64,000 nucleotides of DNA from Paeniglutamicibacter sulfureus (GTDB taxonomy: Bacteria; Actinomycetota; Actinomycetes; Actinomycetales; Micrococcaceae). Position numbers and translations under genes: made by a program. The notes under the pieces are model-generated. The model ran no database searches. It saw nothing but the letters and a program-made list of their open reading frames with translations, and was not told the DNA's origin. The DNA lies in NCBI RefSeq assembly GCF_039535115.1, contig NZ_BAAAWO010000001.1, positions 1,984,001-2,048,000 on the forward strand, written 5' to 3'. Below are positions 1 through 64,000 of this stretch, in pieces (the first letter of the stretch is position 1; every line of letters starts with the position of its first letter).

Positions 1-1
1 G

Positions 2-481
2 GACCTGGTGGGCTTCGGCCGTTTCCCGCACTCCGGGGGCCACCCCACCGCGCAGGACGAAAAGCACATCCTCGAGGCCATGGAGCAGTTGGACCTGACT
101 CCGCTGGCCGACAGGTTCCTGGACGAGCTCTCCGGCGGGCAGCGCCAGCGCGCCTACATCGCCATGGTGCTGGCCCAGGACACCGACTACCTGCTGCTCG
201 ACGAGCCGCTGAACAACCTGGACATGAAGCACTCGGTGGAGATGATGCGCATGATCCGCCGGCTGGCCGACGAGCTGGGCAAGACGGTGGTCATCGTCAT
301 CCACGACATCAACTTCGCCTCCTGCTACTCGGACACCATTCTGGCGATGCGCGAGGGCGTGCTGGTGCACCAGGGGACCCCGGCGGAGATCATGACCGGG
401 GACGTGTTGCGCGACGTGTACGACATCGACATCCGCATCGAGGAGATCGACGGAAACCGGATCGGCGTGTACTTCGCCTGA
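2..481 (+). CDS. Iron-siderophore-type ABC transporter ATPase, 5'-truncated
   Basis: C-terminal part of an ABC ATPase of the FepC/FecE class. The frame is open to the first base of the window (reads DLVGFGRFPH), so the start and Walker A lie upstream. Visible are the signature LSGGQRQRAYIAMVLAQ, Walker B with catalytic Glu (YLLLDEPLNNLD) and the switch His (VIVIHDINFA). The LVxxGRFPHxG stretch after the Q-loop is typical of siderophore, heme or cobalamin importer ATPases, so it probably powers ferric-siderophore uptake with permeases encoded upstream. The substrate cannot be read from this subunit. A small GC hairpin near 488-502 follows the stop. Confidence 0.85.
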   Translation, partial: DLVGFGRFPHSGGHPTAQDEKHILEAMEQLDLTPLADRFLDELSGGQRQRAYIAMVLAQDTDYLLLDEPLNNLDMKHSVEMMRMIRRLADELGKTVVIVIHDINFASCYSDTILAMREGVLVHQGTPAEIMTGDVLRDVYDIDIRIEEIDGNRIGVYFA

Positions 482-750
482 TCACCTGCGCCGCTATGCG
501 GCGGGGTAACTCGTCAGGGGTGGATGAATGGTTTTGCGCGAGGCTTGGGGAACCGCGGATGCCTCAATGGCGCCCCCTGGGCTGGTGCATTTACAGGATT
601 TGGGTGGAATTCGGGTAAGTTTGCCCACAATGCGAGACGCCACCCGACACTAATAACTATTCATTGACCTGCATATTGCGCGGTTTTTGCGCGGTCGGCC
701 GCCCCTTGCCGCAAAATCCGCAGCTTTGGAAAAATGCAAAAATTGCCTAC

Positions 751-2220
751 ATGACCACGCACAACATCGCACCGGGCACGACGCGTCCGACGCTTCGCCA
801 GCAACTGGGAGCCCGCAAGCCCATCGAGTCCTTCATCGCCGAGGCAGGCAACGGAACCGGCGACGGACCCAAGCTGCGCCGCACGCTCGGGCTGCTGCAC
901 CTGACCATGATCAGCGTCGGCGCCACCCTGGGCACCGGCATCTTCGTGGTGCTCTCCTCCTCGGTGCCGATGGCCGGGCCTGCGGTGTGGATCTCCTTCG
1001 CCATCGCCGGGCTCGCCGCACTCTTCGCGGCGCTCTCCTACGCGGAAATGGCCGGCGCGGTCCCCGTTTCCGGGTCGAGCTACACCTACACCTACGCGAC
1101 CATGGGCGAAGGCCTGGCCTGGATCTGCGGGTGGTGCCTGGTGCTCGAGTACGCTGTCTCCGTCGCGGCGATTGCGGTGGGAGCCGGCGAATACCTGAAT
1201 GAGATGGCCCGTTCGCTGGGCGTGGGCCTGCCCGCGGCACTGACCAATCCCCCGGGGTCCGATGGCGGCGTGTTCAACATCCCGGCCCTGCTGATCGTTC
1301 TGTTCGCCACGGTGCTGCTGGTGCGCGGCACCAAGGAATCCGCAATGGTCAACACCGTGCTGGTGTTCATCAAGATCGCGGTGCTGCTCTTCTTCATCGT
1401 CATCGCCTTCAGCGCCTTCACCTCCGGGAACTTCGACCCGCTGCTGCCGATGGGCACCGCCGGGGTCTCAGCGGCCGCAGCCCGCCTGTTCTTCTCCTAC
1501 ATCGGCTTCGATGCCGCCTCCACGGCCGGCGAGGAAGCAAAAAACCCGCAACGCGACCTGCCGCGGGCCATCGTGCTGTCCATGGTCATCATCACCTCCC
1601 TGTACATCCTGGTGGCCATCGCCGCGATCGGCGCCCGCCAGTGGACCTGGTTCGAAGGCAAGGAAGCGGCGCTGGTGCAGCTGCTCGAGGAAGTCACCGG
1701 CCAGGGCTGGGTGGCGCTGCTCTTTGCCGCCGGCGCCGTGCTGGCCATCGTCTCCATCGTGATCACGGTGCTCTACGGGCAGACCCGCATCCTGGTGGCG
1801 ATGAGCCGCGACGGCATGGTCCCGAAGGTCTTCGGCCGCATCTCCCCGCGCAACGGGGCCCCGGTGGCGGGGACCTGGATCACCGGCGGCGTGGTGGCCC
1901 TGGTGGCCGGATTGGTGCCGCTGGGCCAGCTGGCCGATGCCACGTCCATCGGCACACTCTTCGCGTTCTCGTTGGTCTCCCTTGCGGTGATCTTCCTGCG
2001 CCGGACGCAGCCTCAGCTGCCGCGCACCTTCAAGGTTCCGCTCTACCCCCTGACCCCGATCCTCGCGATCCTCTTCTGCGGTTACCTGATGCTCAACCTC
2101 GGGGTGGGCACCTGGGTGGTCTTCGCGGTGTGGATGGTCATCGGCGCCGCGATCTACCTCGGCTACGGGCGCCGCAACTCGAAGCTTGCCGCCAACTGGG
2201 ACATGCTCCGGAAAAACTAG
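751..2220 (+). CDS. APC-family cationic amino acid permease
   Basis: 489-aa integral membrane protein with about 12 hydrophobic segments. The N-terminal core LRRTLGLLHLTMISVGATLG followed by TGIF is the substrate-binding TM1 unwinding motif of the APC superfamily, CAT/YfnA branch. It probably imports basic or other amino acids by proton symport in the cytoplasmic membrane; the substrate is not predictable. I chose the ATG at 751 because the upstream extension from 664 lacks coding character and the family starts about 45 residues before TM1. No strong Shine-Dalgarno is visible. A strong hairpin follows the stop. Confidence 0.85.
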   Translation: MTTHNIAPGTTRPTLRQQLGARKPIESFIAEAGNGTGDGPKLRRTLGLLHLTMISVGATLGTGIFVVLSSSVPMAGPAVWISFAIAGLAALFAALSYAEMAGAVPVSGSSYTYTYATMGEGLAWICGWCLVLEYAVSVAAIAVGAGEYLNEMARSLGVGLPAALTNPPGSDGGVFNIPALLIVLFATVLLVRGTKESAMVNTVLVFIKIAVLLFFIVIAFSAFTSGNFDPLLPMGTAGVSAAAARLFFSYIGFDAASTAGEEAKNPQRDLPRAIVLSMVIITSLYILVAIAAIGARQWTWFEGKEAALVQLLEEVTGQGWVALLFAAGAVLAIVSIVITVLYGQTRILVAMSRDGMVPKVFGRISPRNGAPVAGTWITGGVVALVAGLVPLGQLADATSIGTLFAFSLVSLAVIFLRRTQPQLPRTFKVPLYPLTPILAILFCGYLMLNLGVGTWVVFAVWMVIGAAIYLGYGRRNSKLAANWDMLRKN

Positions 2221-2230
2221 GTGACTCACC

Positions 2231-2264
2231 CCGCCACACCGCTGCCTGGGCAGCGGTGTGGCGG
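2231..2264. terminator. Strong hairpin between convergent genes
   Basis: Perfect 16-bp inverted repeat (arms 2231-2246 and 2249-2264) with a nominal 2-nt loop, 10 nt after the permease stop and before the convergent membrane-protein gene. There is no U-tract, so it may act bidirectionally or as an RNA-stabilising stem. Confidence 0.7.
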
Positions 2265-2377
2265 ACTTGTGCAGGTCGCGCCAGGAGCTTTCCAGAACCA
2301 CGCAACCGGGCATCGGAGCCGATGGTGACGGGTTCAACGCCCATCTCCTGCCAGGGCCGGAGATCCGTGGCGGGGGC

Positions 2378-2965
2378 TTAGGGCATCGGCTGGACCGGAC
2401 CGCCCGGGACCGGACGGCCACGGCGCAACGGTATGGAGCAGGCAGCGGCCAAGGCCGCCATGCAGGCGCCGTAGATGAGGGTGTTCACGGCGAACCCCAC
2501 GCGGTCGCGCCCGGTGGGCGGGGACGTCATGAAAAACTTCGGACCCATCGCGGCCAGCAGCGGAATGTGCCCCGCAACGATCGTGCCCGCCGCTATACGC
2601 CCCCAGAGCGGGCCGCGGCCGGCCAGCACCATTCCTCCGGCCATGCCAAACAGGGGTGTGGCGATGGCGTTGGATCCCTCGCCCGTTTCAAGAAGTTTGC
2701 GCATGAGCCCGGGAAGCGGCAGCGTGCAAGCTGCGAAGACCAGCGGGCTGGCCGAGAACCGGTCCAGATTTCGTTCGGGGTCCCCCGCCCGCAGGTCGGC
2801 GCTGTGCGCCAGCATCGCGCCCGTGATGGCCCCGGGAAGCATGATCCCGACGATGGTGTTCCGGGGATTGACGCGCGAGGCGTCCCCGACGAGGTTCCCC
2901 ATGTACATGCGCATCGTCGCCGACCACCTCAGTCCGGCTGCTGCTCCCAGGATTATGCTTCGCAT
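2378..2965 (-). CDS. Hypothetical multi-pass membrane protein
   Basis: 195 aa with five or six hydrophobic stretches (examples: NTIVGIMLPGAITGAML, IAAGTIVAGHIPLLAAM, and a C-terminal GFAVNTLIYGACMAALAAAC). I do not recognise the family. The ATG at 2965 is supported by GGCGAGGA a few bases upstream; an in-frame extension to 3130 is Arg-rich and looks non-coding. It converges on the APC permease and is divergent from a small thioredoxin-like gene. GC3 is high, consistent with a resident gene. No function is assigned. Confidence 0.55.
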   Translation of the reverse strand: MRSIILGAAAGLRWSATMRMYMGNLVGDASRVNPRNTIVGIMLPGAITGAMLAHSADLRAGDPERNLDRFSASPLVFAACTLPLPGLMRKLLETGEGSNAIATPLFGMAGGMVLAGRGPLWGRIAAGTIVAGHIPLLAAMGPKFFMTSPPTGRDRVGFAVNTLIYGACMAALAAACSIPLRRGRPVPGGPVQPMP

Positions 2966-3093
2966 CGGTCCTCGCCCTGTTCCATTGATGGTGGCCACGA
3001 TGATCCTCCGTGGCGACCTCGGGCACAATGACCGGGCCGCCCCATGGGCATGGACGGGAATCGAACTCGCCCGGCGTGGGTTGTACCCAGGTG

Positions 3094-3354
3094 ATGGAAC
3101 TCGTTCTTTACACCTCCGCCTTCTGCGCACCCTGCGTGCGTGCCCGTTCCGTCCTCGGGAACGCCGAAAAACTGCTGCCTCAGGCCCGCTTCCGGGAAGT
3201 CGACGTGCCCTCGAACCTCGGGGAGTCCGAGTCCTCCGGCATCGTCTCGACTCCCACGCTGGTGGTGCTTCGCGAGGGCACCGAGGTGTTCCGGGCCTCC
3301 GGGGTGCCCAGCGTGCAGCAGGTGCTGGCCGCCGCCGCGCTGGCCCTGGACTAG
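3094..3354 (+). CDS. Small thioredoxin-fold protein with CxxC
   Basis: 86-aa thioredoxin-like protein. It opens MELVLYTSAFCAPC, a beta strand followed by a CAPC redox motif, and has the cis-Pro loop STPTLVV that closes the active site. The length is that of glutaredoxin-like or minimal thioredoxin proteins. It probably performs dithiol-disulfide exchange in the cytoplasm, as there is no signal peptide. A GTG at 3091 is an alternative start one codon earlier; longer in-frame extensions look non-coding. Its upstream region is shared with the divergent membrane-protein gene. Confidence 0.7.
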   Translation: MELVLYTSAFCAPCVRARSVLGNAEKLLPQARFREVDVPSNLGESESSGIVSTPTLVVLREGTEVFRASGVPSVQQVLAAAALALD

Positions 3355-3415
3355 CACCGGCTCCGCGCCGGGGCCCGGGTCGGCTCCTCCCGCACCCGGA
3401 GGCGGTCGAAGGGCG

Positions 3416-4264
3416 CTAGCGCAGCCCGCCAAGCTGAAGGTTGCGCAGGTATCCGAGGGAGTCCGAGGCTAGCGCATCCTGGCTGCTGGCCAGCGGGCGC
3501 CAGGTGTGCGCGCTGCCCGGCGCGAAGGACTCCACGCACAGCGGCCCGGTGTAGACGGCCAGGTCCAGGGCGTGGATGAAGGCGTTGAAGTCGAAGTGGT
3601 CGGCCCCGACGGCTCCCCGGTTGTTGCCGCTGACCTGCACATGGGCGATGTGGCCCATGGCGCGGGCCACCGAGGCGGCGATGTTCCCTTCCTCGATGTT
3701 CAGGTGGTAGGTGTCAAGGAGCATGCCGAGGCCCGGTCCCAGCAGCGGTTCGAGGGCGTCGAAGGCCTGGTCGACGGTGTTGATGAAACTGGTTTCGTAG
3801 CGGTTCAGCGGCTCGATGGCCAGGGTGACTCCGCGCGCCACCGCACGGTCGACCAACGGGGCGAGGTTGGTGCGCAGCTGGAGGTAGGCGTGCTCGCGCT
3901 CGGCCCCGGTCATCGTCCAGGTGCGCCCGGTGGAGGCGTGGAGCGGCCCGGCCACGGTGTCGGCGCCGAGCTCCGCGGCCACGTCGATGCACTGCGCCAG
4001 GTAATGCCCGGTGGCGGCGATTTCCGCTGCCGGGGCGGAGACCAGGTTGCGCAACGGGGTCATCACCCCGATCACCACCGGGGCCAGCCCGTGGCCGGCG
4101 AGGACCTCCCGGGCGGCGGCCGGGTCCCAGTCGCCGGGGTTTTCCAGCGGCAACTCGATGGCGCCGAACCCCAGGGCCGCTGCGTGGGCGGCCAGTTCCG
4201 CGAGGGAGGCGTCGTCCAGCCGCCGGGTCCACAACCGGGTACTCACGCCCAACGTGCGTTCCAT
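3416..4264 (-). CDS. Sugar phosphate isomerase/epimerase-like TIM-barrel protein
   Basis: 282-aa xylose-isomerase-like TIM barrel (AP-endonuclease-2 superfamily), close in layout to ketose 3-epimerases (D-psicose/D-tagatose type). Candidate metal-binding and catalytic carboxylates lie in TLAIEPLNRYETSF and LCVESF; MLLDTYHLNIEE and HVQVSGNNRG supply the usual Asp/His ligands. It probably epimerises or isomerises a ketose or keto-sugar derivative in the cytoplasm. The neighbours (thioredoxin-like protein, YqaJ nuclease) give no pathway clue. It is divergent from the YqaJ gene with a 186-bp intergenic region. Confidence 0.75.
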   Translation of the reverse strand: MERTLGVSTRLWTRRLDDASLAELAAHAAALGFGAIELPLENPGDWDPAAAREVLAGHGLAPVVIGVMTPLRNLVSAPAAEIAATGHYLAQCIDVAAELGADTVAGPLHASTGRTWTMTGAEREHAYLQLRTNLAPLVDRAVARGVTLAIEPLNRYETSFINTVDQAFDALEPLLGPGLGMLLDTYHLNIEEGNIAASVARAMGHIAHVQVSGNNRGAVGADHFDFNAFIHALDLAVYTGPLCVESFAPGSAHTWRPLASSQDALASDSLGYLRNLQLGGLR

Positions 4265-4450
4265 GGTTCCTGCTCCCCTGCCGTTGGCCTGCGTATCGAT
4301 TGCCCCGGGCGCGCGGAACGTGCGCCGAAGCCCTTGGTGCCCATGCTACGTCCGGCCGGTTGCCCCTGCCAGTGCGGGGCGGTGCACATCGCCCGGGACC
4401 CCGCCCGCCGATACGCGGCGCGCCGCCGGTTCGCGGTGCGGGGTTTTATT

Positions 4451-5116
4451 GTGAAGAATGGGTCGGTGATCCCCTCGCCTGTTGAACCCGCCCCCGCCGC
4501 CTGCCTGCAACGGATCGTCGCCGATTCCTCGGACCGGATCGCATGGCTGCGGGCCCGTTCGCAGGGCATCACCGCCACCGACGTGGCCAAGCTTTCCACC
4601 CCGAAGTCCATCCAGTCGGCGGCCTGGGACAAGCTGCACGGCTCGGGCTTCGGCGGGAACCCCTACACCGACCACGGTCGGTCCCGCGAACCAGTGATCG
4701 CCGCGTGGGTGCAGGAGAACTTCGGGATCCTTCCCTCCAGCCAGCTCTTCCACGCGGCGGAGAACCACATCCACCTCGCCACGCCCGACGGGTTGGGCAT
4801 CCGCGAGACAGGCCGGGTGGAGCTTGCGGAAATCAAGACCACCAACAAGCCGTTCAAGACGATTCCGCGCAACTACCTGCGCCAGGTGTTCTGGCAGCAA
4901 TACGTGCTCGGCGCCGAACGCACGCTTTTTGTCTGGGAGCCGCACAAGGACTTCGTCCCGACGCATGCCGAACCGCTGACCCGCTGGGTTGACCGGGACG
5001 ACGCGGCGATCAGGGACCTGATTGCCAAGGCCGACGAGATGGTGGCGGTCCTGCGCGAACGCACGGCCGCGGCCCGCGCGCGCGCCGACTATGGGCCCGC
5101 CGCGCTGTACCTCTGA
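4451..5116 (+). CDS. Stand-alone YqaJ-type recombinase nuclease
   Basis: About 221 aa, YqaJ-like viral recombinase domain (PD-(D/E)XK fold; lambda-exonuclease relatives). Motifs in order: QGITATDVAKLSTPKS (N-terminal helix motif), GRSREPVIAAWVQENFG, the metal site LATPDGLG with Asp, then ELAEIKTTNK (ExK), then YLRQVFWQQYVLGAERTLFV (the conserved Y-x-x-Q helix). It should degrade or resect double-stranded DNA ends. The start is uncertain: GTG at 4451 is used, GTG at 4466 is also possible, and neither has a clear ribosome-binding site. No RecT/Bet annealase or phage gene is adjacent. Confidence 0.8.
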   Translation: MKNGSVIPSPVEPAPAACLQRIVADSSDRIAWLRARSQGITATDVAKLSTPKSIQSAAWDKLHGSGFGGNPYTDHGRSREPVIAAWVQENFGILPSSQLFHAAENHIHLATPDGLGIRETGRVELAEIKTTNKPFKTIPRNYLRQVFWQQYVLGAERTLFVWEPHKDFVPTHAEPLTRWVDRDDAAIRDLIAKADEMVAVLRERTAAARARADYGPAALYL

Positions 5117-5152
5117 GCATTGTTCCCCGGCCCCTGATGATGGGGCTGCGGG

Positions 5153-6247
5153 TCAGGCCGGGGCGGCACCGGGCATCACTGGCTTGGGCAGTGCGTCGGG
5201 GTAGTCCTTGCCGAGCTCGGCAATCAGGTGCTCGCGGACGTAGTTGCGCAGGTCGTACAGGTCCCCGGGGTTCCTTGCGCTGACACCAATCGTGACTTTA
5301 AGGATTCCTCCGATGGCATCTGTCACGTTCAGGTCCCCGATGCGTCCGTCCCATAAATCCGTCGAGGCAAGCAATTGCTGGGTGCGGGTGCGCAGGTGCT
5401 CGATGGGTGCGTTCCAGTTCAAATCCAGTAGAACGAAGCCGCTGATCTCGGTACTGCGGCGCGACCAGTTCTCAAACGGGGTCGTGGTGAAGTGGGTCGA
5501 GGGGATGATCATCCGTCGCCCGTCCAGCAGCAGCACCACCACGTAGGTCAGCGTGATTTCCTCGATGGTTCCGCGCTGGGTCTCCACCACCACGGTGTCG
5601 TTGACCCGAATCGCGTCCGTGAAGGCGATCTGCAGCCCCGCAAAGACGTTGGCCAGGGAGGACTGCACGGCGAGCGCCGCGACCACGGAAATCAGGCCGG
5701 CGGAGGCCAGCAGGCCGGCTCCCAGCGCCCTGACCTCGGGAATCGTGAGCAGGGCCCCTGCCAGCGCCAGGGTGATGATCAACGCGGTGACCACCCTGCG
5801 CAGCAATCCGACTTGCGTCTGGATCTTGGCCAGACGCCGGGGATTCCCGTCGTCCCCGCGGTACCTGGCCAGGACGATGTCCTCGAAGACGCCTATCACG
5901 ACGATCAGCAACCACGCGATGGAGCTGATCAGCCCCAGCAAGAGCAGGAACTGCCAGATGGTGACCCATTGGCTCGGGGCAAAGCCCACTCCCACCGCGA
6001 CCTTGGTGAAGGCAAAGGCCAGGGTGAACAGCAACGGCGCGCGTCGCAGGGTGCGTTCGGGAGGAAGTCCCTGGATCCGGCGCAGCAGCCGCTTGAGAAT
6101 GAAGGACAGGACCACGGTGATAACGATCGCGGACAGTAACCCGATCGCAACCACAACCCAGGGCCGAATGGCATCGGGTAATGCGTTCGTGTTCTGCACG
6201 GCCTCGTTCAGGGCGTCGTCCAATTTTCCGGTGGCAAAGATCTGCAT
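5153..6247 (-). CDS. MscS-type mechanosensitive ion channel
   Basis: 364-aa small-conductance mechanosensitive channel. An N-terminal hydrophobic helix (IRPWVVVAIGLLSAIVITVV) and two further segments precede the pore-lining Gly/Ala-rich helix around LGAGLLASAGLISVVAALAV, then the beta domain QIAFTDAIRVNDTVVVETQR with GTIEEITLTYVVV, and a C-terminal alpha/beta domain. It releases solutes through the cytoplasmic membrane on hypo-osmotic shock. The gene ends close to the convergent YqaJ gene; its 5' side faces the divergent AMIN-like gene. Confidence 0.85.
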   Translation of the reverse strand: MQIFATGKLDDALNEAVQNTNALPDAIRPWVVVAIGLLSAIVITVVLSFILKRLLRRIQGLPPERTLRRAPLLFTLAFAFTKVAVGVGFAPSQWVTIWQFLLLLGLISSIAWLLIVVIGVFEDIVLARYRGDDGNPRRLAKIQTQVGLLRRVVTALIITLALAGALLTIPEVRALGAGLLASAGLISVVAALAVQSSLANVFAGLQIAFTDAIRVNDTVVVETQRGTIEEITLTYVVVLLLDGRRMIIPSTHFTTTPFENWSRRSTEISGFVLLDLNWNAPIEHLRTRTQQLLASTDLWDGRIGDLNVTDAIGGILKVTIGVSARNPGDLYDLRNYVREHLIAELGKDYPDALPKPVMPGAAPA

Positions 6248-6430
6248 CTCACAAGGTTGTCACACGCCCTTGGGTGCCGGCTGGATATCGCCCCACCACG
6301 TCGGTCATATCTCCTCTGGGTTGCAATGGCATGGATTGTGCGTAAACCCCCTTGCGAGGCGGTTTCCCGGCGCGCAAGCTGATCTCACCACCCCCTCCAC
6401 CCGCATTTTCCGCCCTTAGCGAGGCACACC

Positions 6431-6997
6431 ATGAAATCCAGGATCACCGCCGGCATCGCCGGTGCACTACTCATCGCGGGACTCGGCATCTCCCCCGTTT
6501 CCCCTGCGGCGACCGCCACGGCGGCCACCGCCCCCTATTGCGGCATCACCTGGGGCTCACTCGCCGACTCCGTCGCCGCATACTCGTCCGCCACCATCAC
6601 CAACGTCCGCACCGGCCGCCACACCTGCTATGACCGGATGGTCATCGACCTCAAGGGCAAGGTCAAGGGCTACGACGTGCGCTACGTCAACGCCGTCTTC
6701 ACCGAGGGCCAGGGCAAGCATGTCCCGCTTGCAGGCGCCGCCGACCTGCGCATCATCGTGAAGGCACCCGCCTACACGAGCTCCGGCACCCCCACCTACA
6801 ACCCGGCCAACCGGACCAACGCCAAGAACGTTTCCGGCTACACCACCTTCCGCCAAGTCGCCTACCTGGGCAGTTTGGAGGGGCAGACCTCCTTCGGCCT
6901 GGGCGTCCGCGCCCGGCTTCCGTTCCGCACCTTCGTCCTCACCGCCGCCGACGGGAGAACCAGCCGCCTGGTGATCGACGTGGCCCATCGCTGGTAG
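6431..6997 (+). CDS. Secreted AMIN-like domain protein
   Basis: 188 aa with a Sec signal peptide (MKSRITAGIAGALLIAGLGI, Ala-rich cleavage region near residues 25-33). The mature part has the pattern of the actinobacterial AMIN-like beta-sandwich: CGITWGSLADS, HTCYDRMVIDLKG, YDVRYVNAVFTEGQGK, and a C-terminal RLVIDVAHRW strand. Two Cys (in APYCGI and RHTCYD) could form a disulfide. These domains are thought to bind cell-envelope polymers. It is monocistronic, with a GC hairpin downstream. Confidence 0.75.
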   Translation: MKSRITAGIAGALLIAGLGISPVSPAATATAATAPYCGITWGSLADSVAAYSSATITNVRTGRHTCYDRMVIDLKGKVKGYDVRYVNAVFTEGQGKHVPLAGAADLRIIVKAPAYTSSGTPTYNPANRTNAKNVSGYTTFRQVAYLGSLEGQTSFGLGVRARLPFRTFVLTAADGRTSRLVIDVAHRW

Positions 6998-7017
6998 CGG
7001 AGCGCGGGAACACCTGC

Positions 7018-7063
7018 GGGCACCGGTTCGGCACCACGGCTTCGTGGCGCGGGACCGGTGCCC
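7018..7063 (+). terminator. Hairpin terminator after the AMIN-like gene
   Basis: A 10-bp outer stem (7018-7027 with 7054-7063) encloses a second hairpin (7034-7038 with 7043-7047), followed by a short TTT stretch. It lies 21 bp after the stop codon. Confidence 0.65.
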
Positions 7064-7143
7064 TTTCCCTGCCCGCGTTGCCACGGCCCGGAGCCGGACC
7101 GGCACCCCAACAAGGGACGCAAGGCCCACGCGAGAGCGGTGTT

Positions 7144-7165
7144 GGATGACAAAACAACGTCATCC
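7144..7165. promoter_or_regulatory. Inverted repeat upstream of the PhzF gene
   Basis: Perfect 7-bp arms (GGATGAC / GTCATCC) around an 8-nt AT-richer spacer, 37 bp before the PhzF start. Position and geometry suit an operator. The PhzF ATG has no Shine-Dalgarno and a TATGAC hexamer lies about 12 nt upstream, so transcription may be leaderless. Confidence 0.35.
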
Positions 7166-7201
7166 GGGACGCCGCACCGGCGGATATGACACGATTCATG
7201 C

Positions 7202-8197
7202 ATGAGTATTGCCCGCCCATACAAGCAAGTAGATGTCTTCGCATCCTCCCCCTACACCGGCAACGGCCTGGCCGTGGTGCTTGACGGCGAGGGACTCAGC
7301 GATGCCCAGATGCTGGGCTTCGCCAATTGGACCAACCTCGCCGAGACGGTGTTCCTGCTGCCGGCCACGCATCCGGATGCCGACTACCGGGCGCGGATCT
7401 TCACGACCACCACGGAACTGCCCTTTGCCGGGCACCCCACCCTGGGTGCGGCGCACGCCTGGCTGGAGGCCGGAGGGGAGCCCAAGAACCCCGCCGGGCT
7501 GGTCCAGGAATGCGGGGCCGGGCTCATCGAGGTCCGCCGCGTCCCCGGCGAGCACCCCGAGGACCCCGAGTCCCTGGCGTTCAAGGCCCCGCCCATGGTC
7601 CGCACCGGCGAGCTCGAGGACGACGTGCTGGAATGGGCGCTGGGCGGACTCGGCCTGGCACGCGAGGACGTGCTGGCGCACCAGTGGGTGGCCAACGGGC
7701 CCAACTGGGCGGGATTGCTGCTGCGCGATGCGGACCTGGTGCTTTCGCTGGAGCCCGACTACACGGCCCTGGCCGGGCTGGAGATCGGGGTCATCGCCCC
7801 GCACACCGTCGGCGGCGTTCCCGCCCGTTCCTACGACCCGAATGTACCCGAGGCCCGGCCGGCCGGGGCGCGGGAGGAATTGAGCCCGGTATCGGCGGCC
7901 GACGAGCGCCGCGGCGCCCAGCGCTTCCGCAACGTGGTCACCGGCGCGCCGGCCGACTACGAGGTGCGGGCCTTCTGCCCCGGCGAGGGCCTTCAGGAAG
8001 ACCCTGCGACCGGTTCCCTGAATGCCGGCTTCGGCGTGTGGCTCACCGGGTCCGGGCTGGCCCCGGCCTCCTACACCGTGCGCCAGGGAACCCGCCTGGG
8101 CCGCTCGGCGATCCTGCACGTGGAATCCGACGCTGCAGGCGTATGGATTGCCGGGCACTCGGTGACTTGCATCGACGGCGTCGTCAACCTCCCCTAG
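7202..8197 (+). CDS. PhzF-family isomerase/epimerase-like protein
   Basis: 331-aa PhzF family protein (diaminopimelate-epimerase fold, two pseudo-symmetric halves). Key motifs are YTGNGLAVVLDG, WTNLAETVFLLPA with the catalytic Glu at residue 48, ELPFAGHPTLGAAHAWLEAG, and the second-half loop EDPATGSLNAGFG. PhzF proteins isomerise small metabolites; without phenazine genes nearby the substrate is unknown, and phenazine synthesis should not be inferred. The gene stands alone between the AMIN-like gene and the DHA2 transporter gene. Confidence 0.85.
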   Translation: MSIARPYKQVDVFASSPYTGNGLAVVLDGEGLSDAQMLGFANWTNLAETVFLLPATHPDADYRARIFTTTTELPFAGHPTLGAAHAWLEAGGEPKNPAGLVQECGAGLIEVRRVPGEHPEDPESLAFKAPPMVRTGELEDDVLEWALGGLGLAREDVLAHQWVANGPNWAGLLLRDADLVLSLEPDYTALAGLEIGVIAPHTVGGVPARSYDPNVPEARPAGAREELSPVSAADERRGAQRFRNVVTGAPADYEVRAFCPGEGLQEDPATGSLNAGFGVWLTGSGLAPASYTVRQGTRLGRSAILHVESDAAGVWIAGHSVTCIDGVVNLP

Positions 8198-8272
8198 ACG
8201 CAAAAAACAGTGCAGTGTGAGGTGGGGCTCAATACCCTGTATTACCTTGGCGACCCGGAGTAGGCTCGGGCG

Positions 8273-9787
8273 GTGAATGTGAACCAACGCGTGACGGAAA
8301 CCCAGCAGGACAAACTTGCCTGGGGTGCCCTGTGGGCGCTGGTCATCGGCTTCTTCATGATCCTGCTTGACTCGACCATCGTCTCCACCGCGATGCCTGC
8401 CATCATGAAGGGGCTGGACACCGACATCAACGGGGTCATCTGGGTCAACAGCGCCTACCTGCTGGCGTTCGCGGTGCCGCTGCTGATCACCGGGCGCCTC
8501 GGGGACAGGTTCGGCCCGCGCACCATCTACCTCATCGGCCTCATCGTCTTCACCGCGGCCTCGCTGTGGTGCGGGCTGGCTCCCGACATCACCACGCTGA
8601 TCGTTGCACGCGTGGTCCAGGGCCTGGGCGCCTCGATGATGAGCCCGCAGACGATGACGTTCATTACCCGCATGTTCCCCTACGCCCGCCGCGGCGCCGC
8701 CATGGGCGTGTGGGGCGCGGTGGCAGGCCTTGCCACGCTGGTCGGCCCGATCGCCGGCGGCGTGTTCGTCGACACGCTGGGCTGGGAATGGATCTTCTTC
8801 GTGAACGTGCCGGTGGGCATCATCGCCATCTGGCGCGTGTTGGCCAAGGTGCCCGAACTTCCGCGCCACTCCCACTCCTTCGACTGGCTGGGCGTGGGAT
8901 TGAGCGCCGTGGCGATGTTCGCGCTGGTCTTCGGAATCCAGGAAGGCAACACGCACGATTGGGGACCGTTCATCGGGCCCATCGGCTCGTGGCAACTGAT
9001 CATCGGCGGGGCCGTGCTGCTGGGGCTGTTCATCTGGTGGCAGGGCGCCAACCGGGCCGAGCCGCTGGTACCACTGGTCCTGTTCAGGGACAGGAACTTC
9101 TCGCTGGCCAACATCGCCATCGCCTTCATGGGGCTGTCCATCACCGCCATGAGCTTCCCGATGATCCTCTACCTGCAGTCGGTGCGCGGACTCACCCCGA
9201 CGCTTTCCGCGCTCATGCTCGCGCCCATGGCCGTGGTGGCAGGCGCGCTGGCCCCGGTGGTCGGCAAGAACGTCGGCAAAATCGAGGCCAAGTACTTCGC
9301 GATCCCCGGCTTCTTCCTCTTTGGCGCCTCGATCACGGTCTACGGGCTGATGCTGCGGGCCGACACCCCGTTCTGGCTGCTGTTGCTTCCACCGGTGTTC
9401 ATGGGGCTGGGCTCGGCCATGATCTGGCCCGCGGTTTCGCTGACCGCCACCCGCGACCTGGGCCAGGCTGACGCCGGGGCCGGATCCGGGGTGTACAACA
9501 CCACCCGGCAGGTCGGCGCGGTGCTGGGTTCGGCATTGATCGCGCTGATGATGGAATCGCGCATTGCCGTGGAGTCGGAAAAGGCCGTTGCCGCACTGGC
9601 TGCCGACGGACCTGCCTCCGTGGTGAGCGGTTCCCTGGCCGAGCCGGGAACCGGGGCAGCGGTGCCCGAATTCCTGCATCAGGCCTTCTCGCTGGCGCTG
9701 GGCCAGGCGCTGTTGCTGCCGGGCATCGTGGCCATGGCAGCTGCCCTGCTGGCGGCGTTGTTCCGCAAGGGCGCGCGCAGCAACTGA
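8273..9787 (+). CDS. DHA2-family MFS drug exporter
   Basis: 504 aa, 14 predicted transmembrane helices, DHA2 (EmrB/QacA) drug:H+ antiporter family. Diagnostic pieces are TM1 motif LDSTIVSTAMPAI, motif A GRLGDRFGPRTIYL, and the antiporter motif C region GAVAGLATLVGPIAGG. It should export hydrophobic or cationic compounds at the cytoplasmic membrane. GTG at 8273 is used; GTG at 8279 is a close alternative. The stop lies inside a long inverted repeat shared with the convergent DoxX gene. No adjacent regulator gene. Confidence 0.85.
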   Translation: MNVNQRVTETQQDKLAWGALWALVIGFFMILLDSTIVSTAMPAIMKGLDTDINGVIWVNSAYLLAFAVPLLITGRLGDRFGPRTIYLIGLIVFTAASLWCGLAPDITTLIVARVVQGLGASMMSPQTMTFITRMFPYARRGAAMGVWGAVAGLATLVGPIAGGVFVDTLGWEWIFFVNVPVGIIAIWRVLAKVPELPRHSHSFDWLGVGLSAVAMFALVFGIQEGNTHDWGPFIGPIGSWQLIIGGAVLLGLFIWWQGANRAEPLVPLVLFRDRNFSLANIAIAFMGLSITAMSFPMILYLQSVRGLTPTLSALMLAPMAVVAGALAPVVGKNVGKIEAKYFAIPGFFLFGASITVYGLMLRADTPFWLLLLPPVFMGLGSAMIWPAVSLTATRDLGQADAGAGSGVYNTTRQVGAVLGSALIALMMESRIAVESEKAVAALAADGPASVVSGSLAEPGTGAAVPEFLHQAFSLALGQALLLPGIVAMAAALLAALFRKGARSN

Positions 9788-9804
9788 TCCGCGCGCCCTT
9801 GCGG
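9763..9804. terminator. Bidirectional hairpin spanning the MFS stop codon
   Basis: A 14-bp inverted repeat (9763-9776 with 9791-9804) covers the end of the DHA2 gene and lies just beyond the end of the convergent DoxX gene, so it can stop transcription from both sides. Confidence 0.6.
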
Positions 9805-9812
9805 GCGTGGCG

Positions 9813-10259
9813 CTACTTCTTTTTCGCGGTGACTTCCTTGATCTTGGTCTTCGCCTTGCCGCGGCCGAAGACCAGGGCCGCGGCGATGCCGGCCAGCCAG
9901 AGGTCCTTGGCCATCGGGACGCCGTTGGGCGTGGGGCGGATGCCGTCGGACTCGGTCAGTCCCGGGGTCTTCAGGTAAGTGGCGACCAGTCCGGCCGCGA
10001 AGGCACCCAGTCCAAGGCCGGCCAGTCGCGAGGGGATGAACGGGGTCAGCAGGGCTGAGCCCACGGCGATCTCCCCGAAGGCCAGCGCCTTGCCGAAGAC
10101 GGCTGGTTCGACCTTTTCGACCTGCGGGATGGCATTGGAGGCCATGGACTGCAGGCCCTCGGCGGATTCGGCGTCCATGCGCAGCTTGCCGATGCCGCTG
10201 TTGAGGATGTAGGCGCCCGAGACGAGTCGTAGTGCGGTGTTGGCAATGCTGAAGCCCAT
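9813..10259 (-). CDS. DoxX-like membrane protein
   Basis: 148-aa, four-helix DoxX-type membrane protein. MGFSIANTALRLVSGAYILN forms helix 1 with the family RxxxGxxFxxxGxxKL-like pattern (LRLVSGAYILNSGIGKL); later helices include FGKALAFGEIAVGSALLTPF and LAGIAAALVFG, with a Lys-rich cytoplasmic tail ending AKKK. DoxX proteins are linked to thiol and redox homeostasis at the membrane; the precise role here is unknown. AGGAGA 6 nt before the ATG supports the start. It is divergent from the TetR gene. Confidence 0.75.
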   Translation of the reverse strand: MGFSIANTALRLVSGAYILNSGIGKLRMDAESAEGLQSMASNAIPQVEKVEPAVFGKALAFGEIAVGSALLTPFIPSRLAGLGLGAFAAGLVATYLKTPGLTESDGIRPTPNGVPMAKDLWLAGIAAALVFGRGKAKTKIKEVTAKKK

Positions 10260-10460
10260 GGTTTTTCTCCTGGTCGTGGGTCGCTGTGGTGGTATTCGTT
10301 AACCCACCCTATGGTTTGGCGCTCCGCCACGGCTATAGCTTCCCCGGTGTGGCGCGGGACAAGGTCCGGGGACCGCATGCTCTATGGGCTGTGACACATT
10401 CGCGCAATGCGGAGTCCAATCGGGGGCGGGAGAAACCGGCGGCATGCTAGATTCGCGTGC

Positions 10461-11144
10461 ATGATCACCTCCTCCGCGGTTCCCGATGCCGCGCTGCGCC
10501 TGCTCGTGGAAAAGGGCTTCGACGCCACCAGCGTCGACTCGCTGGCACAGGCTGCGGGCATCTCTCGTTCCACCTTCTTCCGGCGCTTCGGCTCGAAGGA
10601 GGAAATGGTCTTCGCGGACATGGAAACCATCATCCACCACCTTGAAACGGTGCTTGCCACCTCCTCGGCCGGCCCCGTGGCCTCGCTGGTGCACGCGGGG
10701 TTGACCGTCTTCGACCAGCACACCGCCAGGCCCGAGGCCGCTGGCTTGCGCCACCGGCTGTTGCTTGACGTGCCCTCCCTGCGCGACCGCGAGCTGGTCT
10801 CGATCCACCGCTACGAGCGGGTGTTCCGCAACCACCTGCGTGACCGCGGGTTGTACTCGCTGCCCAACGGGCGGGCCATGTCCATCGCGTTTGCCTCCGG
10901 GGTGGTCTCGGTCCACAACGACCACCTGCGCCGCTGGCTGCGCCACCCGGAAGACACCCGCCGTCCCGACCTGGAGCGCGAGCTGCTGGCCCTGGGATCG
11001 GTGTTCACCCCGGTGCTCGAGCCGCAGGAATCGACACCCGCACCCGAGCCGACGACGGTGGTCATCACCATTGCCGGCGGCACCCCGGACACCGAGTCGG
11101 TGCTGTCCCAGGTCCGCGATGCCCTGAACCGCGCGAACGGCTAG
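10461..11144 (+). CDS. TetR-family transcriptional regulator
   Basis: 227 aa. The N-terminal helix-turn-helix is complete: AALRLLVEKGFDATSVDSLA then GISRSTFFRRFGSKEEMVFA. The C-terminal ligand domain (HHLETVLATSSAGP onward) resembles other actinobacterial TetR proteins, with an extra tail after residue 190 (PQESTPAPEPTTVVITIAGG). The ATG at 10461 is preferred because the 18-residue upstream extension is Arg/Gly-rich and would precede the first helix abnormally. No clear ribosome-binding site is present, so translation may be leaderless. The divergent DoxX gene and the downstream GNAT gene are the likeliest local targets. Confidence 0.8.
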   Translation: MITSSAVPDAALRLLVEKGFDATSVDSLAQAAGISRSTFFRRFGSKEEMVFADMETIIHHLETVLATSSAGPVASLVHAGLTVFDQHTARPEAAGLRHRLLLDVPSLRDRELVSIHRYERVFRNHLRDRGLYSLPNGRAMSIAFASGVVSVHNDHLRRWLRHPEDTRRPDLERELLALGSVFTPVLEPQESTPAPEPTTVVITIAGGTPDTESVLSQVRDALNRANG

Positions 11145-11166
11145 GCCGGACGCGAGGCACCCTGCG

Positions 11167-11760
11167 GTGGAACCCCCACACTCGAGGCTACATTCCCTCC
11201 CCGGCTGGCCGCGGGCGACCGAACGGCTCGTGCTGCGCCCCGCCGCCGCATCGGATGCCGAGGCCACTTGGGCCTACCGCCGGCTTCCGGAGTCCTCCCG
11301 CTGGGTCACCTCTGCCTGGAACGACCTTCCGGACTACCGCCGCTCCTTTACCGACCCGGCGCACCTGCGAGACAGACTCGTCATGGAATCCGGCGGCACC
11401 GTCGTCGGGGAAGCGGTGGTTCGCCTCGGGGACGCGTGGTCCCAGCGAGAGGTCGCGCACCTGGCAGCGGGGACCGAGGCGGAGCTCGGGTGGTCCTTGG
11501 ACCCGGCGGCCGGCGGGCGCGGGCTTGCCACCGAGGCGGTGTCCTTCCTGTTGCGCCTTTGCTTCGCCGACCTGGGCCTGCGCCGGGTCCATGCCCGCTG
11601 CTTTGCCGCCAACGAGCCCTCGTGGCGGCTCATGGAACGCGTAGGGATGCGCCGCGAAAGCCACCTGGTAGCCGGCGCCCTGCACCGCGACGGCACCTGG
11701 AAGGACGGATACGCCTACGCGCTGCTTGCGGACCAGTGGCGCGCCACACAAAATGCCTGA
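11167..11760 (+). CDS. GNAT N-acetyltransferase, RimJ/RimL type
   Basis: 197-aa acetyltransferase. ATERLVLRPAAASDAEATWA is the usual RimJ/RimL start, and the acetyl-CoA binding loop is ELGWSLDPAAGGRGLATEAV, followed by FADLGLRRVHARCFAANEPS and WRLMERVGMRRESH. It acetylates a protein N-terminus or small amine; the substrate is unknown. It follows the TetR gene by 22 bp in the same direction, so the two may be co-transcribed. The start is GTG at 11167; its N-terminal 20 residues are weakly constrained. Confidence 0.8.
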   Translation: MEPPHSRLHSLPGWPRATERLVLRPAAASDAEATWAYRRLPESSRWVTSAWNDLPDYRRSFTDPAHLRDRLVMESGGTVVGEAVVRLGDAWSQREVAHLAAGTEAELGWSLDPAAGGRGLATEAVSFLLRLCFADLGLRRVHARCFAANEPSWRLMERVGMRRESHLVAGALHRDGTWKDGYAYALLADQWRATQNA

Positions 11761-11771
11761 ACCGGAGTTTC

Positions 11772-11799
11772 TTGACCTGAAACTGAGTTCCAGTATGCT
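11772..11799 (+). promoter_or_regulatory. Sigma-70-like promoter of the acyl-CoA dehydrogenase gene
   Basis: TTGACC (11772-11777) and TATGCT (11794-11799) are separated by 16 bp, about 50 bp upstream of the ATG at 11848. The match to the housekeeping consensus is good. Confidence 0.55.
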
Positions 11800-11847
11800 G
11801 GTGCCTTAGCGACATTCCCGCCGCCGACGAAAGGGCACCACTCCGCC

Positions 11848-13080
11848 ATGAGCATTGAAGCCAGCCTGAACACCGATTTTCCTTCCGGTGTCGTTGAACC
11901 GGAGTACGAGCTCTGGGGCGAGGTGGATGTCGATCCGGCAGGCCTCTTCGAGGATGTCAATGCGGAGGATCGCGTTTACTGGGACAGGGCACGGAAGTTC
12001 GGCCTGGACGAGGTGCGCCCCGTCATCGACGGGTACTGGGACAAGTCCGACTACCCGCTGGATCTGGCCAAGCGCCTGGGCGAGCTGGACCTGCTGCGCG
12101 ATGGGCTGGAGCTTGAGGGCTACCCGCAAATGAGCGTGCTGGCGGCCGGCCTGGTGAACATGGAGCTCTCCCGCGCCGATGGATCGGTGGGCACCATTGC
12201 CGCGGTGCAGGCCGGGCTGGCCCTGCGCTCGATCACCGAGTGCGGCTCCCCCGGGCAGATCGCCCACTGGGGCCCGAAGCTTGCCAATGCCGAAGTGCTC
12301 GGTGCCTTCGCGCTCACCGAACCCACCCACGGCTCGGACTCGGTGTCGTTGGAGACCCGCGCCGTGCGCGTTGCGGGCGGCTACCGGATCAGCGGCGAAA
12401 AGAAGTGGATCGGCAACGGCTCCACCGGCGGAATCACCATCGTCTGGGCGCGCGACGAAGAGAACAAGGTCCGCGGCTTCATCGTGCAGCAGGAGTGGGA
12501 GGGCTACACAGGCACCACCATCGAGGGCAAGCTGTCCCTGCGCGCCATCTGGCAGGCGCACATCCGCATGGAGAACGTCTTTGTCCCGGACTCGCATGTG
12601 CTGCCCGGGGCCAACAGCTTTAAGGACACCTCCAAGGTCCTCTTCGCCACGCGCCTGGGCGTCGCCTGGTCCGCCGTGGGCCACGCCACCGCCTGCTACG
12701 AGACGGCCGTGCAGTACGCGGCCCAGCGCATCCAATTCGGCCGGCCGCTTGCGGCCAGCCAGATCGTGCAGGAACGCCTGGCCCGCATGCATTCCGAGCT
12801 TGCCACCATGCAGCTCACCGTCATGCAGGCCACCCGACGCGAGGAGGCGGGAACCCTGACCCCGGTGCAGGCATCGCTGGCGAAGTTCACCTGCACGCGG
12901 CTGGCCCGCGGCATCGCGTCCAACGCCCGCGACCTGCTCGGCGGCAACGGCATCCTGCTCAAGAACCGGGTGGCGCGGCACATTGCCGACATCGAGGCCA
13001 TCCACACCTATGAGGGCACCGAGACCGTCCAGGCGTTGATCATCGGGCGCTCGATCACCGGGATCTCGGCCTTCGCCTAG
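11848..13080 (+). CDS. Acyl-CoA dehydrogenase, glutaryl-CoA dehydrogenase-like
   Basis: 410-aa FAD-dependent acyl-CoA dehydrogenase. Motifs: FALTEPTHGSDSVSLET (FAD/substrate loop), ISGEKKWIGNGSTG, the helical domain around RIQFGRPLAASQIVQERLA, and catalytic Glu389 in HTYEGTETVQALIIGRSITG. The RADGSVGTI and WIGN patterns with a Glu in YEGT place it near glutaryl-CoA dehydrogenases, which oxidise and decarboxylate glutaryl-CoA to crotonyl-CoA during lysine or aromatic breakdown. No glutarate genes adjoin it, so another short acyl-CoA substrate is possible. A consensus promoter lies upstream. Confidence 0.85.
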   Translation: MSIEASLNTDFPSGVVEPEYELWGEVDVDPAGLFEDVNAEDRVYWDRARKFGLDEVRPVIDGYWDKSDYPLDLAKRLGELDLLRDGLELEGYPQMSVLAAGLVNMELSRADGSVGTIAAVQAGLALRSITECGSPGQIAHWGPKLANAEVLGAFALTEPTHGSDSVSLETRAVRVAGGYRISGEKKWIGNGSTGGITIVWARDEENKVRGFIVQQEWEGYTGTTIEGKLSLRAIWQAHIRMENVFVPDSHVLPGANSFKDTSKVLFATRLGVAWSAVGHATACYETAVQYAAQRIQFGRPLAASQIVQERLARMHSELATMQLTVMQATRREEAGTLTPVQASLAKFTCTRLARGIASNARDLLGGNGILLKNRVARHIADIEAIHTYEGTETVQALIIGRSITGISAFA

Positions 13081-13108
13081 GCCGCGGCGCAGGTCTCTCC
13101 CCTGTTTC

Positions 13109-14023
13109 CTAGCCGTTGCCTCCGTGCGGGGTGCCGCGAGGCATCGCCCCGGCGGCGGGTGCGGTGCTGGTATCAACGCCCACGTCCAGCACTGCCTTGT
13201 AGCCGGCGACGGTCTCCCCCGTGACAGTCGCCAATTGGCTGGCTCCGCCGTCGTCACCGAAGACGTTGTCGCTTTCCAGCGACAACCGTGCCAAGGTCCG
13301 CACCGAATTCGCGTAGCCGTCAGTCGCGTACACGGCGTCCGAAACGTCCTGGGGCAACGCCACCTGGGAGATGGCGATCGCCTGGGCGGAGTCGGTGATC
13401 GATGCGGCATCCGGGTAGACCTCGAAGTGGATGTGGGGCCAGCGTCCGGGGTAGCAGGCAGGGAAGACGCTGGTGAAGCGCACTGTGCCCTCCGCATCGG
13501 CTACCTGCACCCCGCGCAGGTAGTTTTCCTGCTCGGCTGCCGGGGTGTACATCGAGTAGTTCCCGTCCCTGTCGCATTGCCAGACGTAGACGGCAACGCC
13601 GGCAAATGCCGCGCCGCCGTTGGCCAGGTCCTTGATGTTCAGTTCCAGGTCCAGGGCAACGCCTTCCGCGGTTCCGTTGGCGTCCCCGAAACTCGAGCGG
13701 ATGTCGCGGCGCACGATGCCACTTTGTTCCAGCACGTCCGGCCCGTTTGATCCGTCCCCCGGGTAGGGCCCGGCCGTCTCGTCGGGGATCTCTCCCGCAG
13801 AGGTGCCGGTGGATGCGTCGTTGGTGATGGCGGTGCACGCGGCCAGGCCCAGTGCCAGGGCGCCAACGCCGAAGGCCTTGAGCGCACCGCGGCGCCCGAT
13901 GAGCGTCTGCACATCGAACCCGAGTCCCTGGTCCTCGAGATCCTGGTGGGGCCGCGGAAGACTCCGGCTCTTGTAGGCCGGGTGGCCGGCGCCCGGCCTC
14001 TGGTGCTGCTGGTGCTGTTCCAT
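13109..14023 (-). CDS. Exported (Tat, lipoprotein-like) intradiol dioxygenase-family protein
   Basis: 304 aa. A twin-Arg signal sits unusually far in (GRRGALKAFGVGALALGLAA near residues 43-62) and ends in a lipobox-like LAAC, so the mature protein may be anchored outside the membrane. The C-terminal domain is the intradiol ring-cleavage dioxygenase beta fold: SNGPDVLEQSGIVRRDIRSS, then VWQCDRDGNYSMY with a ligand Tyr, then ACYPGRWPHIHFEVY carrying Tyr, Arg and two His of the non-heme Fe(III) site. The family cleaves catechol-type rings. The substrate is unknown. It converges on the acyl-CoA dehydrogenase. Confidence 0.8.
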   Translation of the reverse strand: MEQHQQHQRPGAGHPAYKSRSLPRPHQDLEDQGLGFDVQTLIGRRGALKAFGVGALALGLAACTAITNDASTGTSAGEIPDETAGPYPGDGSNGPDVLEQSGIVRRDIRSSFGDANGTAEGVALDLELNIKDLANGGAAFAGVAVYVWQCDRDGNYSMYTPAAEQENYLRGVQVADAEGTVRFTSVFPACYPGRWPHIHFEVYPDAASITDSAQAIAISQVALPQDVSDAVYATDGYANSVRTLARLSLESDNVFGDDGGASQLATVTGETVAGYKAVLDVGVDTSTAPAAGAMPRGTPHGGNG

Positions 14024-14292
14024 GGCGTCGTTCCTCGCTCGCTCGTGAATCCTGGTTGGTGCCTTGGATTCCTACAGTAGGCCTCCGCCCCATGGCGCTG
14101 CTGTGGCGAAGCCATCGCCGGCCCATGTGCGGCCACGCCGGGAAGACCATTGCGCCTCCACCGGGAGCCTCGTAGCCGCCCGCCCCACGTTGCGCATCAC
14201 ATGTATTGCGTGTTGAGGTCGATCTGCGCCGACCCGGCCCGCGTAGGCTTCACGGAGGAGTTGTCCCGCTACCTGTTTCGAAAGGCACCCGC

Positions 14293-15123
14293 ATGCGTCG
14301 TCAAACGATCGTCATCACCGGCGCAAGCGACGGGATCGGTGCCGAAGCCGCACGCGCGCTCAGCCGTCTGGGACACGAAATGGTCGTGGTGGGCCGGAAC
14401 CGGGAAAGGACCGCAGCCATTGCCCGGGAAATCCAGGCCGATCACTTCCTCGTCGACTTCTCCGATCTCGATGAAGTCCGGGGTCTCGCGGTGCAACTGC
14501 TTCAGAAGTACCCGCGGATTGACGTACTGGCGAACAACGCCGGCGGCATCTTTACCCCGGCCCGCCAGTCGACCGGCGACGGGTTCGAAATGACCTTCCA
14601 GGTCAACTACCTTGCCCCATTTCTACTGACCCGGCTGCTTCTTGACCGGCTCATTGCCTCGCGGGCAGCAGTCATCAACACCTCCAGCGTGGCGAATAGG
14701 TTGTACGGCAGGGTTGACCTCTCCGACCTGAACGCCGAGCGATACTACGATCCCAAGAGAGCCTACGGGAACGCCAAACTCGAACAGATCATGTTCACCC
14801 GCGAACTGCATCGCCGTTTCGGTTCCAAGGGCCTGGCCTCCGCGTCGTTCCACCCCGGGATTGTCAGCACCGGATTCTCCCGTTCCCCCGGCACGTCCAT
14901 GGAGGGCATCTACGGCAACAGGCTGATCTCCAAGTTACTCGCAACGCCCAGGAAGGGTGCCGACACGCTCATCTGGCTGGCCGACGAGGGCAGCGGCGGG
15001 ACGTGGCCTTCGGGCGAATACTTCTCCCGTCGCAAGGTGGCCCGGACCAATCCCCAGGCCAAGGACGATGCGCTTTCCGAGACGCTGTGGAACCAGTCCG
15101 GGAAACTACTGGGGATCGCGTGA
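14293..15123 (+). CDS. Short-chain dehydrogenase/reductase
   Basis: 276-aa SDR similar in layout to retinol-dehydrogenase/WW-domain-oxidoreductase-like members. The NAD(P) site is TIVITGASDGIGAEAARALS, followed by NNAGG, catalytic Ser in INTSSVAN and YGNAK as YxxxK. Arg residues after beta-2 (VVGRNRERT) favour NADPH. Start: ATG at 14293 with AAAGG 8 nt upstream; an upstream GGAGGAG at 14254 belongs to another frame. Substrate unknown. It converges on the helicase gene. Confidence 0.85.
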   Translation: MRRQTIVITGASDGIGAEAARALSRLGHEMVVVGRNRERTAAIAREIQADHFLVDFSDLDEVRGLAVQLLQKYPRIDVLANNAGGIFTPARQSTGDGFEMTFQVNYLAPFLLTRLLLDRLIASRAAVINTSSVANRLYGRVDLSDLNAERYYDPKRAYGNAKLEQIMFTRELHRRFGSKGLASASFHPGIVSTGFSRSPGTSMEGIYGNRLISKLLATPRKGADTLIWLADEGSGGTWPSGEYFSRRKVARTNPQAKDDALSETLWNQSGKLLGIA

Positions 15124-15213
15124 CACCGCAGGCATCCGCGCCGATCGCGGTTTTTCGGGAACGTCCCGACGGGCAACCTATCGCCGGCGGCCCCCACGCC
15201 GGAACCGCTTGTC

Positions 15214-17874
15214 CTAAGCGCCGGCCATCCGCTTTTTGACGTGCTTGGTGGCAGGTGCGGTCCAGGGGTCCTCGGGCCACGGGTGTTTGGGGTAGCGGCC
15301 CCGGTTTTCCGCGCGCACCTGGGCGTAGGGGCCTGACCAGAACGATGCCAGGTCGTCGGTGACCGCCAGCGGTCGACCAGCCGGGGAGAGCAGGTGGAAG
15401 AGCACCGGGACCCGGCCGCGCACCAGCGCCGGGGAGGTGGCAAGTCCGAAGCATTCCTGCAACTTCACCGCCACCACCGGAGGGGCTTCCGGCTCGTCGA
15501 TTCCCGGGTAGTCAATGCGGATCCTGGATCCGCTGGGCACCGTGAGGCGTTCGGGGACCAACTCATCCATGGCGGTGGCCTCGGGCCAAGGCAGCAGGCG
15601 ACGCAGCGGATCCACCAGGTCCAGGGAACCCGGGGACTTCCCTCCGGCGAGCGCCTCGAGTTCCGGGGCCAGCCAGTTCTCGGCGGCCGCCAGCAGGGAG
15701 TCCTCGTCCATGGCCGGCCAGGGGTCCCCGAGTTCACGGTGCAACATTCCCAGCCGACTGCGCAGCAGTTGCGCCGCGGGGGAGAATTTCAGCATGCCGA
15801 GCCCGCGCTCGCGCAAGGCGTCCAGCACCGCGGCGCGGCCCTGGGCACGAGTGGGGGTCATGGGGGTGCTGGAAAGGACGATGGCCCCGAGTCGGTGCTC
15901 CTTGCGGGCGGAGAGCTTGCCGCTGGCAAAGACCGTGTTGACGGTCTCGGTTTCCAGGTGGGCCGCAGCGAGCAGTGCGGTGCCCTCGTCGAGTGGCGCT
16001 GCGGCGCGGATCAACGCGCCGGTGCCTGCCGCGTCGCGGCCGGCGGCCCGTGCCACCTCGGCGACCGCCAGCCACTGGTGGTGTGACAAAGGGCTTCCGG
16101 CGGGCAGGCCCGCGCGGGTGCCGGAGGCCAGCAGGTAGGTGGTGCCGGTGGCGTTGTCCACGCGACGGGCAACCTGTCCCGGATAGGCAAGGGCTGTTAC
16201 CAGGCCAAGCTCGGTGCCGGAGGAAGGCATCGTCGCTGTGCCTGGCGGCCGCTGCGCCTGGGCTTCCCGGCCGGCGATCCGTTCCAGGCGCGAGCATTCG
16301 CGCTTCCAGGTGGCGGACTGCGGGTGTCTGCCGTTGCGCAGGGCCGCCAGCAGCGCGCCGAGGTCGGCGGCCTGGGCGCGGTAGTCCCCGGCCAGCAAGG
16401 CAACGATGTGTGCGACGTTTCCGGCCCCGAGCCGCGGGGCGCCGTCGAGCAAGGCACGGCCCAGCCGGGGGTCGGCCGGAATCAGGGCCAGGCGGCGGCC
16501 CAGTGCGGTGGCGTGCCCGGCCTCGTCGATCGCGCCGAGCTGGGACAGCACCGTGGTTGCGGCCTCAAGGCTTGATGCAGGCGGGGGCTCGGGCAGGTGC
16601 ATCCCGGCACCGCCCGGCGCGCCCCAGCAGGCCAGCACCAGGGCCGCGGAGGTGAGGTCGGCAACGGTGATCTCGGCCCGCGGATGTGCAGGGGCCGCCG
16701 CAAAGCTCTTTTCGGCAAAGCAGCGCACCACGGTGCCCGGCCCCTGGCGTGCGGCGCGGCCGGCCCGCTGGATGCCGGCGGCCCGCGAGGCGGAGACCGT
16801 GACAAGTCCGCTCATCCCCCGGGCCGCATCCCGGCGCGGCTCCCGGGCCAGGCCCGAGTCGATGACCAGCCGGACCCCGGGAACCGTGAGCGAGGACTCG
16901 GCCAGCGAGGTGGAGACGATGATGCGGGGCCCTCCCCCGGGTTCGCGCCCCGAGACGGCACGGTCCTGCAGGGCGGGAACGACCTGCCCATGCAACTCCA
17001 GCACCTCGGTGCCCGGCGCGCGGGTGCGGAGCTGCGCGGCGACATCGGCCACTTCCCAGGCACCGGGAACAAACACCAGCGCGTCGAGGGACTTGTCCCG
17101 CGTCAGCGCCTCGGCATGGGCGGCAGCGGCGGTTGTTGCCACGTGGGTGAGGAAGGTGCGCGAGACCCCGCGGTCGGTCAGCCGGGGAGCGGCGGCCGGC
17201 ACCCACCGGGTTTCCAGCTCGTGCAGCGCCGCAGGGCAGTCGATGACCGGGGCACTGCCCGCACCCGAGGCATCACCCAGCAATTGGGCAAAGCGCGGGG
17301 CATCGAGGGTCGCGGACATGGCCACGAGCACCAGGTCCCCGCGCAGTTCGTGGACCTCGCGCAACATGCCCAGCAGCAAGTCGGTTTCCAGCCCGCGCTC
17401 GTGCACCTCGTCGATGACGACCGCGTCAATGGATTCCAGCCCCGGGTCGGCCAGCAGCCGGCGCAGCAGGATTCCCGGGGTCACGAACTCGATCAGGGTG
17501 TCCGGGCCGGCGTGGTTTTCCCCGCGCACCGTGAATCCCACGCGGCCGCCCAGTGAGCTGCCGTCGAGGGATGCCAAGCGGCGGGCGGCGGAGCGGGCAG
17601 CGACCCGACGCGGCTGGGTGACCAGGATGCGTGCTTCTCCCCCGTTGCGGGCCCGAACCAGGTTGGCCACCAGGGGCGGGACCAGCGTGGTCTTGCCGGT
17701 GCCGGGCGGGGCCTGGATGACGGCGGTTCCGGATGCCCCGCCGGCCTCGAGCGCACTGGCGAGCTCCGGCAGGGATTGGGCAAAGACCAGCCCCCGCCCG
17801 ATGGCAGCCAGGTCGAAGTCATTGTCCTGCCGGGGCTTGTCCCGGCCGTTCCGCTGCGTACTCACCCGCCTCAT
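15214..17874 (-). CDS. hrpB: ATP-dependent RNA helicase HrpB
   Basis: 886-aa DExH-box helicase. Walker A is QAPPGTGKTTLVPP, motif Ia TQPRRVAARSAA, DEVH box VVIDEVHERGLETD, motif III MSATLD, motif V IVSTSLAESSLTVPGV and motif VI QRAGRAARQGPG. The helicase-associated HA2 region follows, and the HrpB-specific C-terminal domain ends near the Trp/Pro-rich segment NRGRYPKHPWPEDPW. Length is slightly above the usual 800-850. It is expected to remodel RNA in the cytoplasm; the exact role in actinobacteria is unclear. It overlaps no neighbour and ends near the convergent SDR gene. Confidence 0.9.
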   Translation of the reverse strand: MRRVSTQRNGRDKPRQDNDFDLAAIGRGLVFAQSLPELASALEAGGASGTAVIQAPPGTGKTTLVPPLVANLVRARNGGEARILVTQPRRVAARSAARRLASLDGSSLGGRVGFTVRGENHAGPDTLIEFVTPGILLRRLLADPGLESIDAVVIDEVHERGLETDLLLGMLREVHELRGDLVLVAMSATLDAPRFAQLLGDASGAGSAPVIDCPAALHELETRWVPAAAPRLTDRGVSRTFLTHVATTAAAAHAEALTRDKSLDALVFVPGAWEVADVAAQLRTRAPGTEVLELHGQVVPALQDRAVSGREPGGGPRIIVSTSLAESSLTVPGVRLVIDSGLAREPRRDAARGMSGLVTVSASRAAGIQRAGRAARQGPGTVVRCFAEKSFAAAPAHPRAEITVADLTSAALVLACWGAPGGAGMHLPEPPPASSLEAATTVLSQLGAIDEAGHATALGRRLALIPADPRLGRALLDGAPRLGAGNVAHIVALLAGDYRAQAADLGALLAALRNGRHPQSATWKRECSRLERIAGREAQAQRPPGTATMPSSGTELGLVTALAYPGQVARRVDNATGTTYLLASGTRAGLPAGSPLSHHQWLAVAEVARAAGRDAAGTGALIRAAAPLDEGTALLAAAHLETETVNTVFASGKLSARKEHRLGAIVLSSTPMTPTRAQGRAAVLDALRERGLGMLKFSPAAQLLRSRLGMLHRELGDPWPAMDEDSLLAAAENWLAPELEALAGGKSPGSLDLVDPLRRLLPWPEATAMDELVPERLTVPSGSRIRIDYPGIDEPEAPPVVAVKLQECFGLATSPALVRGRVPVLFHLLSPAGRPLAVTDDLASFWSGPYAQVRAENRGRYPKHPWPEDPWTAPATKHVKKRMAGA

Positions 17875-17904
17875 TATCCAGTGTTGCAGTCCCCCTTGCC
17901 GCTC

Positions 17905-18639
17905 TCAGGCGGTGCGGCGGCGCAGCGTCATCGACCCCACCACGATGGCGGCCAGGATCCACGCGGCAACGAACCCGATCCGCAGCCAGATGTAGCCGGC
18001 GTCCTGGTCGTCCCTGGCCACCGCGTTCAGCGCATCGATGGCGTGGCTCAGCGGCAGCCAGTCCCCGATGCCCTCCAGGACCTCGGGCAGTTCGCCACGC
18101 GGCAGGAAGATCCCGCCCAGCAGGACCTGCGGGAAGACGAAGGCGGGCATGAACTGCACGACCTGGAATTCGCTGCGGGCAAAGGCGCTGGCAAGAAGCC
18201 CCAGCGAGGTCCCCAGCAACGCGTCGGCGATGGCCACGGCGAAGAGCAGCCCCAGGCTGCCGGCAACCTCCAGACCGCAGACCCACACGGCAAAGCCCAC
18301 GGCGATCCCCGTCTGCACGATAGCCAGCAGCCCGAAGGCCAGCGCGTAGCCCAGGATGAAGTCGGCCTTGCCCAGCGGCAGGGACAGCAGGCGTTCCAGG
18401 GTGCCACTGCGCCGCTCCCGGAGCGTGGCGATGGAGGTGACCAGGAACATCACGATGAAGGGGAAGAGCGCGATCATCGCCGGGCCGATCCTCCCGAAGA
18501 CCGGGGTGTCGGTGAAGATCCAGGCGACCAGGCCGACCAACAGTGCGGGGACCAACAGCAAAAGTGCCAGGGTGCGGTGGTCGTGGCGCACCTGGTTCAG
18601 CACGCGAGCGGTGGTGGCCAGGATGCGCGGGATGCTCAT
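17905..18639 (-). CDS. ABC-2 type transporter permease
   Basis: 244 aa, six transmembrane helices, ABC-2 membrane subunit. The conserved region GIFLPRGELPEVLEGIGDWL with PLSHAIDAL is the ABC-2 signature, and RERRSGTLERLLSLPLGKAD is the cytoplasmic coupling-helix segment. Its start overlaps the ATPase stop by 4 bp (ATGA), so the two are translationally coupled and form an exporter. The probable cargo is a drug, lipid or polymer; unknown. Confidence 0.85.
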   Translation of the reverse strand: MSIPRILATTARVLNQVRHDHRTLALLLLVPALLVGLVAWIFTDTPVFGRIGPAMIALFPFIVMFLVTSIATLRERRSGTLERLLSLPLGKADFILGYALAFGLLAIVQTGIAVGFAVWVCGLEVAGSLGLLFAVAIADALLGTSLGLLASAFARSEFQVVQFMPAFVFPQVLLGGIFLPRGELPEVLEGIGDWLPLSHAIDALNAVARDDQDAGYIWLRIGFVAAWILAAIVVGSMTLRRRTA

Positions 18640-19418
18640 GGGGTCCCTCCCGTGGCGCGGTGCTTGGGAGCATGGGGTTCGGAGCCTGGTGCCCCTGATT
18701 CCCGTGTGTCGCGGATCAGCGCCAGGAAGGCGTCCTCGGCGTTGGTGGTTCCGGTGCGCGCCAGCAGGCCAGCGGGCGTTTCCTGGGCGATGATCCCGCC
18801 CTCGCGCATCAGGATCAGGCGGTCACACCGGGTGGCTTCGTCCATCACGTGGCTGGAGACCAACAGCGTGACACCCTCGGCCGCAAGTTCTGCAAACAGT
18901 TCCCACAATGCCACGCGAAGCACCGGGTCCAGCCCGACGGTGGGCTCGTCCAGGACCAGCAATTCGGGCGTTCCCAAAAGGGCGATGGCCAGGGAGAGGC
19001 GGCTGCGTTGTCCGCCGGAGAGGTCGGCCGCCATGGACTTGACCACCGATCCCAGGTCGGTGCGCTCGATGACTTCGGCAACCTGGGCGGGCGGGGCACC
19101 GACGATCTTGGCGAAGTAGGACAGGTTCGCGCCCACCGGCAGGTCGTCGTAGATGCTGGATTCCTGCGTCATGTAGCCGACGCGATGGCGCAGCTTTTCG
19201 GACCCGGCGGTGTCCCCGAGCACCCTCACCACTCCGCCGGAAATGATCTGGGTGCCCACGATCGAGCGCATTAAGGTGGACTTCCCGCAGCCGCTGGGAC
19301 CTAGCAGCCCGACCACCTCGCCGCGCGGGACCAGCAGGTCAAGGCCGGGCAAGACAAGGTTCTTCCCGCGCATGACTTTCAATCCGGTGATCGAGATAGC
19401 CGCCGCCTGTTCCTCCAT
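18636..19418 (-). CDS. ABC exporter ATP-binding protein
   Basis: 260-aa ABC ATPase of the DrrA/CcmA type. Walker A GLLGPSGCGKSTLMR, Q-loop YMTQESSIY, signature LSGGQRSRLSLAIALLG, Walker B LLVLDEPTVGLDP, H-loop SSHVMDEATRCDR. It energises the ABC-2 permease encoded immediately downstream. The start at 19418 (MEEQAAAISITGL) is chosen because the 100-residue upstream extension is low-complexity and antisense to the neighbouring promoter region. Confidence 0.88.
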   Translation of the reverse strand: MEEQAAAISITGLKVMRGKNLVLPGLDLLVPRGEVVGLLGPSGCGKSTLMRSIVGTQIISGGVVRVLGDTAGSEKLRHRVGYMTQESSIYDDLPVGANLSYFAKIVGAPPAQVAEVIERTDLGSVVKSMAADLSGGQRSRLSLAIALLGTPELLVLDEPTVGLDPVLRVALWELFAELAAEGVTLLVSSHVMDEATRCDRLILMREGGIIAQETPAGLLARTGTTNAEDAFLALIRDTRESGAPGSEPHAPKHRATGGTP

Positions 19419-19576
19419 ATTCCCGAGTCTTGCCGCTGTGTCATTTTCGGTCAAGGGGCCGGGGCCAGATGCCGGTGGCGGCACCAGCCCCCTATCGAAA
19501 GGTGAAGCGCCCCGGGCATACTTGAAGCAAGACAGGCACCCGACCCGATCCCAGCTAGGACCCACAGGAGTGCACC

Positions 19577-20104
19577 ATGCGCGATCCAGAGGGGTCCCGT
19601 CCCCTTCGTCCTGACTCGCCGGTGCTCGTGGGCGTGTTCCCGGGGCAGCATCCCGAGGTCTTGGAAACCGCGGCCCGCCTCGCTTCGGTCCTCCGTCAGG
19701 ATCTGGTGTGTGCCTATGCACTCACCGGCCTGGACATGACCGAATGGAACGTCAAGGCGAGCATCGACTTTGATGCCCTGCACCGGGATGAGCGAGAGGA
19801 ACTCGGGGCGGAAGTTATCGAGGACCTGCAACAACGGCTCGGCGAGACCCTGGCCTCCTACCCCATGCCTTGGACCCTGCGCATCCTGGTGGGCGAGGCG
19901 GCCGGCGCACTTGGCGACTTCGCCGTGGAGCTGGGTTCGTCATATCTGGTGGTCGGCTCGCCCCGTGGAAAGCGCCGCGCGTTCTCCGGTTCGAGGTTCA
20001 GTGCCTCAACGCTTGCCCGGGTCCTGTCGCGTCGGCAGCTTCCGGTGTTGGTGGTTCCGCCATCGATCGTGCCGGACCCGCCGGCCACCCCTTATCTACC
20101 GTGA
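19577..20104 (+). CDS. Universal stress protein, UspA domain
   Basis: 175 aa, one Usp domain. VLVGVFPGQHPEVLETAARL is the first strand and helix with GQHPEV in place of the usual D-G-S; the C-terminal nucleotide loop is SYLVVGSPRGKRRAFSGSRF followed by SASTLARVLSRRQLPVLVVP. The G-x-x-G-x(9)-G-S/T ATP-binding pattern is only partly present, so ATP binding is uncertain. AGGAG precedes the ATG by 6 nt. It is divergent from the ABC exporter operon. Likely a cytoplasmic stress or dormancy protein. Confidence 0.75.
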   Translation: MRDPEGSRPLRPDSPVLVGVFPGQHPEVLETAARLASVLRQDLVCAYALTGLDMTEWNVKASIDFDALHRDEREELGAEVIEDLQQRLGETLASYPMPWTLRILVGEAAGALGDFAVELGSSYLVVGSPRGKRRAFSGSRFSASTLARVLSRRQLPVLVVPPSIVPDPPATPYLP

Positions 20105-20164
20105 TCGGGCATCCGGCCACCGGGAGCGGCAGGTTCCGGGTTGTCAGCCCGGGGAATCACACCT

Positions 20165-20956
20165 TCAGGAATGTGAGCGCAGGAACGGCAGCAACTGCTC
20201 CAGGATCTGCTGTGGCGGATAGAGTGTTCCGCCGTGGCTGCGTCCCTCCAGCGCCACCAGCCGGGCATGGGGCATGACCGAGGCCATGACCCGGGAATGA
20301 TCGATGCGTGGCACATCCCGCGTTCCGGTCATCAGCAGGGTCGGCGTCGCCAGCTGGTGGAGCAGGGTTTCGCTGACCGCGCTGCCGGACTCGGTGGCCT
20401 CGAAATACGCGGCCAGTGCCAGTGCGTCATTCGAGGCAAAGGCATGGCGGGTCGCGGGGTCCAGTTTCCCGCCGCCGGCTTCCATGCCGTCAATGAAGGC
20501 GTCCATGTCGCCTGTTTTCAGTGCCTCGAGGTAGCCGTCGAAGAAGAGCGTGCTGATGTGCTGTGCCTCAATGGCGTGGGTGCCGCCGAGCATGGTCAGG
20601 GAGCGGACCATGGATGGATGCTTGATGGCCAGCGACAGGCCAACGCGCGATCCGAATGAATATCCCACGAGGTGGATTGACTCGTGTCCGGTCGCAGCCA
20701 GCACCGCCTTCACGTCCTCCAGCACCAGGTCCATGGCGTAGGCGGCCGGGTCGTGGGGTTTTCCCGATCGTCCGTGGCCGCGCAGGTCCATGCGGATGGT
20801 GTCGAACTCGGGTTCCAGCGCCTTCACGTATCCCAGGCCGCGCCAGATGGAGCGGGAAAGTGCGGAGCCGTGCAGCAGCAGGACCGGTGGGGCCCCTGTG
20901 TCGCTGGCGTCAAAGTAGATAGTCTGGGCATCAACCGGGTTCACTGCATGGGGCAT
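20165..20956 (-). CDS. Alpha/beta hydrolase
   Basis: 263-aa alpha/beta hydrolase. Oxyanion region VLLLHGSALSRSIWRGLG, the DLRGHGRSGKP strand typical of this family, nucleophile elbow LVGYSFGSRVG with Ser, acid Asp in LLMTGTRDVPRIDH, and a C-terminal His in GRSHGGTLYP. No transmembrane segment, so it is a cytoplasmic esterase or C-C hydrolase of unknown substrate. The start at 20956 is preferred because the much longer upstream open frame is antisense to the thiolase gene. It is divergent from the thiolase. Confidence 0.82.
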   Translation of the reverse strand: MPHAVNPVDAQTIYFDASDTGAPPVLLLHGSALSRSIWRGLGYVKALEPEFDTIRMDLRGHGRSGKPHDPAAYAMDLVLEDVKAVLAATGHESIHLVGYSFGSRVGLSLAIKHPSMVRSLTMLGGTHAIEAQHISTLFFDGYLEALKTGDMDAFIDGMEAGGGKLDPATRHAFASNDALALAAYFEATESGSAVSETLLHQLATPTLLMTGTRDVPRIDHSRVMASVMPHARLVALEGRSHGGTLYPPQQILEQLLPFLRSHS

Positions 20957-21008
20957 GATACTGAGCTTATGGCACCGGACCGGTCTTTTCCCAAGCAAAG
21001 GAAACACC

Positions 21009-22196
21009 ATGAATGACGACCTGACTCCCGTGATTGTCGGGGGTGCACGTACGCCCTTTGGAAAGTTCCGCGGGGCCGTCTCCGCGTTGTCAGCCACCGA
21101 GCTAGGCGCCCACGCAATCTCCTCGGCACTGGAGCGCAGCGGGGTGCAGGCCGCCCAGGTCAACCACGTCATCATGGGCCAGGTCATCCTGGCGGGCACC
21201 GGCCAGGGCCCGGCCCGCCAGGCCGCCCTGAAGGCAGGCATCGGCTGGGAGGTCCCCACGGTGACGATCAACAAACTCTGCCTGTCGGGGCTGACCGCCG
21301 TCATCGACGCAGCCCGCATGATCCGGGCAGGCGAGGCCGACTTCATCGTCGCCGCCGGACAGGAGTCGATGTCCAATGCCCCGCACCTGGTCCGCGGCAT
21401 GCGCACACCGTTGGCCATCGGCGACCGGCCGTTGGAGGATTCCCTGAACCACGACGCGTTGGCCGATCCGTTCAGCGGCGAGCTGATGGGCTCGGCCACC
21501 GAGAGCGGCACTGCCAAGCTGGGGATTTCGCGCGCCGCCCAAGACGCCTTTGCCGCCAGGTCGCACCAGCGCGCTGCGGCTGCGCGCGCGCACCTCGATG
21601 CCGAGATCGCGCCAGTGGCCATCCCGCAGCGGCGCGGGGGCGAGATCATCGTTTCCACCGACGAGGGCGTTCGCGCTGACACCACGGAAGAACAGCTTGC
21701 CGCACTGCGTCCGGCTTTCTCCACCGACCCCGCCGCCACCATTACGGCGGGTTCTTCCTCGCCGCTTTCGGACGGTGCCGCAGCCGTGGTGGTTGCCTCC
21801 AAGGGCGCCGCCCGTCGGGCAGGCCTGACATGGCACTGCGAGATCGGCGCCCACGGACAGACGGCCGGCCCGGACGGACAATTGCATTCCCAGCCCAGCA
21901 CATCGATTCTCGCCGCCCTGGCCAAGGAGGGAATGGGAGTCGCGGAGCTGGACCTGATTGAAATCAATGAGGCCTTCGCGTCGGTTGTCCTGCAATCGGC
22001 GAAAGACCTCGGCGTGGATCCCGCCAAGATCAACCTGGAAGGCGGGGCCATTGCGCTGGGGCATCCCGTGGGTGCTTCCGGCGCGCGACTGGTCCTGCAC
22101 CAGGCCATGGAACTGGCGCGGCGCGGTTCCGGCACGGGGGTGGTATCCCTGTGTGGAGGCGGCGGCCAGGGTGATGCCCTGATCCTGCGACGCTGA
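21009..22196 (+). CDS. Acetyl-CoA acetyltransferase (thiolase)
   Basis: 395-aa thiolase. The nucleophilic Cys91 lies in VTINKLCLSGLTAVIDA; His352 lies in ALGHPVGASGARLVLH; the second catalytic Cys382 is in SLCGGGGQGDALILRR. These cover the complete condensation triad, so it should interconvert 2 acetyl-CoA with acetoacetyl-CoA or cleave 3-ketoacyl-CoA. AAAGGA 6-7 nt upstream fixes the ATG at 21009. Divergent from the alpha/beta hydrolase; the structured leader element begins 63 bp after its stop. Confidence 0.9.
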   Translation: MNDDLTPVIVGGARTPFGKFRGAVSALSATELGAHAISSALERSGVQAAQVNHVIMGQVILAGTGQGPARQAALKAGIGWEVPTVTINKLCLSGLTAVIDAARMIRAGEADFIVAAGQESMSNAPHLVRGMRTPLAIGDRPLEDSLNHDALADPFSGELMGSATESGTAKLGISRAAQDAFAARSHQRAAAARAHLDAEIAPVAIPQRRGGEIIVSTDEGVRADTTEEQLAALRPAFSTDPAATITAGSSSPLSDGAAAVVVASKGAARRAGLTWHCEIGAHGQTAGPDGQLHSQPSTSILAALAKEGMGVAELDLIEINEAFASVVLQSAKDLGVDPAKINLEGGAIALGHPVGASGARLVLHQAMELARRGSGTGVVSLCGGGGQGDALILRR

Positions 22197-22259
22197 TTTC
22201 ACATGTTGTTACCCGGCGGTATACAGCTGGTGCAAAGGTTGCTTCCCTAGAGTCTTAAT

Positions 22260-22336
22260 CACCTCATGGAGGTGCGAGTGATGAGAGCACCGGTCGGGCA
22301 CAAGGCAAATTCCCCCTAGCCTTCCGATCGGTGCTC
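22260..22336 (+). ncRNA. Structured leader element A with embedded 13-codon ORF
   Basis: First of two matching elements. A 6-bp hairpin (22260-22265 with 22269-22274) carries GGAGG, then CGAGTGAT, then a 13-bp long-range stem (22285-22297 with 22324-22336) enclosing a 5-bp stem (22302-22306 with 22319-22323). Element B at 22685 has the same order and spacing with compensatory changes in the first hairpin. No U-tract follows element A. I do not recognise a named RNA family. Confidence 0.5.
22278..22319 (+). CDS. Putative leader peptide A, 13 codons
   Basis: GTG-initiated ORF reading MMRAPVGHKANSP and ending TAG, preceded by GGAGG 5 nt upstream (ATG at 22281 would also be well spaced). It has the same length, start and stop as the ORF in element B. 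Its codons cover the 5' arm of the long stem while the stop sits at the 3' arm, the arrangement expected of a translated attenuator. Translation is not proven. Confidence 0.4.
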   Translation: MMRAPVGHKANSP

Positions 22337-22476
22337 AACCATTTAATGCAGGATGTCCGCAACCACGACCCCTGGAAGCCACCGCCCTCGACAACTCCGG
22401 CACTTCGGACCAAACTGAAGGTACCGGGCGCCGCAAGTTCGGGGAGACACGTTCTACGGATCAAGGAGTACGCGAG

Positions 22477-22623
22477 ATGACTGAACAACCAACCGGCGAC
22501 GAAGAGGTAGAAGAAGAAACTGCCGCAGAACCAGAGCATGTGGCCAGCGCGCACGACGAAGCGCTGGTCGAGGAATGGGAAGACGAATCGTTTCCGGCCT
22601 CGGATCCACCCTCCAACTACTGA
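22477..22623 (+). CDS. Small acidic protein, 48 aa
   Basis: ATG at 22477 with AAGGAG 8 nt upstream, ending TGA at 22621. The product starts MTEQPTGDEEVEEE, is rich in Glu and Asp, and ends EEWEDESFPASDPPSNY. I believe this C-terminal ESFPASDPPS pattern recurs in short actinobacterial hypothetical proteins, but that is from memory. No membrane segment, Cys or catalytic motif. It lies between structured elements A and B, suggesting a regulated transcript. Function unknown. Confidence 0.65.
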   Translation: MTEQPTGDEEVEEETAAEPEHVASAHDEALVEEWEDESFPASDPPSNY

Positions 22624-22684
22624 CTCACGGCCGACTATCGACAAATCACCAGCAATCACCCAGTTACTCCAAATACGCTGAAGC

Positions 22685-22770
22685 TACCTTCTCAAGGTGC
22701 GAGTGATCAGAAGAACCGGTCGCGGCGGAGTTTCACCTCCTTAGCCGTCACGGCCGGTTCTTCGCTTTTA
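22685..22770 (+). ncRNA. Structured leader element B / attenuator-like hairpin with 13-codon ORF
   Basis: Second copy of the element. The first hairpin (22685-22690 with 22694-22699) carries AAGG; CGAGTGAT follows; a 10-bp stem (22710-22719 with 22754-22763) encloses further pairing; then comes TTTT at 22766-22769, so this copy looks like an intrinsic terminator. It lies about 120 bp before the aldo/keto reductase start and could attenuate that gene, or terminate the 48-aa gene's transcript. Confidence 0.5.
22703..22744 (+). CDS. Putative leader peptide B, 13 codons
   Basis: GTG-initiated ORF reading MIRRTGRGGVSPP and ending TAG; AAGG lies 5 nt upstream. Length, start codon, stop codon and distance from the first hairpin match leader ORF A exactly. 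Both peptides are basic near the start and carry Ser-Pro near the end. Confidence 0.4.
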   Translation: MIRRTGRGGVSPP

Positions 22771-22890
22771 ACTGCCGGGCACACGGGAACGCATTGCACT
22801 GCCAGATTCCCCCCGAACCGCGCCGCGCCCAGCTCCCGATGCCGTGGACGTTTGCGGCACCTTGCGACAAGAATGGATAAGAGGGAGCCG

Positions 22891-24006
22891 ATGCAGCTTC
22901 CGCGAGATTTCATCCCCAATTTCCAGGAGAACATCACCACCATGGCCGAAGAGCTCCGGTACGCCCCCGTCCCTGAAACGCACGCACCCTACGTTGCCGC
23001 CCCGGACCGCTACGAATCGACCGGCTACCGCCGGGTGGGGAACTCGGGGTTGGTTCTCCCCCCGATTTCCCTGGGCCTGTGGTGGAACTTTGGCGACAAC
23101 CGCCCCTACGACACCCAGCGCGAAGTGCTTCGCCATGCCCTTGACCGAGGAATCACGCACTTCGACCTGGCCAACAACTACGGTCCGCCCTACGGCTCGG
23201 CAGAGGAGAACTTCGGCCGCATGTTGCGCACCGACTTCAAGGCCTATCGCAACGAGCTGATCATTTCCTCGAAGGCCGGCTGGGACATGTGGCCGGGTCC
23301 GTACGGCACCCTGGGCTCGCGCAAGTACATCATGGCCTCGGCCGACGAGTCGCTCAAGCGCATGGGCCTGGACTATGTGGACATCTTCTACTCGCACCGC
23401 CCTGACCCCGACACCCCCATCGAGGAAACCATCGGCGCGCTTGACACCTTGGTGCGCCAGGGGAAGGCGCTATACGTCGGGATCTCCTCTTACTCCCCCG
23501 AACGCACCGCGGAGGCGGCGCGCGTCGCCAAGGAGATGGGCACACCGCTGGTGATCCACCAGCCGTCCTATTCGATGCTCAATCGCTGGGTCGAGGACGG
23601 CCTGCTCGAGACCTTGGCCGAACACGGCATGGGGTCCATCGCCTTCACCCCGCTGGCCCAGGGCCTGCTGACCGGCAAGTACCTCAAGAATGATTCGGCG
23701 ATTCCGTCCGGTGGACGGACAACGCTGGACGGGCACCTGACCGAGGAAAATCTCGGGAAGGCCCGCGATCTGGCCCGGGTCGCCGAGTCCCGCGGCCAGT
23801 CCCTGGCCCAGCTGGCCATCGCCTGGTTGTTGCGCGACGGCGGAGTGAGCTCAGTGCTGCTCGGCGCCTCCTCGACTGCGCAGCTTGATGAAAACCTCGG
23901 CGCCCTGGGCAACACCACCTTCAGCACCGGGGAACTGGACCTGATCGACAAGATCGCCGCTGGCGATGCCGACATAGACCGCTGGCGCACGGCGGCCACC
24001 AGCTAA
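22891..24006 (+). CDS. Aldo/keto reductase, YghZ (L-glyceraldehyde 3-phosphate reductase) type
   Basis: About 371-aa AKR with close resemblance to E. coli YghZ: LPPISLGLWWNFGDNRPYDT, ITHFDLANNYGPPYGSAEEN (catalytic Asp and Tyr), LIISSKAGWDMWPGPYG (Lys), DIFYSHRPDPDTPIEE (His) and FTPLAQGLLTGKYL. YghZ reduces L-glyceraldehyde 3-phosphate and methylglyoxal with NADPH. The start is uncertain: ATG 22891 has GAGGGAG just upstream, while ATG 22942 (MAEELRYAPV) has AGGAG 12 nt upstream and fits the family length better. A strong terminator follows. Confidence 0.85.
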   Translation: MQLPRDFIPNFQENITTMAEELRYAPVPETHAPYVAAPDRYESTGYRRVGNSGLVLPPISLGLWWNFGDNRPYDTQREVLRHALDRGITHFDLANNYGPPYGSAEENFGRMLRTDFKAYRNELIISSKAGWDMWPGPYGTLGSRKYIMASADESLKRMGLDYVDIFYSHRPDPDTPIEETIGALDTLVRQGKALYVGISSYSPERTAEAARVAKEMGTPLVIHQPSYSMLNRWVEDGLLETLAEHGMGSIAFTPLAQGLLTGKYLKNDSAIPSGGRTTLDGHLTEENLGKARDLARVAESRGQSLAQLAIAWLLRDGGVSSVLLGASSTAQLDENLGALGNTTFSTGELDLIDKIAAGDADIDRWRTAATS

Positions 24007-24021
24007 GCCAGCCGGAGCACA

Positions 24022-24067
24022 CGGAGCAAAACCCTGCGATATTCGAATTTCGCAGGGTTTTGCTCCG
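24022..24067. terminator. Strong bidirectional terminator
   Basis: Perfect 18-bp inverted repeat (24022-24039 with 24050-24067) whose arms contain AAAA and TTTT tracts; the loop itself contains the palindrome ATTCGAAT. It lies 15 bp after the aldo/keto reductase stop. Confidence 0.85.
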
Positions 24068-24227
24068 TTAACGACGAATACCGAAGTCAGCTAGTTCACT
24101 CACGGCGGATATGGTCGCCAACCATGCGTGACGGGCTTCACAAATCGTCGTTTTCGGGACATGATGGACAGGTACGTGGCGCGATGAAGATCCCCGCCGC
24201 CCAGTGACTACCAGAAGGAGCATGGCT

Positions 24228-25631
24228 GTGACCGCCAACGCCCAGACGTCGACCTCCACCGGCTACCGAGTCCTCAACCCCGCCACCGGCGAGGTGGTCG
24301 AGGAATTCCCCACGGCCACCGACGCCGAGATCCAGGACGCCATCGCGGCGGCCGAATCCGGTTACCAGCAATGGAAGAACGTCGACATCAATGAACGCGC
24401 CAAGATCGTGGCACGCGTGGGCGAGCTCTTCGCCGAACGCGCCGACGAGCTCGCTGCGATCATCACGCAGGAAATGGGCAAGCCCCTCTCCGAGTCCAAG
24501 GGCGAGGCCGAGTTCTGCAAGGACATCTTCGAGTACTTCGCCACCGAGGGGCCCACGCTCGCCGCGGATACCGAAATCAAGAACATCGGCGGCGGCAAGG
24601 CCGTCATCCAGCGCCTCCCGGTCGGCCCCCTGCTGGGCATCATGCCGTGGAACTACCCGTACTACCAGGTCGCCCGCTTTGCCGCTCCCAACCTGATGCT
24701 GGGGAACACCATCGTGCTCAAGCACGCCGAGACCTGCCCGCGTTCGGCACTGGCCATCGCGCAGATCATGGATGACGCAGGCGTTCCTGCAGGCGTGTAC
24801 AACAACGTCTTCGCCTCCCACGGGCAGATCTCCACGATCATCGAGGACCCGCGCATCCAGGGCGTTTCGCTGACCGGTTCCGAGCGTGCCGGTGCCATCA
24901 TCGGTGAGCAGGCCGGACGCAACCTGAAGAAGGCAGTGCTGGAACTTGGCGGCTCGGACCCGTACGTCATCCTCGATTCGAACGATGTCGCGGGCGACGC
25001 CGCCACTGCCTGGGCCACCCGCATGGAGAACACCGGCCAGGCCTGCAACTCCAACAAGCGCATGATTGTCATGGACGATATCTTCGATGACTTCGTGGGT
25101 GAGCTGACCAAGCTGGCCGACGGCCTGGCCCCGGGCGATCCGGCGGCCGAGCTCGAGGGCACCTTTGGTCCCCTTTCCACCAGGGGTGCCGCCGAGGCCC
25201 TGGCCGAGCAGGTGAAGGACGCCATCGACAAGGGCGCAACCCTGCATGCCGGCGGCACGCTGCACGAGGGCCCAGGCGCCTACCTGGCCCCGACCGTGCT
25301 CTCGGGAATCACCAAGGAGATGCGTGCCTACTACGAGGAGCTGTTCGGCCCGGTGGCCGTTGTCTACAAGGTCTCCTCCGACGAGGAAGCACTTGCCATG
25401 GCCAATGACACCCAGTACGGTCTGGGCGGCGCGGTGTTCTCCACCGATCCGGCTCGCGCGGCCAAGGTAGCCGCCGGTCTGAACTCGGGAATGGCCAACG
25501 TGAATGCGCCGAGCGCCGAGGGAGCCGAGATGCCCTTTGGCGGAGTGAAGCGTTCGGGCTTCGGCCGGGAACTGGGACCGCTGGGCATGGAAGAGTTCGT
25601 CAACAAGCGCCTGTTCTACGTGGCCGACTGA
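24228..25631 (+). CDS. NAD(P)-dependent aldehyde dehydrogenase, succinate-semialdehyde type
   Basis: About 467-aa aldehyde dehydrogenase. Rossmann and cofactor motifs: LLGIMPWNYPYYQVARFAAP, GVSLTGSERAGAIIGEQAG, general base Glu in AVLELGGSDPYVIL, nucleophile Cys in NTGQACNSNKRMIV, and EELFGPVAVVYK. The EMGKPLSESKGE and NSNKR patterns match the short succinate-semialdehyde dehydrogenase group, which forms succinate. GTG 24228 is preferred because AGAAGGAG ends 8 nt upstream; ATG at 24222 would be only 2 nt away. Flanked by two strong terminators, so monocistronic. Confidence 0.85.
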   Translation: MTANAQTSTSTGYRVLNPATGEVVEEFPTATDAEIQDAIAAAESGYQQWKNVDINERAKIVARVGELFAERADELAAIITQEMGKPLSESKGEAEFCKDIFEYFATEGPTLAADTEIKNIGGGKAVIQRLPVGPLLGIMPWNYPYYQVARFAAPNLMLGNTIVLKHAETCPRSALAIAQIMDDAGVPAGVYNNVFASHGQISTIIEDPRIQGVSLTGSERAGAIIGEQAGRNLKKAVLELGGSDPYVILDSNDVAGDAATAWATRMENTGQACNSNKRMIVMDDIFDDFVGELTKLADGLAPGDPAAELEGTFGPLSTRGAAEALAEQVKDAIDKGATLHAGGTLHEGPGAYLAPTVLSGITKEMRAYYEELFGPVAVVYKVSSDEEALAMANDTQYGLGGAVFSTDPARAAKVAAGLNSGMANVNAPSAEGAEMPFGGVKRSGFGRELGPLGMEEFVNKRLFYVAD

Positions 25632-25653
25632 CTTCCACGCTCGCTTAAACGCC

Positions 25654-25702
25654 AAGGCCGCAGTCCGCATTCATCGTGACGATGGATGCGGACTGCGGCC
25701 TT
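25654..25702. terminator. Strong terminator after the aldehyde dehydrogenase gene
   Basis: Long inverted repeat (about 23-bp arms with one imperfect pair, TGA loop) between the convergent dehydrogenase and VanY genes; likely bidirectional. Confidence 0.85.
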
Positions 25703-25748
25703 CTCAATTAACCCGGGGTCGGCCCCGTGGAGCACTCCCCCGTGGTGG

Positions 25749-27065
25749 TCAGCGCCCCACGTAGTCGAAGTGCCAGGCCTCGGCGTAGGGCGATCCCTCC
25801 TCCAGGATCTTTCGGTGCACCCAGTTGTACTTCTTGGAGTTCGCCTTCAGCCATTTGTAGTACTTGCCTCGGAAGGAATAGTCATAGGTTTCGGGCACAT
25901 CGATGGCCGTCCCCCAACCGTGGTTGGAGGTTCCCGGACGTGCCGCGACGTACGGACCCAACTCCACCCAGTACGCGTCCTGCGTGGCACGAGTCCGGTA
26001 TGCCAGGTCGACATCGAGATTGCGTCCGAACTTTTTCTTGAACGCTGCGTTGAGTCGGTTCAGGTCCTTGAGGGCCGGCGCGGCAATGAGCGTCTTTTCC
26101 TTGTCCCACGGGATCGCCACGAGCATCTTCTCGGGGACCCTGCCGTTCTTCTGCGCCAGGACTTGCCTAGCCGAATACTTCTTTGGTTTCGTAGAGGCGG
26201 TAGAGGTGCGGGCAAGCTGGCTGGTTTTCATCCATCCGCTCATCCCCTGCGTCCGCACGAAGATCCAGCCCTTGACCGATCCGGCGGTTTTTTCCATCTT
26301 CATGTCCCGGTACACCACGGAATTCCGGGGGATGTCACCGATGCGCTTTTTCCCGTTCACGCTTTCATAGAGGTCGCCACCGGAGACCTTTGTCCAATAC
26401 CTGTCGGTGAGACCCGCACGGTTGGACGTGTACTTCTGGTCGATGTAGATTTCCCGACCGGGTTTTTTGGCGACGATCTTGAGGTGTTTTCCTTGGATCC
26501 ACCCTGATTTTCCCCGGCTGGTGATCTGGGCATGTCCGCCGGAGACCTTCTTGACGGCGTAGATGCCGCCCTTGGGCACAGTGGCCAGCGCTTTGGATGC
26601 GGTGCTTGCCTTTTGCCGCAACGTCAGCCGGGCAGTGGTCTTGCCGAGGTCGCCTTGTTTCACGGCCTTGGGAATGGAGCGTAGGTAGGTGCTGGAAACC
26701 CAACCTGTCTGTCCGGCATGGCGTACCTGGCTCCATCCGGATCTGGTTGCCGTCACCGTCAACCGCGTGCCCTTGGGCACGACCTTCAGCTTCTTGCCCG
26801 ATGTGGAAGGCGCTGCGCGCAGGTTCAGGTTCGCGGTGGTTTGCAATACCCTCGCGACTCCTGCGCGAAACATGCTTTCGGGTTGCGCGATGTATGCGGA
26901 TGGACCGGTCTGCGCCGCCGCGACATGCGGCACCGCCTGCGGGGCCGCCTGTGCCTGCACCGGGTTCAGGGCGGCGAGAGCAAGGGCAATCGCCGTGCCC
27001 AGCAGCAGTGCCGTCCCTGCGCGATTGACGGGCATTGCACCGTCTGTAGTGGTCGTGTGCTTCAT
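25749..27065 (-). CDS. Secreted SH3b-repeat D-Ala-D-Ala carboxypeptidase (VanY/M15B)
   Basis: 438 aa. A Sec signal peptide (hydrophobic residues 19-35, cleavage near AQA at 38-40) is followed by SH3b modules: TTANLNLRAAPSTSGKKLKV to GWVSSTYL, then LGKTTARLTLRQKASTASKA to GWIQGKHL, then a divergent third to GWMKTSQLA. The C-terminal M15 peptidase carries Zn-site motif TSNHGWGTAIDV (His382, Asp389) and EAWHFDYVG (His432). It should trim peptidoglycan stem peptides while the SH3b modules bind the wall. It shares its upstream region with the divergent AI-2E-family gene, where an IdeR-like box lies. Confidence 0.88.
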   Translation of the reverse strand: MKHTTTTDGAMPVNRAGTALLLGTAIALALAALNPVQAQAAPQAVPHVAAAQTGPSAYIAQPESMFRAGVARVLQTTANLNLRAAPSTSGKKLKVVPKGTRLTVTATRSGWSQVRHAGQTGWVSSTYLRSIPKAVKQGDLGKTTARLTLRQKASTASKALATVPKGGIYAVKKVSGGHAQITSRGKSGWIQGKHLKIVAKKPGREIYIDQKYTSNRAGLTDRYWTKVSGGDLYESVNGKKRIGDIPRNSVVYRDMKMEKTAGSVKGWIFVRTQGMSGWMKTSQLARTSTASTKPKKYSARQVLAQKNGRVPEKMLVAIPWDKEKTLIAAPALKDLNRLNAAFKKKFGRNLDVDLAYRTRATQDAYWVELGPYVAARPGTSNHGWGTAIDVPETYDYSFRGKYYKWLKANSKKYNWVHRKILEEGSPYAEAWHFDYVGR

Positions 27066-27126
27066 TGATCCCCCGGGGAATTAATTTCTTGCGAGTTGAA
27101 TGAGTGGCACTCCAAGCCCACTAGTA

Positions 27127-27145
27127 CATTGTTAGACTAACCTTT
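27127..27145. promoter_or_regulatory. Possible DtxR/IdeR box
   Basis: The 11-bp core GTTAGACTAAC matches the central part of the IdeR consensus (GTTAG-N-CTAAC) and is followed by CTT; about 13 of 19 positions agree. It lies between the divergent VanY and AI-2E-family genes. The outer left half is poor. Confidence 0.3.
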
Positions 27146-27224
27146 TTGCTAAGAGGTTATTTCGGGTATCCGCCCTGCGCCATTGCATAGAGTGGACCTG
27201 TTGCCAATTGCGAGGAGTCACTGG

Positions 27225-28520
27225 ATGTCAGCGAAGTTAGGTTTCAAGAAAAAGTCGCGACAGGATCCACCCGCGACTTCAAAAGCCGAGGTATCCAGCG
27301 CCAGGCCCCCGATGCACACCGTGTCTGGAATGTGGATCGATCCGCTCGGCCGTATTGCCACGCGCTCGGTCCAATTACTGGTGGTGGTGATCCTGGCCGG
27401 GGCAGTCGTCTACACCCTCCTCAGGTTGAGCGTTATCGCTCTGCCGATCCTGATTGCCCTAATTCTTTCCTGCGCACTGTGGCCGTTGGTGCGCCTATTG
27501 CGCAAGTTCATGTCCCCACTACTGGCAGCGTGGACCGTGTTCCTCGGTTCACTGCTCGTGATCGGCGGCATCGGTACGGCCCTGGTATATTCCGTGCTTG
27601 CCGAGTGGCAAACCTTGGTTGACAGGGGCGTCGAAGGATTCAACAAGCTCCAGGGCATGTTGAATCGGTTGCCGTGGAACATCTCGGAGGACCAGATTGA
27701 CCAAGCCGTCAGCCAAGTCACGGGCTTCCTGACGAGTTCCCAATTTGGCGCTGGTGCCCTGAGCGGCCTTTCTGCAGCCGGGAATTTCTTCACCGGTCTG
27801 GCGCTCTTGCTGGTGATCTTGTTCTTCTTCCTGAAAGACGGAGACAGGATCTGGGCGTTCTTCCTCTCTTGGATGCCAGACCACCAGATGCACCGTTGGC
27901 TGTCCACCGGTGGGCGCACCGTAGAGACGCTGGGCGGCTACATGCGCGGAACCGCCACCGTTGCAGCCGTGGATGCCATCGCCATCACCGTTGTCTTGCT
28001 CATCCTGCGGGTTCCGTTGGCCATTCCCCTGGGCGTAGTAGTGTTCATGAGCTCCTTCATTCCATTGATAGGTGCCACCTTCGCCGGAATCCTGGCCACC
28101 TTGATTGCCTTGGTGACAAACGGCCCCGTGATTGCCCTGATTGTTCTGGGAGCGGTGATCGTCGTGAACCAGCTGGAGGGTAACTTCCTGCAGCCTGTGG
28201 TCATGGCCCACGCGCTGAACCTGCACGCGTTGGTGATCTTGCTGTCATTGGCCGCAGGCACGGTGTTGGGCGGATTGGTGGGCGCAGTGCTGGCCGTACC
28301 CCTGACCGCTGTTGCCTGGGGCATCGTAAAAATCTGGGCCGACCGGGATTTGCCGGAGCTTGACCCCGGGGCCGACCCGGAGAAGGAAGCAGCCGCAGGG
28401 GAACCCACGGCAGCTCAGGTCTTGGCGCATGCAGAATCAAACGTATCGGCATCGGCGCACGAAGCGGATGCCATGCACGCAGCAGGTTCCCAGTCCCCCC
28501 CTGAAAAATCCGAAAAATAG
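27225..28520 (+). CDS. AI-2E family transporter (PerM/YdiK-like)
   Basis: 431-aa membrane protein with about eight helices. Family features are the paired helices after residue 40, GLALLLVILFFFLKDGDRIW, the loop GGYMRGTATVAAVDAIAITV, and VVNQLEGNFLQPVVMAHALN, the conserved E-G-x-x-L-Q-P signature. The C-terminal 60 residues are Glu/Ala-rich and cytoplasmic. Despite the family name, transport substrates are mostly unproven (AI-2 export, Na+/H+ antiport or lipid-linked roles are described). GAGGAG 9 nt upstream fixes the ATG. A hairpin terminator follows. Confidence 0.85.
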   Translation: MSAKLGFKKKSRQDPPATSKAEVSSARPPMHTVSGMWIDPLGRIATRSVQLLVVVILAGAVVYTLLRLSVIALPILIALILSCALWPLVRLLRKFMSPLLAAWTVFLGSLLVIGGIGTALVYSVLAEWQTLVDRGVEGFNKLQGMLNRLPWNISEDQIDQAVSQVTGFLTSSQFGAGALSGLSAAGNFFTGLALLLVILFFFLKDGDRIWAFFLSWMPDHQMHRWLSTGGRTVETLGGYMRGTATVAAVDAIAITVVLLILRVPLAIPLGVVVFMSSFIPLIGATFAGILATLIALVTNGPVIALIVLGAVIVVNQLEGNFLQPVVMAHALNLHALVILLSLAAGTVLGGLVGAVLAVPLTAVAWGIVKIWADRDLPELDPGADPEKEAAAGEPTAAQVLAHAESNVSASAHEADAMHAAGSQSPPEKSEK

Positions 28521-28542
28521 CGACAACCGTAGCTGAAACGGC

Positions 28543-28583
28543 AATGGTCCGTGCAACCGTCCTGACTGGTTGCACGGACCATT
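28543..28583. terminator. Terminator after the AI-2E-family gene
   Basis: Perfect 16-bp stem (28543-28558 with 28568-28583) followed by CTTCTTC; between convergent genes. Confidence 0.8.
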
Positions 28584-28614
28584 CTTCTTCCGGATTCGAC
28601 GCGTCGCGCCTGGC

Positions 28615-30996
28615 TTAGCGAAGGTACCTGGAGCTAACCCAGCCCGTTTTCCCTGAATAGCTGGTCTGTGTCCAGCTTCCTCGTGTCGCCTTGACCGTGA
28701 TCTTCTTGCCCTTCGGAATCACCAACAGCGATCGTGTTGATGTGTTTGTTCCGGTTCGCAGGTTCAGCCGGACGGTGGTTGTCCTGCTCTTGGCCGGTGC
28801 CTTGTAGGCGGACAATTGGTTCGCCGGGACCCACCCGGTCTTGCCCGCATACTTCACGCGCAGCCACGAACCGCTCTTAGCATCCACCGTCACGTTCTTC
28901 TTGGCAGGAATGCTCACGACCGCCGCGGCCTTCGCACTCGCGCTCTTGCGCGCAACGACCTTCACCTTGGACGTGTAGGTCGTCTTCTTCACCGACTGGA
29001 CCACCGGCGGCTTCGGCTTGGCCGGTGCCTTGTAGGCGGACACTTGGTTCGCCGGAACCCACCCGGTCTTGCCCGCATACTTCACACGCAGCCACGAACC
29101 GCTCTTCGCATCCACCGTCACGTTCTTCTTGGCAGGAATGCTCACGACCGCCGCGGCCTTCGCACTCGCGCTCTTGCGCGCAACGACCTTCGCCTTGGAC
29201 GTGTAGGTCGCCTTCTTCACCGACTGGACCACCGGCGGCTTCGGCTTGGCCGGTGCCTTGTAGGCGGACAATTGGTTCGCCGGAACCCACCCGGTCTTGC
29301 CCGCATACTTCACACGCAGCCACGAACCGCTCCTAGCATCCACCGTCACGTTCGTCTTGGCAGGAATGCTCACGACCGCCGCGGCCTTCGCACTCGCGCT
29401 CTTGCGCGCAACGACCTTCGCCTTGGACGTGTAGGTCGCCTTCTTCACCGACTGGACCACCGGCGGCTTCGTTGCGGCAGGCTTGATGACGCGCAGGTAC
29501 TTGTTGCTGACCCATCCGGCGGCGTTCCCGGCCTTGATATTGCTCCAGGTGCCTTGGCGACGGAGTTCGATGACGTCGGTTCCGCTGCGCAGGACCTTGA
29601 CGATCTTGGTGTTGGTGCCGGCCCCCGCGCGCATGTTCAGATTCGCGGTGGTCTCATGCGTTGCCTTGGTTGGCGTGGGCTTGGCTACCGGTGGCTTTGC
29701 CGTCTGGGGCGTCGCTGATCCGATTTTCTTCATGTCCGCCGAGCTGACCCATCCGGAGTGCTTCCCGGATTGAATCTGGGACCAGCCGCCCCGTACCTGG
29801 CGCACCGCAACTTTTGCGCCTCGCTTGAGAGGATGGGTTTCCTGATACGTGGTCCCGGCCCCGGAACGCAGCTTGAGGTCACGAAGGACTTCGTGGGTTG
29901 CGGGTAGTTTAGTCTGGTCGATGGACGCGGTCTTGCGCGCCAAGCTTGCCGATACCCAGCCTTCGGTTCCCTTGTACTTCACGCGCAACCAGCCAGCGGA
30001 GCTTTCATAGGCTTCGAAAGTGGTGCCGGCGGGAATCATCAGGAGCTTCGAGTACCAGGTGGCCGCGCCGGAGCGCATGTTCAAGCCATAGGGGTTGCTG
30101 TATTTGGCAAAGGGCACCCGGACACCGTTGGTGACGGTTCCCGTGGATGTCATCGACCCCTCGGGTGCTGCCCCCAATTCATAGGGCGTGACGGCAAATC
30201 GGTTCATCCAACCGGTAACCGAGCCGTACTTGACCTTGACAAAGGACCCGTTACGAAGTCCGTTGATGGCACCGGGTTTGCTGCTGACAGGGGCGTTGCG
30301 GTTCGGCCTGGCCAGGACCTTCGAGTCGGCGGAAGCCGAGGCAAAGAGCTCGGCCTTGCCTCGCGCATAATAGGTGCAAGTCTTCAGCGACTCTGCGTAA
30401 GTGGCGGTGGCATGGGAGTTCAGGTCCAGCCCGCGGTCCTTGAGGAAGGCACGGGGGTTGCGAACGTTCGAATCGCTGGAGTAGAAGCGATCCTTCCAGA
30501 TTTCCAGGTGCAGGTGTGGGCCGGTGGATGGCCCCGAGGAGCCCACCAGGGCAATCTTTTGTCCTGCCGCGACCTTTTGGCCCGTTTTGACCAAGACGTC
30601 GTTGGGCCACATGTGCATGTAGGCCGACTCGTAGGTTCCCCCGTCGATGCGGTGGGTAACCACCACTTGTCCTGAGGTCGATCCGGTGCCGTTGACGACT
30701 TTGCGCACGGTGCCTGCGGCCACCGCATAGATGGGGGCGTTGTCCCTTGTGCCCATGTCCTGACCCAGGTGGTGGGTCGACCCTCCCACCACCGGCATGC
30801 AACGCGGCCCCATCGGGGAGGTCATTCGGTACGTGTCGGGGTCAAGCGGCAAAGCGAAATTGCCGACGCGGACCTTGCTGCCGGAATCGGCGTTGACACG
30901 GACCTGGGAGGTTGCCGGCAGCGCGGTGAAAACCATTCCTGCCGCCAACACCCCCGCGAAAAGGGCACGAATGTATTTCGGTGTGGCCATCGTCAA
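28615..30996 (-). CDS. Secreted M23 (LytM) peptidase with multiple SH3b repeats
   Basis: 793 aa. Signal peptide (residues 8-31), then an M23 endopeptidase domain with intact Zn site: His76 and Asp80 in HHLGQD, His128 in YMHMW, His161 and His163 in HLHLE. About eight SH3b modules follow; three consecutive ones (about residues 508-736) are almost identical 76-aa units, and the last ends KTGWVSSRYLR. It should cleave peptidoglycan cross-bridges or peptides while bound to the wall. Start: TTG 30996 has AAAGGA 6 nt upstream; ATG 30990 two codons later is the alternative. The lower conservation of the non-catalytic modules suggests wall-binding diversification. Confidence 0.9.
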   Translation of the reverse strand: MTMATPKYIRALFAGVLAAGMVFTALPATSQVRVNADSGSKVRVGNFALPLDPDTYRMTSPMGPRCMPVVGGSTHHLGQDMGTRDNAPIYAVAAGTVRKVVNGTGSTSGQVVVTHRIDGGTYESAYMHMWPNDVLVKTGQKVAAGQKIALVGSSGPSTGPHLHLEIWKDRFYSSDSNVRNPRAFLKDRGLDLNSHATATYAESLKTCTYYARGKAELFASASADSKVLARPNRNAPVSSKPGAINGLRNGSFVKVKYGSVTGWMNRFAVTPYELGAAPEGSMTSTGTVTNGVRVPFAKYSNPYGLNMRSGAATWYSKLLMIPAGTTFEAYESSAGWLRVKYKGTEGWVSASLARKTASIDQTKLPATHEVLRDLKLRSGAGTTYQETHPLKRGAKVAVRQVRGGWSQIQSGKHSGWVSSADMKKIGSATPQTAKPPVAKPTPTKATHETTANLNMRAGAGTNTKIVKVLRSGTDVIELRRQGTWSNIKAGNAAGWVSNKYLRVIKPAATKPPVVQSVKKATYTSKAKVVARKSASAKAAAVVSIPAKTNVTVDARSGSWLRVKYAGKTGWVPANQLSAYKAPAKPKPPVVQSVKKATYTSKAKVVARKSASAKAAAVVSIPAKKNVTVDAKSGSWLRVKYAGKTGWVPANQVSAYKAPAKPKPPVVQSVKKTTYTSKVKVVARKSASAKAAAVVSIPAKKNVTVDAKSGSWLRVKYAGKTGWVPANQLSAYKAPAKSRTTTVRLNLRTGTNTSTRSLLVIPKGKKITVKATRGSWTQTSYSGKTGWVSSRYLR
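28790..29473 (-). repeat. Three tandem 228-bp near-identical repeats in the M23 gene
   Basis: Units start at 28790, 29018 and 29246 (exact 228-bp period, 76 codons). Each encodes linker KPKPPVVQSVKKATYTSK or a close variant plus one SH3b module ending GKTGWVPANQLSAYKAPAK. Only a few nucleotide differences separate units, so they arose or were homogenised recently. Confidence 0.9.
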
Positions 30997-31144
30997 GGCG
31001 CGTCCTTTGAACGGTTGTGGCCCCGCAAGGAATCCACAATAGTTGCGTGTGCGGGGACATTACCAAGTTCTTCTACCCCCAGAGCCTTACTTTAGGCAAT
31101 AAGGACACCAAGTGGCAGGAAGCTGCCGCGGCAAATTGGCCGTG

Positions 31145-32095
31145 TCATCCCAAGTGGGAACTGTGGACCCAGCCTTCAAGCCGCCCAGCGCGGACTTTGG
31201 TCCATTGTCCGCGGCTGGCAATGACTTCCAGTTGCTCGCCGACAGCCAGCTGCGCGATGGCGCGGTAGTTTGCCGAGGCACCCCGGTAGAGCGTGGTCTC
31301 GGTGATGGTGACGGGGGTCTTCGAGACCACGTAGCGCAACTGGAGCTGGCTCGCCGGGACCCAGCCGGTTTCCTGATCCAGCATGATCCTTCGCCATGGT
31401 CCTAGTTTCCCGTTGACCTTCACCAAGGTTCCGGCCTGCATGATGCGCAGGATCGGGAAGCGGTCGCCGGCGTCCTTGCGGACGTTCAAGCGCACGGTGG
31501 TCGTGAACTCGGTTGGTGCCATGGCCTGTATGCCGGTGGCGGGGCGGCTCACGTTGATGCGAGCCAGGTAGGCGCTGGGAACCCAGCCGACGTCCTTGCC
31601 GGTGGAGATCTTGGCCCAGGTGCCAAGTTCGTCAACCTTCCGGACCTGGATGTTTGCCGCCAGCACGCGCAGCACCGGATAGTTGGTGCCAGAGCCCTTG
31701 CGCAGGTTCAGGTCGGCAGTGCTGCGGTGGGTGGGTATGAAGTCTTCGTCCGGCACTTCCGGCGCGCTGGGGGCTCCGCCCACCGATGCGGGATTTTCCG
31801 GCAGCTGGCTGGCGACCGGACGTACGGGAACCTGCGGGGGCTGCCGGGGCGCTTCGAGTCGTTCGAGACATTGGGCCGGGAGCCAGCCAAAGGTCTGTCC
31901 GTGCTGCACGCTGGCCCATAGCCCGCTGACTCGAAGCAGGTAGACCGGGGTGCTCTGGGGAATCAGGTACTGGACCGCGTAATGCCGGCCAGCCCCTTTG
32001 CGCAGCTTGAGTTCCGCGGAGGTCCGGTGCGTGGGTCCCGAGGCTTCCACCGGGGCGGAAATCGGCTCGGTGCGTGCGAAGTCGAGTTTCTTCAT
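31145..32095 (-). CDS. SH3b-repeat protein without a visible signal peptide
   Basis: 316 aa with four SH3b modules: THRTSAELKLRKGAGRHYAV, THRSTADLNLRKGSGTNYPV, TTTVRLNVRKDAGDRFPI, and a divergent last one (VTITETTLYRGASANYRAI) ending LEGWVHSSHLG. A Pro-rich linker separates modules 1 and 2. ATG 32095 is chosen because GGAGA lies 8 nt upstream; GTG 32110 is possible. The N-terminus MKKLDFARTEPISAPVEASG lacks a hydrophobic stretch, so export is not obvious, unlike its two SH3b neighbours. No enzyme domain. Probably paralogous to the other two. Confidence 0.7.
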   Translation of the reverse strand: MKKLDFARTEPISAPVEASGPTHRTSAELKLRKGAGRHYAVQYLIPQSTPVYLLRVSGLWASVQHGQTFGWLPAQCLERLEAPRQPPQVPVRPVASQLPENPASVGGAPSAPEVPDEDFIPTHRSTADLNLRKGSGTNYPVLRVLAANIQVRKVDELGTWAKISTGKDVGWVPSAYLARINVSRPATGIQAMAPTEFTTTVRLNVRKDAGDRFPILRIMQAGTLVKVNGKLGPWRRIMLDQETGWVPASQLQLRYVVSKTPVTITETTLYRGASANYRAIAQLAVGEQLEVIASRGQWTKVRAGRLEGWVHSSHLG

Positions 32096-32321
32096 GCGGA
32101 CAGTCTCCACCCGAAAGCGCCCGATCCGGGGTTGGTCAATGCCATACGTGCACGGACGTGAAACACGGTTATGACCTCACTGAACAAGTGGTTGACCTGG
32201 GAATGGAATGCATGGAGCAACGTCTTGCACGGCGTCACGGTTCGCCAGGATCGTTCACGAATAACCACGTATCGAGGCGCGGCACCTGGACATGCCTTAC
32301 CCCATGTTATTGCACACACGG

Positions 32322-32354
32322 TCAAGGCCCCCAGTCGCGGACCGGGGGCCTTGA
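32322..32354 (-). terminator. Hairpin downstream of the ferritin gene
   Basis: 11-bp GC-rich inverted repeat (32322-32332 with 32344-32354) 39 bp beyond the ferritin stop on the minus strand; no U-tract. The rest of 32096-32392 shows no gene. Confidence 0.6.
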
Positions 32355-32392
32355 TCACATCTTCGCCACGGGCAACCCCGCGACGATGGTTT

Positions 32393-32881
32393 CTAGCGTG
32401 CAGCCAGTTCGCTGTCCAGGCGAAGCAGGCCGTTGCCATCGTTGTTGATCATCTTCACGCGGTCCAGGATTTCACCGACGGTGGCTTCCTCTTCGACCTG
32501 TTCCTCGATGAACCAGGTCAGCATCGGCACCGAGTCGATGTCGCCCTCGTTGTGGGCCAGGCGGTAGAGGTCCCGGATGGATTCGGAGACCTTCTTCTCG
32601 TGGTCAAGGGAGGCCTGGAAAGCACCGTCAACCGTTACCACGTTCAGCCCGGGGGCACCGATGGCGCCGATCGCCGGGTGTGCTCCACGGTTGGTCATGT
32701 GGGCGATGAACTTCTCCGCGTGTACCAGTTCCTCGGCGGACTGTGCACGGAACCATGCGGCGATGCCGGGCAGGCTCAGGACATCCATTTCGATGGCCAA
32801 CTGGCGGTACACCGTTGAGGCCTGGATTTCCAGGGTGATCTGGTCGTTGAATGCGTCGGCAAGCTTTCCTGTAAGTTCCAT
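32393..32881 (-). CDS. Bacterial ferritin (non-heme)
   Basis: 162-aa ferritin of the FtnA/BfrB type. Ferroxidase ligands are visible: Glu in QITLEIQASTVYRQLAIEMD, ExxH in SAEELVHAEKFIAHM, and Glu residues in WFIEEQVEEEATVGEILD. The heme-ligating Met of bacterioferritins is not evident. It assembles into a 24-mer storing iron as ferric mineral in the cytoplasm. The ATG at 32881 fits the family N-terminus (MELTGKLADAFNDQI). A perfect IdeR-like palindrome lies about 100 bp upstream, consistent with iron-dependent activation. Confidence 0.9.
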   Translation of the reverse strand: MELTGKLADAFNDQITLEIQASTVYRQLAIEMDVLSLPGIAAWFRAQSAEELVHAEKFIAHMTNRGAHPAIGAIGAPGLNVVTVDGAFQASLDHEKKVSESIRDLYRLAHNEGDIDSVPMLTWFIEEQVEEEATVGEILDRVKMINNDGNGLLRLDSELAAR

Positions 32882-32979
32882 GGCACACACGCTACGCGCT
32901 CCGCGGGGGCTTGTCACCGAAGTATGGCCGTACTTACCTCGGGCTAAATATGTCATGCATTGCGTACCGGCGAAGGGCT

Positions 32980-33002
32980 ACCAAGGTGATGCTCACCTTG
33001 GT
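32980..33002 (-). promoter_or_regulatory. IdeR/DtxR-like box upstream of ferritin
   Basis: Perfect palindrome with 10-bp arms, ACCAAGGTGA / TCACCTTGGT around TGC. The central 19-mer matches about 13 positions of the DtxR/IdeR consensus, including AGGT and ACCT half-sites. It sits 99 bp upstream of the ferritin ATG. In mycobacteria the ferritin gene bfrB is activated by iron-loaded IdeR binding upstream of its promoter, so the location fits. Confidence 0.55.
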
Positions 33003-33026
33003 TCGCATGCCTTGGTCTCGACGGGT

Positions 33027-33422
33027 TTAAGAGGAAACGATGCGCTGCCCGGCATGGATCTTGGCAGCCGCCCGGTGGCCGTCGCGCACCCCAAGAAACA
33101 GGCCGACCAGCATGACGGCCAGCCCCGCCATCAGGGCTGCGGGATGGACAAAGCCAGGTAGCGTCACCAATGTTGAGAGGAGGCCTCCGGCTGCCATGAT
33201 CACTGCGGCCAGCCAACAGCCTATGGTGCTCTTGTTCGCCGCCGCGTGATGGCCCAGCAGCCAGCACTTGTCGCAGTGGGTCAGGGCTGCGGTGCGGATT
33301 CCGATCCAGGCATTACGCCTGATTTGTCCGGTGGCCGCGGCTTTGATCATGTAGGCCATGGCAACCATGAGCAGCACCATGAATACCGTCATGATCAATT
33401 CGCTCAGCGTTTCGTCATCCAT
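33027..33422 (-). CDS. SdpI-family membrane protein
   Basis: 131 aa with three hydrophobic helices. Between helices 1 and 2 it has QIRRNAWIGIRTAALTHCDK followed by CWLLGHHAA, close to the SdpI/YhfL motif R-N-x-x-x-G-I-R-T-x-x-x-x-x-D-x-x-W-x-x-x-x. SdpI proteins give immunity to the SDP toxin in Bacillus, but most actinobacterial members have no toxin partner and unknown role; no toxin gene is adjacent. It ends 146 bp upstream of the ferritin start, with the IdeR-like box in between. Confidence 0.7.
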   Translation of the reverse strand: MDDETLSELIMTVFMVLLMVAMAYMIKAAATGQIRRNAWIGIRTAALTHCDKCWLLGHHAAANKSTIGCWLAAVIMAAGGLLSTLVTLPGFVHPAALMAGLAVMLVGLFLGVRDGHRAAAKIHAGQRIVSS

Positions 33423-33539
33423 TGTGGGCTTCTCTCAGTGTGTTTCGCGGCCGGAACGCCCCTCCGGAGCGTGGGGCATCGCAGACAACGGTACGCCACC
33501 TTTCGCGTGGCCCGATATCCGTGGCAACGCGCCGGGTTT

Positions 33540-33570
33540 CCGGTGGCGGACCATTCGGGGCCGCCACCGG
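33540..33570 (-). terminator. Hairpin terminator downstream of tex
   Basis: 10-bp stem (33540-33549 with 33561-33570), just after the Tex stop on the minus strand. Confidence 0.65.
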
Positions 33571-33594
33571 ATGCCGTGGCGCGGTGGGCCGGTG

Positions 33595-35973
33595 CTAGCT
33601 GCTCAGGCCGGCGCGGCGCAGGGCCTCGGCCATGGCGGTGTTTGCGTTAGACCCGGCGGCGCTGGCCGGCCGATTCTGTTGCGGTTTGCCGCCGCGCTGC
33701 TTTCCCTCGCCGCCGCGTGCCGGGCGTTGGCCCCGCTGTTCGTTGCGCTGCCCGGTGCCTCGCGGTGCCCGGTCCGTCCGCTCGGCTTTGGCCCCGGGCT
33801 CGTCATCCAGACGCAGGGTGAGCGAGATGCGCTTGCGTTCCGGGTCGACCTCCAGCACCTTGACCTTGACGACCTGGCCCGATGTGACGACTTCGCGTGG
33901 ATCGGAAATAAACTTGCTGCTCATCGCCGAGACATGGACCAGTCCGTCTTGGTGTACTCCCACGTCAACGAATGCACCGAAGGCTGCCACATTGGAAACG
34001 GTGCCTTCCAGGATCATGCCGACTTGCAGGTCGCCGATCTTTTCCACGCCTTCCTTGAGGTTCGCGGTCTTGAAGTCCGGGCGCGGGTCACGGGCAGGCC
34101 GCACCAGTTCGGCGATGACGTCCTTGACCGTGGGCAGGCCGAATTGCTCGGTGACAAAGTCTGCGGCATTCAGGGTGGCCACCGACTGGTTGCCGGCGTC
34201 GGCGGCTGCCAGCAGGGTTTCGGCCAGCCCGTACGCCTCGGGGTGCACGGCGGAGGCATCCAGCGGCTGCTTGCCGCCGGTGATGCGCAGGAATCCGGCA
34301 CATTGCTCAAAGGCCTTGGCTCCCAGGCGCGGAACCTTCAACAGGGACCGGCGGGTGGTGAAAGGGCCGTTCGCATTGCGGTGTTCGACGATGTTGCGGC
34401 TCAGCAGCGAACCGACTCCGGCCACCCGGGCCAGCAGCGCCGGGGATGCGGTGTTCACATCCACGCCGACGGCGTTGACGCAGTCCTCGACCACGGCATC
34501 CAGGGAGCGGTCAAGCTTGGCCGGGGTCAAATCGTGCTGATACTGGCCCACGCCGATGGACTTGGGTTCGATCTTCACCAGTTCGGCCAGCGGATCCTGC
34601 AGTCGGCGGGCAATGGACACCGCACCGCGGATGGAGACATCCAGGTCCGGCAACTCGGCGCTTGCCAGCGCCGACGCCGAATACACCGATGCCCCGGCCT
34701 CGGAGACGATGACCTTGGCAGGCTTGTTGGTCAGCTTGGCGATGACCTCGCCGGCCAGTTTGTCGGTCTCGCGGCTTGCGGTCCCGTTGCCCACGGCAAT
34801 CAGTTCGGTGCCGTGCTTGGTTGCCAGTGCCACCAGGGTCGCCACGGAGGCATCCCATTTGTTGGCCGGGGCGTGCGGGTAGATGGTGGCAATGTCGACC
34901 ACTTTGCCGGTGGCGTCGACGACGGCAACCTTCACCCCGGTGCGCAACCCGGGGTCCAGCCCCAGCACCGCCCGGTTTCCGGCAGGGGCGGCCAACAGCA
35001 CGTCGCGCAGGTTGGCGGCGAAGACCTTGACACTGGCTTCCTCCGCGGCCTCGAAGAGCCGCGTGCGCAGGTCCGCCTCCAACCGTGCCAACAGGCGTCC
35101 GCGCCAGGCCAGGCGAACGGTTTGTGCCAGCCACTTGCCGGCCGGCGCATCGGCAGCGGCCTTGATGCCCAGCGAACGGGCGACGGCGGCCTCATATCCG
35201 GCCCGCGCCTCGGTGAGCGCCGCCTCGTCGCGCGGGTCGGCCTCGGCCAGCTCCAGGTTCAGCGCACCCTCGCGTTCTCCGCGCAGCAGCGCGAGGATGC
35301 GGTGCGAGGGCTGGGTGGCAACGGGCTGCACGAAGTCTTCGTAGTCGGAGAACTTCGAGGCATCCGCGGCAGGGGCGCCGGATGCGATCTTGGACGAGAT
35401 CTTCCCTCGTGTCCACAGCCGTTCGCGCAATTCGGAGACCAGCACCGCGTCCTGCGAGGCACGTTCGGTGAGAATGGCCCGGGCACCGGCCAGGGCATCG
35501 GATGCCGCATTGACCTCGTGCTCGGGGTTTAGGAAGGTGGCTGCCAACGCTTCGGGATCCTGGGCGGGATCGCGGATCAGCGAGTCGGCCAGCGGCTCGA
35601 GTCCGGCCTCGCGGGCGATCTGGGCGCGGGTGCGGCGCTTGGACTTGTATGGCAGATACAGGTCCTCCAATTCGGCCTTGGTACCGGCAGCCATGATGGC
35701 GGCCCGCAGCTCGTCGGTGAGTTTCCCCTGCTCCTCGATGGCCTTCAGGATCGCTTCCCGGCGGTCCTCCAATTCACGCAGGTAGCGCAGCCGCTCCTCA
35801 AGCAGGCGCAGCTGGGTGTCGTCCAGGGTTCCGGTGGCTTCCTTGCGGTATCGGGCAATGAAGGGGACGGTCGATCCGGCATCGAGCAATTCGACGGCGG
35901 CCTTCACCTGCCAGTCGGCAACCGAAGCACCCCCGGAAGTTAACTCGGCGGCAATGGTGTGGATTATTCGCAT
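33595..35973 (-). CDS. tex: RNA-binding transcription accessory protein Tex
   Basis: 792 aa, full domain order: N-terminal helical region with STVPFIARYRKEATGTLDDT, YqgF-like RNase H fold (RAVLGLDPGLRTGVKVAVVD), two helix-hairpin-helix segments (GVDVNTASPALLARVAGVGS), and S1 RNA-binding domain (VGMILEGTVSNVAAFGAFVD, LVHVSAMSSKFI). The C-terminal tail of about 70 residues is Arg/Gly/Gln-rich and disordered. Tex binds nucleic acid and RNA polymerase and affects transcription of selected genes. ATG 35973 matches the family; GTG 35982 is an alternative. It is divergent from the TPP-riboswitch operon. Confidence 0.92.
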   Translation of the reverse strand: MRIIHTIAAELTSGGASVADWQVKAAVELLDAGSTVPFIARYRKEATGTLDDTQLRLLEERLRYLRELEDRREAILKAIEEQGKLTDELRAAIMAAGTKAELEDLYLPYKSKRRTRAQIAREAGLEPLADSLIRDPAQDPEALAATFLNPEHEVNAASDALAGARAILTERASQDAVLVSELRERLWTRGKISSKIASGAPAADASKFSDYEDFVQPVATQPSHRILALLRGEREGALNLELAEADPRDEAALTEARAGYEAAVARSLGIKAAADAPAGKWLAQTVRLAWRGRLLARLEADLRTRLFEAAEEASVKVFAANLRDVLLAAPAGNRAVLGLDPGLRTGVKVAVVDATGKVVDIATIYPHAPANKWDASVATLVALATKHGTELIAVGNGTASRETDKLAGEVIAKLTNKPAKVIVSEAGASVYSASALASAELPDLDVSIRGAVSIARRLQDPLAELVKIEPKSIGVGQYQHDLTPAKLDRSLDAVVEDCVNAVGVDVNTASPALLARVAGVGSLLSRNIVEHRNANGPFTTRRSLLKVPRLGAKAFEQCAGFLRITGGKQPLDASAVHPEAYGLAETLLAAADAGNQSVATLNAADFVTEQFGLPTVKDVIAELVRPARDPRPDFKTANLKEGVEKIGDLQVGMILEGTVSNVAAFGAFVDVGVHQDGLVHVSAMSSKFISDPREVVTSGQVVKVKVLEVDPERKRISLTLRLDDEPGAKAERTDRAPRGTGQRNEQRGQRPARGGEGKQRGGKPQQNRPASAAGSNANTAMAEALRRAGLSS

Positions 35974-36107
35974 CTGGCTCACCCACACTAGTTTGCCGCA
36001 TCCGTGGCACTGCCCGCGGACACCGACCGGCGAGGCCTCGTGTGTGTCGCCTCCGTCCTTGCCCTTGATTCGGGGATTGCCCCGTACCGGTGCTACGTTG
36101 GCCACAG

Positions 36108-36189
36108 GACTCGACACGGGGTGCCGCCTGGCGGCTGAGAGATAGACCCGTTGAACCTGATCTCGATAATCCGAGCGAAGGGATGCCGG
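36108..36189 (+). promoter_or_regulatory. TPP riboswitch aptamer (THI element)
   Basis: Matches the thiamine-pyrophosphate aptamer in order: GGGGTGCC (36118-36125), GGCTGAGA (36133-36140), ACCCGTTGAACCTGATC (36147-36163), and GCGAAGGGA (36175-36183). Helix P1 can form from ACTCGACAC and the sequence near the 3' end. It precedes an SDR/monooxygenase operon, not a recognisable thiamine biosynthesis gene. Confidence 0.92.
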
Positions 36190-36282
36190 TCCGGCTTGAA
36201 CTGCCCTCGTACCCAAATTCCTGGACGACCGTCGGCTGGTTCCATGGCATCCCTTCGCCCAGCAGAAGGGTGCAAGAAAATG
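36175..36282 (+). promoter_or_regulatory. TPP riboswitch expression platform (translational)
   Basis: 13-nt segment 36175-36187 (containing conserved GCGAAGGGA) is perfectly complementary to 36246-36258. The latter contains CCCTTC (36251-36256), which can instead pair with the ribosome-binding GAAGGG (36265-36270) ahead of ATG 36280. These pairings are mutually exclusive: ligand-bound aptamer would free CCCTTC to mask the ribosome-binding site. No U-tract is seen, so translation control is favoured. Confidence 0.7.
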
Positions 36283-37044
36283 CTTATCAAGGACCAAATC
36301 GTGTTGATCACCGGGGCAGGACGCGGACTCGGGGCAGACCTGGCCCGGGCCTTTGCGCGCGAGGGCGCACGGCTTGTATTGAACTACCGCTCCAGCGAAA
36401 CCGCCGCCCGGGAACTGGCAGCCGAGTTCGGGGCCGATCGCGCGATAGCGGTCCAAGCCGATGTCGCGAACGCGGATCAAGTCTCCCAATTGGTGGCCGG
36501 GGCGCACGAACATTTTGGTGCTCCCATCACCACTGTCGTCAACAACGCCCTGCCCGATTTTTCGTTCAATGGCGACGCCCGTGCCAAGGCCGATGGAATC
36601 GGCTACATGGCTTTCGGGGAGCAGTTCACCGGCATCGTTGGCGGTGCGCTGAACACGATCCAGGCAACCCTGCCCGGCATGAGAACCGCGGGCTTTGGCA
36701 ACATCGTCAACATCGGGACAAACCTCTTCCAGAACCCCGTGGTCCCCTACCACGACTACACCGCGGCCAAGGCTGCCCTGCTGGCCATGACCCGCACGTT
36801 CGCGGCCGACCTCGGCCCGGAAAACATCCGCGTGAACATGATCTCCGGCGGCCTGCTTCGCACCACCGATGCCTCCGCCGCCACCCCGGAAGCGGTCTTC
36901 GACCTGATCGCCGGCTCCACGCCACTGCGCAGGGTCACTTCCCCGGCGGAGTTCGCCGACGCCGCACTGCTGTTCGCTTCACCGTGGTCCCGGGCGGTGA
37001 CCGGGCAGAACCTGGTTGTCGACGGCGGCCTGGTGATGAACTAG
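36280..37044 (+). CDS. TPP-controlled short-chain dehydrogenase/reductase
   Basis: 254-aa classical SDR. Cofactor site IVLITGAGRGLGADLARAFA, NNA motif VVNNALPDFSF (the usual NNAG is altered to NNAL), catalytic YTAAK in YHDYTAAKAALLAMTRTFAA, and C-terminal GQNLVVDGGLVMN. The Ser position is occupied in NIGTNLFQ by Thr or Asn, so activity may be atypical. Thiamine-regulated SDRs of this kind (called oarX in comparative genomics) are known near thi genes in other bacteria. It is first in the TPP operon, 17 bp before the monooxygenase gene; ATG fixed by GAAGGG. Confidence 0.88.
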   Translation: MLIKDQIVLITGAGRGLGADLARAFAREGARLVLNYRSSETAARELAAEFGADRAIAVQADVANADQVSQLVAGAHEHFGAPITTVVNNALPDFSFNGDARAKADGIGYMAFGEQFTGIVGGALNTIQATLPGMRTAGFGNIVNIGTNLFQNPVVPYHDYTAAKAALLAMTRTFAADLGPENIRVNMISGGLLRTTDASAATPEAVFDLIAGSTPLRRVTSPAEFADAALLFASPWSRAVTGQNLVVDGGLVMN

Positions 37045-37061
37045 GGGTCGGGTAAAGCATC

Positions 37062-38396
37062 GTGGACGCCACACGCCAATTGCACCTGAACGCCTTCATC
37101 TACGGGGCGGGCCACCACACCATGGGATGGCGCCACCCCGAATCCAGCGCCGACCGCCTCGGCGACATTTCCTACTACGAGGAACTTGCCCGGATTGCCG
37201 AGCGCGGTTGCCTGGATGCTGTCTTTTTTGCCGACGGGCAGAGCGTGAACCATGAATACGCGGCAGGGATCCCCTGGTTCCTGGAACCGGTGACTGCTCT
37301 CAGTGCCATGGCTCGTGCCACCAGCCGCATCGGGTTGGTCACCACGATCTCGGCCAGCTTCTACACGCCCTTCCACGCCGCCAGGCTGTTGGCCTCGCTG
37401 GACCACATCAGCGGCGGGCGGGCGGGCATCAACGTGGTGACCTCCATGTTTGACGCCGAGGCCCGCAATCATTCCATGGATTCCCTGCCGGCTCATGCCC
37501 AGCGCTACGAGCGCGCCGAAGAGTTTGTTGTCGCGTTGCAGGGGTTGTGGGATTCCTGGTCAGATTCTGCACTGCTGGTTGACCGGGAAGCCGGACGTTA
37601 CCTTGATCCGGCGCAGGTCCGGCCGATCAACCACCGCGGCAACCATTTCTCGGTTGCCGGCCCGCTGACAGTCCCCCGGTGCCCGCAGGGGCGGCCGGTG
37701 CTGTTCCAGGCGGGATCCTCGGAAGCCGGCCGCTCCTTTGCGGCCCGCCATGCCGAAGCCATCTACTCCGTTTCCTGGGACAGGGAATCGGCAGTCGAGT
37801 ATGCCGCCGACATCCGGCGACTACTGGGTCTTGCCGGACGCTCCAATGATCCGGTTCCCGTGCTTCCCGGGCTGGTCACGTACATCGGTGCCACGCGGGA
37901 AGAGGCATGGGAAAAGAAGCGCGTGCTGGATTCCTTCATTGACACCGGGTCGGCCATCGCCCAGCTCAACATGTTCACCGGCCAGGACTACAACACCCAT
38001 CCGCTGGACGACAGGGTGGATCCGCTGCCCCCGGCCGAGGACTTCACCGGCCCACAAGGCCGCTACCTGACCGTTCAGCGCATCATCGAAACCCAGCGCC
38101 CCACGCTTCGCGAACTGCTGGGGTTCCTGGCAGCGGGCGGGGGCCATGCAACCATGATCGGCACCCCCGCCGAGATCGCGGACGAGATTGAGGAATGGTT
38201 CATGTCGGGCGCCTGTGAGGGCTTCAACCTCATGTGCCCAAGTTATCCGGCGGGATTGGATGATTTTGTGGGATTGGTCGTACCGATCCTCCAAGAGCGC
38301 GGCCTGTTCCGCTCCGCCTACCCGGGAACCACGCTGCGCGAAACACTGGGCCTGGCCAGGCCTGCGCGCTTGGAAACCGTTTCGGCACGCGGATAG
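37062..38396 (+). CDS. NtaA/SnaA/DszA-family flavin-dependent monooxygenase
   Basis: 444-aa bacterial-luciferase-like monooxygenase of the NtaA/DszA group. Features: LNAFIYGAGHHTMGWRHPES, CLDAVFFADGQSV, RIGLVTTISASFYTPFHAAR (FMN phosphate region), HISGGRAGINVVTSMFDAEA, NHRGNHFSVAGPL and PVLFQAGSSEAGRSFAARHA. Such enzymes use FMNH2 from a separate reductase to oxidise N- or S-heterocycles, chelators or sulfones. Under TPP control with an SDR, it could act in turnover of thiamine or its degradation products (inference). Start GTG at 37062. Confidence 0.88.
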   Translation: MDATRQLHLNAFIYGAGHHTMGWRHPESSADRLGDISYYEELARIAERGCLDAVFFADGQSVNHEYAAGIPWFLEPVTALSAMARATSRIGLVTTISASFYTPFHAARLLASLDHISGGRAGINVVTSMFDAEARNHSMDSLPAHAQRYERAEEFVVALQGLWDSWSDSALLVDREAGRYLDPAQVRPINHRGNHFSVAGPLTVPRCPQGRPVLFQAGSSEAGRSFAARHAEAIYSVSWDRESAVEYAADIRRLLGLAGRSNDPVPVLPGLVTYIGATREEAWEKKRVLDSFIDTGSAIAQLNMFTGQDYNTHPLDDRVDPLPPAEDFTGPQGRYLTVQRIIETQRPTLRELLGFLAAGGGHATMIGTPAEIADEIEEWFMSGACEGFNLMCPSYPAGLDDFVGLVVPILQERGLFRSAYPGTTLRETLGLARPARLETVSARG

Positions 38397-38462
38397 CAGT
38401 TCATCTCCGGGGTGGGAGCACTCATGGGTTACCCAGAGTTCTCCCACCGGGGAACAACTAAG

Positions 38463-38828
38463 ATGGAACCCATGACATTTTCACGCTCCAAAAGTGCACT
38501 GCTGATTTCCGGCGCAGTCCTCCTGCTCTCGGCGACCGGTTGCTCAACCATTGCCGACACGGCCTCTTCCGCAGCTTCCTCCGCCGCCACGCAACTGGCC
38601 GACGGCGCCAAGAAGGAACTCATCAAACAAGCTTGTGCCCCCATCCAGGACGGCACCATCAACGCAGCCGACCTCAAGGTCGTTGCCTCCATGGTCGACG
38701 CCGTCCGCGAGGGCGGGCTGCCCCCGGAGATCGTCAGCGCACTTGACGATATGGCTGCCTCCGGCGACCAGGTCCCGGCCGATGTACAGGCCCGGCTCGT
38801 TACCGCCTGCGACAACGCCCTGGTCTAG
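38463..38828 (+). CDS. Small putative lipoprotein
   Basis: 121 aa. Lipoprotein-like signal (SKSALLISGAVLLLSATGC) with the lipid-anchor Cys in SATGCST. The mature part is Ala-rich and helical (TIADTASSAASSAATQLADG) with a possible disulfide pair in KQACAPIQDG and VTACDNALV. Function unknown. ATG 38463 is used because GGGGAA lies about 8 nt upstream; ATG 38472 is the alternative. It is 17 bp upstream of the exported nuclease gene and probably co-transcribed. Confidence 0.65.
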   Translation: MEPMTFSRSKSALLISGAVLLLSATGCSTIADTASSAASSAATQLADGAKKELIKQACAPIQDGTINAADLKVVASMVDAVREGGLPPEIVSALDDMAASGDQVPADVQARLVTACDNALV

Positions 38829-38845
38829 GAAAATGAGCGACAGCC

Positions 38846-39385
38846 ATGAGTAGGTCCCGTCGTCGAGGCAGTGCCGTCCCGGTGCTTGTCTTGTGCGTAG
38901 CGGTGGTCGCCGGAACGTGGTTGTTGCTTCCCAAGGTCAACGGCGGTTACGGGGACCGAACGGGTGACCCGGACGCACGCGCAACGGTTCAGCATGTGGT
39001 CGACGGTGACACCCTCTACCTCATGCTGGACGGCGAACGAACCAGGGTCCGGCTGCTAAACGTCGACGCACCGGAGATTTCCCGCCCGGACCAACCCGGG
39101 GAATGCTTCGGCCGGCAGGCGGCCGAATTCCTGGCCAAGAAACTGCCCAAGGGTGCGGAGGTCGAGCTGCAATTCGATGCCGAACGCCTGGACCAATATG
39201 GGCGGACCCTCGCCGCACTGAGCCACGGGGGAGAATTCATCAACGGAGCCCTCGTGGCATCCGGACACGCGACGGCAATGAAGGTCGAGCCCAACGTGAG
39301 ATTCTACGGGCAACTGCGCGATGCACAACGGCAGGCCCAACAGATCGAGGCGGGGATGTTTGATCCTGCCAACGGTTGCGGCTGA
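38846..39385 (+). CDS. Membrane-anchored or secreted thermonuclease (SNase-like)
   Basis: 179 aa. An N-terminal hydrophobic segment (VPVLVLCVAVVAGTWLLLPK, residues 11-30) anchors or exports it. The staphylococcal-nuclease domain keeps its catalytic set: QHVVDGDTLYLM (Asp53, Asp55), VRLLNVDAPEISR (Arg69, Glu77), and ERLDQYGRTLA (Arg120); the C-terminal helix is FYGQLRDAQRQAQ. It should hydrolyse DNA and RNA with Ca2+ outside the cytoplasm. ATG 38846 is 17 bp after the lipoprotein stop. Confidence 0.85.
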   Translation: MSRSRRRGSAVPVLVLCVAVVAGTWLLLPKVNGGYGDRTGDPDARATVQHVVDGDTLYLMLDGERTRVRLLNVDAPEISRPDQPGECFGRQAAEFLAKKLPKGAEVELQFDAERLDQYGRTLAALSHGGEFINGALVASGHATAMKVEPNVRFYGQLRDAQRQAQQIEAGMFDPANGCG

Positions 39386-39503
39386 ACGAGCTCTCGCCCT
39401 CGTTGGCAGTCGAAGCAACCCGGCATGGCCGGGAACAGCTCCAGTCGGCTCGCTCTCTGCTCAATAACCGTGCCCGATGTCCTGCGATGGATAGACTGAC
39501 GGG

Positions 39504-39881
39504 GTGAAGCAGGAATCCAAGGCCGTCAGAATCGATGCCTGGTTATGGTCGATTCGAATCTATAAGACCCGCTCGGCGGCAACGACAGCCTGCCGCGCCG
39601 GCCACGTGCGCCTAAACGACAAACCCGCCAAGGCCGCACAGATTGTCGTTCCGGGAGACACCATCCGGGTCAGGCAATCCGGATTCGACAGAATCCTCGA
39701 AGTGACCGCCGTAATATCCAAGAGGGTGGGTGCCGACATCGCCGCCCGCTGCTATCTCGACCACACCCCGGTCCGGCCCAAGGAAGTCATCCCGCAGGTT
39801 CCCGTCAGGGACAGGGGCGCCGGCCGGCCGACGAAAAAGGACCGACGCGAGATGGAACGGCTTCGAGACCACTTCCATTAG
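39504..39881 (+). CDS. S4-domain RNA-binding protein, Hsp15 (HslR)-like
   Basis: 125 aa. The S4 domain covers residues 8-55: VRIDAWLWSIRIYKTRSAAT, CRAGHVRLNDKPAKAAQIVV, PGDTIRVRQ. The basic C-terminal tail (GAGRPTKKDRREMERLRDHF) is as in Hsp15/HslR, which binds 50S subunits carrying stalled nascent chains. Actinobacterial members are short like this one. Start GTG at 39504; no operon partner. Confidence 0.82.
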   Translation: MKQESKAVRIDAWLWSIRIYKTRSAATTACRAGHVRLNDKPAKAAQIVVPGDTIRVRQSGFDRILEVTAVISKRVGADIAARCYLDHTPVRPKEVIPQVPVRDRGAGRPTKKDRREMERLRDHFH

Positions 39882-39951
39882 CGCCAGGGATACGATGGCA
39901 GATGGTAGCCGGTTGCACCAGACGCATCCGCAATGACTCACGAGGAGAAGC

Positions 39952-40176
39952 ATGGCCCGGAACACAAGCTGGAACGAACTATCAGTCGTGGCACGATGGC
40001 GAATCGCCGTTATGGGAATTGCCCAGCTGGCTCTCCAATTCGTGGCCCTGCGCGACCTGGTCAAACGCCCTGCGTTGGAAGTCAACGGTCCAAAGAGCGC
40101 CTGGGCCGCAGCGACGTTCATTAACTTCCTTGGGCCCCTTGCATATCTTGCCTTCGGACGCGCAAAGAAAAAGTAG
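39952..40176 (+). CDS. Small PLDc_N-domain membrane protein
   Basis: 74 aa, two hydrophobic segments (AVMGIAQLALQFVALRDLVK and FINFLGPLAYLAFGR). The second matches the phospholipase-D-nuclease N-terminal domain: W-A-A-A-x-F-I-N-x-L-G-P-L-A-Y-L-x-F-G-R. Such peptides are common in actinobacteria as separate genes of unknown role. ATG at 39952 with GAGGAGAAGC just upstream. The C-terminus is basic (AKKK). Confidence 0.7.
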   Translation: MARNTSWNELSVVARWRIAVMGIAQLALQFVALRDLVKRPALEVNGPKSAWAAATFINFLGPLAYLAFGRAKKK

Positions 40177-40649
40177 CCCCGCTCATTCTTTATTTGAGAA
40201 TGCTGTAGGTCGACACCATCGGATGGCTGGGCGCGGGCGCGTCGGCCAAGATTTTGCTGGCCGATGGTGGGCGACGCTTCCCACCTTTTGGGGCGAAGCG
40301 TCTACTGCCAGTGCATCTTCCAGGCGATGGAAAGTGTTCAGAGGAACATCCCGTTCGCGCCTCCACGCTTGACGCCATGTAAGGGGCCGGGTCCTAGACT
40401 GGGCCGCACGAGTCATAATCCATTCACCGTATGGTTATCACGAACAGGCACGTCGCCCGGGGATCCAGCGTCCTGAAACTCACATCGATGGGTCATCCAA
40501 GTCGGACACTCGGCCATAATTCACTCTGTTTTCCGTAACTTGTACTCTTTTGTGCGCTTCATTCGCCAACCGGCTATTCAACATGACTAATATGGGAATG
40601 AAATACAGCGAAAAATATAGTTTTTGGGCACTGGTCGTTGGTTCTGCGT
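40177..40649. other. Intergenic region with falling GC, no supported gene
   Basis: About 470 bp before the response-regulator promoter. Short frames on both strands lack ribosome-binding sites and recognisable content. The part after about 40500 is markedly AT-richer than the window average. Confidence 0.5.
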
Positions 40650-40677
40650 TTGATTTATTGTGCGCTAGTGCTATATT
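40650..40677 (+). promoter_or_regulatory. Sigma-70-like promoter of the response-regulator gene
   Basis: TTGATT (40650-40655), 16-bp spacer, TATATT (40672-40677); the ATG is 26 bp after the -10 and AGGAG lies 7 nt before it. Confidence 0.6.
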
Positions 40678-40702
40678 TTCAGATTCCTTTAGGAGCCCTC
40701 CA

Positions 40703-41413
40703 ATGCAGCCTCGCATACGAGTCCATTTAGCAGACGGTGATTACTTTCTTCGGCTTGGACTCGAAAGCCTCTTGGCATCAAGCCCCGATGTTGAGCTCGA
40801 GGCAGTCACCGGAACTGGCGACGAAGCCATCGAAGCCGCCCTGGACAAGCGACCCGATCTAGTTCTCATGGAAACCACCATTAGAGATGTCTCCAGCCCG
40901 GAGGCCACCAAGCGGATATTGGCGGGTGCCCCGGCGACCAGGCTTGTCATGCTTTCGGCGGCTCACGACATAGAAACCATGACCCGAGCGCATTCAGCGG
41001 GTGCCTGCAGCTATCTGGCCAAGAATGCCGTTTCGACTGATCTCGGAGTAGCGCTTCGGATGATCCACTCGGGAAACATGATCTTTTCCAAGCCAGCCGA
41101 TGCAGATCAGTTCCCACCTCATTCCACAAGCAAGTACGACTTCAAGTCGCAGCTCCTGCGTCAAGCGAGCCCGCGGGATCGACGCTTGCTGCATTCCCTG
41201 ACGCAAGGCTACACAAATGCCCAGATAGCCTCACTTCTTCACGTCAGTGAAGGGACCGTGAAGGCCCAACTTGCGAAAATCATGGAACCGCTCGACATCA
41301 GCAACCGTGTTCAACTCGCGGTGCTTGTCGTCCAGGCCGGACTTCTCGATGACGTCCGGCCGACCGCACCCCTCAGTGCCGGCCCCTTGCGCTATGCAAC
41401 ACCCAGAGCTTGA
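40703..41413 (+). CDS. LuxR-type response regulator with Asp-to-Glu receiver
   Basis: 236 aa. Receiver domain residues 3-115 (RIRVHLADGDYFLRLGLESL), with acidic residues Asp11 and Asp13 present and Lys in SYLAKNAVS, but the phosphoacceptor position is Glu57 (DLVLMETTIRD), a phosphomimetic substitution. C-terminal NarL/LuxR helix-turn-helix: RDRRLLHSLTQGYTNAQIAS then LLHVSEGTVKAQLAKIMEPL. No sensor kinase is adjacent. It probably activates transcription without phosphorylation. ATG 40703 is fixed by AGGAG; an extension to 40550 is AT-rich and non-coding in character. Confidence 0.85.
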   Translation: MQPRIRVHLADGDYFLRLGLESLLASSPDVELEAVTGTGDEAIEAALDKRPDLVLMETTIRDVSSPEATKRILAGAPATRLVMLSAAHDIETMTRAHSAGACSYLAKNAVSTDLGVALRMIHSGNMIFSKPADADQFPPHSTSKYDFKSQLLRQASPRDRRLLHSLTQGYTNAQIASLLHVSEGTVKAQLAKIMEPLDISNRVQLAVLVVQAGLLDDVRPTAPLSAGPLRYATPRA

Positions 41414-41428
41414 TTCCCGGGTCCGCTG

Positions 41429-42445
41429 TCAGTAGCCCAGGAAGGGATCATAGGAATTGATCAGCTTCCCACCGCTCAGATAAAGGCGCAGATTTTTGGT
41501 GAAGAGTTCCATCAGGCGTGCGTTCTCGGCGTCCACATTTGCGGCCGTATGTGGCGAAAGTATGAGATTCGGCGCATCCCACAAGGGATGGCCTGCCGGC
41601 AGGGGTTCAGGATCCGTCACGTCAAGTACGGCTCCACCAAGACGACCTGCGTTCAAGGACTCGACTACAGATTCCTGGTCGAGTACCGGACCTCGTGCCA
41701 GGTTCACGAGCAGGGCACCCACCTTCATGGAGGAAATTCGCTGCCGGTTGAAGAGGCCTCTGGTTTCCTCGGTCAGCGGGCACGCCAAGACCACGATGTC
41801 GTACTCCCCCAGGTCGCAATCCTGAAAGGCGACGGACCTTTCGAAAGGCTGGCCAAGGACTCTGGTGCCGCGAATCGTTCCATCGCACCTGACTCCCATG
41901 AAGCTCAGGGTCCTTGCCACTTCGCTACCGATGCTGCCCGCGCCAACGATCAAGGCTTTTTGGCCATAGAGTGTGTTCGACGCCCCGGTCGCCCACCGTT
42001 GCTGATCTTTTTGGGATCCCAAGCGCGGTAGTTCTCGAACGAAGTACAGCAACCCGGCCAGTGCGAATTCAGCCAGTGGCTTGGCGTGGACACCCGCTGC
42101 AGTGGTAATCCGAACCTGGTTCTCGGTGTGCCCCAGTGCCTCGGCCCGCACTCCAACACCTGCCTGCGTGGCCTGGATCCACTCGAGGTTCGGGCTGTGC
42201 TCCCGCCAGGCCTTTGGCTGCCACCAGTCAAAGTCAAACATGATGGTGGCGTCCGCCAAGTGAGTTCGCCATTCGGCGATTTGGCTCTCGCGCAGATCGC
42301 GTTGCCTTCCCCGGTGGTCGGCGCCGAACTGTGGGACCGGCAGCAGTTCGGCTCGGTAGACGACGTCGATCTCGGGCAGATCGGCGATCAGTTTGTCGAC
42401 CAATTCCTTCTGGAGATACGAGCAGATCAATACCTGTGGACGCAT
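41429..42445 (-). CDS. D-2-hydroxyacid dehydrogenase
   Basis: 338-aa NAD-dependent D-isomer-specific 2-hydroxyacid dehydrogenase. Dinucleotide fold ALIVGAGSIGSEVARTL; catalytic Arg in VNLARGPVLDQE, Glu in DVTDPEPLPAGHP, His in ILSPHTAANVDAE. The NAD loop lacks a clear Asp, so NADP use is possible. It should reduce a 2-keto acid. It is divergent from the PaaX-like gene and shares an operator-like site with it, so it may serve the same aromatic pathway; its exact substrate is unknown. Confidence 0.85.
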   Translation of the reverse strand: MRPQVLICSYLQKELVDKLIADLPEIDVVYRAELLPVPQFGADHRGRQRDLRESQIAEWRTHLADATIMFDFDWWQPKAWREHSPNLEWIQATQAGVGVRAEALGHTENQVRITTAAGVHAKPLAEFALAGLLYFVRELPRLGSQKDQQRWATGASNTLYGQKALIVGAGSIGSEVARTLSFMGVRCDGTIRGTRVLGQPFERSVAFQDCDLGEYDIVVLACPLTEETRGLFNRQRISSMKVGALLVNLARGPVLDQESVVESLNAGRLGGAVLDVTDPEPLPAGHPLWDAPNLILSPHTAANVDAENARLMELFTKNLRLYLSGGKLINSYDPFLGY

Positions 42446-42508
42446 GAAATTCCTAGACCTCTTTCAACGGGTGACAACCGGGATTCGAACTCCATTAGTA
42501 GGCGTTAC

Positions 42509-42523
42509 CGTAACTGGCGTCAC
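42509..42523. promoter_or_regulatory. Putative PaaX-type operator, site 1
   Basis: CGTAACTGGCGTCAC in the divergent promoter between the D-2-hydroxyacid dehydrogenase and the PaaX-like gene. It shares GTAA-N3-GCGTCAC (11 invariant positions) with sites at 44071 and 54170. The location suggests autoregulation. Confidence 0.5.
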
Positions 42524-42593
42524 CAAAACGACACGCCCGTGACTCCCTGCCCATTCGAACAGGCTATCGGTGCCCATTGGATAAAGTGAGCGC

Positions 42594-43475
42594 ATGACTA
42601 CACACGTGGGCGATCAAAAGGGGGCCGGCGAGGCCCCTGTTCCTCGGCACCACCAATTAATCGTCTCGCTCTTCGGCCTGTATGCGCGCCAACACGGCGG
42701 CGCCCTGGCCGTGGCCACCATCATTTCCCTGATGCAAGACATCGGCGTCGAATCCACGGGGACCAGGTCGTCGATATCCCGTCTGAAGAAGCGCGGCGTC
42801 ATTGACAGTATTCAGGTCAACGGCCGCAACGGATATGCATTGGCGCCGTCGGTCATCGAAACGTTTGTTGAGGGCGATGAACGAATTTTCCACCCGCGTC
42901 GGGCCAAGGCAGATGACCAATGGCTTCTGGCTACGTTCACGGTGCCCGAATCCCAACGCAACATCCGGCACAAGATCCGTTCATCCCTGGTGCGGATGGG
43001 CTTTGGTTCGGTCACTCCAGGTCTATGGATTGCCCCGGGGCATCTACGCGACTCGGTGCTCGCCTACTTTGATACCCGTGGATTGAACGAATACCTCGAA
43101 TTCTTCATGGCTGATCATATTGGCGACGCCGACCTGCGTAAGAACATCGGGACGTGGTGGGACTTGCCGGCGCTTGACGCCCTGTATTCCGATTTTCTGG
43201 ATCGCAATCGTGGGCTATTGAGCGCCTGGGCCCGGCGAAGCAAGTCGGGCAGCAATCCGGAATCCGACGCCCTCGCCTTTGCGGACTACCTCGTGCTGAT
43301 CACCCAATGGCGGCGTCTGCCCTACCTCGATCCCGGGCTGCCCATCAAATTCCTGCCGGAGAACTGGAATGCGCTGGAGGCCGAGCATCTCTTCCAGGAA
43401 CTCCACGCACTTTTGTCGCCCTGCGCCCAGCGCCATGCCGACCGCGCCATTGACAACAACGCGGCGGCCCGCTGA
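42594..43475 (+). CDS. PaaX-family transcriptional repressor
   Basis: 293 aa. N-terminal winged helix (PRHHQLIVSLFGLYARQHGG, then GTRSSISRLKKRGVIDSIQV), followed by the PaaX-specific middle domain (QWLLATFTVPESQRNIRHKI, GFGSVTPGLWIAPGH) and C-terminal region (LITQWRRLPYLDPGLPIKFL). PaaX represses phenylacetate genes until phenylacetyl-CoA binds; here no paa genes occur, so the ligand is probably the CoA thioester made by the ligase at 46470 (inference). Divergent from the 2-hydroxyacid dehydrogenase; a terminator follows. Confidence 0.88.
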   Translation: MTTHVGDQKGAGEAPVPRHHQLIVSLFGLYARQHGGALAVATIISLMQDIGVESTGTRSSISRLKKRGVIDSIQVNGRNGYALAPSVIETFVEGDERIFHPRRAKADDQWLLATFTVPESQRNIRHKIRSSLVRMGFGSVTPGLWIAPGHLRDSVLAYFDTRGLNEYLEFFMADHIGDADLRKNIGTWWDLPALDALYSDFLDRNRGLLSAWARRSKSGSNPESDALAFADYLVLITQWRRLPYLDPGLPIKFLPENWNALEAEHLFQELHALLSPCAQRHADRAIDNNAAAR

Positions 43476-43499
43476 CGGACGATCCCGGCCCAAGAAAAA

Positions 43500-43551
43500 G
43501 CCGTGCCGCGCAACCTTCCCCTTTCCCAGGGATTCGGTTGCACGGCACGGC
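43500..43551. terminator. Terminator between PaaX-like and Rid-family genes
   Basis: 16-bp GC-rich inverted repeat with one mismatch (43500-43515 with 43536-43551), followed by ATCCTTATTT; lies between convergent genes. Confidence 0.8.
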
Positions 43552-43592
43552 ATCCTTATTTAATTCAGATGGTAGTCACGTCCTGGGGGAAA

Positions 43593-44012
43593 CTAGGCGC
43601 GATCCTGGATCACTGCCACGCCCTGGATTTCAATGAGGGCTTCCTTCTGCCAAAGGCGGCTGACGCCAATGCCGGCCATGGCCGGATATTTGCTGCCCGC
43701 CATTTCGCGCCAAAGCCGGCCGATCTCCCTGCCATTGGCCATGTAGTCATCTACGTCGGTGAGGTAAATGGTCACGGAGACCAAGTCCTCGGGATGGCCG
43801 CCGGCCTCGGCCAGGGTCGCCAGGACATTCGAGAACGCTTGCTTGAACTGATCGACGATGTTGCCCGGAACGATCTTCATGTCCTTGTCCAGGGCGGTCT
43901 GCCCGCCCAGATAAACGGTCGTGCCCGCGAGCACGCCATGCGCGAATCCAGAAGGCTTGCCTAGGGAATCCGGATTGATGGTGAGGTTCTGGAAGAGGGT
44001 GGTTTCGGTCAT
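43593..44012 (-). CDS. Rid-family protein lacking the RidA catalytic Arg
   Basis: 139-aa YjgF/YER057c/UK114 protein. HGVLAGTTVYLGGQTALDKD and FSNVLATLAEAGGHPEDLVS with VTIYLTDVDDYM match the family. In RidA the active-site Arg sits in a P-x-R-S-x-V motif; here that segment is YPAMAGIGVSRL, without Arg at the equivalent place. Classical 2-aminoacrylate deaminase activity is therefore unlikely, though Rid relatives act in aromatic amine catabolism. It is divergent from the FAH operon and shares its operator-like site. Confidence 0.85.
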   Translation of the reverse strand: MTETTLFQNLTINPDSLGKPSGFAHGVLAGTTVYLGGQTALDKDMKIVPGNIVDQFKQAFSNVLATLAEAGGHPEDLVSVTIYLTDVDDYMANGREIGRLWREMAGSKYPAMAGIGVSRLWQKEALIEIQGVAVIQDRA

Positions 44013-44070
44013 CGTGCTCTCCTAAGTATTCTCTTGGCGATTGCGGCTGTTCCGCTCTGGCGCCGGACTG

Positions 44071-44085
44071 GTGACGCGTGTTACA
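44071..44085. promoter_or_regulatory. Putative PaaX-type operator, site 2
   Basis: GTGACGCGTGTTACA, whose reverse complement TGTAACACGCGTCAC matches sites at 42509 and 54170. It lies between the divergent Rid and FAH genes. Confidence 0.5.
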
Positions 44086-44096
44086 TTGAGGATACG

Positions 44097-44108
44097 TGAC
44101 GGCGGTCA
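44097..44108. promoter_or_regulatory. Additional TGAC-N4-GTCA inverted repeat
   Basis: TGACGGCGGTCA, 11 bp downstream of site 2; half-sites resemble those of the perfect palindrome TGACGATCGTCA at 53317-53328. Confidence 0.3.
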
Positions 44109-44153
44109 AAAAGTCGACACACATGGATTTGATGATTAGCAAGGGACCGAGGA

Positions 44154-45005
44154 ATGAAACTCGCAACAATTCGACACGCTGGAAGCACCACCGCTGCCTT
44201 GGTGGTGGGCGACGCTTTTCAGCCACTGCCCGCAGGCAATCTCAGCGATCTCTTGGGCATGCCCGCGTGGAAGCAAATTGTCAGTGAGGCCGCTTCGGAA
44301 CATCCCGGTCTCGCCGCCGTCCCGGCATCCGACGTCGAGATCCTCAACCCCGTGCCAACACCCGCCAAGGTCATCTGCTGCGGCTTGAATTACTCGGATC
44401 ACATCCTTGAGATGGGTCGCGACCTTCCGGCATATCCCACGCTCTTCGCAAAATTTGCTGATACGCTCACCGATCCCGACGCACAGATCGTTGCCGACGA
44501 ATCCGTGGACCTCGATTGGGAAGCCGAGCTTGCGGTAGTGGTTGGAACCACCCTGCAAAACGCGCGCGAGGACGAGGCGGCCGCAGCCATCGCCGGCTAC
44601 ACCGTGGCCAACGACATCTCCATGCGTGATTGGCAGCGCCGGACCCTCCAGTGGCTCCAGGGCAAGGCCTTCGACCGCACCACTCCGCTGGGTCCGGTCA
44701 TGGTCACAGCCGATGAGATCAATCCAGAGGCCGGGCTCGAGGTCATTTGCACGCTCAACGGCACCGAAGTCCAACGCGGCAATACCAAGACGCTGGTTTT
44801 CTCCGCTGCCAAGCTCCTGTCCTACATCTCCACCTTCACCATCCTGCGGCCCGGAGATGTCGTCCTCACCGGTACCCCCGGCGGTGTCGGCATGGGCATG
44901 AACCCGCCGCTCTTCCTGAAGGACGGGGATGAACTGATCACCGAGATCCCCGGCATCGGGACCCTGAGGAACATCGTCCGGACCCGCGTCACTGCCGACC
45001 TCTAG
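44154..45005 (+). CDS. Fumarylacetoacetate hydrolase-family C-C hydrolase/isomerase
   Basis: 283-aa FAH superfamily enzyme. VICCGLNYSDHILEMGR, TLFAKFADTLTDPDAQIV, metal ligand Glu in DWEAELAVVVG, Asp in VANDISMRDWQ, then GKAFDRTTPLGPVM and VVLTGTPGGVGMGMNPP. Members hydrolyse C-C bonds of 1,3-diketone acids (fumarylpyruvate, acylpyruvates) or isomerise them, normally late in ring degradation. First gene of the catabolic operon (FAH, cupin, thioesterase, ligase, hydroxylase). AAGGGA 8-9 nt upstream supports ATG 44154. Confidence 0.88.
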   Translation: MKLATIRHAGSTTAALVVGDAFQPLPAGNLSDLLGMPAWKQIVSEAASEHPGLAAVPASDVEILNPVPTPAKVICCGLNYSDHILEMGRDLPAYPTLFAKFADTLTDPDAQIVADESVDLDWEAELAVVVGTTLQNAREDEAAAAIAGYTVANDISMRDWQRRTLQWLQGKAFDRTTPLGPVMVTADEINPEAGLEVICTLNGTEVQRGNTKTLVFSAAKLLSYISTFTILRPGDVVLTGTPGGVGMGMNPPLFLKDGDELITEIPGIGTLRNIVRTRVTADL

Positions 45006-45056
45006 ACAGCGCGCACCAACAATCCCACCATCCAGGAAAGCCAAGGAGAACAGCTC

Positions 45057-45542
45057 ATGAGCAACACCACCCCCACGATCTACCGCACCGAAGGCGACAA
45101 CGCCATCTACGCCAACGCCGATGGCGTCGTGGTCCCCGTGGTCACCCGCAAGGGCGAGGAAGACACCAACACGGCGCAATCCGGCGACTGCATCCGCGTT
45201 TCCGGGGTCAGCATCCAGCACACACCGGCCACCAAGATCTGGTTCGGCCAGGTCTCCAACACACCCGGCTACCGCTCCCTGCCCCACCACCACGGCGAGG
45301 CCGAGACCGGTGGATACGTGCTCAGGGGTCATGGGCGGATCTACTTTGGCGAGAACTACGAGCAGTTCCTGGACATGACCGCCGGGGACTGGGTCTTTGT
45401 CCCGCCGTTCATGCCTCACGTCGAAGCGAACATGTCGATCACCGAGGACCTGGTCTGGCTGACCGCGCGCACCCCGGAAAACATCGTCGTGAACCTCGAG
45501 GATGTCGCCGACGAAACCCTGGAAGGATACCGCCGGGCATGA
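45057..45542 (+). CDS. Cupin-domain protein
   Basis: 161-aa single-domain cupin. Metal-binding motif 1 is SLPHHHGEAETGGYVLRGHG, and motif 2 GDWVFVPPFMPHVEANMS. It is too short for gentisate 1,2-dioxygenase (about 350 aa, two cupins) but could be a small dioxygenase or isomerase acting on a pathway intermediate. It overlaps the thioesterase gene by 4 bp (ATGA), indicating coupled translation. Confidence 0.82.
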   Translation: MSNTTPTIYRTEGDNAIYANADGVVVPVVTRKGEEDTNTAQSGDCIRVSGVSIQHTPATKIWFGQVSNTPGYRSLPHHHGEAETGGYVLRGHGRIYFGENYEQFLDMTAGDWVFVPPFMPHVEANMSITEDLVWLTARTPENIVVNLEDVADETLEGYRRA

Positions 45543-46408
45543 GCTCACAAATCTTCCTCGATGCCATCGACATGACCTCCTGCGAGGCCGAGTTCTTTGA
45601 CCAGGCCTACACCGCCATCCCCCAATATGTTCCGTGGCCCAAGGCCTACGGCGGGGACATGGTGGCCCAAGCGGCCACGGCCATGATGCGGTCGGTGGGC
45701 CAGGACAGGGAACTGCATTCAATGCACTCCTACTTCCTGCGTCCCGTGGACATGCACGTGCCCGTCCGCTACGAAGTCGAGCTCATGCGTGACGGCCGCG
45801 GCTACTCCACCCGACAGGTGCGTGGATTCCAGAACGGCAAGGCGGTCTACACCGCACTCGGCTCCTTCCACGTCCCGGAGACCGGACCCGAGCAGTCTTC
45901 CACGGCCCCCGCGGAATACCTTGACCTGGATCCCGAAACCCTGGCCAGCGCCGCGACGGTGCTCGCCGAGGCCGAGGGCCCGGTCGCGGAATACTGGTCG
46001 GCCGGCCGGTCCTTCGACATGCGCCATGTCCCGGGAGCCCTGTACCTCGAGGTGGACGGGGCATCGGCCGCCCACCAGGCTGTCTGGGTAAAGGCCTTCA
46101 CCGAGCTCCCCGACGATGCCATCACCCAGCGTGCGGCACTGGCCTATGTTTGCGACTACACCATCCTGGAGCCGCTGCTGCGGACCCAAAACCTGTCCTG
46201 GAGCACCGAGGGACTGGTAACCGCGAGCCTTGACCACTCCATGTGGTTCCACCGCCCCGGGCGCGTGGACGACTGGGTGCTTTACGTCCAGGAAGCCATC
46301 TCCAGCCAAAACAACCGCGGCCTGGCGCTGGGCCGCTTTTACACCCGTGACGGCCAGCTTCTGGCCACCGTTGCCCAGGAGGGCATGATCCGCGGACCCC
46401 GCGGCTAA
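45539..46408 (+). CDS. Acyl-CoA thioesterase II (TesB-like)
   Basis: 289 aa, double-hotdog TesB fold. VPWPKAYGGDMVAQAATAMM, LHSMHSYFLRPVDMHVPVRY and RQVRGFQNGKAVYTALGSFH are in the first half; RAALAYVCDYTILEPLLRTQ and LVTASLDHSMWFHRPGRVDD in the second, with the catalytic Asp in the AYVCDYT region. It should release a free acid from an aromatic or ring-derived CoA thioester in the pathway. Cupin gene overlaps upstream; the ligase follows after 61 bp. Confidence 0.87.
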   Translation: MSSQIFLDAIDMTSCEAEFFDQAYTAIPQYVPWPKAYGGDMVAQAATAMMRSVGQDRELHSMHSYFLRPVDMHVPVRYEVELMRDGRGYSTRQVRGFQNGKAVYTALGSFHVPETGPEQSSTAPAEYLDLDPETLASAATVLAEAEGPVAEYWSAGRSFDMRHVPGALYLEVDGASAAHQAVWVKAFTELPDDAITQRAALAYVCDYTILEPLLRTQNLSWSTEGLVTASLDHSMWFHRPGRVDDWVLYVQEAISSQNNRGLALGRFYTRDGQLLATVAQEGMIRGPRG

Positions 46409-46469
46409 GGCACCACCGCACCAACGCCCCACCCTTGAAAATCGACTCCTGGAAAGAGACGGCAAGTTC

Positions 46470-48101
46470 ATGGAATTATCGCTTTCGGCCCACCACGACA
46501 CGTTCACGCGTGACCACCTGCCGCCGCAGGAATTGTGGCCCACCCTGGAATTCACATTGCCAGAGCTGCAATACCCCGATCGGCTCAACGCAGCCACGGT
46601 CCTGATCGATGACGCCGTCGCGGCCTTCGGGCCCGACCGTCCGGCGCTGCTGGCACCGGACGGGTCGCGGCAGAGCTACGGCGAGCTGCTGACCCGGGCC
46701 AACCAGGTCGCCCAGGTCCTCACCGAGGACTTCGGGATCATCCCGGGAAACCGGGTCATGCTTCGGGCACCGAACAACGCGTGGCTCGTGGCCTGCTGGC
46801 TCGGCGTGTTGAAGGCCGGCGCCGTGGTGGTCACCACCATGCCCGCCCTGCGCGCCCCGGAAATCGGCAAGCTCGCGACCCTGACCAGGCCCTCGCTGAT
46901 GCTCTGCGACCACCGATTCCTGGACGACGCCCGTGAGGCCGCCGGCTCGGCCTACCCGGTCGTCGCGGTCGGCTCCGCCGATGCCCTGGACCTGGTAGCC
47001 CGCACCGGTTCCAAGTCCGGTGAATTCACCAACGTCGAAACCGCTGCCGACGACGTGGCTCTGCTGGGCCCCACCTCCGGGACCACCGGCGTCCCGAAGA
47101 TCACCATGCACTTCCACCGGGACATCCTGGCCAACGCGGACACCTTCGCCCGGCACATCCTGGCACCAACCCCGGACGACGTCTTCGCCGGATCCCCTCC
47201 GCTGGCCTTCACCTTCGGCCTGGGCGGATTGGTGGTGTTCCCGCTGCGCTTTGGCGCCAGCACCCTCCTCACCGAGCGCACCACCCCGGTGGAGTTGGCG
47301 CAGTATTCCCACGACGCCGGTGCCACGATCCTCTTCACCGCACCCACCGCCTACCGCGCCATCCTCAAGGAGGGCAAGGCGGACCTGCTGCGACCCCTGC
47401 GCCTGGCCATCTCCGCCGGTGAACACCTTCCGGCGGCAACCTGGCAGCAGGTCCACGATGCCACGGGCCTGTCGCTGATTGACGGAATAGGCTCCACCGA
47501 ATTGCTGCACGTCTTCATCTCCGCAGCCGGCGACGACATCCGCCCGGGCGCCACGGGAATCCCGGTGCCCGGCTACCGCGCCACCATCCTTGATCCGGAA
47601 GGCAACGAACTGGGACCCGACGAGTCCGGACGGCTGGCAGTGATCGGCCCCACCGGCTGCCGGTACCTCGACGACGAGCGCCAGCACGCCTATGTCTCCA
47701 ACGGCTGGAACGTCACGGGAGACACCTTCGTGAGGGACGCCGACGGCTACTTTACGTACCAGGCGCGCAGCGACAACATGATCATTTCCTCCGGCTACAA
47801 CATCGGCGGCCCCGAGGTCGAGGAAGCCATCATGCAGCACGACGATGTGCTGGAAACGGCGGTGGTGGCCCGGCCCGACGAGCAACGCGGCTCGGTGGTG
47901 TGCGCCTTCGTGGTCCTCGTCGAGGGCGTCGCCGGTTCCGAGGCGAAGGCCAAGGAGATCCAGGACTTCGTCAAGTCAGTCATCTCCCCCTACAAGTACC
48001 CGCGCGACATCCGGTTTGTCGATGAGCTTCCGCGGAACCCCAGCGGCAAGCTCCAACATTTCAAGCTGCGCGAAGCCCTTTCCGAGTCCCACGCATCCTA
48101 G
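46470..48101 (+). CDS. 2-aminobenzoate/benzoate-type CoA ligase
   Basis: 543-aa ANL-superfamily aryl-CoA ligase. The N-terminus FTRDHLPPQELWPTLEFTLP with LNAATVLIDD resembles 2-aminobenzoate-CoA ligase. P-loop LLGPTSGTTGVPKITMHFHR, the aromatic pocket region SPPLAFTFGLGGLVVFPLRF, A5 GIGSTELLHVFISA, hinge SDNMIISSGYNIGGPEVEEA and catalytic Lys in NPSGKLQHFKLRE are all present. It forms aryl-CoA, PPi and AMP from aryl acid, ATP and CoA. The adjacent aryl-CoA monooxygenase makes 2-aminobenzoate or salicylate the likely substrate. Confidence 0.88.
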   Translation: MELSLSAHHDTFTRDHLPPQELWPTLEFTLPELQYPDRLNAATVLIDDAVAAFGPDRPALLAPDGSRQSYGELLTRANQVAQVLTEDFGIIPGNRVMLRAPNNAWLVACWLGVLKAGAVVVTTMPALRAPEIGKLATLTRPSLMLCDHRFLDDAREAAGSAYPVVAVGSADALDLVARTGSKSGEFTNVETAADDVALLGPTSGTTGVPKITMHFHRDILANADTFARHILAPTPDDVFAGSPPLAFTFGLGGLVVFPLRFGASTLLTERTTPVELAQYSHDAGATILFTAPTAYRAILKEGKADLLRPLRLAISAGEHLPAATWQQVHDATGLSLIDGIGSTELLHVFISAAGDDIRPGATGIPVPGYRATILDPEGNELGPDESGRLAVIGPTGCRYLDDERQHAYVSNGWNVTGDTFVRDADGYFTYQARSDNMIISSGYNIGGPEVEEAIMQHDDVLETAVVARPDEQRGSVVCAFVVLVEGVAGSEAKAKEIQDFVKSVISPYKYPRDIRFVDELPRNPSGKLQHFKLREALSESHAS

Positions 48102-48180
48102 CTTTCCCCCCCTCCCACCCCACTTAGGCAGCAACGCTCGGCCCCCACCGGCCGCACCGTGTCACAGAAAAGGATCCACC

Positions 48181-50580
48181 ATGAAAATCGCAGTTGTTGG
48201 CGGCGGCCCAGGCGGCCTGTACTTTGCGGCCCTGATGAAGCAGCTGGACCCCGCGCACGAGGTAACGCTCTGGGAGCGCAACGCAGCCTCGGACACCTTC
48301 GGCTTCGGCGTGGTGTTCTCGGATGAGACGCTCGGCGGCATTGGCAATGCGGACACCGTCATTGCCGACTACATGTCCCGCCGCTTCGCCCGCTGGTCCG
48401 ACATCGACATCCACTTCCGCGGCGAGATGCACACCGTCGGCGGACAGGGCTTTGCGGCCATGAGCCGCAAGGAACTGCTCGAGCTGCTGCAGCGCCGCTG
48501 CATCGAACTCGGCGTCGACGTGCGCTTCTCCACGATGGCCCCGGACGTCGAAGAGCTTTCGGCAGACTACGACCTGGTGTTGGCGGCCGACGGCCTGAAC
48601 TCGGCGATCCGCACCCGCTTCGCCGACTCCTTCAAGCCGTCACTGGATCCACGCACCTCCAAGTACATGTGGCTGGGCACCAACCAGGTCTTCGAGGCCT
48701 TCAAGTTCTTCGTCAAGGAAACCGACGCGGGAACCATGCAGATCCACGGTTACCCGTACTCGGACGAGGGCTCCACCTTCATCGTGGAAATGCACGAGGA
48801 TGTCTGGCGGGCCGCCGGCTTCGACGAGACCCAGGACGAGGTCTTCGCCCCCGGCGTCAGCGACGATAAGGCAGTGGCCAAGGTCAAAGAGATCTTCGCC
48901 GAGGAACTGGCCGGCTACGACGTGCTGACCAACAACTCGAAGTGGATCAACTTCACCACGGTGCGCAACGAAAACTGGCGCCACGAGAACATCGTGCTGC
49001 TGGGCGATGCCGCCCACACCGCGCACTTCTCCATCGGCTCGGGCACCAAGCTGGCCATGGAGGATTCCCTGGCCCTGGCCGCCTGCCTGCACGAACATTC
49101 CTCCGTGGAGGATGCCCTCGCTGCCTACGAGACCGAGCGCCGCCCGGTGGTGGCTTCCACCCAGCGTGCCGCCCAGGCCTCGCTGGAGTGGTTCGAGAAC
49201 ATCGGGCAGTACAAGGACCAGGATCCGGTGCAGTTCTGCTTCAACCTGCTCACCCGCTCCCGCCGCATCACCTATGACAACCTGAAGCTGCGCGACACCG
49301 AGTTCGCCGCCCGCGTCGATGAGGACTTCGCCCGCCTGGCCGGTTCGAAGGAAGTCGCCCCGGCGATGTTCCAGCCCTACAAGATCGGCGAGCTGGAGCT
49401 GGTGAACCGCGTCGTGGTCTCCCCCATGGACATGTACTCGGCCACCGACGGCGTGCCGGGCGACTTCCACTTGGTGCACCTGGGTTCCAAGGCCATGGGC
49501 GGGGCCGGGCTGGTCATGACCGAAATGGTCTGCGTCTCGGACATCGGGCGCATCACTCCCGGTTGCACCGGGCTGTACAACGACGAACAGGGCGCCGCGT
49601 GGAAGCGCGTCACCGACTACGTGCACGGCAATTCCAACGCCAAGATCGGCGCCCAGATCGGCCACTCCGGCCGCAAGGGCTCCACCAGGCTCATGTGGGA
49701 AGGCATCGACGAGCCGCTGGAAACCGGCAACTGGGAGGTGCTGGCCCCCAGCGCCATCCCCTACGGCGAGGGCTGCCACGTCCCGGTGGAAATGGACCGG
49801 AGCATGATGGACGAGGTCCGCGAGCAGTTCGTGGCCGCTGCCCGCCGCGCGGATGAAGCAGGCTTCGACCTGCTGGAACTGCACGCAGCCCACGGCTACC
49901 TGCTCTCCTCCTTCCTGTCCCCGCTGTCCAACAAGCGCACCGACGAATACGGCGGATCGCTGGAAAACCGCCTGCGCTACCCGCTCGAGGTGCTCGACGC
50001 GGTGCGCGAGGCGTGGCCTACGCACAAACCGATCGGCGTGCGCATCTCCGCCACCGACTGGACCGAGGGCGGGAACACCGAGGACGACGCGTTGGCCATC
50101 GCCCAGGCGTTCATCGACCACGGGGTCAAGTCGATTGATGTGTCCTCCGGGCAGATCATCAAGGCGGAAAAGCCGGCCTTCGGGCGCAGCTACCAGACGC
50201 CGTTTGCCGACAAGATCCGCAACCAAGTGGCAGCCGCAGCCGGCGTTGCCGTCATCGCGGTCGGGGCGATCTCCTCCTACGACGACGTGAACTCGATCCT
50301 GCTGGCGGGACGCGCCGACCTGGTGGCACTGGGTCGCACGCACCTGTACAACCCGCAATGGACGCTGCAGGCCGCCGCCGAGCAGGAGTACGTTGGCGAC
50401 GGTGCCACCTGGCCACTGCCGTTCAAGGCCGGGCGCCGCAAGCCGCCCAGTGCACGCACCGACGCTGTCCGTCCGCGCCTGTCGCTGCTGCGCGAGGACG
50501 TTCAGGATGAGGGCACGGTGCACCTGCGCTGGACCCCGGCCAGCAACAAGGCAACGGAGAACCTGGTGCCCAGCGCCTAG
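48181..50580 (+). CDS. Fused aryl-CoA monooxygenase / old-yellow-enzyme reductase
   Basis: 799 aa, two flavoenzymes in one chain. Residues 1-390: FAD monooxygenase of the salicylate-hydroxylase type (AVVGGGPGGLYFAALMKQLD, then LLGDAAHTAHFSIGSGTKLA). Residues 400-775: old yellow enzyme barrel (YKIGELELVNRVVVSPMDMY, IGAQIGHSGRKGS, HAAHGYLLSSFLSPLSNKRT). This order is that of 2-aminobenzoyl-CoA monooxygenase/reductase of Azoarcus evansii and of proteins called bifunctional salicylyl-CoA 5-hydroxylase/oxidoreductase. The former hydroxylates and reduces the ring without prior dearomatisation by dioxygenation. AAAGGA before ATG 48181. Confidence 0.9.
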   Translation: MKIAVVGGGPGGLYFAALMKQLDPAHEVTLWERNAASDTFGFGVVFSDETLGGIGNADTVIADYMSRRFARWSDIDIHFRGEMHTVGGQGFAAMSRKELLELLQRRCIELGVDVRFSTMAPDVEELSADYDLVLAADGLNSAIRTRFADSFKPSLDPRTSKYMWLGTNQVFEAFKFFVKETDAGTMQIHGYPYSDEGSTFIVEMHEDVWRAAGFDETQDEVFAPGVSDDKAVAKVKEIFAEELAGYDVLTNNSKWINFTTVRNENWRHENIVLLGDAAHTAHFSIGSGTKLAMEDSLALAACLHEHSSVEDALAAYETERRPVVASTQRAAQASLEWFENIGQYKDQDPVQFCFNLLTRSRRITYDNLKLRDTEFAARVDEDFARLAGSKEVAPAMFQPYKIGELELVNRVVVSPMDMYSATDGVPGDFHLVHLGSKAMGGAGLVMTEMVCVSDIGRITPGCTGLYNDEQGAAWKRVTDYVHGNSNAKIGAQIGHSGRKGSTRLMWEGIDEPLETGNWEVLAPSAIPYGEGCHVPVEMDRSMMDEVREQFVAAARRADEAGFDLLELHAAHGYLLSSFLSPLSNKRTDEYGGSLENRLRYPLEVLDAVREAWPTHKPIGVRISATDWTEGGNTEDDALAIAQAFIDHGVKSIDVSSGQIIKAEKPAFGRSYQTPFADKIRNQVAAAAGVAVIAVGAISSYDDVNSILLAGRADLVALGRTHLYNPQWTLQAAAEQEYVGDGATWPLPFKAGRRKPPSARTDAVRPRLSLLREDVQDEGTVHLRWTPASNKATENLVPSA

Positions 50581-50750
50581 CTTCGGAATCAGAGCGGGAG
50601 TGGTTCGATTCGCGACAAGCGGGTCGGGCCGCTCCTACTCTGCGTTGTCCCCTTGGAGGGCATGCGGAGTTGTCGTCCGTGCACCGCGGGATCCGGTGTG
50701 GAGCTTGGGTCGTCGTGGATGGACCCGGGCGGGGCCGCTCGAAGGCAAGA

Positions 50751-50787
50751 AAGTCCCGGTGGGGAGCCTTATCCCCCGCCGGGACTT
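50751..50787. terminator. Terminator between the convergent catabolic operons
   Basis: 9-bp stem (50751-50759 with 50779-50787) extended by G/C pairs, between the fused monooxygenase gene and the ThDP gene on the opposite strand. The rest of 50581-50813 shows no gene. Confidence 0.7.
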
Positions 50788-50813
50788 CTCAAGTGCCGTC
50801 CGAGGTCCCGGGG

Positions 50814-52472
50814 TCAGTGCCCCTTGAAGGCCTCGGCGAGCCACCAGGAACCTGAGTCCGAGGCGATCTTCGCATCGATGACCAGCGGCTTTGTCGGGTT
50901 CGAGGCCACCCACTGGCCCACTGCATCCAGGTCGGCGAGCGTCCGCACGGTGATCCCATCGGCCCCGAAACCACGCCCGATCGCCGCAAAGTCCGTGTCG
51001 GGGAATTGCACCGAGCTCATGTCGGCTTCCGGGTCCTCGAGCGCGAAGTGATGGACCTCGGCCCCGTAGGCGGCGTCGTTGTAGACGATGCACACCAACG
51101 GCATGTTCAGCCGCACCGCGGTGTCCAGCTCCGCGATGGCCATGTGGAAGCCGCCGTCCCCTGTTCCCAGCACCGGGATCCGTCCCGGCTGCGCCAGCCC
51201 GGCGCCGATGGCCGTGTACAGGCCCAGGCCGATGGACTGGAAGGCTTGGGTGAAGCAGAAGCCGAACTCGTCGGGCACCGAGAGGAACTGGCTGGGGTAG
51301 CCCATGAAATTCCCCGAATCGACGCTCACGATGCGTTCGGTCGGCAGTATCCCATCGAGTGCCGTGGTCAGGGTGCGCGGGTCGATGTATTGCCCGTCGG
51401 AGAGGTCCTCGAAGTCGACCTGTTGCCAGTGGATGGATTCGTCGATCCGCGCTTTCACGGACCCGCTCCGATAGCCCTCGCGCGCCTGGACGTTCCCGGC
51501 GACAAGTGCGTCGAGCACATCGGCTGCACACTGCGCCGAGTCCCCCACCACGCCCAAGCCGATGGGGCGGTTGGCGCCTAGGGCCTGTTCCTCAAGATCG
51601 ACCTGGACGACCTTGGTTTCCGTGCCGATCAGGTGCCCGTGGCGCATCGTCCACATGTTCAAGGCGCAGCCGAACCCAATGATGAGATCGGCGCCGGTGA
51701 TCAGTTCGGCTGCCAGCGGGGAAGAGAAGCCGCCGGAGATGCCGAGGTTGAAGTCGTCCTGGTTGAACAGGCCCTTGGCCACCGCGGAGGTGGCCACCAG
51801 CGCGCCCGTGTGCTTCGCCAGGGCCAGGATCTCGTCCCTGGCTCCGCGCCCGCCACGGCCCGCAACGAACACCGGGCGCTGCGCGCCGGCCAGCAGGCCG
51901 GCCAGTGCTTGAACCGAGGCACGTGAGGGCCTGATGGGTTCGGCCGGGACAACGGCTGGCGGTGCCGTGGCCTGCTCCCCGGCGACTTCCTGCGCCTGCA
52001 CGTTCAGCGGCAGGTTCAGTACCACGGTGCGGCGGTCGTTGACCGCGCGTCGGTAGGCGCGGACGGTGTCGGCCACGGCGCTGGCTGCCGAATGCACGCG
52101 CTCGGCCACCGCATGGACGGAGGCGGCAAAGCCGTCCTGGTCCATGGCGAAGTTCGAGTAGACGGCGGAGGGTGCGGCCTCGGCGGCCAGCACGATCATC
52201 GGGGTGCGGGACTTGGCCGCCTCGCCGATGCCGGTGGCGGCGTTGGTCAGCCCGCAGCCCTGGTGGACCGAGAGCAGGGAGACCTTGCCGCTGGTGCGCG
52301 AATAGGCATCGGCCATGGTGGCGGCCCCGCCCTCGTGCCGGGCGGCGGTGAACGGCACGCCGTGCTCCATGAGGGCGTTGGTGATGGTGAAGTTTCCCGA
52401 GCCCACCACGCCGAAGCAGTGGCCAACGCCCAGCTCCGCCAGGGTCTTGCCTACGAGTTGTGCAACGTTCAT
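50814..52472 (-). CDS. Thiamine-diphosphate-dependent enzyme (acetolactate synthase/benzoylformate decarboxylase family)
   Basis: 552 aa with three-domain ThDP architecture: PYR domain with activating Glu47 (TAARHEGGAATMADAYSRTS), central domain (RPVFVAGRGGRGARDEILAL), and PP domain ThDP/Mg motif GTGDGGFHMAIAELDTAV ending IVYNDAAYGAE. The FAD-binding elements of acetolactate synthase are weak, favouring a 2-keto acid decarboxylase or carboligase. Its 4-bp overlap with the upstream cyclase-family gene means coupled action. It may decarboxylate a 2-oxo acid such as isatinate (2-aminobenzoylformate), by inference only. Confidence 0.85.
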   Translation of the reverse strand: MNVAQLVGKTLAELGVGHCFGVVGSGNFTITNALMEHGVPFTAARHEGGAATMADAYSRTSGKVSLLSVHQGCGLTNAATGIGEAAKSRTPMIVLAAEAAPSAVYSNFAMDQDGFAASVHAVAERVHSAASAVADTVRAYRRAVNDRRTVVLNLPLNVQAQEVAGEQATAPPAVVPAEPIRPSRASVQALAGLLAGAQRPVFVAGRGGRGARDEILALAKHTGALVATSAVAKGLFNQDDFNLGISGGFSSPLAAELITGADLIIGFGCALNMWTMRHGHLIGTETKVVQVDLEEQALGANRPIGLGVVGDSAQCAADVLDALVAGNVQAREGYRSGSVKARIDESIHWQQVDFEDLSDGQYIDPRTLTTALDGILPTERIVSVDSGNFMGYPSQFLSVPDEFGFCFTQAFQSIGLGLYTAIGAGLAQPGRIPVLGTGDGGFHMAIAELDTAVRLNMPLVCIVYNDAAYGAEVHHFALEDPEADMSSVQFPDTDFAAIGRGFGADGITVRTLADLDAVGQWVASNPTKPLVIDAKIASDSGSWWLAEAFKGH

Positions 52473-53251
52473 GCCGGGTTACCTCCCACCATGGCCAGCA
52501 CGCGCGCCGGTGATCCGGTGCCTCCGACGATAGGCAGCGGGGCCACCACGACCATCGCGCCGAGGGTGGGCAGCTTGGCCAGGTTTTTCAGCGAGGTGAT
52601 CCCGTATTTGTCTGCGCCCAGCAGGAAATGGTGCATCGGGAACGGAGGGGTGAGTGCCCCGGCGTTGCCGGCGTCGATGCCCACGGTTTCCACCCCGACT
52701 CCGGAGATCTCCGGTTGCCCGGCGATCCATTTGGCGCACTCGGCGGTGAAGCCCGGGGTGTGCGATCCATTGTCATCAAGGTTTAGGAACGCCTGTTTGT
52801 CATCTCCGTACTGGTCCCATCCTGTGCGGAAAAGCAGCCACGAGTTCGCGGGGAAGGCGCCGTGTTCCTCCTGCCAGGCAACCAAGTGCTCCACGTCGAC
52901 CAGAAAGTCGGGGTCGGCCGCGGCCTCGGCGCTGAAGTCGAGCACGACTGCCGGGCCGATGAGGCGGGCGGGGTCCAGTTGGGAAACATCCTTGCCGTCC
53001 TTTCCGGTGACCCAGTGGATCGGCGCGTCGATGTGCGTGCCGATGTGTTCGCCGGTGTGGATGTTGTGGTGCTTCCAGAACGGACCCGGCTCGTTGTATG
53101 CGGAGACCTGCTCGATGCTGAAATCAATCAGGTTCGAGAATGGTTCCGGCAACACAAGGGTAGGCGTTTCGGCCGACAGCGGCGCGGTCAGGTCGTGGAT
53201 TTCAATGGCACCGGCGGCCAAGGACGCCAGGACTGCATGAACAGGACTCAT
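52469..53251 (-). CDS. Cyclase-family metal hydrolase (kynurenine formamidase/isatin hydrolase fold)
   Basis: 260-aa cyclase superfamily protein. Metal motif HTGEHIGTHIDAPIHW (H-x-G-T-H-x-D-A-P-x-H) and the second-site pattern SWLLFRTGWDQYG. The fold covers kynurenine formamidase, isatin hydrolase and related amide or lactam hydrolases with Mn or Zn. GGAG 5 nt upstream supports ATG 53251. Gene order (cyclase then ThDP enzyme) suggests hydrolysis produces the substrate of the next enzyme. In this locus isatin or N-formylkynurenine/N-formylanthranilate are candidate substrates. Confidence 0.82.
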   Translation of the reverse strand: MSPVHAVLASLAAGAIEIHDLTAPLSAETPTLVLPEPFSNLIDFSIEQVSAYNEPGPFWKHHNIHTGEHIGTHIDAPIHWVTGKDGKDVSQLDPARLIGPAVVLDFSAEAAADPDFLVDVEHLVAWQEEHGAFPANSWLLFRTGWDQYGDDKQAFLNLDDNGSHTPGFTAECAKWIAGQPEISGVGVETVGIDAGNAGALTPPFPMHHFLLGADKYGITSLKNLAKLPTLGAMVVVAPLPIVGGTGSPARVLAMVGGNPA

Positions 53252-53312
53252 CGGAACTCCAGTGCTTAGGGGTGGACGGCGAATTGACGCCCGTAAGGAT
53301 CGCCATATAGCT

Positions 53313-53332
53313 TGTATGACGATCGTCACACA
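53313..53332. promoter_or_regulatory. Palindromic operator-like site upstream of the cyclase/ThDP operon
   Basis: TGTATGACGATCGTCACACA, an almost perfect 20-bp palindrome with core TGACGATCGTCA (53317-53328). It shares TGTA and GTCAC ends with the three 15-bp sites, with spacing longer by 2 bp. Confidence 0.45.
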
Positions 53333-53436
53333 TAGATCTTGGCCAACATATCAGTCAAACCGGTCCCGGAAAAACCCCTTCTCACATTGCGGATCACCCG
53401 CGGGCCAAACTCTGGGTGGCGCAGCCAGGCACCGCT

Positions 53437-53613
53437 TTACCGCACCGTCGATGGCGCTGGGACTTCTCTAAACCCCCGGCGGGAGAGGGAGGCGGCGATG
53501 GCGCCAACGCACCGATTCGAAGGAAAAAGGCAGGAAGCCGTGGCTTCCTCGCCCATGAACCGTTCGGCAAAATCCGGCGGGTGGTCAAAACCGTTGGCGA
53601 AGCGCTTGGACAT
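53437..53613 (-). CDS. Possible small ORF or gene remnant
   Basis: 58 codons, starting MSKRFANGFDHPPDFAERFM with GGGAG 9 nt upstream; the first half has high GC3, the second half less so. The open frame continues upstream of the ATG for about 13 codons to a stop. I do not recognise a family; it could be a degraded gene end between the thioesterase and cyclase genes. The rest of 53252-53664 holds the operator site only. Confidence 0.2.
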   Translation of the reverse strand: MSKRFANGFDHPPDFAERFMGEEATASCLFPSNRCVGAIAASLSRRGFREVPAPSTVR

Positions 53614-53664
53614 CGCCGCATACTCCCGGGCGGCTCCAAGCAGCCGTCACATGGACTCCCGGCG

Positions 53665-54144
53665 CTACCTGTGAAGCGCCAGGCGTATCGACTCGGGCCA
53701 GGGCGCTGACTTCTCGGAGCCTTCGGGCACGCAGACCGTGACAAAGCGGCCCTCCGCGGCCAGCACGGCTTCACGCATCTCGTGCGGATGTCCCCAGACC
53801 TTGAAGGCAAAGCCCATGGATGTGGTGCCAACGTGTTCGATAACGATGGCCGTGCTCACCGCCTGCCCGAAGTAGAGTTTTGCGCGGTAGTCGATTTCAT
53901 GGCGGACCCGGGGTGCGATGGCAAAGTACGAGGCGGCTCCCAGTTCCCGGAACAACTTGGCTTCCGCGGCCTCGACCATCCGCATGATCACGGAGTTGTG
54001 CTGGTGCCCGGCCGCGTCGGTGTCGACCCATTCAATGGTTCGCTGCAGCGAGGTTCCGGCCACGGCTCCGGCGAGGAACCCGCCCAGCAGTGTGTCGACC
54101 GAGGCATCGCCGGACGGTTGCATCTGGATCGAATTCTTGACCAT
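53665..54144 (-). CDS. Hotdog-fold acyl-CoA thioesterase (4HBT type)
   Basis: 159 aa. The core EWVDTDAAGHQHNSVIMRMV with EAAEAKLF is the 4-hydroxybenzoyl-CoA thioesterase motif (D-x-D-x-x-G-H-x-x-N), followed by RVRHEIDYRAKLYFGQAVST. It should hydrolyse an aryl- or acyl-CoA, possibly to recover CoA or release aryl acid. ATG 54144 is supported by GGAGA about 10 nt upstream; TTG 54165 is possible. Divergent from the AAHS transporter, with an operator-like site between them. Confidence 0.8.
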   Translation of the reverse strand: MVKNSIQMQPSGDASVDTLLGGFLAGAVAGTSLQRTIEWVDTDAAGHQHNSVIMRMVEAAEAKLFRELGAASYFAIAPRVRHEIDYRAKLYFGQAVSTAIVIEHVGTTSMGFAFKVWGHPHEMREAVLAAEGRFVTVCVPEGSEKSAPWPESIRLALHR

Positions 54145-54169
54145 CGACAACCAATCTCCATCCAACTAT

Positions 54170-54184
54170 TGTAATGTGCGTCAC
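54170..54184. promoter_or_regulatory. Putative PaaX-type operator, site 3
   Basis: TGTAATGTGCGTCAC in the divergent promoter between thioesterase and AAHS transporter genes; matches sites 1 and 2 at GTAA-N3-GCGTCAC. Confidence 0.5.
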
Positions 54185-54252
54185 TTTAACGACATAATAC
54201 TAGGGATCCCCGCACCACCCCAATCGCCTTCCCATCACCCAAGGAGAACAAC

Positions 54253-55596
54253 GTGGCGTCTTCACCCACGGTTTCGGACTGGAACATTCCCAAACGGACC
54301 ACCGGCATTGTGCTTTTCGCCTGCTGGCTGGCCATCCTGGCCGAAGGCTACGACGTCGGTGTGCTCGGAGCGGTGTTGCCGGCGCTTGCCGAATACAAGG
54401 CATGGTCGCTCTCCCCGATGGAGCTCGGCGGCCTGGGCGCCTACGCGCTTGCCGGCATGCTCTTCGGCGCCTTGTTCATCGGGACGCTGAGCGACATCAT
54501 TGGACGTCGCAAGATGCTGATGCTCGCCATGGTCATCTTCACCATCACCCAGGCCGGAGCCGCAATGGCCCCGACCCCGGAGATCTTCGGCCTCTTCCGA
54601 TTCCTCGGCGGCCTGGGCATGGGCGGCATCATCCCCGTCGCCGCGGCGCTGACCATTGAATACTCGGCTCCCAAGAAGCGCTCGCTGAACTACGGAATCA
54701 TGTACTCCGGCTACTCGCTGGGCATCGTTGCCGCCGCACTGGTGGCAATGAACCTGCTTCCCGTGCTGGGCTGGCGCTGGGTCGTCGCAGTCGGCGCTCT
54801 GCCTATCCTCCTCCTGCCGCTGATCGCCTGGATGCTCCCGGAATCCCTCGAATACCTGGTCTCCAAGGGCAAGATCTCCGAGGCCAAGGCGTTGGCCGCC
54901 AAGCTCAACGTGCGCGACTACAAGCCTGTGGCCCCGGCCAGGCCAGGAGCCAAGGTTCCGTGGCGCGAGGTCATGGGCGCAATGTTCTCCGGCAAGTACC
55001 TGCGCTCCACGGTCTTCTTCTGGATCTCGTTGTTCTGCGGCATGGTGCTGGTCTACGGACTGAACACGTGGCTTCCGCAAATCATGCGCAAGGCCGGCTA
55101 TGACCTGGGCACCTCGCTGACGTTCCTGCTGGTATTCTCCCTGGCCTCCGCCGCCGGCGGCCTGGCCCTTGGCGCCATGGCCGACAAGTTCGGCCAGAAG
55201 CCCATCCTGGTGATCTTCTTCCTGCTCGGCGCCGGCGGCATCCTGCTGCTGATGTTCCCGAACACCATGTTCATCAACCTGTGCTTCGTTGCCTTCGCAG
55301 GCATCGGCTCGATCTCCACCTCCCTGGTGCTCACCGGCTACATCGCCGACTACTACCCCGCGGCCCAGCGCGGCACGGCTACCGGCTGGGCGTTGTCCTT
55401 CGCCCGGCTCGGCGCCATCTCCGGGCCGATCATCGGCGGCTGGATCGCCTCCACCGGCATGAACTTCCAGTTCAACTTCGTCTTCTTCGCCATCGTCGGC
55501 GTGGTTGCGGCACTGTCCGTGGCAATGATCCCGCCGCGCATCACCGACACGTCCGCCCCGGCGCGCAGTGCCGAACGCGAGGCGGTTCTCGACTAG
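54253..55596 (+). CDS. Aromatic acid:H+ symporter, AAHS-family MFS transporter
   Basis: 447 aa, 12 transmembrane helices. TM1 LFACWLAILAEGYDVGVLGA carries the AAHS D-G-Y-D-like motif (EGYDVGV), motif A GTLSDIIGRRKMLML, and the TM4 region RFLGGLGMGGIIPVAAALTI. PcaK/BenK relatives import 4-hydroxybenzoate, benzoate and similar acids. Its place at the edge of the CoA-dependent aromatic cluster makes uptake of the pathway substrate probable. AAGGAG 6-7 nt before GTG 54253. Confidence 0.88.
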   Translation: MASSPTVSDWNIPKRTTGIVLFACWLAILAEGYDVGVLGAVLPALAEYKAWSLSPMELGGLGAYALAGMLFGALFIGTLSDIIGRRKMLMLAMVIFTITQAGAAMAPTPEIFGLFRFLGGLGMGGIIPVAAALTIEYSAPKKRSLNYGIMYSGYSLGIVAAALVAMNLLPVLGWRWVVAVGALPILLLPLIAWMLPESLEYLVSKGKISEAKALAAKLNVRDYKPVAPARPGAKVPWREVMGAMFSGKYLRSTVFFWISLFCGMVLVYGLNTWLPQIMRKAGYDLGTSLTFLLVFSLASAAGGLALGAMADKFGQKPILVIFFLLGAGGILLLMFPNTMFINLCFVAFAGIGSISTSLVLTGYIADYYPAAQRGTATGWALSFARLGAISGPIIGGWIASTGMNFQFNFVFFAIVGVVAALSVAMIPPRITDTSAPARSAEREAVLD

Positions 55597-55612
55597 ACAT
55601 CGCTGCCAGAGC

Positions 55613-55650
55613 AGAGGCGCGGTCCCACCAAGGGGACCGCGCCTCTTTTT
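55613..55650. terminator. Intrinsic terminator after the AAHS transporter gene
   Basis: 14-bp perfect stem (55613-55626 with 55633-55646) followed by a T-run; between convergent genes. Confidence 0.88.
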
Positions 55651-55671
55651 GCGTGGCGCACCCGCGCGTGG

Positions 55672-57063
55672 TTAGCGGCGCCCGGAGACCTTGTCCGCCA
55701 GCAGCGCCAGCGGCGAAGTGGTCGCCCGGCCGCCGGCTTCCTGCCGGTCCGCTCGGTGGTACATCGCGTACATCGCCTGGACCCCGATCCAGCGAAGCGG
55801 TTCCGGTTCCCAGCGCCGCACCGTGCGGTTGACCCACGGCATGGAAGTGGCCTTGGTGTCCCGGCCCAGGACCAGGTCGGCGAGAGTGCTTCCGGCGAGA
55901 TTGGTCGCGGTCACGCCGGTGCCCACATATCCCCCGGCAAAGCCGAGTCCCGTGGCCGGATCGTAGTTGACCGCGGCTTTCCAGTCGCGCGGCACCCCCA
56001 GCACCCCGGACCAGGCATGCTCGATCCGAGCGCCGTCGGCAGCGGGAAACATCGAATGCAGGATGCCCGTCAACGTCTTGATGGTCTTGGGTTGCGTGGC
56101 CCCGTCCATGTCGGTGCGCGAGCCAAAACGGTAGGGCACCCCGCGACCGCCAATGGCGATGCGGCCGTCGTGCGTGCGCTGCAGGTACACATAGGCGTGG
56201 GCGAAATCCTCGAGGGTCTCGCAGCCTTCCCAGCCGATCCCTGACCACGTTGCCGCATCCAGCGGCTCGGTGACGATCAGGGAGGAGTTCATTGGCAGCC
56301 AGTCGCGATGCGCCGAGGCTAGATTCGCGGTGAAACCCTCGGTGGCCCGCAGCACGTGGGCGGCACGCACGGTCCCGCGTTCAGTCACGGCGGTTGCCGG
56401 TTTCCCCCGCCCTCCGGCCCGGATCTCGGTCACCAGCGTGTTTTCATGGATCACCACGCCGAGGCGTTGAACCGCCTGCGCCAGCCCCTGCACCAACCTG
56501 GCCGGGTGGATGCGTGCGCAATGCGGGATGTGGATGCCGCCCAGCGCCCCGGCGACGCGGACCCGCGCGTTGGTTTCATCGGCCGACAGCCGCACCGCGT
56601 CGTCCTCCGGCCACGTGGCCTGTTCGGCAGCCAGGGCCTCGAGCCGGGTCAGCTGGGCGGTGTTGCGGGCCACCAGCAGCTCGCCGCCCTTGACGATGTG
56701 CGCCTCGATGCCTTCGGCCGCCGCCACGGACATGACCTCGTCGACGGTGTCGTTGAGCATCCGTTGGAAGTCGCCCACCAGGGCCCGGCCGTGGCTCCTG
56801 ACGTACCCGGCACGGCCGCCGGTGATCGTGTTGGCCAGCCACCCGCCGTTGCGCCCGGAGGCACCGAACCCGGCAAAGCGCGCCTCCAGCACGGCAATGC
56901 GCAGGGAGGGATCGGCCTTGGCCAGGTAGTAGGCGGTCCACAGCCCCGTGTACCCGGCACCGACGATCGCCACATCGACGTCCAGGTCCCCGGCGAGCGC
57001 CGGGCGCGGGGAGGGCAGCCCGTCGGCGGCATACCAAAACGACACGTTTCCGTTGGTGGTCAT
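55672..57063 (-). CDS. FAD-dependent oxidoreductase, DAO/PuuB type
   Basis: 463 aa. DADA-type flavin amine oxidase: DVAIVGAGYTGLWTAYYLAK (FAD Rossmann), ARFAGFGASGRNGGWLANTI (the S-G-R-N-G-G motif of gamma-glutamylputrescine oxidase-like enzymes), and VGTGVTATNLAGSTLADLVL near the C-terminus. It oxidises a secondary or primary amine to an imine with release of H2O2 or electron transfer. The start at 57063 is fixed by AGGAGA; the 9-residue extension is less likely. It lies 57 bp after the S9 peptidase gene in the same direction, so probably co-transcribed. Confidence 0.85.
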   Translation of the reverse strand: MTTNGNVSFWYAADGLPSPRPALAGDLDVDVAIVGAGYTGLWTAYYLAKADPSLRIAVLEARFAGFGASGRNGGWLANTITGGRAGYVRSHGRALVGDFQRMLNDTVDEVMSVAAAEGIEAHIVKGGELLVARNTAQLTRLEALAAEQATWPEDDAVRLSADETNARVRVAGALGGIHIPHCARIHPARLVQGLAQAVQRLGVVIHENTLVTEIRAGGRGKPATAVTERGTVRAAHVLRATEGFTANLASAHRDWLPMNSSLIVTEPLDAATWSGIGWEGCETLEDFAHAYVYLQRTHDGRIAIGGRGVPYRFGSRTDMDGATQPKTIKTLTGILHSMFPAADGARIEHAWSGVLGVPRDWKAAVNYDPATGLGFAGGYVGTGVTATNLAGSTLADLVLGRDTKATSMPWVNRTVRRWEPEPLRWIGVQAMYAMYHRADRQEAGGRATTSPLALLADKVSGRR

Positions 57064-57120
57064 CTGCTCTCCTGGTTCCTTCCGGCGCACCGGGGCACCG
57101 GCGGCGGTGATTGGCGTGGG

Positions 57121-59082
57121 CTAGCTCAGTTCGAGCACCGGGACATCTGCCTCGAAGCCGAAGACCGCGGCATAGAAGCCCAGCGAGGTTTCCAGCGCCG
57201 TGGCGATGTTTTCTGCCCGGCGGAAGCCGTGCTGCTCGCCTTTGAACAGCACGTAGGCGTGCGGGATGCCGTTGGCCGCCAGCGCGTCGGCCACCACCTG
57301 CGACTGGGCCGGCGGCACCACCTTGTCCTGGTCGCCCTGCAGCAACAGCACCGGGCAGCTGATTTCGTCCACGTGGTTGATCGGCGCGCGTTGGGCATAG
57401 AGCTCGGCCGCTTCCGGGTACGGCCCGACCAACGAGTCCATGTAGCGCGACTCGAAGTCGTGGGTGTCCTGCACCAGGCCCACCAGGTCCGAGACCCCGT
57501 ACCGGGAGATCCCGGCGGAGAAGGTCTTGGTGGTGGTCAGCGCGCTGAGTACTGTCCAGCCGCCGGCGGACCCGCCCTCGATGGCCAGGCGCTTGGGATC
57601 GGCCATGCCCGCCGCCACCAGGCCCTCGAGCACCGCGACGGTGTCCTGCACGTCGACCACTCCCCAGGCCCCGCGCAGGCGCTCGCGGTAGGCCCGCCCG
57701 AATCCGGTGGAGCCGCCGTAGTTCACGTCAACCACCCCGATGCCGCGGGAGGTGTAGTAGGCGATGGACAGCGAGAGCTGGGCAAAGGCCTGGGCGGTTG
57801 GCCCTCCGTGGACGAAGGCCACATAGGGCGGCAGCTCCCCCTCGGGTCCGGCGAGGTTGCCCAGCTTCGGTTCATACACATGGGCGTAGACGCGCGAGCC
57901 GTCGGCCGTGCGGAACTCCATGGCCTCGGCGCCCGGGAGCACCTCGGGATCGGGCAGCGCCTTCAGGGCCAGAGAGATGTTTTCGGTGGCCAGGGTGTCG
58001 AGGTCTATGAGCCGCAGCCCGTCCCCTTCCACCAGCGAGGTGGCGGTGGCCAGCAACCGTTGTCCGCTCAGCGCCGAGGGCGAGATGCGGGTGAAGGGAA
58101 GCACCAGCTGGCTAAGCTCCCCGCTTGACACATCCAGCGTGGCCAAGGAGGTGCCGTGGGTCCCGTGGGTAACCAGCAGCGTGTGCGCGTCGATGACCTT
58201 GTACCAGGTCTGTCCCACGGCCCACAGGGGTCCGGCGAATTCCTCGGGGCGCTCGCACAGGGCCCGCTGGGTTCCGGTGGCCAGGTCGTGCAGGTAGGGG
58301 TTCCACCAGCCGCTGCGGTCCGAGACGAAGACCAGCTTGTCCTCGCCGAGCCATTCGGGCTGCAGCACCGATTCCGTGGTGGACCCCGCCAGCACGGTGT
58401 CGTTGACCGCGGCCAGGGATTCCAGGTCGGCCACGTGCAGCTCGGTGCCGTCCCACGGCATCTGCGGGTGTTCCCAGGAGATCCAGGTGATCCGGGTTGC
58501 CGAGGGGTTCAGCCGTGGAGCGGCCACGAAGCGCGAGGAGGGGGTGACTTCCCCCAGCGCGCCGGGATCCTCCGCAGCCGATCCGTCCAGCGGGATCGAG
58601 GCAATGTAGCGGCGAAGTTCGGTGCGGTGGTCCTCGCAGATGGCCAGCACCTGCCCCGGGGTCGGGCCGGGAATGATCTCGGCGAAGCGCAATTGCGGAT
58701 CCCCGTCCTCCCCGGCGCTGGCGGGGGTCAATGGCACCGGCGTTCCGCCGCCGGCGTCCACCGCGTACAGGCGCTGGTCGGCGAAGTTCACGAACACCAG
58801 TCGGTGTCCCGCTCCCGCCTCGATGGCGGCCCAGGCCGCTCCGCCGTACTCGTTGACGCGGCTGCGGACGCTGAAGGGGGCGGCGAGTAGTTCGCGCGTC
58901 GCCCCGGCGGAATCGGAGTGGCGGGCCAGCACCGTCAGCCGTCCGTCCTCGGCCGGGCGGGCCTCGAGCCACCAAAGCTCCTGGCCCACAAATGCCCCGC
59001 CGCCGACCGGAGTGGTCCCGGCGGCGACATGTTCGGCGGTGATGGGCGAGGGCCAGGAGCCATAGGGCAAATGCGTATCCAT
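57121..59082 (-). CDS. S9-family prolyl oligopeptidase-like peptidase
   Basis: 653 aa, beta-propeller N-terminal half (FVSDRSGWWNPYLHDLATGT and related blades) and alpha/beta hydrolase C-terminal half. Catalytic Ser in IEGGSAGGWTVLSAL, Asp in LLLQGDQDKVVPPAQ, His in FKGEQHGFRRAEN. It resembles acylaminoacyl-peptidase/dipeptidyl-peptidase relatives and should act on short peptides in the cytoplasm, since no signal peptide is visible. It is the first gene of a pair with the DAO-type oxidoreductase. Confidence 0.88.
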   Translation of the reverse strand: MDTHLPYGSWPSPITAEHVAAGTTPVGGGAFVGQELWWLEARPAEDGRLTVLARHSDSAGATRELLAAPFSVRSRVNEYGGAAWAAIEAGAGHRLVFVNFADQRLYAVDAGGGTPVPLTPASAGEDGDPQLRFAEIIPGPTPGQVLAICEDHRTELRRYIASIPLDGSAAEDPGALGEVTPSSRFVAAPRLNPSATRITWISWEHPQMPWDGTELHVADLESLAAVNDTVLAGSTTESVLQPEWLGEDKLVFVSDRSGWWNPYLHDLATGTQRALCERPEEFAGPLWAVGQTWYKVIDAHTLLVTHGTHGTSLATLDVSSGELSQLVLPFTRISPSALSGQRLLATATSLVEGDGLRLIDLDTLATENISLALKALPDPEVLPGAEAMEFRTADGSRVYAHVYEPKLGNLAGPEGELPPYVAFVHGGPTAQAFAQLSLSIAYYTSRGIGVVDVNYGGSTGFGRAYRERLRGAWGVVDVQDTVAVLEGLVAAGMADPKRLAIEGGSAGGWTVLSALTTTKTFSAGISRYGVSDLVGLVQDTHDFESRYMDSLVGPYPEAAELYAQRAPINHVDEISCPVLLLQGDQDKVVPPAQSQVVADALAANGIPHAYVLFKGEQHGFRRAENIATALETSLGFYAAVFGFEADVPVLELS

Positions 59083-59486
59083 GAGGCGATCCTAGCCGTC
59101 CGGAACTTCCGGATGAACACCCGCCGCCCCGGCCCGCCAACGCGTACATGCTGCAGCCCGGAGCGGGGAATGCCAATACGGCACACCGGGTGGTTCCCTA
59201 AGAAAGTGTTAGGACTGGGCAAATAAGTACGGATGTGCGAACGATCACCTATACCTTGGTGTGTGACAAGACACTCGCACGGGACTTGGCCCACATGGTC
59301 CGGCAAGGATGCACCCCCCATACACGGGGCCACTCCCCGTGCCACCGGCGGGCACCTTCCGCCGCAAGGAGTCTTGCGGGTAGTGTGCCGGCCCGCAAGG
59401 ACACGAAGGATCGTGCCGGATGTGCCGCCTCGCTGGCTGCGCTGCAGGCACAGACGGCAACCACAAGGATTAGGAATCACGGGCTC
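59083..59486. other. 404-bp divergent intergenic region
   Basis: Between the S9 peptidase and the Nramp-like gene. It holds several GC-rich short inverted repeats (for example ACGGGG and CCCCGT around 59330-59345, and CCGCAAGG with CTTGCGG at about 59362-59379). The long untranslated region ahead of 59487 could carry a regulatory RNA, but I could not match a known riboswitch. An in-frame extension of the transporter to 59235 is not supported. Confidence 0.4.
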
Positions 59487-60794
59487 ATGCCAACAGAAGA
59501 AAACCTGCCCCTTATCAAGGGGGCGCACGCCGACCGCATCGACGATGACGGCGGCAAGCCGGCCAAATGGAAGATCGTCGGGCCCGGCCTGGTCGTTGCC
59601 GCCACCGGTGTCGGTGCAGCCGACATGGTTGCCACCCTGGTCGCCGGTTCCCGATATGGCTACGCGCTGCTCTGGGCGGTGATCGTCGGCGTCATCCTGA
59701 AGATCATCCTGGTCGAGGGCGCCGGGCGCTTCACCCTGGCCACCGGCAAGACCATTTTCGAGGGCTGGAAGTCCCTGGGCAAGTGGACCACCTGGTACTT
59801 CGGCCCGTACATCATCATCTGGGGCTTCGTCTACGGCGCCACTGCGATGAGCTCCGCGGCCATGCCGCTGGCAGCGCTCTTCCCCGCCATCGACCTGAAG
59901 ATCTGGGCGGTCCTGATGGGCCTGGCCGGTTTCGCCATGGTCTGGTTCGGCCGCTACGAGATCTTCGAAAAGATCACCGCGGTGCTGGTGGGCATCATGT
60001 TCGTCACCGTCGTCGGCCTGGCGATCATCGCCGTGCCGAACATCCCCGAGATGTTCTCCGGCCTGATCCCCATGATCCCCGAAGGCGGCCTGGTCTACAC
60101 CCTGGCGCTCGCCGGCGGCGTCGGCGGCACCATCACCCTGGCGGCCTACGGCTACTGGCTGCGTGAAAAGGGCTGGTACACGCCCAAGTGGATGAAGGTC
60201 ATGCGCATCGACAACTCCATGGCGTACGTGATCACCGGCATCTTCGTCATTGCCATGCTGATCGTCGGCGCCGAGGTCGTGCGCGCTGCAGGTGTTTCGC
60301 TGTCCGCCGGCGACGCCGGCCTGCTGGACCTGACCACCGTGCTGAACGAGAAATACGGAAACGTGGTGGGCACCGGGTTCCTCGTGGGCTTCTGGGCAGC
60401 ATCCTTCTCCTCGATCATCGGTGTGTGGAACGGCGTTTCGCTGATGTTCGCCGACTTCTGGGGAAACATGCGCGGCAAGGAATCCGGGCACGCGGACACC
60501 CGCGTGGGCGGCAAGTACTTCAAGTTCTACGTCCTGTGGCTCACCTTCCCGCCGATGGTCTTGTTCCTGCTGGACCAGCCGATCGGCCTGATCCTGGCCT
60601 ACGGCGTGCTTGGCTCGCTGTTCATGCCGTTCCTGGCCGTGACGCTGCTCGGCCTGCTCAACGGCAAGCGGATCCCCAAGGCCTGGGCCAACAAGCTGCA
60701 CACCAACATCATGCTGGGCATTACCGCCCTGCTCTTCATTTCCCTGGGTGTCCAGCAGCTCTTCAAGGCAATCTCGCCGCTGATGGGCGGCTAG
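59487..60794 (+). CDS. Nramp-related transporter lacking canonical metal motifs
   Basis: 435 aa, 11 helices, Nramp-like sequence. TM1 reads IVGPGLVVAATGVGAADMVA: the G-P-G turn is kept but the canonical D-P-G-N metal motif is GVGAAD (residues 41-46). TM6 reads AGGVGGTITLAAYGYW, without the M-P-H motif. Nramp relatives with these losses are not typical Mn/Fe importers; substrate unknown. ATG 59487 gives the usual N-terminus (MPTEENLPLIKGAHADRIDD). Long leader upstream; hairpin downstream. Confidence 0.82.
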   Translation: MPTEENLPLIKGAHADRIDDDGGKPAKWKIVGPGLVVAATGVGAADMVATLVAGSRYGYALLWAVIVGVILKIILVEGAGRFTLATGKTIFEGWKSLGKWTTWYFGPYIIIWGFVYGATAMSSAAMPLAALFPAIDLKIWAVLMGLAGFAMVWFGRYEIFEKITAVLVGIMFVTVVGLAIIAVPNIPEMFSGLIPMIPEGGLVYTLALAGGVGGTITLAAYGYWLREKGWYTPKWMKVMRIDNSMAYVITGIFVIAMLIVGAEVVRAAGVSLSAGDAGLLDLTTVLNEKYGNVVGTGFLVGFWAASFSSIIGVWNGVSLMFADFWGNMRGKESGHADTRVGGKYFKFYVLWLTFPPMVLFLLDQPIGLILAYGVLGSLFMPFLAVTLLGLLNGKRIPKAWANKLHTNIMLGITALLFISLGVQQLFKAISPLMGG

Positions 60795-60816
60795 CACAGC
60801 AACGCACCAATCCCCA

Positions 60817-60852
60817 CGGGGCCCTATCCGTTTTTTTGCGGGTAGGGCCCCG
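60817..60852 (+). terminator. Hairpin after the Nramp-like gene
   Basis: 10-bp stem (60817-60826 with 60843-60852); a run of seven T lies in the loop, not after the stem. Confidence 0.65.
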
Positions 60853-60908
60853 CTGTGCGCAGGGGATCGAATGGACACCGCCGGTGCGTACGGAGCAGAC
60901 TTGGCCAC

Positions 60909-61460
60909 ATGGATTTCTATGCGATCTTCCTGCGCGGGGTGAACGTCGGCGGCGTGAAGGTCCTGATGAAGGACCTCGTCGCATTGCTGCAGGATGCCGG
61001 GTATACGCAGGTCCGCACGTTGCTGGCCAGCGGCAACGTTGTGCTGGCCAGCGAGGAGACCGATCCGGCGCGCATCAAGGCAGCCGTTGAACAAGCCCTG
61101 CGGGAGCGCTATGGCCGGGACATCCCGGTGATCGTCCAGGACGTGGAACAGCTTGAGCGGATCGTGACCGGGTTTCCCTTTGAATCGCCCGACGACGGGA
61201 TCCAGCGCCACGAATACCTGGTGCTCACGGGAAGCCAAAAGGATGCTGCCGCGATTCTGGCCGGCGCCCCGGAAACCTCGTCCGCCGAGCGTGTCGCGAG
61301 GCTGGGCCACGCCATCTGCTGGGAAGTGCCGCGTGGCGAAAGCCTGAAGACACCGCTGGCAAAGCACTTCGCCAAGGTCGCCTCCGGGACAGTGGTGACG
61401 ACCCGGAACATGAACACCATCCGGAAGATCCACCTGGCGATGAAGTCACCGAAACCGTGA
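60909..61460 (+). CDS. DUF1697 family protein
   Basis: 183 aa. Starts MDFYAIFLRGVNVGGVKVLM, with DAGYTQVRTLLASGNVVLAS, which is the DUF1697 pattern (L-R-G-x-N-V-G-G ... x-S-G-N-V); the C-terminal TTRNMNTIRKIHLAM completes it. Function unknown across the family. ATG 60909 gives the usual N-terminus. Monocistronic or with the downstream TRIC-like gene (77 bp apart). Confidence 0.8.
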   Translation: MDFYAIFLRGVNVGGVKVLMKDLVALLQDAGYTQVRTLLASGNVVLASEETDPARIKAAVEQALRERYGRDIPVIVQDVEQLERIVTGFPFESPDDGIQRHEYLVLTGSQKDAAAILAGAPETSSAERVARLGHAICWEVPRGESLKTPLAKHFAKVASGTVVTTRNMNTIRKIHLAMKSPKP

Positions 61461-61537
61461 TCCGTTCCCGCTCCGTGTTGTAATGAATCCTGAGCGCCCG
61501 GCCGCAACCGAGCCCCGAAGACAGAGGATGGGAACCG

Positions 61538-62170
61538 GTGACAATGCCCTTGATGTTCGATCTTTTGGGTGTCTTTTTCTTTGGCGTCTCCGGATCCTTG
61601 TTGGCTGCCCGGCGCGGCTTCGACATCGTCGGGTCGTTGCTGCTGGCGGGCCTGACGGGAATCGGCGGCGGCATCGTTCGCGACGTGATCCTGGGCGAGG
61701 TCCCGACCGCGTTCGCCAATCCCTATTACTTCGTCCCGCCGACACTTGCCGCCTTGCTGGTCTATTTCGTGGCCCCCGGCGTGCAGCGGCTGAAGCGGCC
61801 GCTGCTGGTCTTTGACGCCGCGGGCCTGGCACTGTTCTGCACTTCAGGCACGGTCAAGGCACTCGAGCTCGGGATGAACCCCTTTGCCGCCGCCCTGCTG
61901 GGAGTCACGACCGCAGTGGGCGGCGGCCTGCTGCGTGACGTGGTGGCCAACCAGACCCCGGCGATCTTCGACCCTCGCGATATGTATGCGGTTCCGGCCA
62001 TGATGGGTGCCGGCCTCATCGCAGCTCTCTGGGTGGCGGGCTTCTCGGGGTGGGTGTGGGAGCTTGCCGTGGCGGCAATCGTCTTTACGCTCCGCGTGCT
62101 CTCGCTGAAGTTGCGCTGGCACGTCCCCAAGGCAGTCGGTCCCTGGCACCGCGAGGCCGAACTCAACTAG
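61538..62170 (+). CDS. Trimeric intracellular cation channel (TRIC/UPF0126) family protein
   Basis: 210 aa, two repeats of three helices plus a seventh. Each repeat holds the G-G-G-x-x-R-D motif: LTGIGGGIVRDVILGEVPTA and TTAVGGGLLRDVVANQTPAI. Prokaryotic TRIC proteins form trimeric monovalent cation channels. GTG 61538 is used; ATG 61544 is equally possible. Convergent with the MFS gene 16 bp away. Confidence 0.85.
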   Translation: MTMPLMFDLLGVFFFGVSGSLLAARRGFDIVGSLLLAGLTGIGGGIVRDVILGEVPTAFANPYYFVPPTLAALLVYFVAPGVQRLKRPLLVFDAAGLALFCTSGTVKALELGMNPFAAALLGVTTAVGGGLLRDVVANQTPAIFDPRDMYAVPAMMGAGLIAALWVAGFSGWVWELAVAAIVFTLRVLSLKLRWHVPKAVGPWHREAELN

Positions 62171-62186
62171 GACAAAAGGGGCGGGG

Positions 62187-63446
62187 CTAGTTGACCTGCT
62201 CGAGTTCGCCGAGCCTCTTGGCTTCTCCCTGGCCGTCCTCGATCTTGCGCGGCCCATTGATCATCCCCGCGCCGGTGAGCATCACGACCAGACAGATCCC
62301 CAGCATGGCAAAGGAGGCGCTCCAGCCTCCCGTGGCGTCCTTGACAATGCCAAAGAGCAAGGGCGCAACCGCCGCCCCGGCATATCCCAGGCCCTGGCTG
62401 AAGCCGGCCAGGACTCCGGATCCGTAGGTGCTGCGCGAACGCAGGTTCATCATCAGCAAGGCAATGGCGAAGGTGCCCTGGCCCAGGCCGGCAAACACCA
62501 CCCACAGGGCGGTGTGCTCGGTCGGCGAAAGGTACATGCCCAGGTGGCCGGCGATCCAGAAGGCGGTGAAGACCAGCACGGCCACGATCGGGTGGCGCAA
62601 ACGCGGAACCCACAGCGGGACCAACAGGCTCACCGGCAGGCCGAGAATGGCGAAGAGCGCCAGCATCGATCCGGCGGTTTGGGTATCCAATCCCTGTTCG
62701 GAGAGGTACGGCGGCAGCCAGGTGAAGTAAACATAGGTTTGCGCCGAGTTTCCGGCCAGGAAGATGGCCAGGCCCCAGGCGACGGGGGATTTCCACGGGT
62801 TGATCCGGACCGGTGGCGCGGGCACCAGGCCGTTGACCAGCGGGGTGTCGGGGCGCGGGCGCCTGCGGTCCCTGACCAGCTGGATGCCCCAGGGCACCAG
62901 GACCACGGCCGAGAGCAGCGCCCAGGCGGCGATGGATGCGCGCCAGTTCTCGGTCAGGTTGGCCAGCGGTACGGAGAATTGCGGGGCCATCCAGGTGCCC
63001 ACCGCCAACATCGTGACGTAGCCCGAGGTCACGACCGCCAGGCGGTCGGGGAAGTATTTCTTCACCAGCGGCGGCAACACCACATTTCCCATGCCGTATC
63101 CGGCCAGGGTAATGGCCGAGAGCAGCAGGAAACTGGTCACGTCCCCCACGACGGCGCGCAGCAGCTGGCCGGCCACGGCCAGCAGGACCGCGGCGACCAG
63201 CACCTTTTCCAGCCCCCACCACCGGATCAGGCGCGGGGTGAGCAGCCCGAACCCGGCGAAGACGACAGGGGCGAGCATGGCCAGCAGGCCGGTGGAAAAA
63301 GAATCAAAGCCCAGTTCCGGTCCGATGCTTCCCAGCAGCGGCGGCACGGAGACAACCGCGGCGCGCAGGGACAGGGCCATCAGGATGATGCCCAGCAGTG
63401 CACCGATCCGGCCGGCCATCTTTTGTCGCGGTGGCGTCAGTGACAT
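62187..63446 (-). CDS. CynX/NimT-family MFS transporter
   Basis: 419 aa, 12 helices. SLRAAVVSVPPLLGSIGPEL and the GYVTMLAVGTWMAPQFSVPL, LTLAGYGMGNVVLPPLVKKYF-like regions match the CynX/NimT (cyanate/2-nitroimidazole) branch of MFS. Substrate unknown; export of a small organic molecule is plausible. The start at 63446 is 10 bp after the TetR stop, so the regulator and transporter are one operon and the regulator probably controls it. Confidence 0.85.
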   Translation of the reverse strand: MSLTPPRQKMAGRIGALLGIILMALSLRAAVVSVPPLLGSIGPELGFDSFSTGLLAMLAPVVFAGFGLLTPRLIRWWGLEKVLVAAVLLAVAGQLLRAVVGDVTSFLLLSAITLAGYGMGNVVLPPLVKKYFPDRLAVVTSGYVTMLAVGTWMAPQFSVPLANLTENWRASIAAWALLSAVVLVPWGIQLVRDRRRPRPDTPLVNGLVPAPPVRINPWKSPVAWGLAIFLAGNSAQTYVYFTWLPPYLSEQGLDTQTAGSMLALFAILGLPVSLLVPLWVPRLRHPIVAVLVFTAFWIAGHLGMYLSPTEHTALWVVFAGLGQGTFAIALLMMNLRSRSTYGSGVLAGFSQGLGYAGAAVAPLLFGIVKDATGGWSASFAMLGICLVVMLTGAGMINGPRKIEDGQGEAKRLGELEQVN

Positions 63447-63456
63447 GGCGGGGTTT

Positions 63457-63999
63457 TCAACTGCCGTTCTTGAGTCGTTCGACCTGGTCAAGCAGGTGCT
63501 CGAGGTCCTTGGCGAAGGTTCCCTGGGACCAGGGGCCGGGCATGGAGGTCTGGTAATAGAGGCCTTCACCGATCAACATGATGGTTTCGGCCACGTACTT
63601 GTCCTGCACCTCGGCGCGGATCAGGTCGAGCCACCCGGAGTGCACCGCGTCCAAGGCCTCGATGGAGGTTTCGTGGCCGGCCTGGGCCAGGCGAAGCACG
63701 GCCAGGAAGAAACGGTCCAGGTCGCTGCCGATGACGGTGGAGGTGCGCACGAAGTACCGCGATGCGCCTTCCGCGGCCGAACCCATGCGTTCCAGGTCCT
63801 GGGCCTGGGCCTGCATCAGCCCCTCGATGACACCCTGGGCCAGGGCCTCCTTGGAGGCAAAGTGGTACAGCAGGCCGCCCTTGGAAACCCCTGCGCGTGC
63901 GGCGGTGGCCTCAATGGTCGCCGCACGCTCGCCCTCGTCGCACAGCAACGCGGCGTAGGCGTCGACGATCTTTTCCTTGGCTAATGGCGGTCGAGACAT
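63457..63999 (-). CDS. TetR-family regulator of the adjacent MFS gene
   Basis: 180 aa. Helix-turn-helix IVDAYAALLCDEGERAATIE, then ARAGVSKGGLLYHFASKEAL (the L-Y-H-F-x-S-K-E signature). C-terminal ligand domain includes VRTSTVIGSDLDRFFLAVLR and ETIMLIGEGLYYQTSMPGPW. It is transcribed ahead of the MFS transporter with a 10-bp gap, the usual arrangement for a local repressor. The ATG lies one base inside the right window edge, so its promoter is outside. Confidence 0.87.
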   Translation of the reverse strand: MSRPPLAKEKIVDAYAALLCDEGERAATIEATAARAGVSKGGLLYHFASKEALAQGVIEGLMQAQAQDLERMGSAAEGASRYFVRTSTVIGSDLDRFFLAVLRLAQAGHETSIEALDAVHSGWLDLIRAEVQDKYVAETIMLIGEGLYYQTSMPGPWSQGTFAKDLEHLLDQVERLKNGS

Positions 64000-64000
64000 G

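Follow-up and report, generated by a model that had tools for sequence, protein, structure and literature searches.

Two short elements of similar build flank the gene of a small acidic protein in Paeniglutamicibacter sulfureus, and the locus raises the question of whether they are leaders that regulate the genes beside them or genes in their own right. A preliminary description took both for leaders with a short peptide ORF. The comparison across Micrococcaceae reported here suggests instead that A and B, together with three siblings elsewhere in the genome, are genes of a stand-alone small RNA (sRNA) family found in most of the Micrococcaceae genomes tested, a reading drawn from sequence comparison to which a probability of roughly 90% is given. 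The window is the whole stretch of DNA that was analysed (64,000 nucleotides), and its positions are used below unless the genome is named. The parts of the locus are as follows:

22220-22237 (+): copy A, two upstream boxes 11 bp apart (TATACAG 22220-22226, TGCAAAG 22231-22237), a candidate response-regulator site by its letters and the family-wide CNCAG peaks
22248-22253 (+): copy A, -10 box TAGAGT, corresponding to the TANNNT found at -25 to -21 in 201 of 201 copies
22258-22346 (+): copy A, predicted sRNA of about 89 nt with putative ends
22260-22274, 22275-22284, 22285-22297 with 22324-22336, and 22310-22316 (+): copy A, respectively hairpin 1, linker, long stem, and UUCCCCC in the loop
22278-22319 (+): copy A, 13-codon frame from GTG at 22278 to TAG at 22317-22319, not conserved and probably no gene
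22477-22623 (+): gene for the 48-aa acidic protein between A and B, a conserved hypothetical of Micrococcaceae
22646-22663 (+): copy B, two upstream boxes 11 bp apart (TCACCAG 22646-22652, CACCCAG 22657-22663), by letters and the family CNCAG peaks
22674-22679 (+): copy B, -10 box TACGCT, by letters and the family-wide TANNNT
22683-22769 (+): copy B, predicted sRNA of about 87 nt with putative ends
22685-22699, 22700-22708, 22710-22721 with 22752-22763, 22733-22742, and 22766-22769 (+): copy B, respectively hairpin 1, linker, long stem, loop UCACCUCCUU, and UUUU tail (TTTT in the DNA)
22703-22744 (+): copy B, 13-codon frame from GTG at 22703 to TAG at 22742-22744, retained only among close relatives of B

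The anatomy first described for both copies (a hairpin, a GTG, 13 codons, a TAG and a long stem) is borne out by the letters at these coordinates, and the acidic ORF described between them is present and conserved. Both copies fold more stably than shuffled sequence (z of -3.7 for copy A and -3.1 for copy B). The sequence AGGTGCGAGTGAT occurs without mismatch in exactly two places in the window, which are copies A and B, and in five places in the genome. The 48-aa protein, which ends in EEWEDESFPASDPPSNY, has 46 relatives at E 0.001, the named ones being hypothetical or uncharacterized and from Micrococcaceae where the organism is shown, and it gave no match to Pfam or NCBIfam. The order A, small acidic ORF, B was found in 9 of 80 loci chosen by pattern, with a tenth locus in which the ORF accompanies one copy.

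The five perfect copies that the pattern search returned from the own genome (4.57 Mb) are A, B and three others, C, D and E, at 2414548, 2425691 and 2427579, each of the three with hairpin 1, linker, long stem and C-rich loop. A covariance model built from the five (R1) matched at E 0.1 in 34 of 59 related genomes, every row being retained: 14 of 14 in the own genus, 19 of 23 in other Micrococcaceae genera and 1 of 22 in other families of the order, this sole match outside the family being weak and covering the stem only. Scanning public genomes for ACCTN5AGGTGCGAGTGATG returned at least 120 stretches, with titles mostly of Micrococcaceae genera. R2, a 30-nt model restricted to the 5' module, matched in 111 of 120 Micrococcaceae genomes and in 31 of 32 genera, with 1-8 copies per genome (a single copy in some), so that the covariance-model search proposed in the preliminary description did uncover more copies. 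Outside the family, R2 gave weak matches in 5 of 195 other genomes of the class (E 9.6e-4 to 5.9e-3) and in 4 of 183 other genomes of the order (E 4.6e-4 to 6.5e-3), which may be chance since about two chance matches are expected per outside sample at the E limit of 0.01 and the E-values of the model are rough. The order sample comprised 198 genomes, 15 of them in Micrococcaceae (13 with a match), as read among the genomes listed.

The fetched loci provided 201 unique copies, the basis of most counts below, after 19 loci (L082, L107, L110, L112, L123, L137, L140, L149, L215-L219 and L225-L230) were left out as likely chance matches, for their other titles or as loci of the sRNA 6C. The R1 matches numbered 104, which became 101 and 98 once L140 and L112 were left out and duplicates merged; the module set, from which the rows of L140, L112, L141 and L070 were left out, held 78 unique modules, of which 73 were used, five with other loop lengths or offsets being left out. 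Among the loci left out, L149, L082 and L123, which match the pattern, lie on contigs titled Vibrio cholerae strain 35D and Bacteroidales MAG SUG132 and may carry true copies on misassigned contigs. The R2 match is strong in L149 (50.6 bits) and weak in L082 and L123, and L149 at least looks like foreign Micrococcaceae DNA within an assembly.

Across the family the predicted RNA measures about 85-90 nt and comprises a short 5' hairpin, a near-invariant linker and a strong, variable stem, preceded by its own -10 box and 11-bp-spaced boxes. A covariation signal had been ascribed to hairpin 1, in which pairing seemed to persist between A and B through changes of C-G to T-A and of C-G to T-G. Over the 201 copies this did not hold: the ACCU/AGGU pairs are near-invariant, the position cited for the change of C-G to T-A has C opposite A, and hence no pair, in 163 copies, and at the outer pair it is chiefly one partner that varies (T-G in 125, C-G in 57). 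Covariation is located in the long 3' stem rather than in hairpin 1. In the type-B stem (16 of 18 copies used) both partners had changed in 22 cells, where shuffles average 7.3, and in the type-A stem (21 sequences picked by hand out of 107 copies with CCCCC after the linker) in 15, where they average 4.7, none of 500 shuffles being as high in either case; the covariation scores were 0.215 against 0.122 shuffled for type B and 0.195 against 0.147 for type A. Paired cells made up 95.3% (type B) and 97.9% (type A), compared with 32-47% and 32-43% in slid controls. In the number of doubly changed pairs (as high in 62 of 500 shuffles for type B and in 35 for type A) and in further pair types (463 and 400 of 500 as high) the stems did not exceed the shuffles, and the covariation of the 3' stem is support rather than proof because relatedness among sequences can itself lift such values above shuffled ones. 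Folding of the 90 nt that follow the linker is far more stable than that of shuffled sequence (mean z -5.3, with 59 of 60 below -2, in a random 60 of the 201 copies with 20 shuffles each). The TTTT with which copy B had been said to end is present (22766-22769), but a terminator scan of 22150-22900 gave one site, that in copy B, against 0.8 from shuffles, so termination at the stem can only be presumed.

The upstream sequences indicate where the RNA would begin. Counted from the GGTG of hairpin 1, every one of the 201 copies has a TANNNT box with its first base at -25 to -21, whereas letter shuffles of that stretch average 48 such copies and reach at most 65, and other upstream windows give 3 to 33; these promoter-box counts, like those that follow, are not independent since many copies are related. 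Farther upstream, CNCAG peaks with an 11-bp period at -60/-59 (46/26), -49/-48 (31/10) and -38/-37 (42/14), while no offset rose above 7 in 200 shuffles. Because the -10 box keeps a near-fixed distance and CNCAG recurs every 11 bp above it, each copy looks like a gene of its own, and the RNA would start at or just before hairpin 1, just upstream of which the box lies. A scan of the window region for promoters of the TTGACA type found none. Response regulators of the OmpR/PhoB type are described as binding direct repeats of 7-bp motifs with a 4-bp spacer, the motif of PhoP from Mycobacterium tuberculosis being TCACAGC (as outlined in PMC4832192). With up to two mismatches, TCACAGC peaks at -61/-60 (43/37), -50 (52) and -39 (62) in the 201 copies. 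Given the resemblance of the 11-bp-spaced boxes to such repeats, control of the siblings by a response regulator of the OmpR/PhoB family, not by PhoP in particular, has about even odds as judged from the letters. Elsewhere in the own genome the boxes showed no excess, with 15 matches compared to 26 for the reversed control, which left no regulon to name. As a separate observation, three CNCAG-like boxes spaced by 11 bp, with TAGACT in place, lie at 1740197-1740241 (+) of the own genome (L234, L235), just upstream of a gene for a UbiA-family prenyltransferase; these may mark another site for that regulator or have arisen by chance.

What the RNA would act on depends on how its linker and its loop are read. 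The linker GCGAGUGAUGA is near-invariant and the most conserved part of the family, a conservation overstated to the extent that its core served to collect the copies. Support for the linker as an open seed is weak, the predicted folds leaving it mostly unpaired in just 60 of 201 copies; a 15-nt unit of it (GGTGCGAGTGATGA plus one base) is tandemly duplicated in 7 copies, including ones from Micrococcus and Citricoccus (L070, L130, L141, L156, L210). With these two properties the linker suits a protein site as well as a pairing site. The loop of the 3' stem is often C-rich (UUCCCCC) or, in type B, holds CCUCC. After the linker, 147 of 201 copies carry UCCCC or CCUCC, where shuffles yield 86 and never more than 100, and minimum-energy folds place CCCC or CCUCC within a hairpin loop in 132 of 201, with neither so placed in 69. 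CCUCC is kept in 16 of 16 aligned type-B loops while the stems differ, and the type-B loop holds 10 nt of the anti-Shine-Dalgarno end of 16S rRNA; that of copy B contains TCACCTCCTT, which is also present in the 3' end of the own 16S rRNA (five occurrences). In the fold the loop of the own copy B is partly paired, and in three of the listed copies from other genera (L047, L048, L051) it is open. Pairing of the siblings with Shine-Dalgarno sequences, as the loops suggest, is judged slightly better than an even bet, and the stand-alone sRNA family taken together with such pairing is considered fairly probable. The strongest alternative retains the sRNA family and assigns it a protein partner, the near-invariant linker titrating an RNA-binding protein while the stems merely stabilise the RNA. 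Multicopy sRNAs that titrate CsrA are known, and the linker both outlasts the changing stems and is duplicated as a unit; since titration leaves unexplained the excess of C-rich loops (147 of 201 versus 86) as well as the CCUCC of all 16 aligned type-B loops, it is regarded as rather doubtful.

The neighbouring genes bear on whether the elements act in cis. Genes were called with a simple ORF script, and orientation was counted for 121 of 143 copies, 22 being left out because an ORF call overlapped them. No consistent location in the 5' leader of a co-directional gene emerged, the downstream gene lying on the same strand in 56 copies and on the opposite strand in 58, with none called in 7; counted as one copy per locus (n=86), the figures were 32, 51 and 3. 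The upstream gene was on the same strand in 70 copies and on the opposite strand in 40, and both neighbours were on the opposite strand in 23 of 121. Adjacent copies are co-stranded in 47 of 47 pairs with a median spacing of 258. Neighbouring genes vary from site to site, and at a recurrent site the copies adjoin a gene of the NADP-oxidoreductase-domain (which we take to be proC-like), TIM-barrel or Ppx/GppA type. A 5' leader element acting in cis on the neighbouring gene, of riboswitch or thermosensor type and without a peptide, would fit the copies followed on the same strand by an aldo/keto-reductase-like gene, as in the window (10 copies, five loci), or by a sulfate-permease-family gene (13 copies), but it is very improbable given that the neighbours differ between sites and that those of the recurrent site are on the opposite strand in all listed members (proC-like, 14 of 19 listed; TIM-barrel, 14 of 15; Ppx/GppA, 8 of 8). 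A plain terminator, or a DNA repeat of the REP or MITE kind, that had spread through the genomes would likewise account for several copies per genome, for a palindromic 3' half and for the frequent position behind a same-strand gene (70 of 121); the low copy number (1-8), sites conserved across genera, a promoter conserved along with the element, G-U intermediates and double changes in the stem and an invariant part outside the palindrome all speak against it, and it is given even less credence than a cis-acting leader.

The leader-peptide reading rested on the 13-codon frames. Treated as a property of the element, a frame of exactly 13 codons is found in only 13 of the 201 unique copies. Read from the GTG, the frames of the five own copies A-E have 13, 13, 54, 7 and 78 codons, so matched 13-codon ORFs are common to only two of the five; 75 of 201 copies have no stop within the 133 bases read, and frame lengths range from 2 to more than 43 codons. 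Although a 13-codon frame with a start codon and with a stop that overlaps the stem is present in each window copy, and AGGUG-CGAGUG-AUG resembles a ribosome-binding site, attenuation in which ribosomes on the 13-codon ORF decide stem formation and hence the reading of the next gene is rejected as the least credible of the alternatives because of the scatter in frame length just given, the replacement of AUG by AUC or AUU in B-type copies (with one exception), a downstream gene on the opposite strand in 58 of 121 copies and a -10 box whose position leaves no space for a longer leader. What survives of the interpretation in the preliminary description is thus the view of both elements as structured members of an as yet unnamed family, and not ribosome-dependent attenuation by a leader peptide.

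The absence of a name was checked against Rfam, as had been proposed: no family reached its gathering score on the elements, whether in the window or at 18 relative loci, and the sub-threshold matches in the window (Scr3202, PtaRNA1, CRISPR-DR48, RefB11, sR10 and sR14, with E of 1.5 to 6) were taken as chance. A literature search, mostly at the level of listings and abstracts, returned no description of such an sRNA family for Micrococcaceae. Multicopy C-rich sRNAs as a kind are known, and it is the Micrococcaceae family that appears new. The nearest parallel in proposed function is LhrC1-5 of Listeria monocytogenes, summarised in PMC4132741 as homologous sRNA copies all controlled by the two-component system LisRK, whose stem-loops carry redundant C-rich motifs that pair with Shine-Dalgarno sequences. 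The new family likewise has several homologous copies (five in the own genome, 1-8 per genome in 111 genomes). The 11-bp-spaced boxes that its copies share upstream of the -10 box may reflect control by one regulator, and the C-rich motifs of 147 of 201 copies might bind Shine-Dalgarno regions. LhrC differs in belonging to Firmicutes and in having UCCC in three places of each RNA, whereas the most conserved part of the new family is the linker, and no homology between the two is known.

Among actinobacterial sRNAs with C-rich loops, 6C (RF01066) calls for the closest comparison. Its two stem-loops each carry about six consecutive C in the loop. The new family differs in having a single C-rich loop (CCCCC or CCUCC) while the loop of hairpin 1 is CAUGG or CUC, and also in its conserved 5' module and its several copies. 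The 6C model gave no match at gathering score in the window, none at E up to 10 in 22190-22900 and none at E 0.001 in the own genome; its reach is limited, as among 14 control genomes it matched only in C. glutamicum, below the cut-off. At E 0.001 it matched in 81 of 148 genomes of the class (64 above the Rfam cut-off) and in 9 of 120 genomes of Micrococcaceae (5 above it). Five of these nine are all the sampled genomes of genus g6, the only sampled genus without the new family (0 of 5), and both families occur in the remaining four, of which three belong to g11 and one to g10. Six loci with 6C matches had neither linker nor R2 match on either strand, which makes the new family no recognisable 6C. 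The two are nearly complementary in spread (the new family in 111 of 120 Micrococcaceae genomes against 9 of 120 for 6C, itself present in 81 of 148 of the class), and a replacement of 6C by the new family is a conjecture from these counts. The C-rich loops of the mycobacterial B11/6C are reported to pair with G-tracts upstream of start codons (as presented in PMC10470900), and the new family may do a similar job. Scr3202 (RF02833) and the C-rich-loop sRNAs of Streptomyces share the two-hairpin layout and C-rich terminal loop, as far as these are portrayed in PMC3765725; the Scr3202 model scored 19.5 bits on copy B (E 2.9) against a gathering score of 52. F6 (RF01791), as introduced in PMC8583896, is again an actinobacterial sRNA. 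Its model reached the cut-off in 0 of 61 Micrococcaceae genomes, and its one weak match in the own genome (1822430-1822471) coincides with none of the five copies. F6, too, lies behind a thiolase-type gene. Homology with 6C or with F6 was thus tested and found no support in the model searches.

For the stand-alone sRNA family, the proposed course of events would be that a signal acting through a response regulator of the OmpR/PhoB family switches the siblings on together, and that each RNA pairs through its loop, and perhaps also its linker, with Shine-Dalgarno regions of mRNAs. By analogy with LhrC under LisRK and with what is reported for B11/6C and its G-tracts, masking of these regions would lower translation of the target mRNAs, and variable stems and tandem copies might let the siblings share some targets and differ in others. 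A bolder and rather unlikely version is that sibling sRNAs under two-component control replaced 6C clade-wide, those of type B being ribosome mimics that compete with the 30S subunit for strong Shine-Dalgarno sites genome-wide and those of type A covering G-rich sites. With its presence in 31 of 32 sampled genera and a common promoter pattern, the family offers an entry point to the post-transcriptional control of Micrococcaceae (Arthrobacter, Micrococcus, Kocuria, Glutamicibacter and related genera), and its nearly complementary spread with 6C raises the question of whether one C-rich sRNA system replaced another. Additionally, the model of the 5' module would let annotation label many genes that now have no label.

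Two other structured stretches of the window deserve mention. The only Rfam match at gathering score is a TPP riboswitch at 36107-36200 (+), with 68.1 bits, and a long near-perfect palindrome at 24022-24069, 3' of the aldo/keto reductase gene, is likely a terminator.
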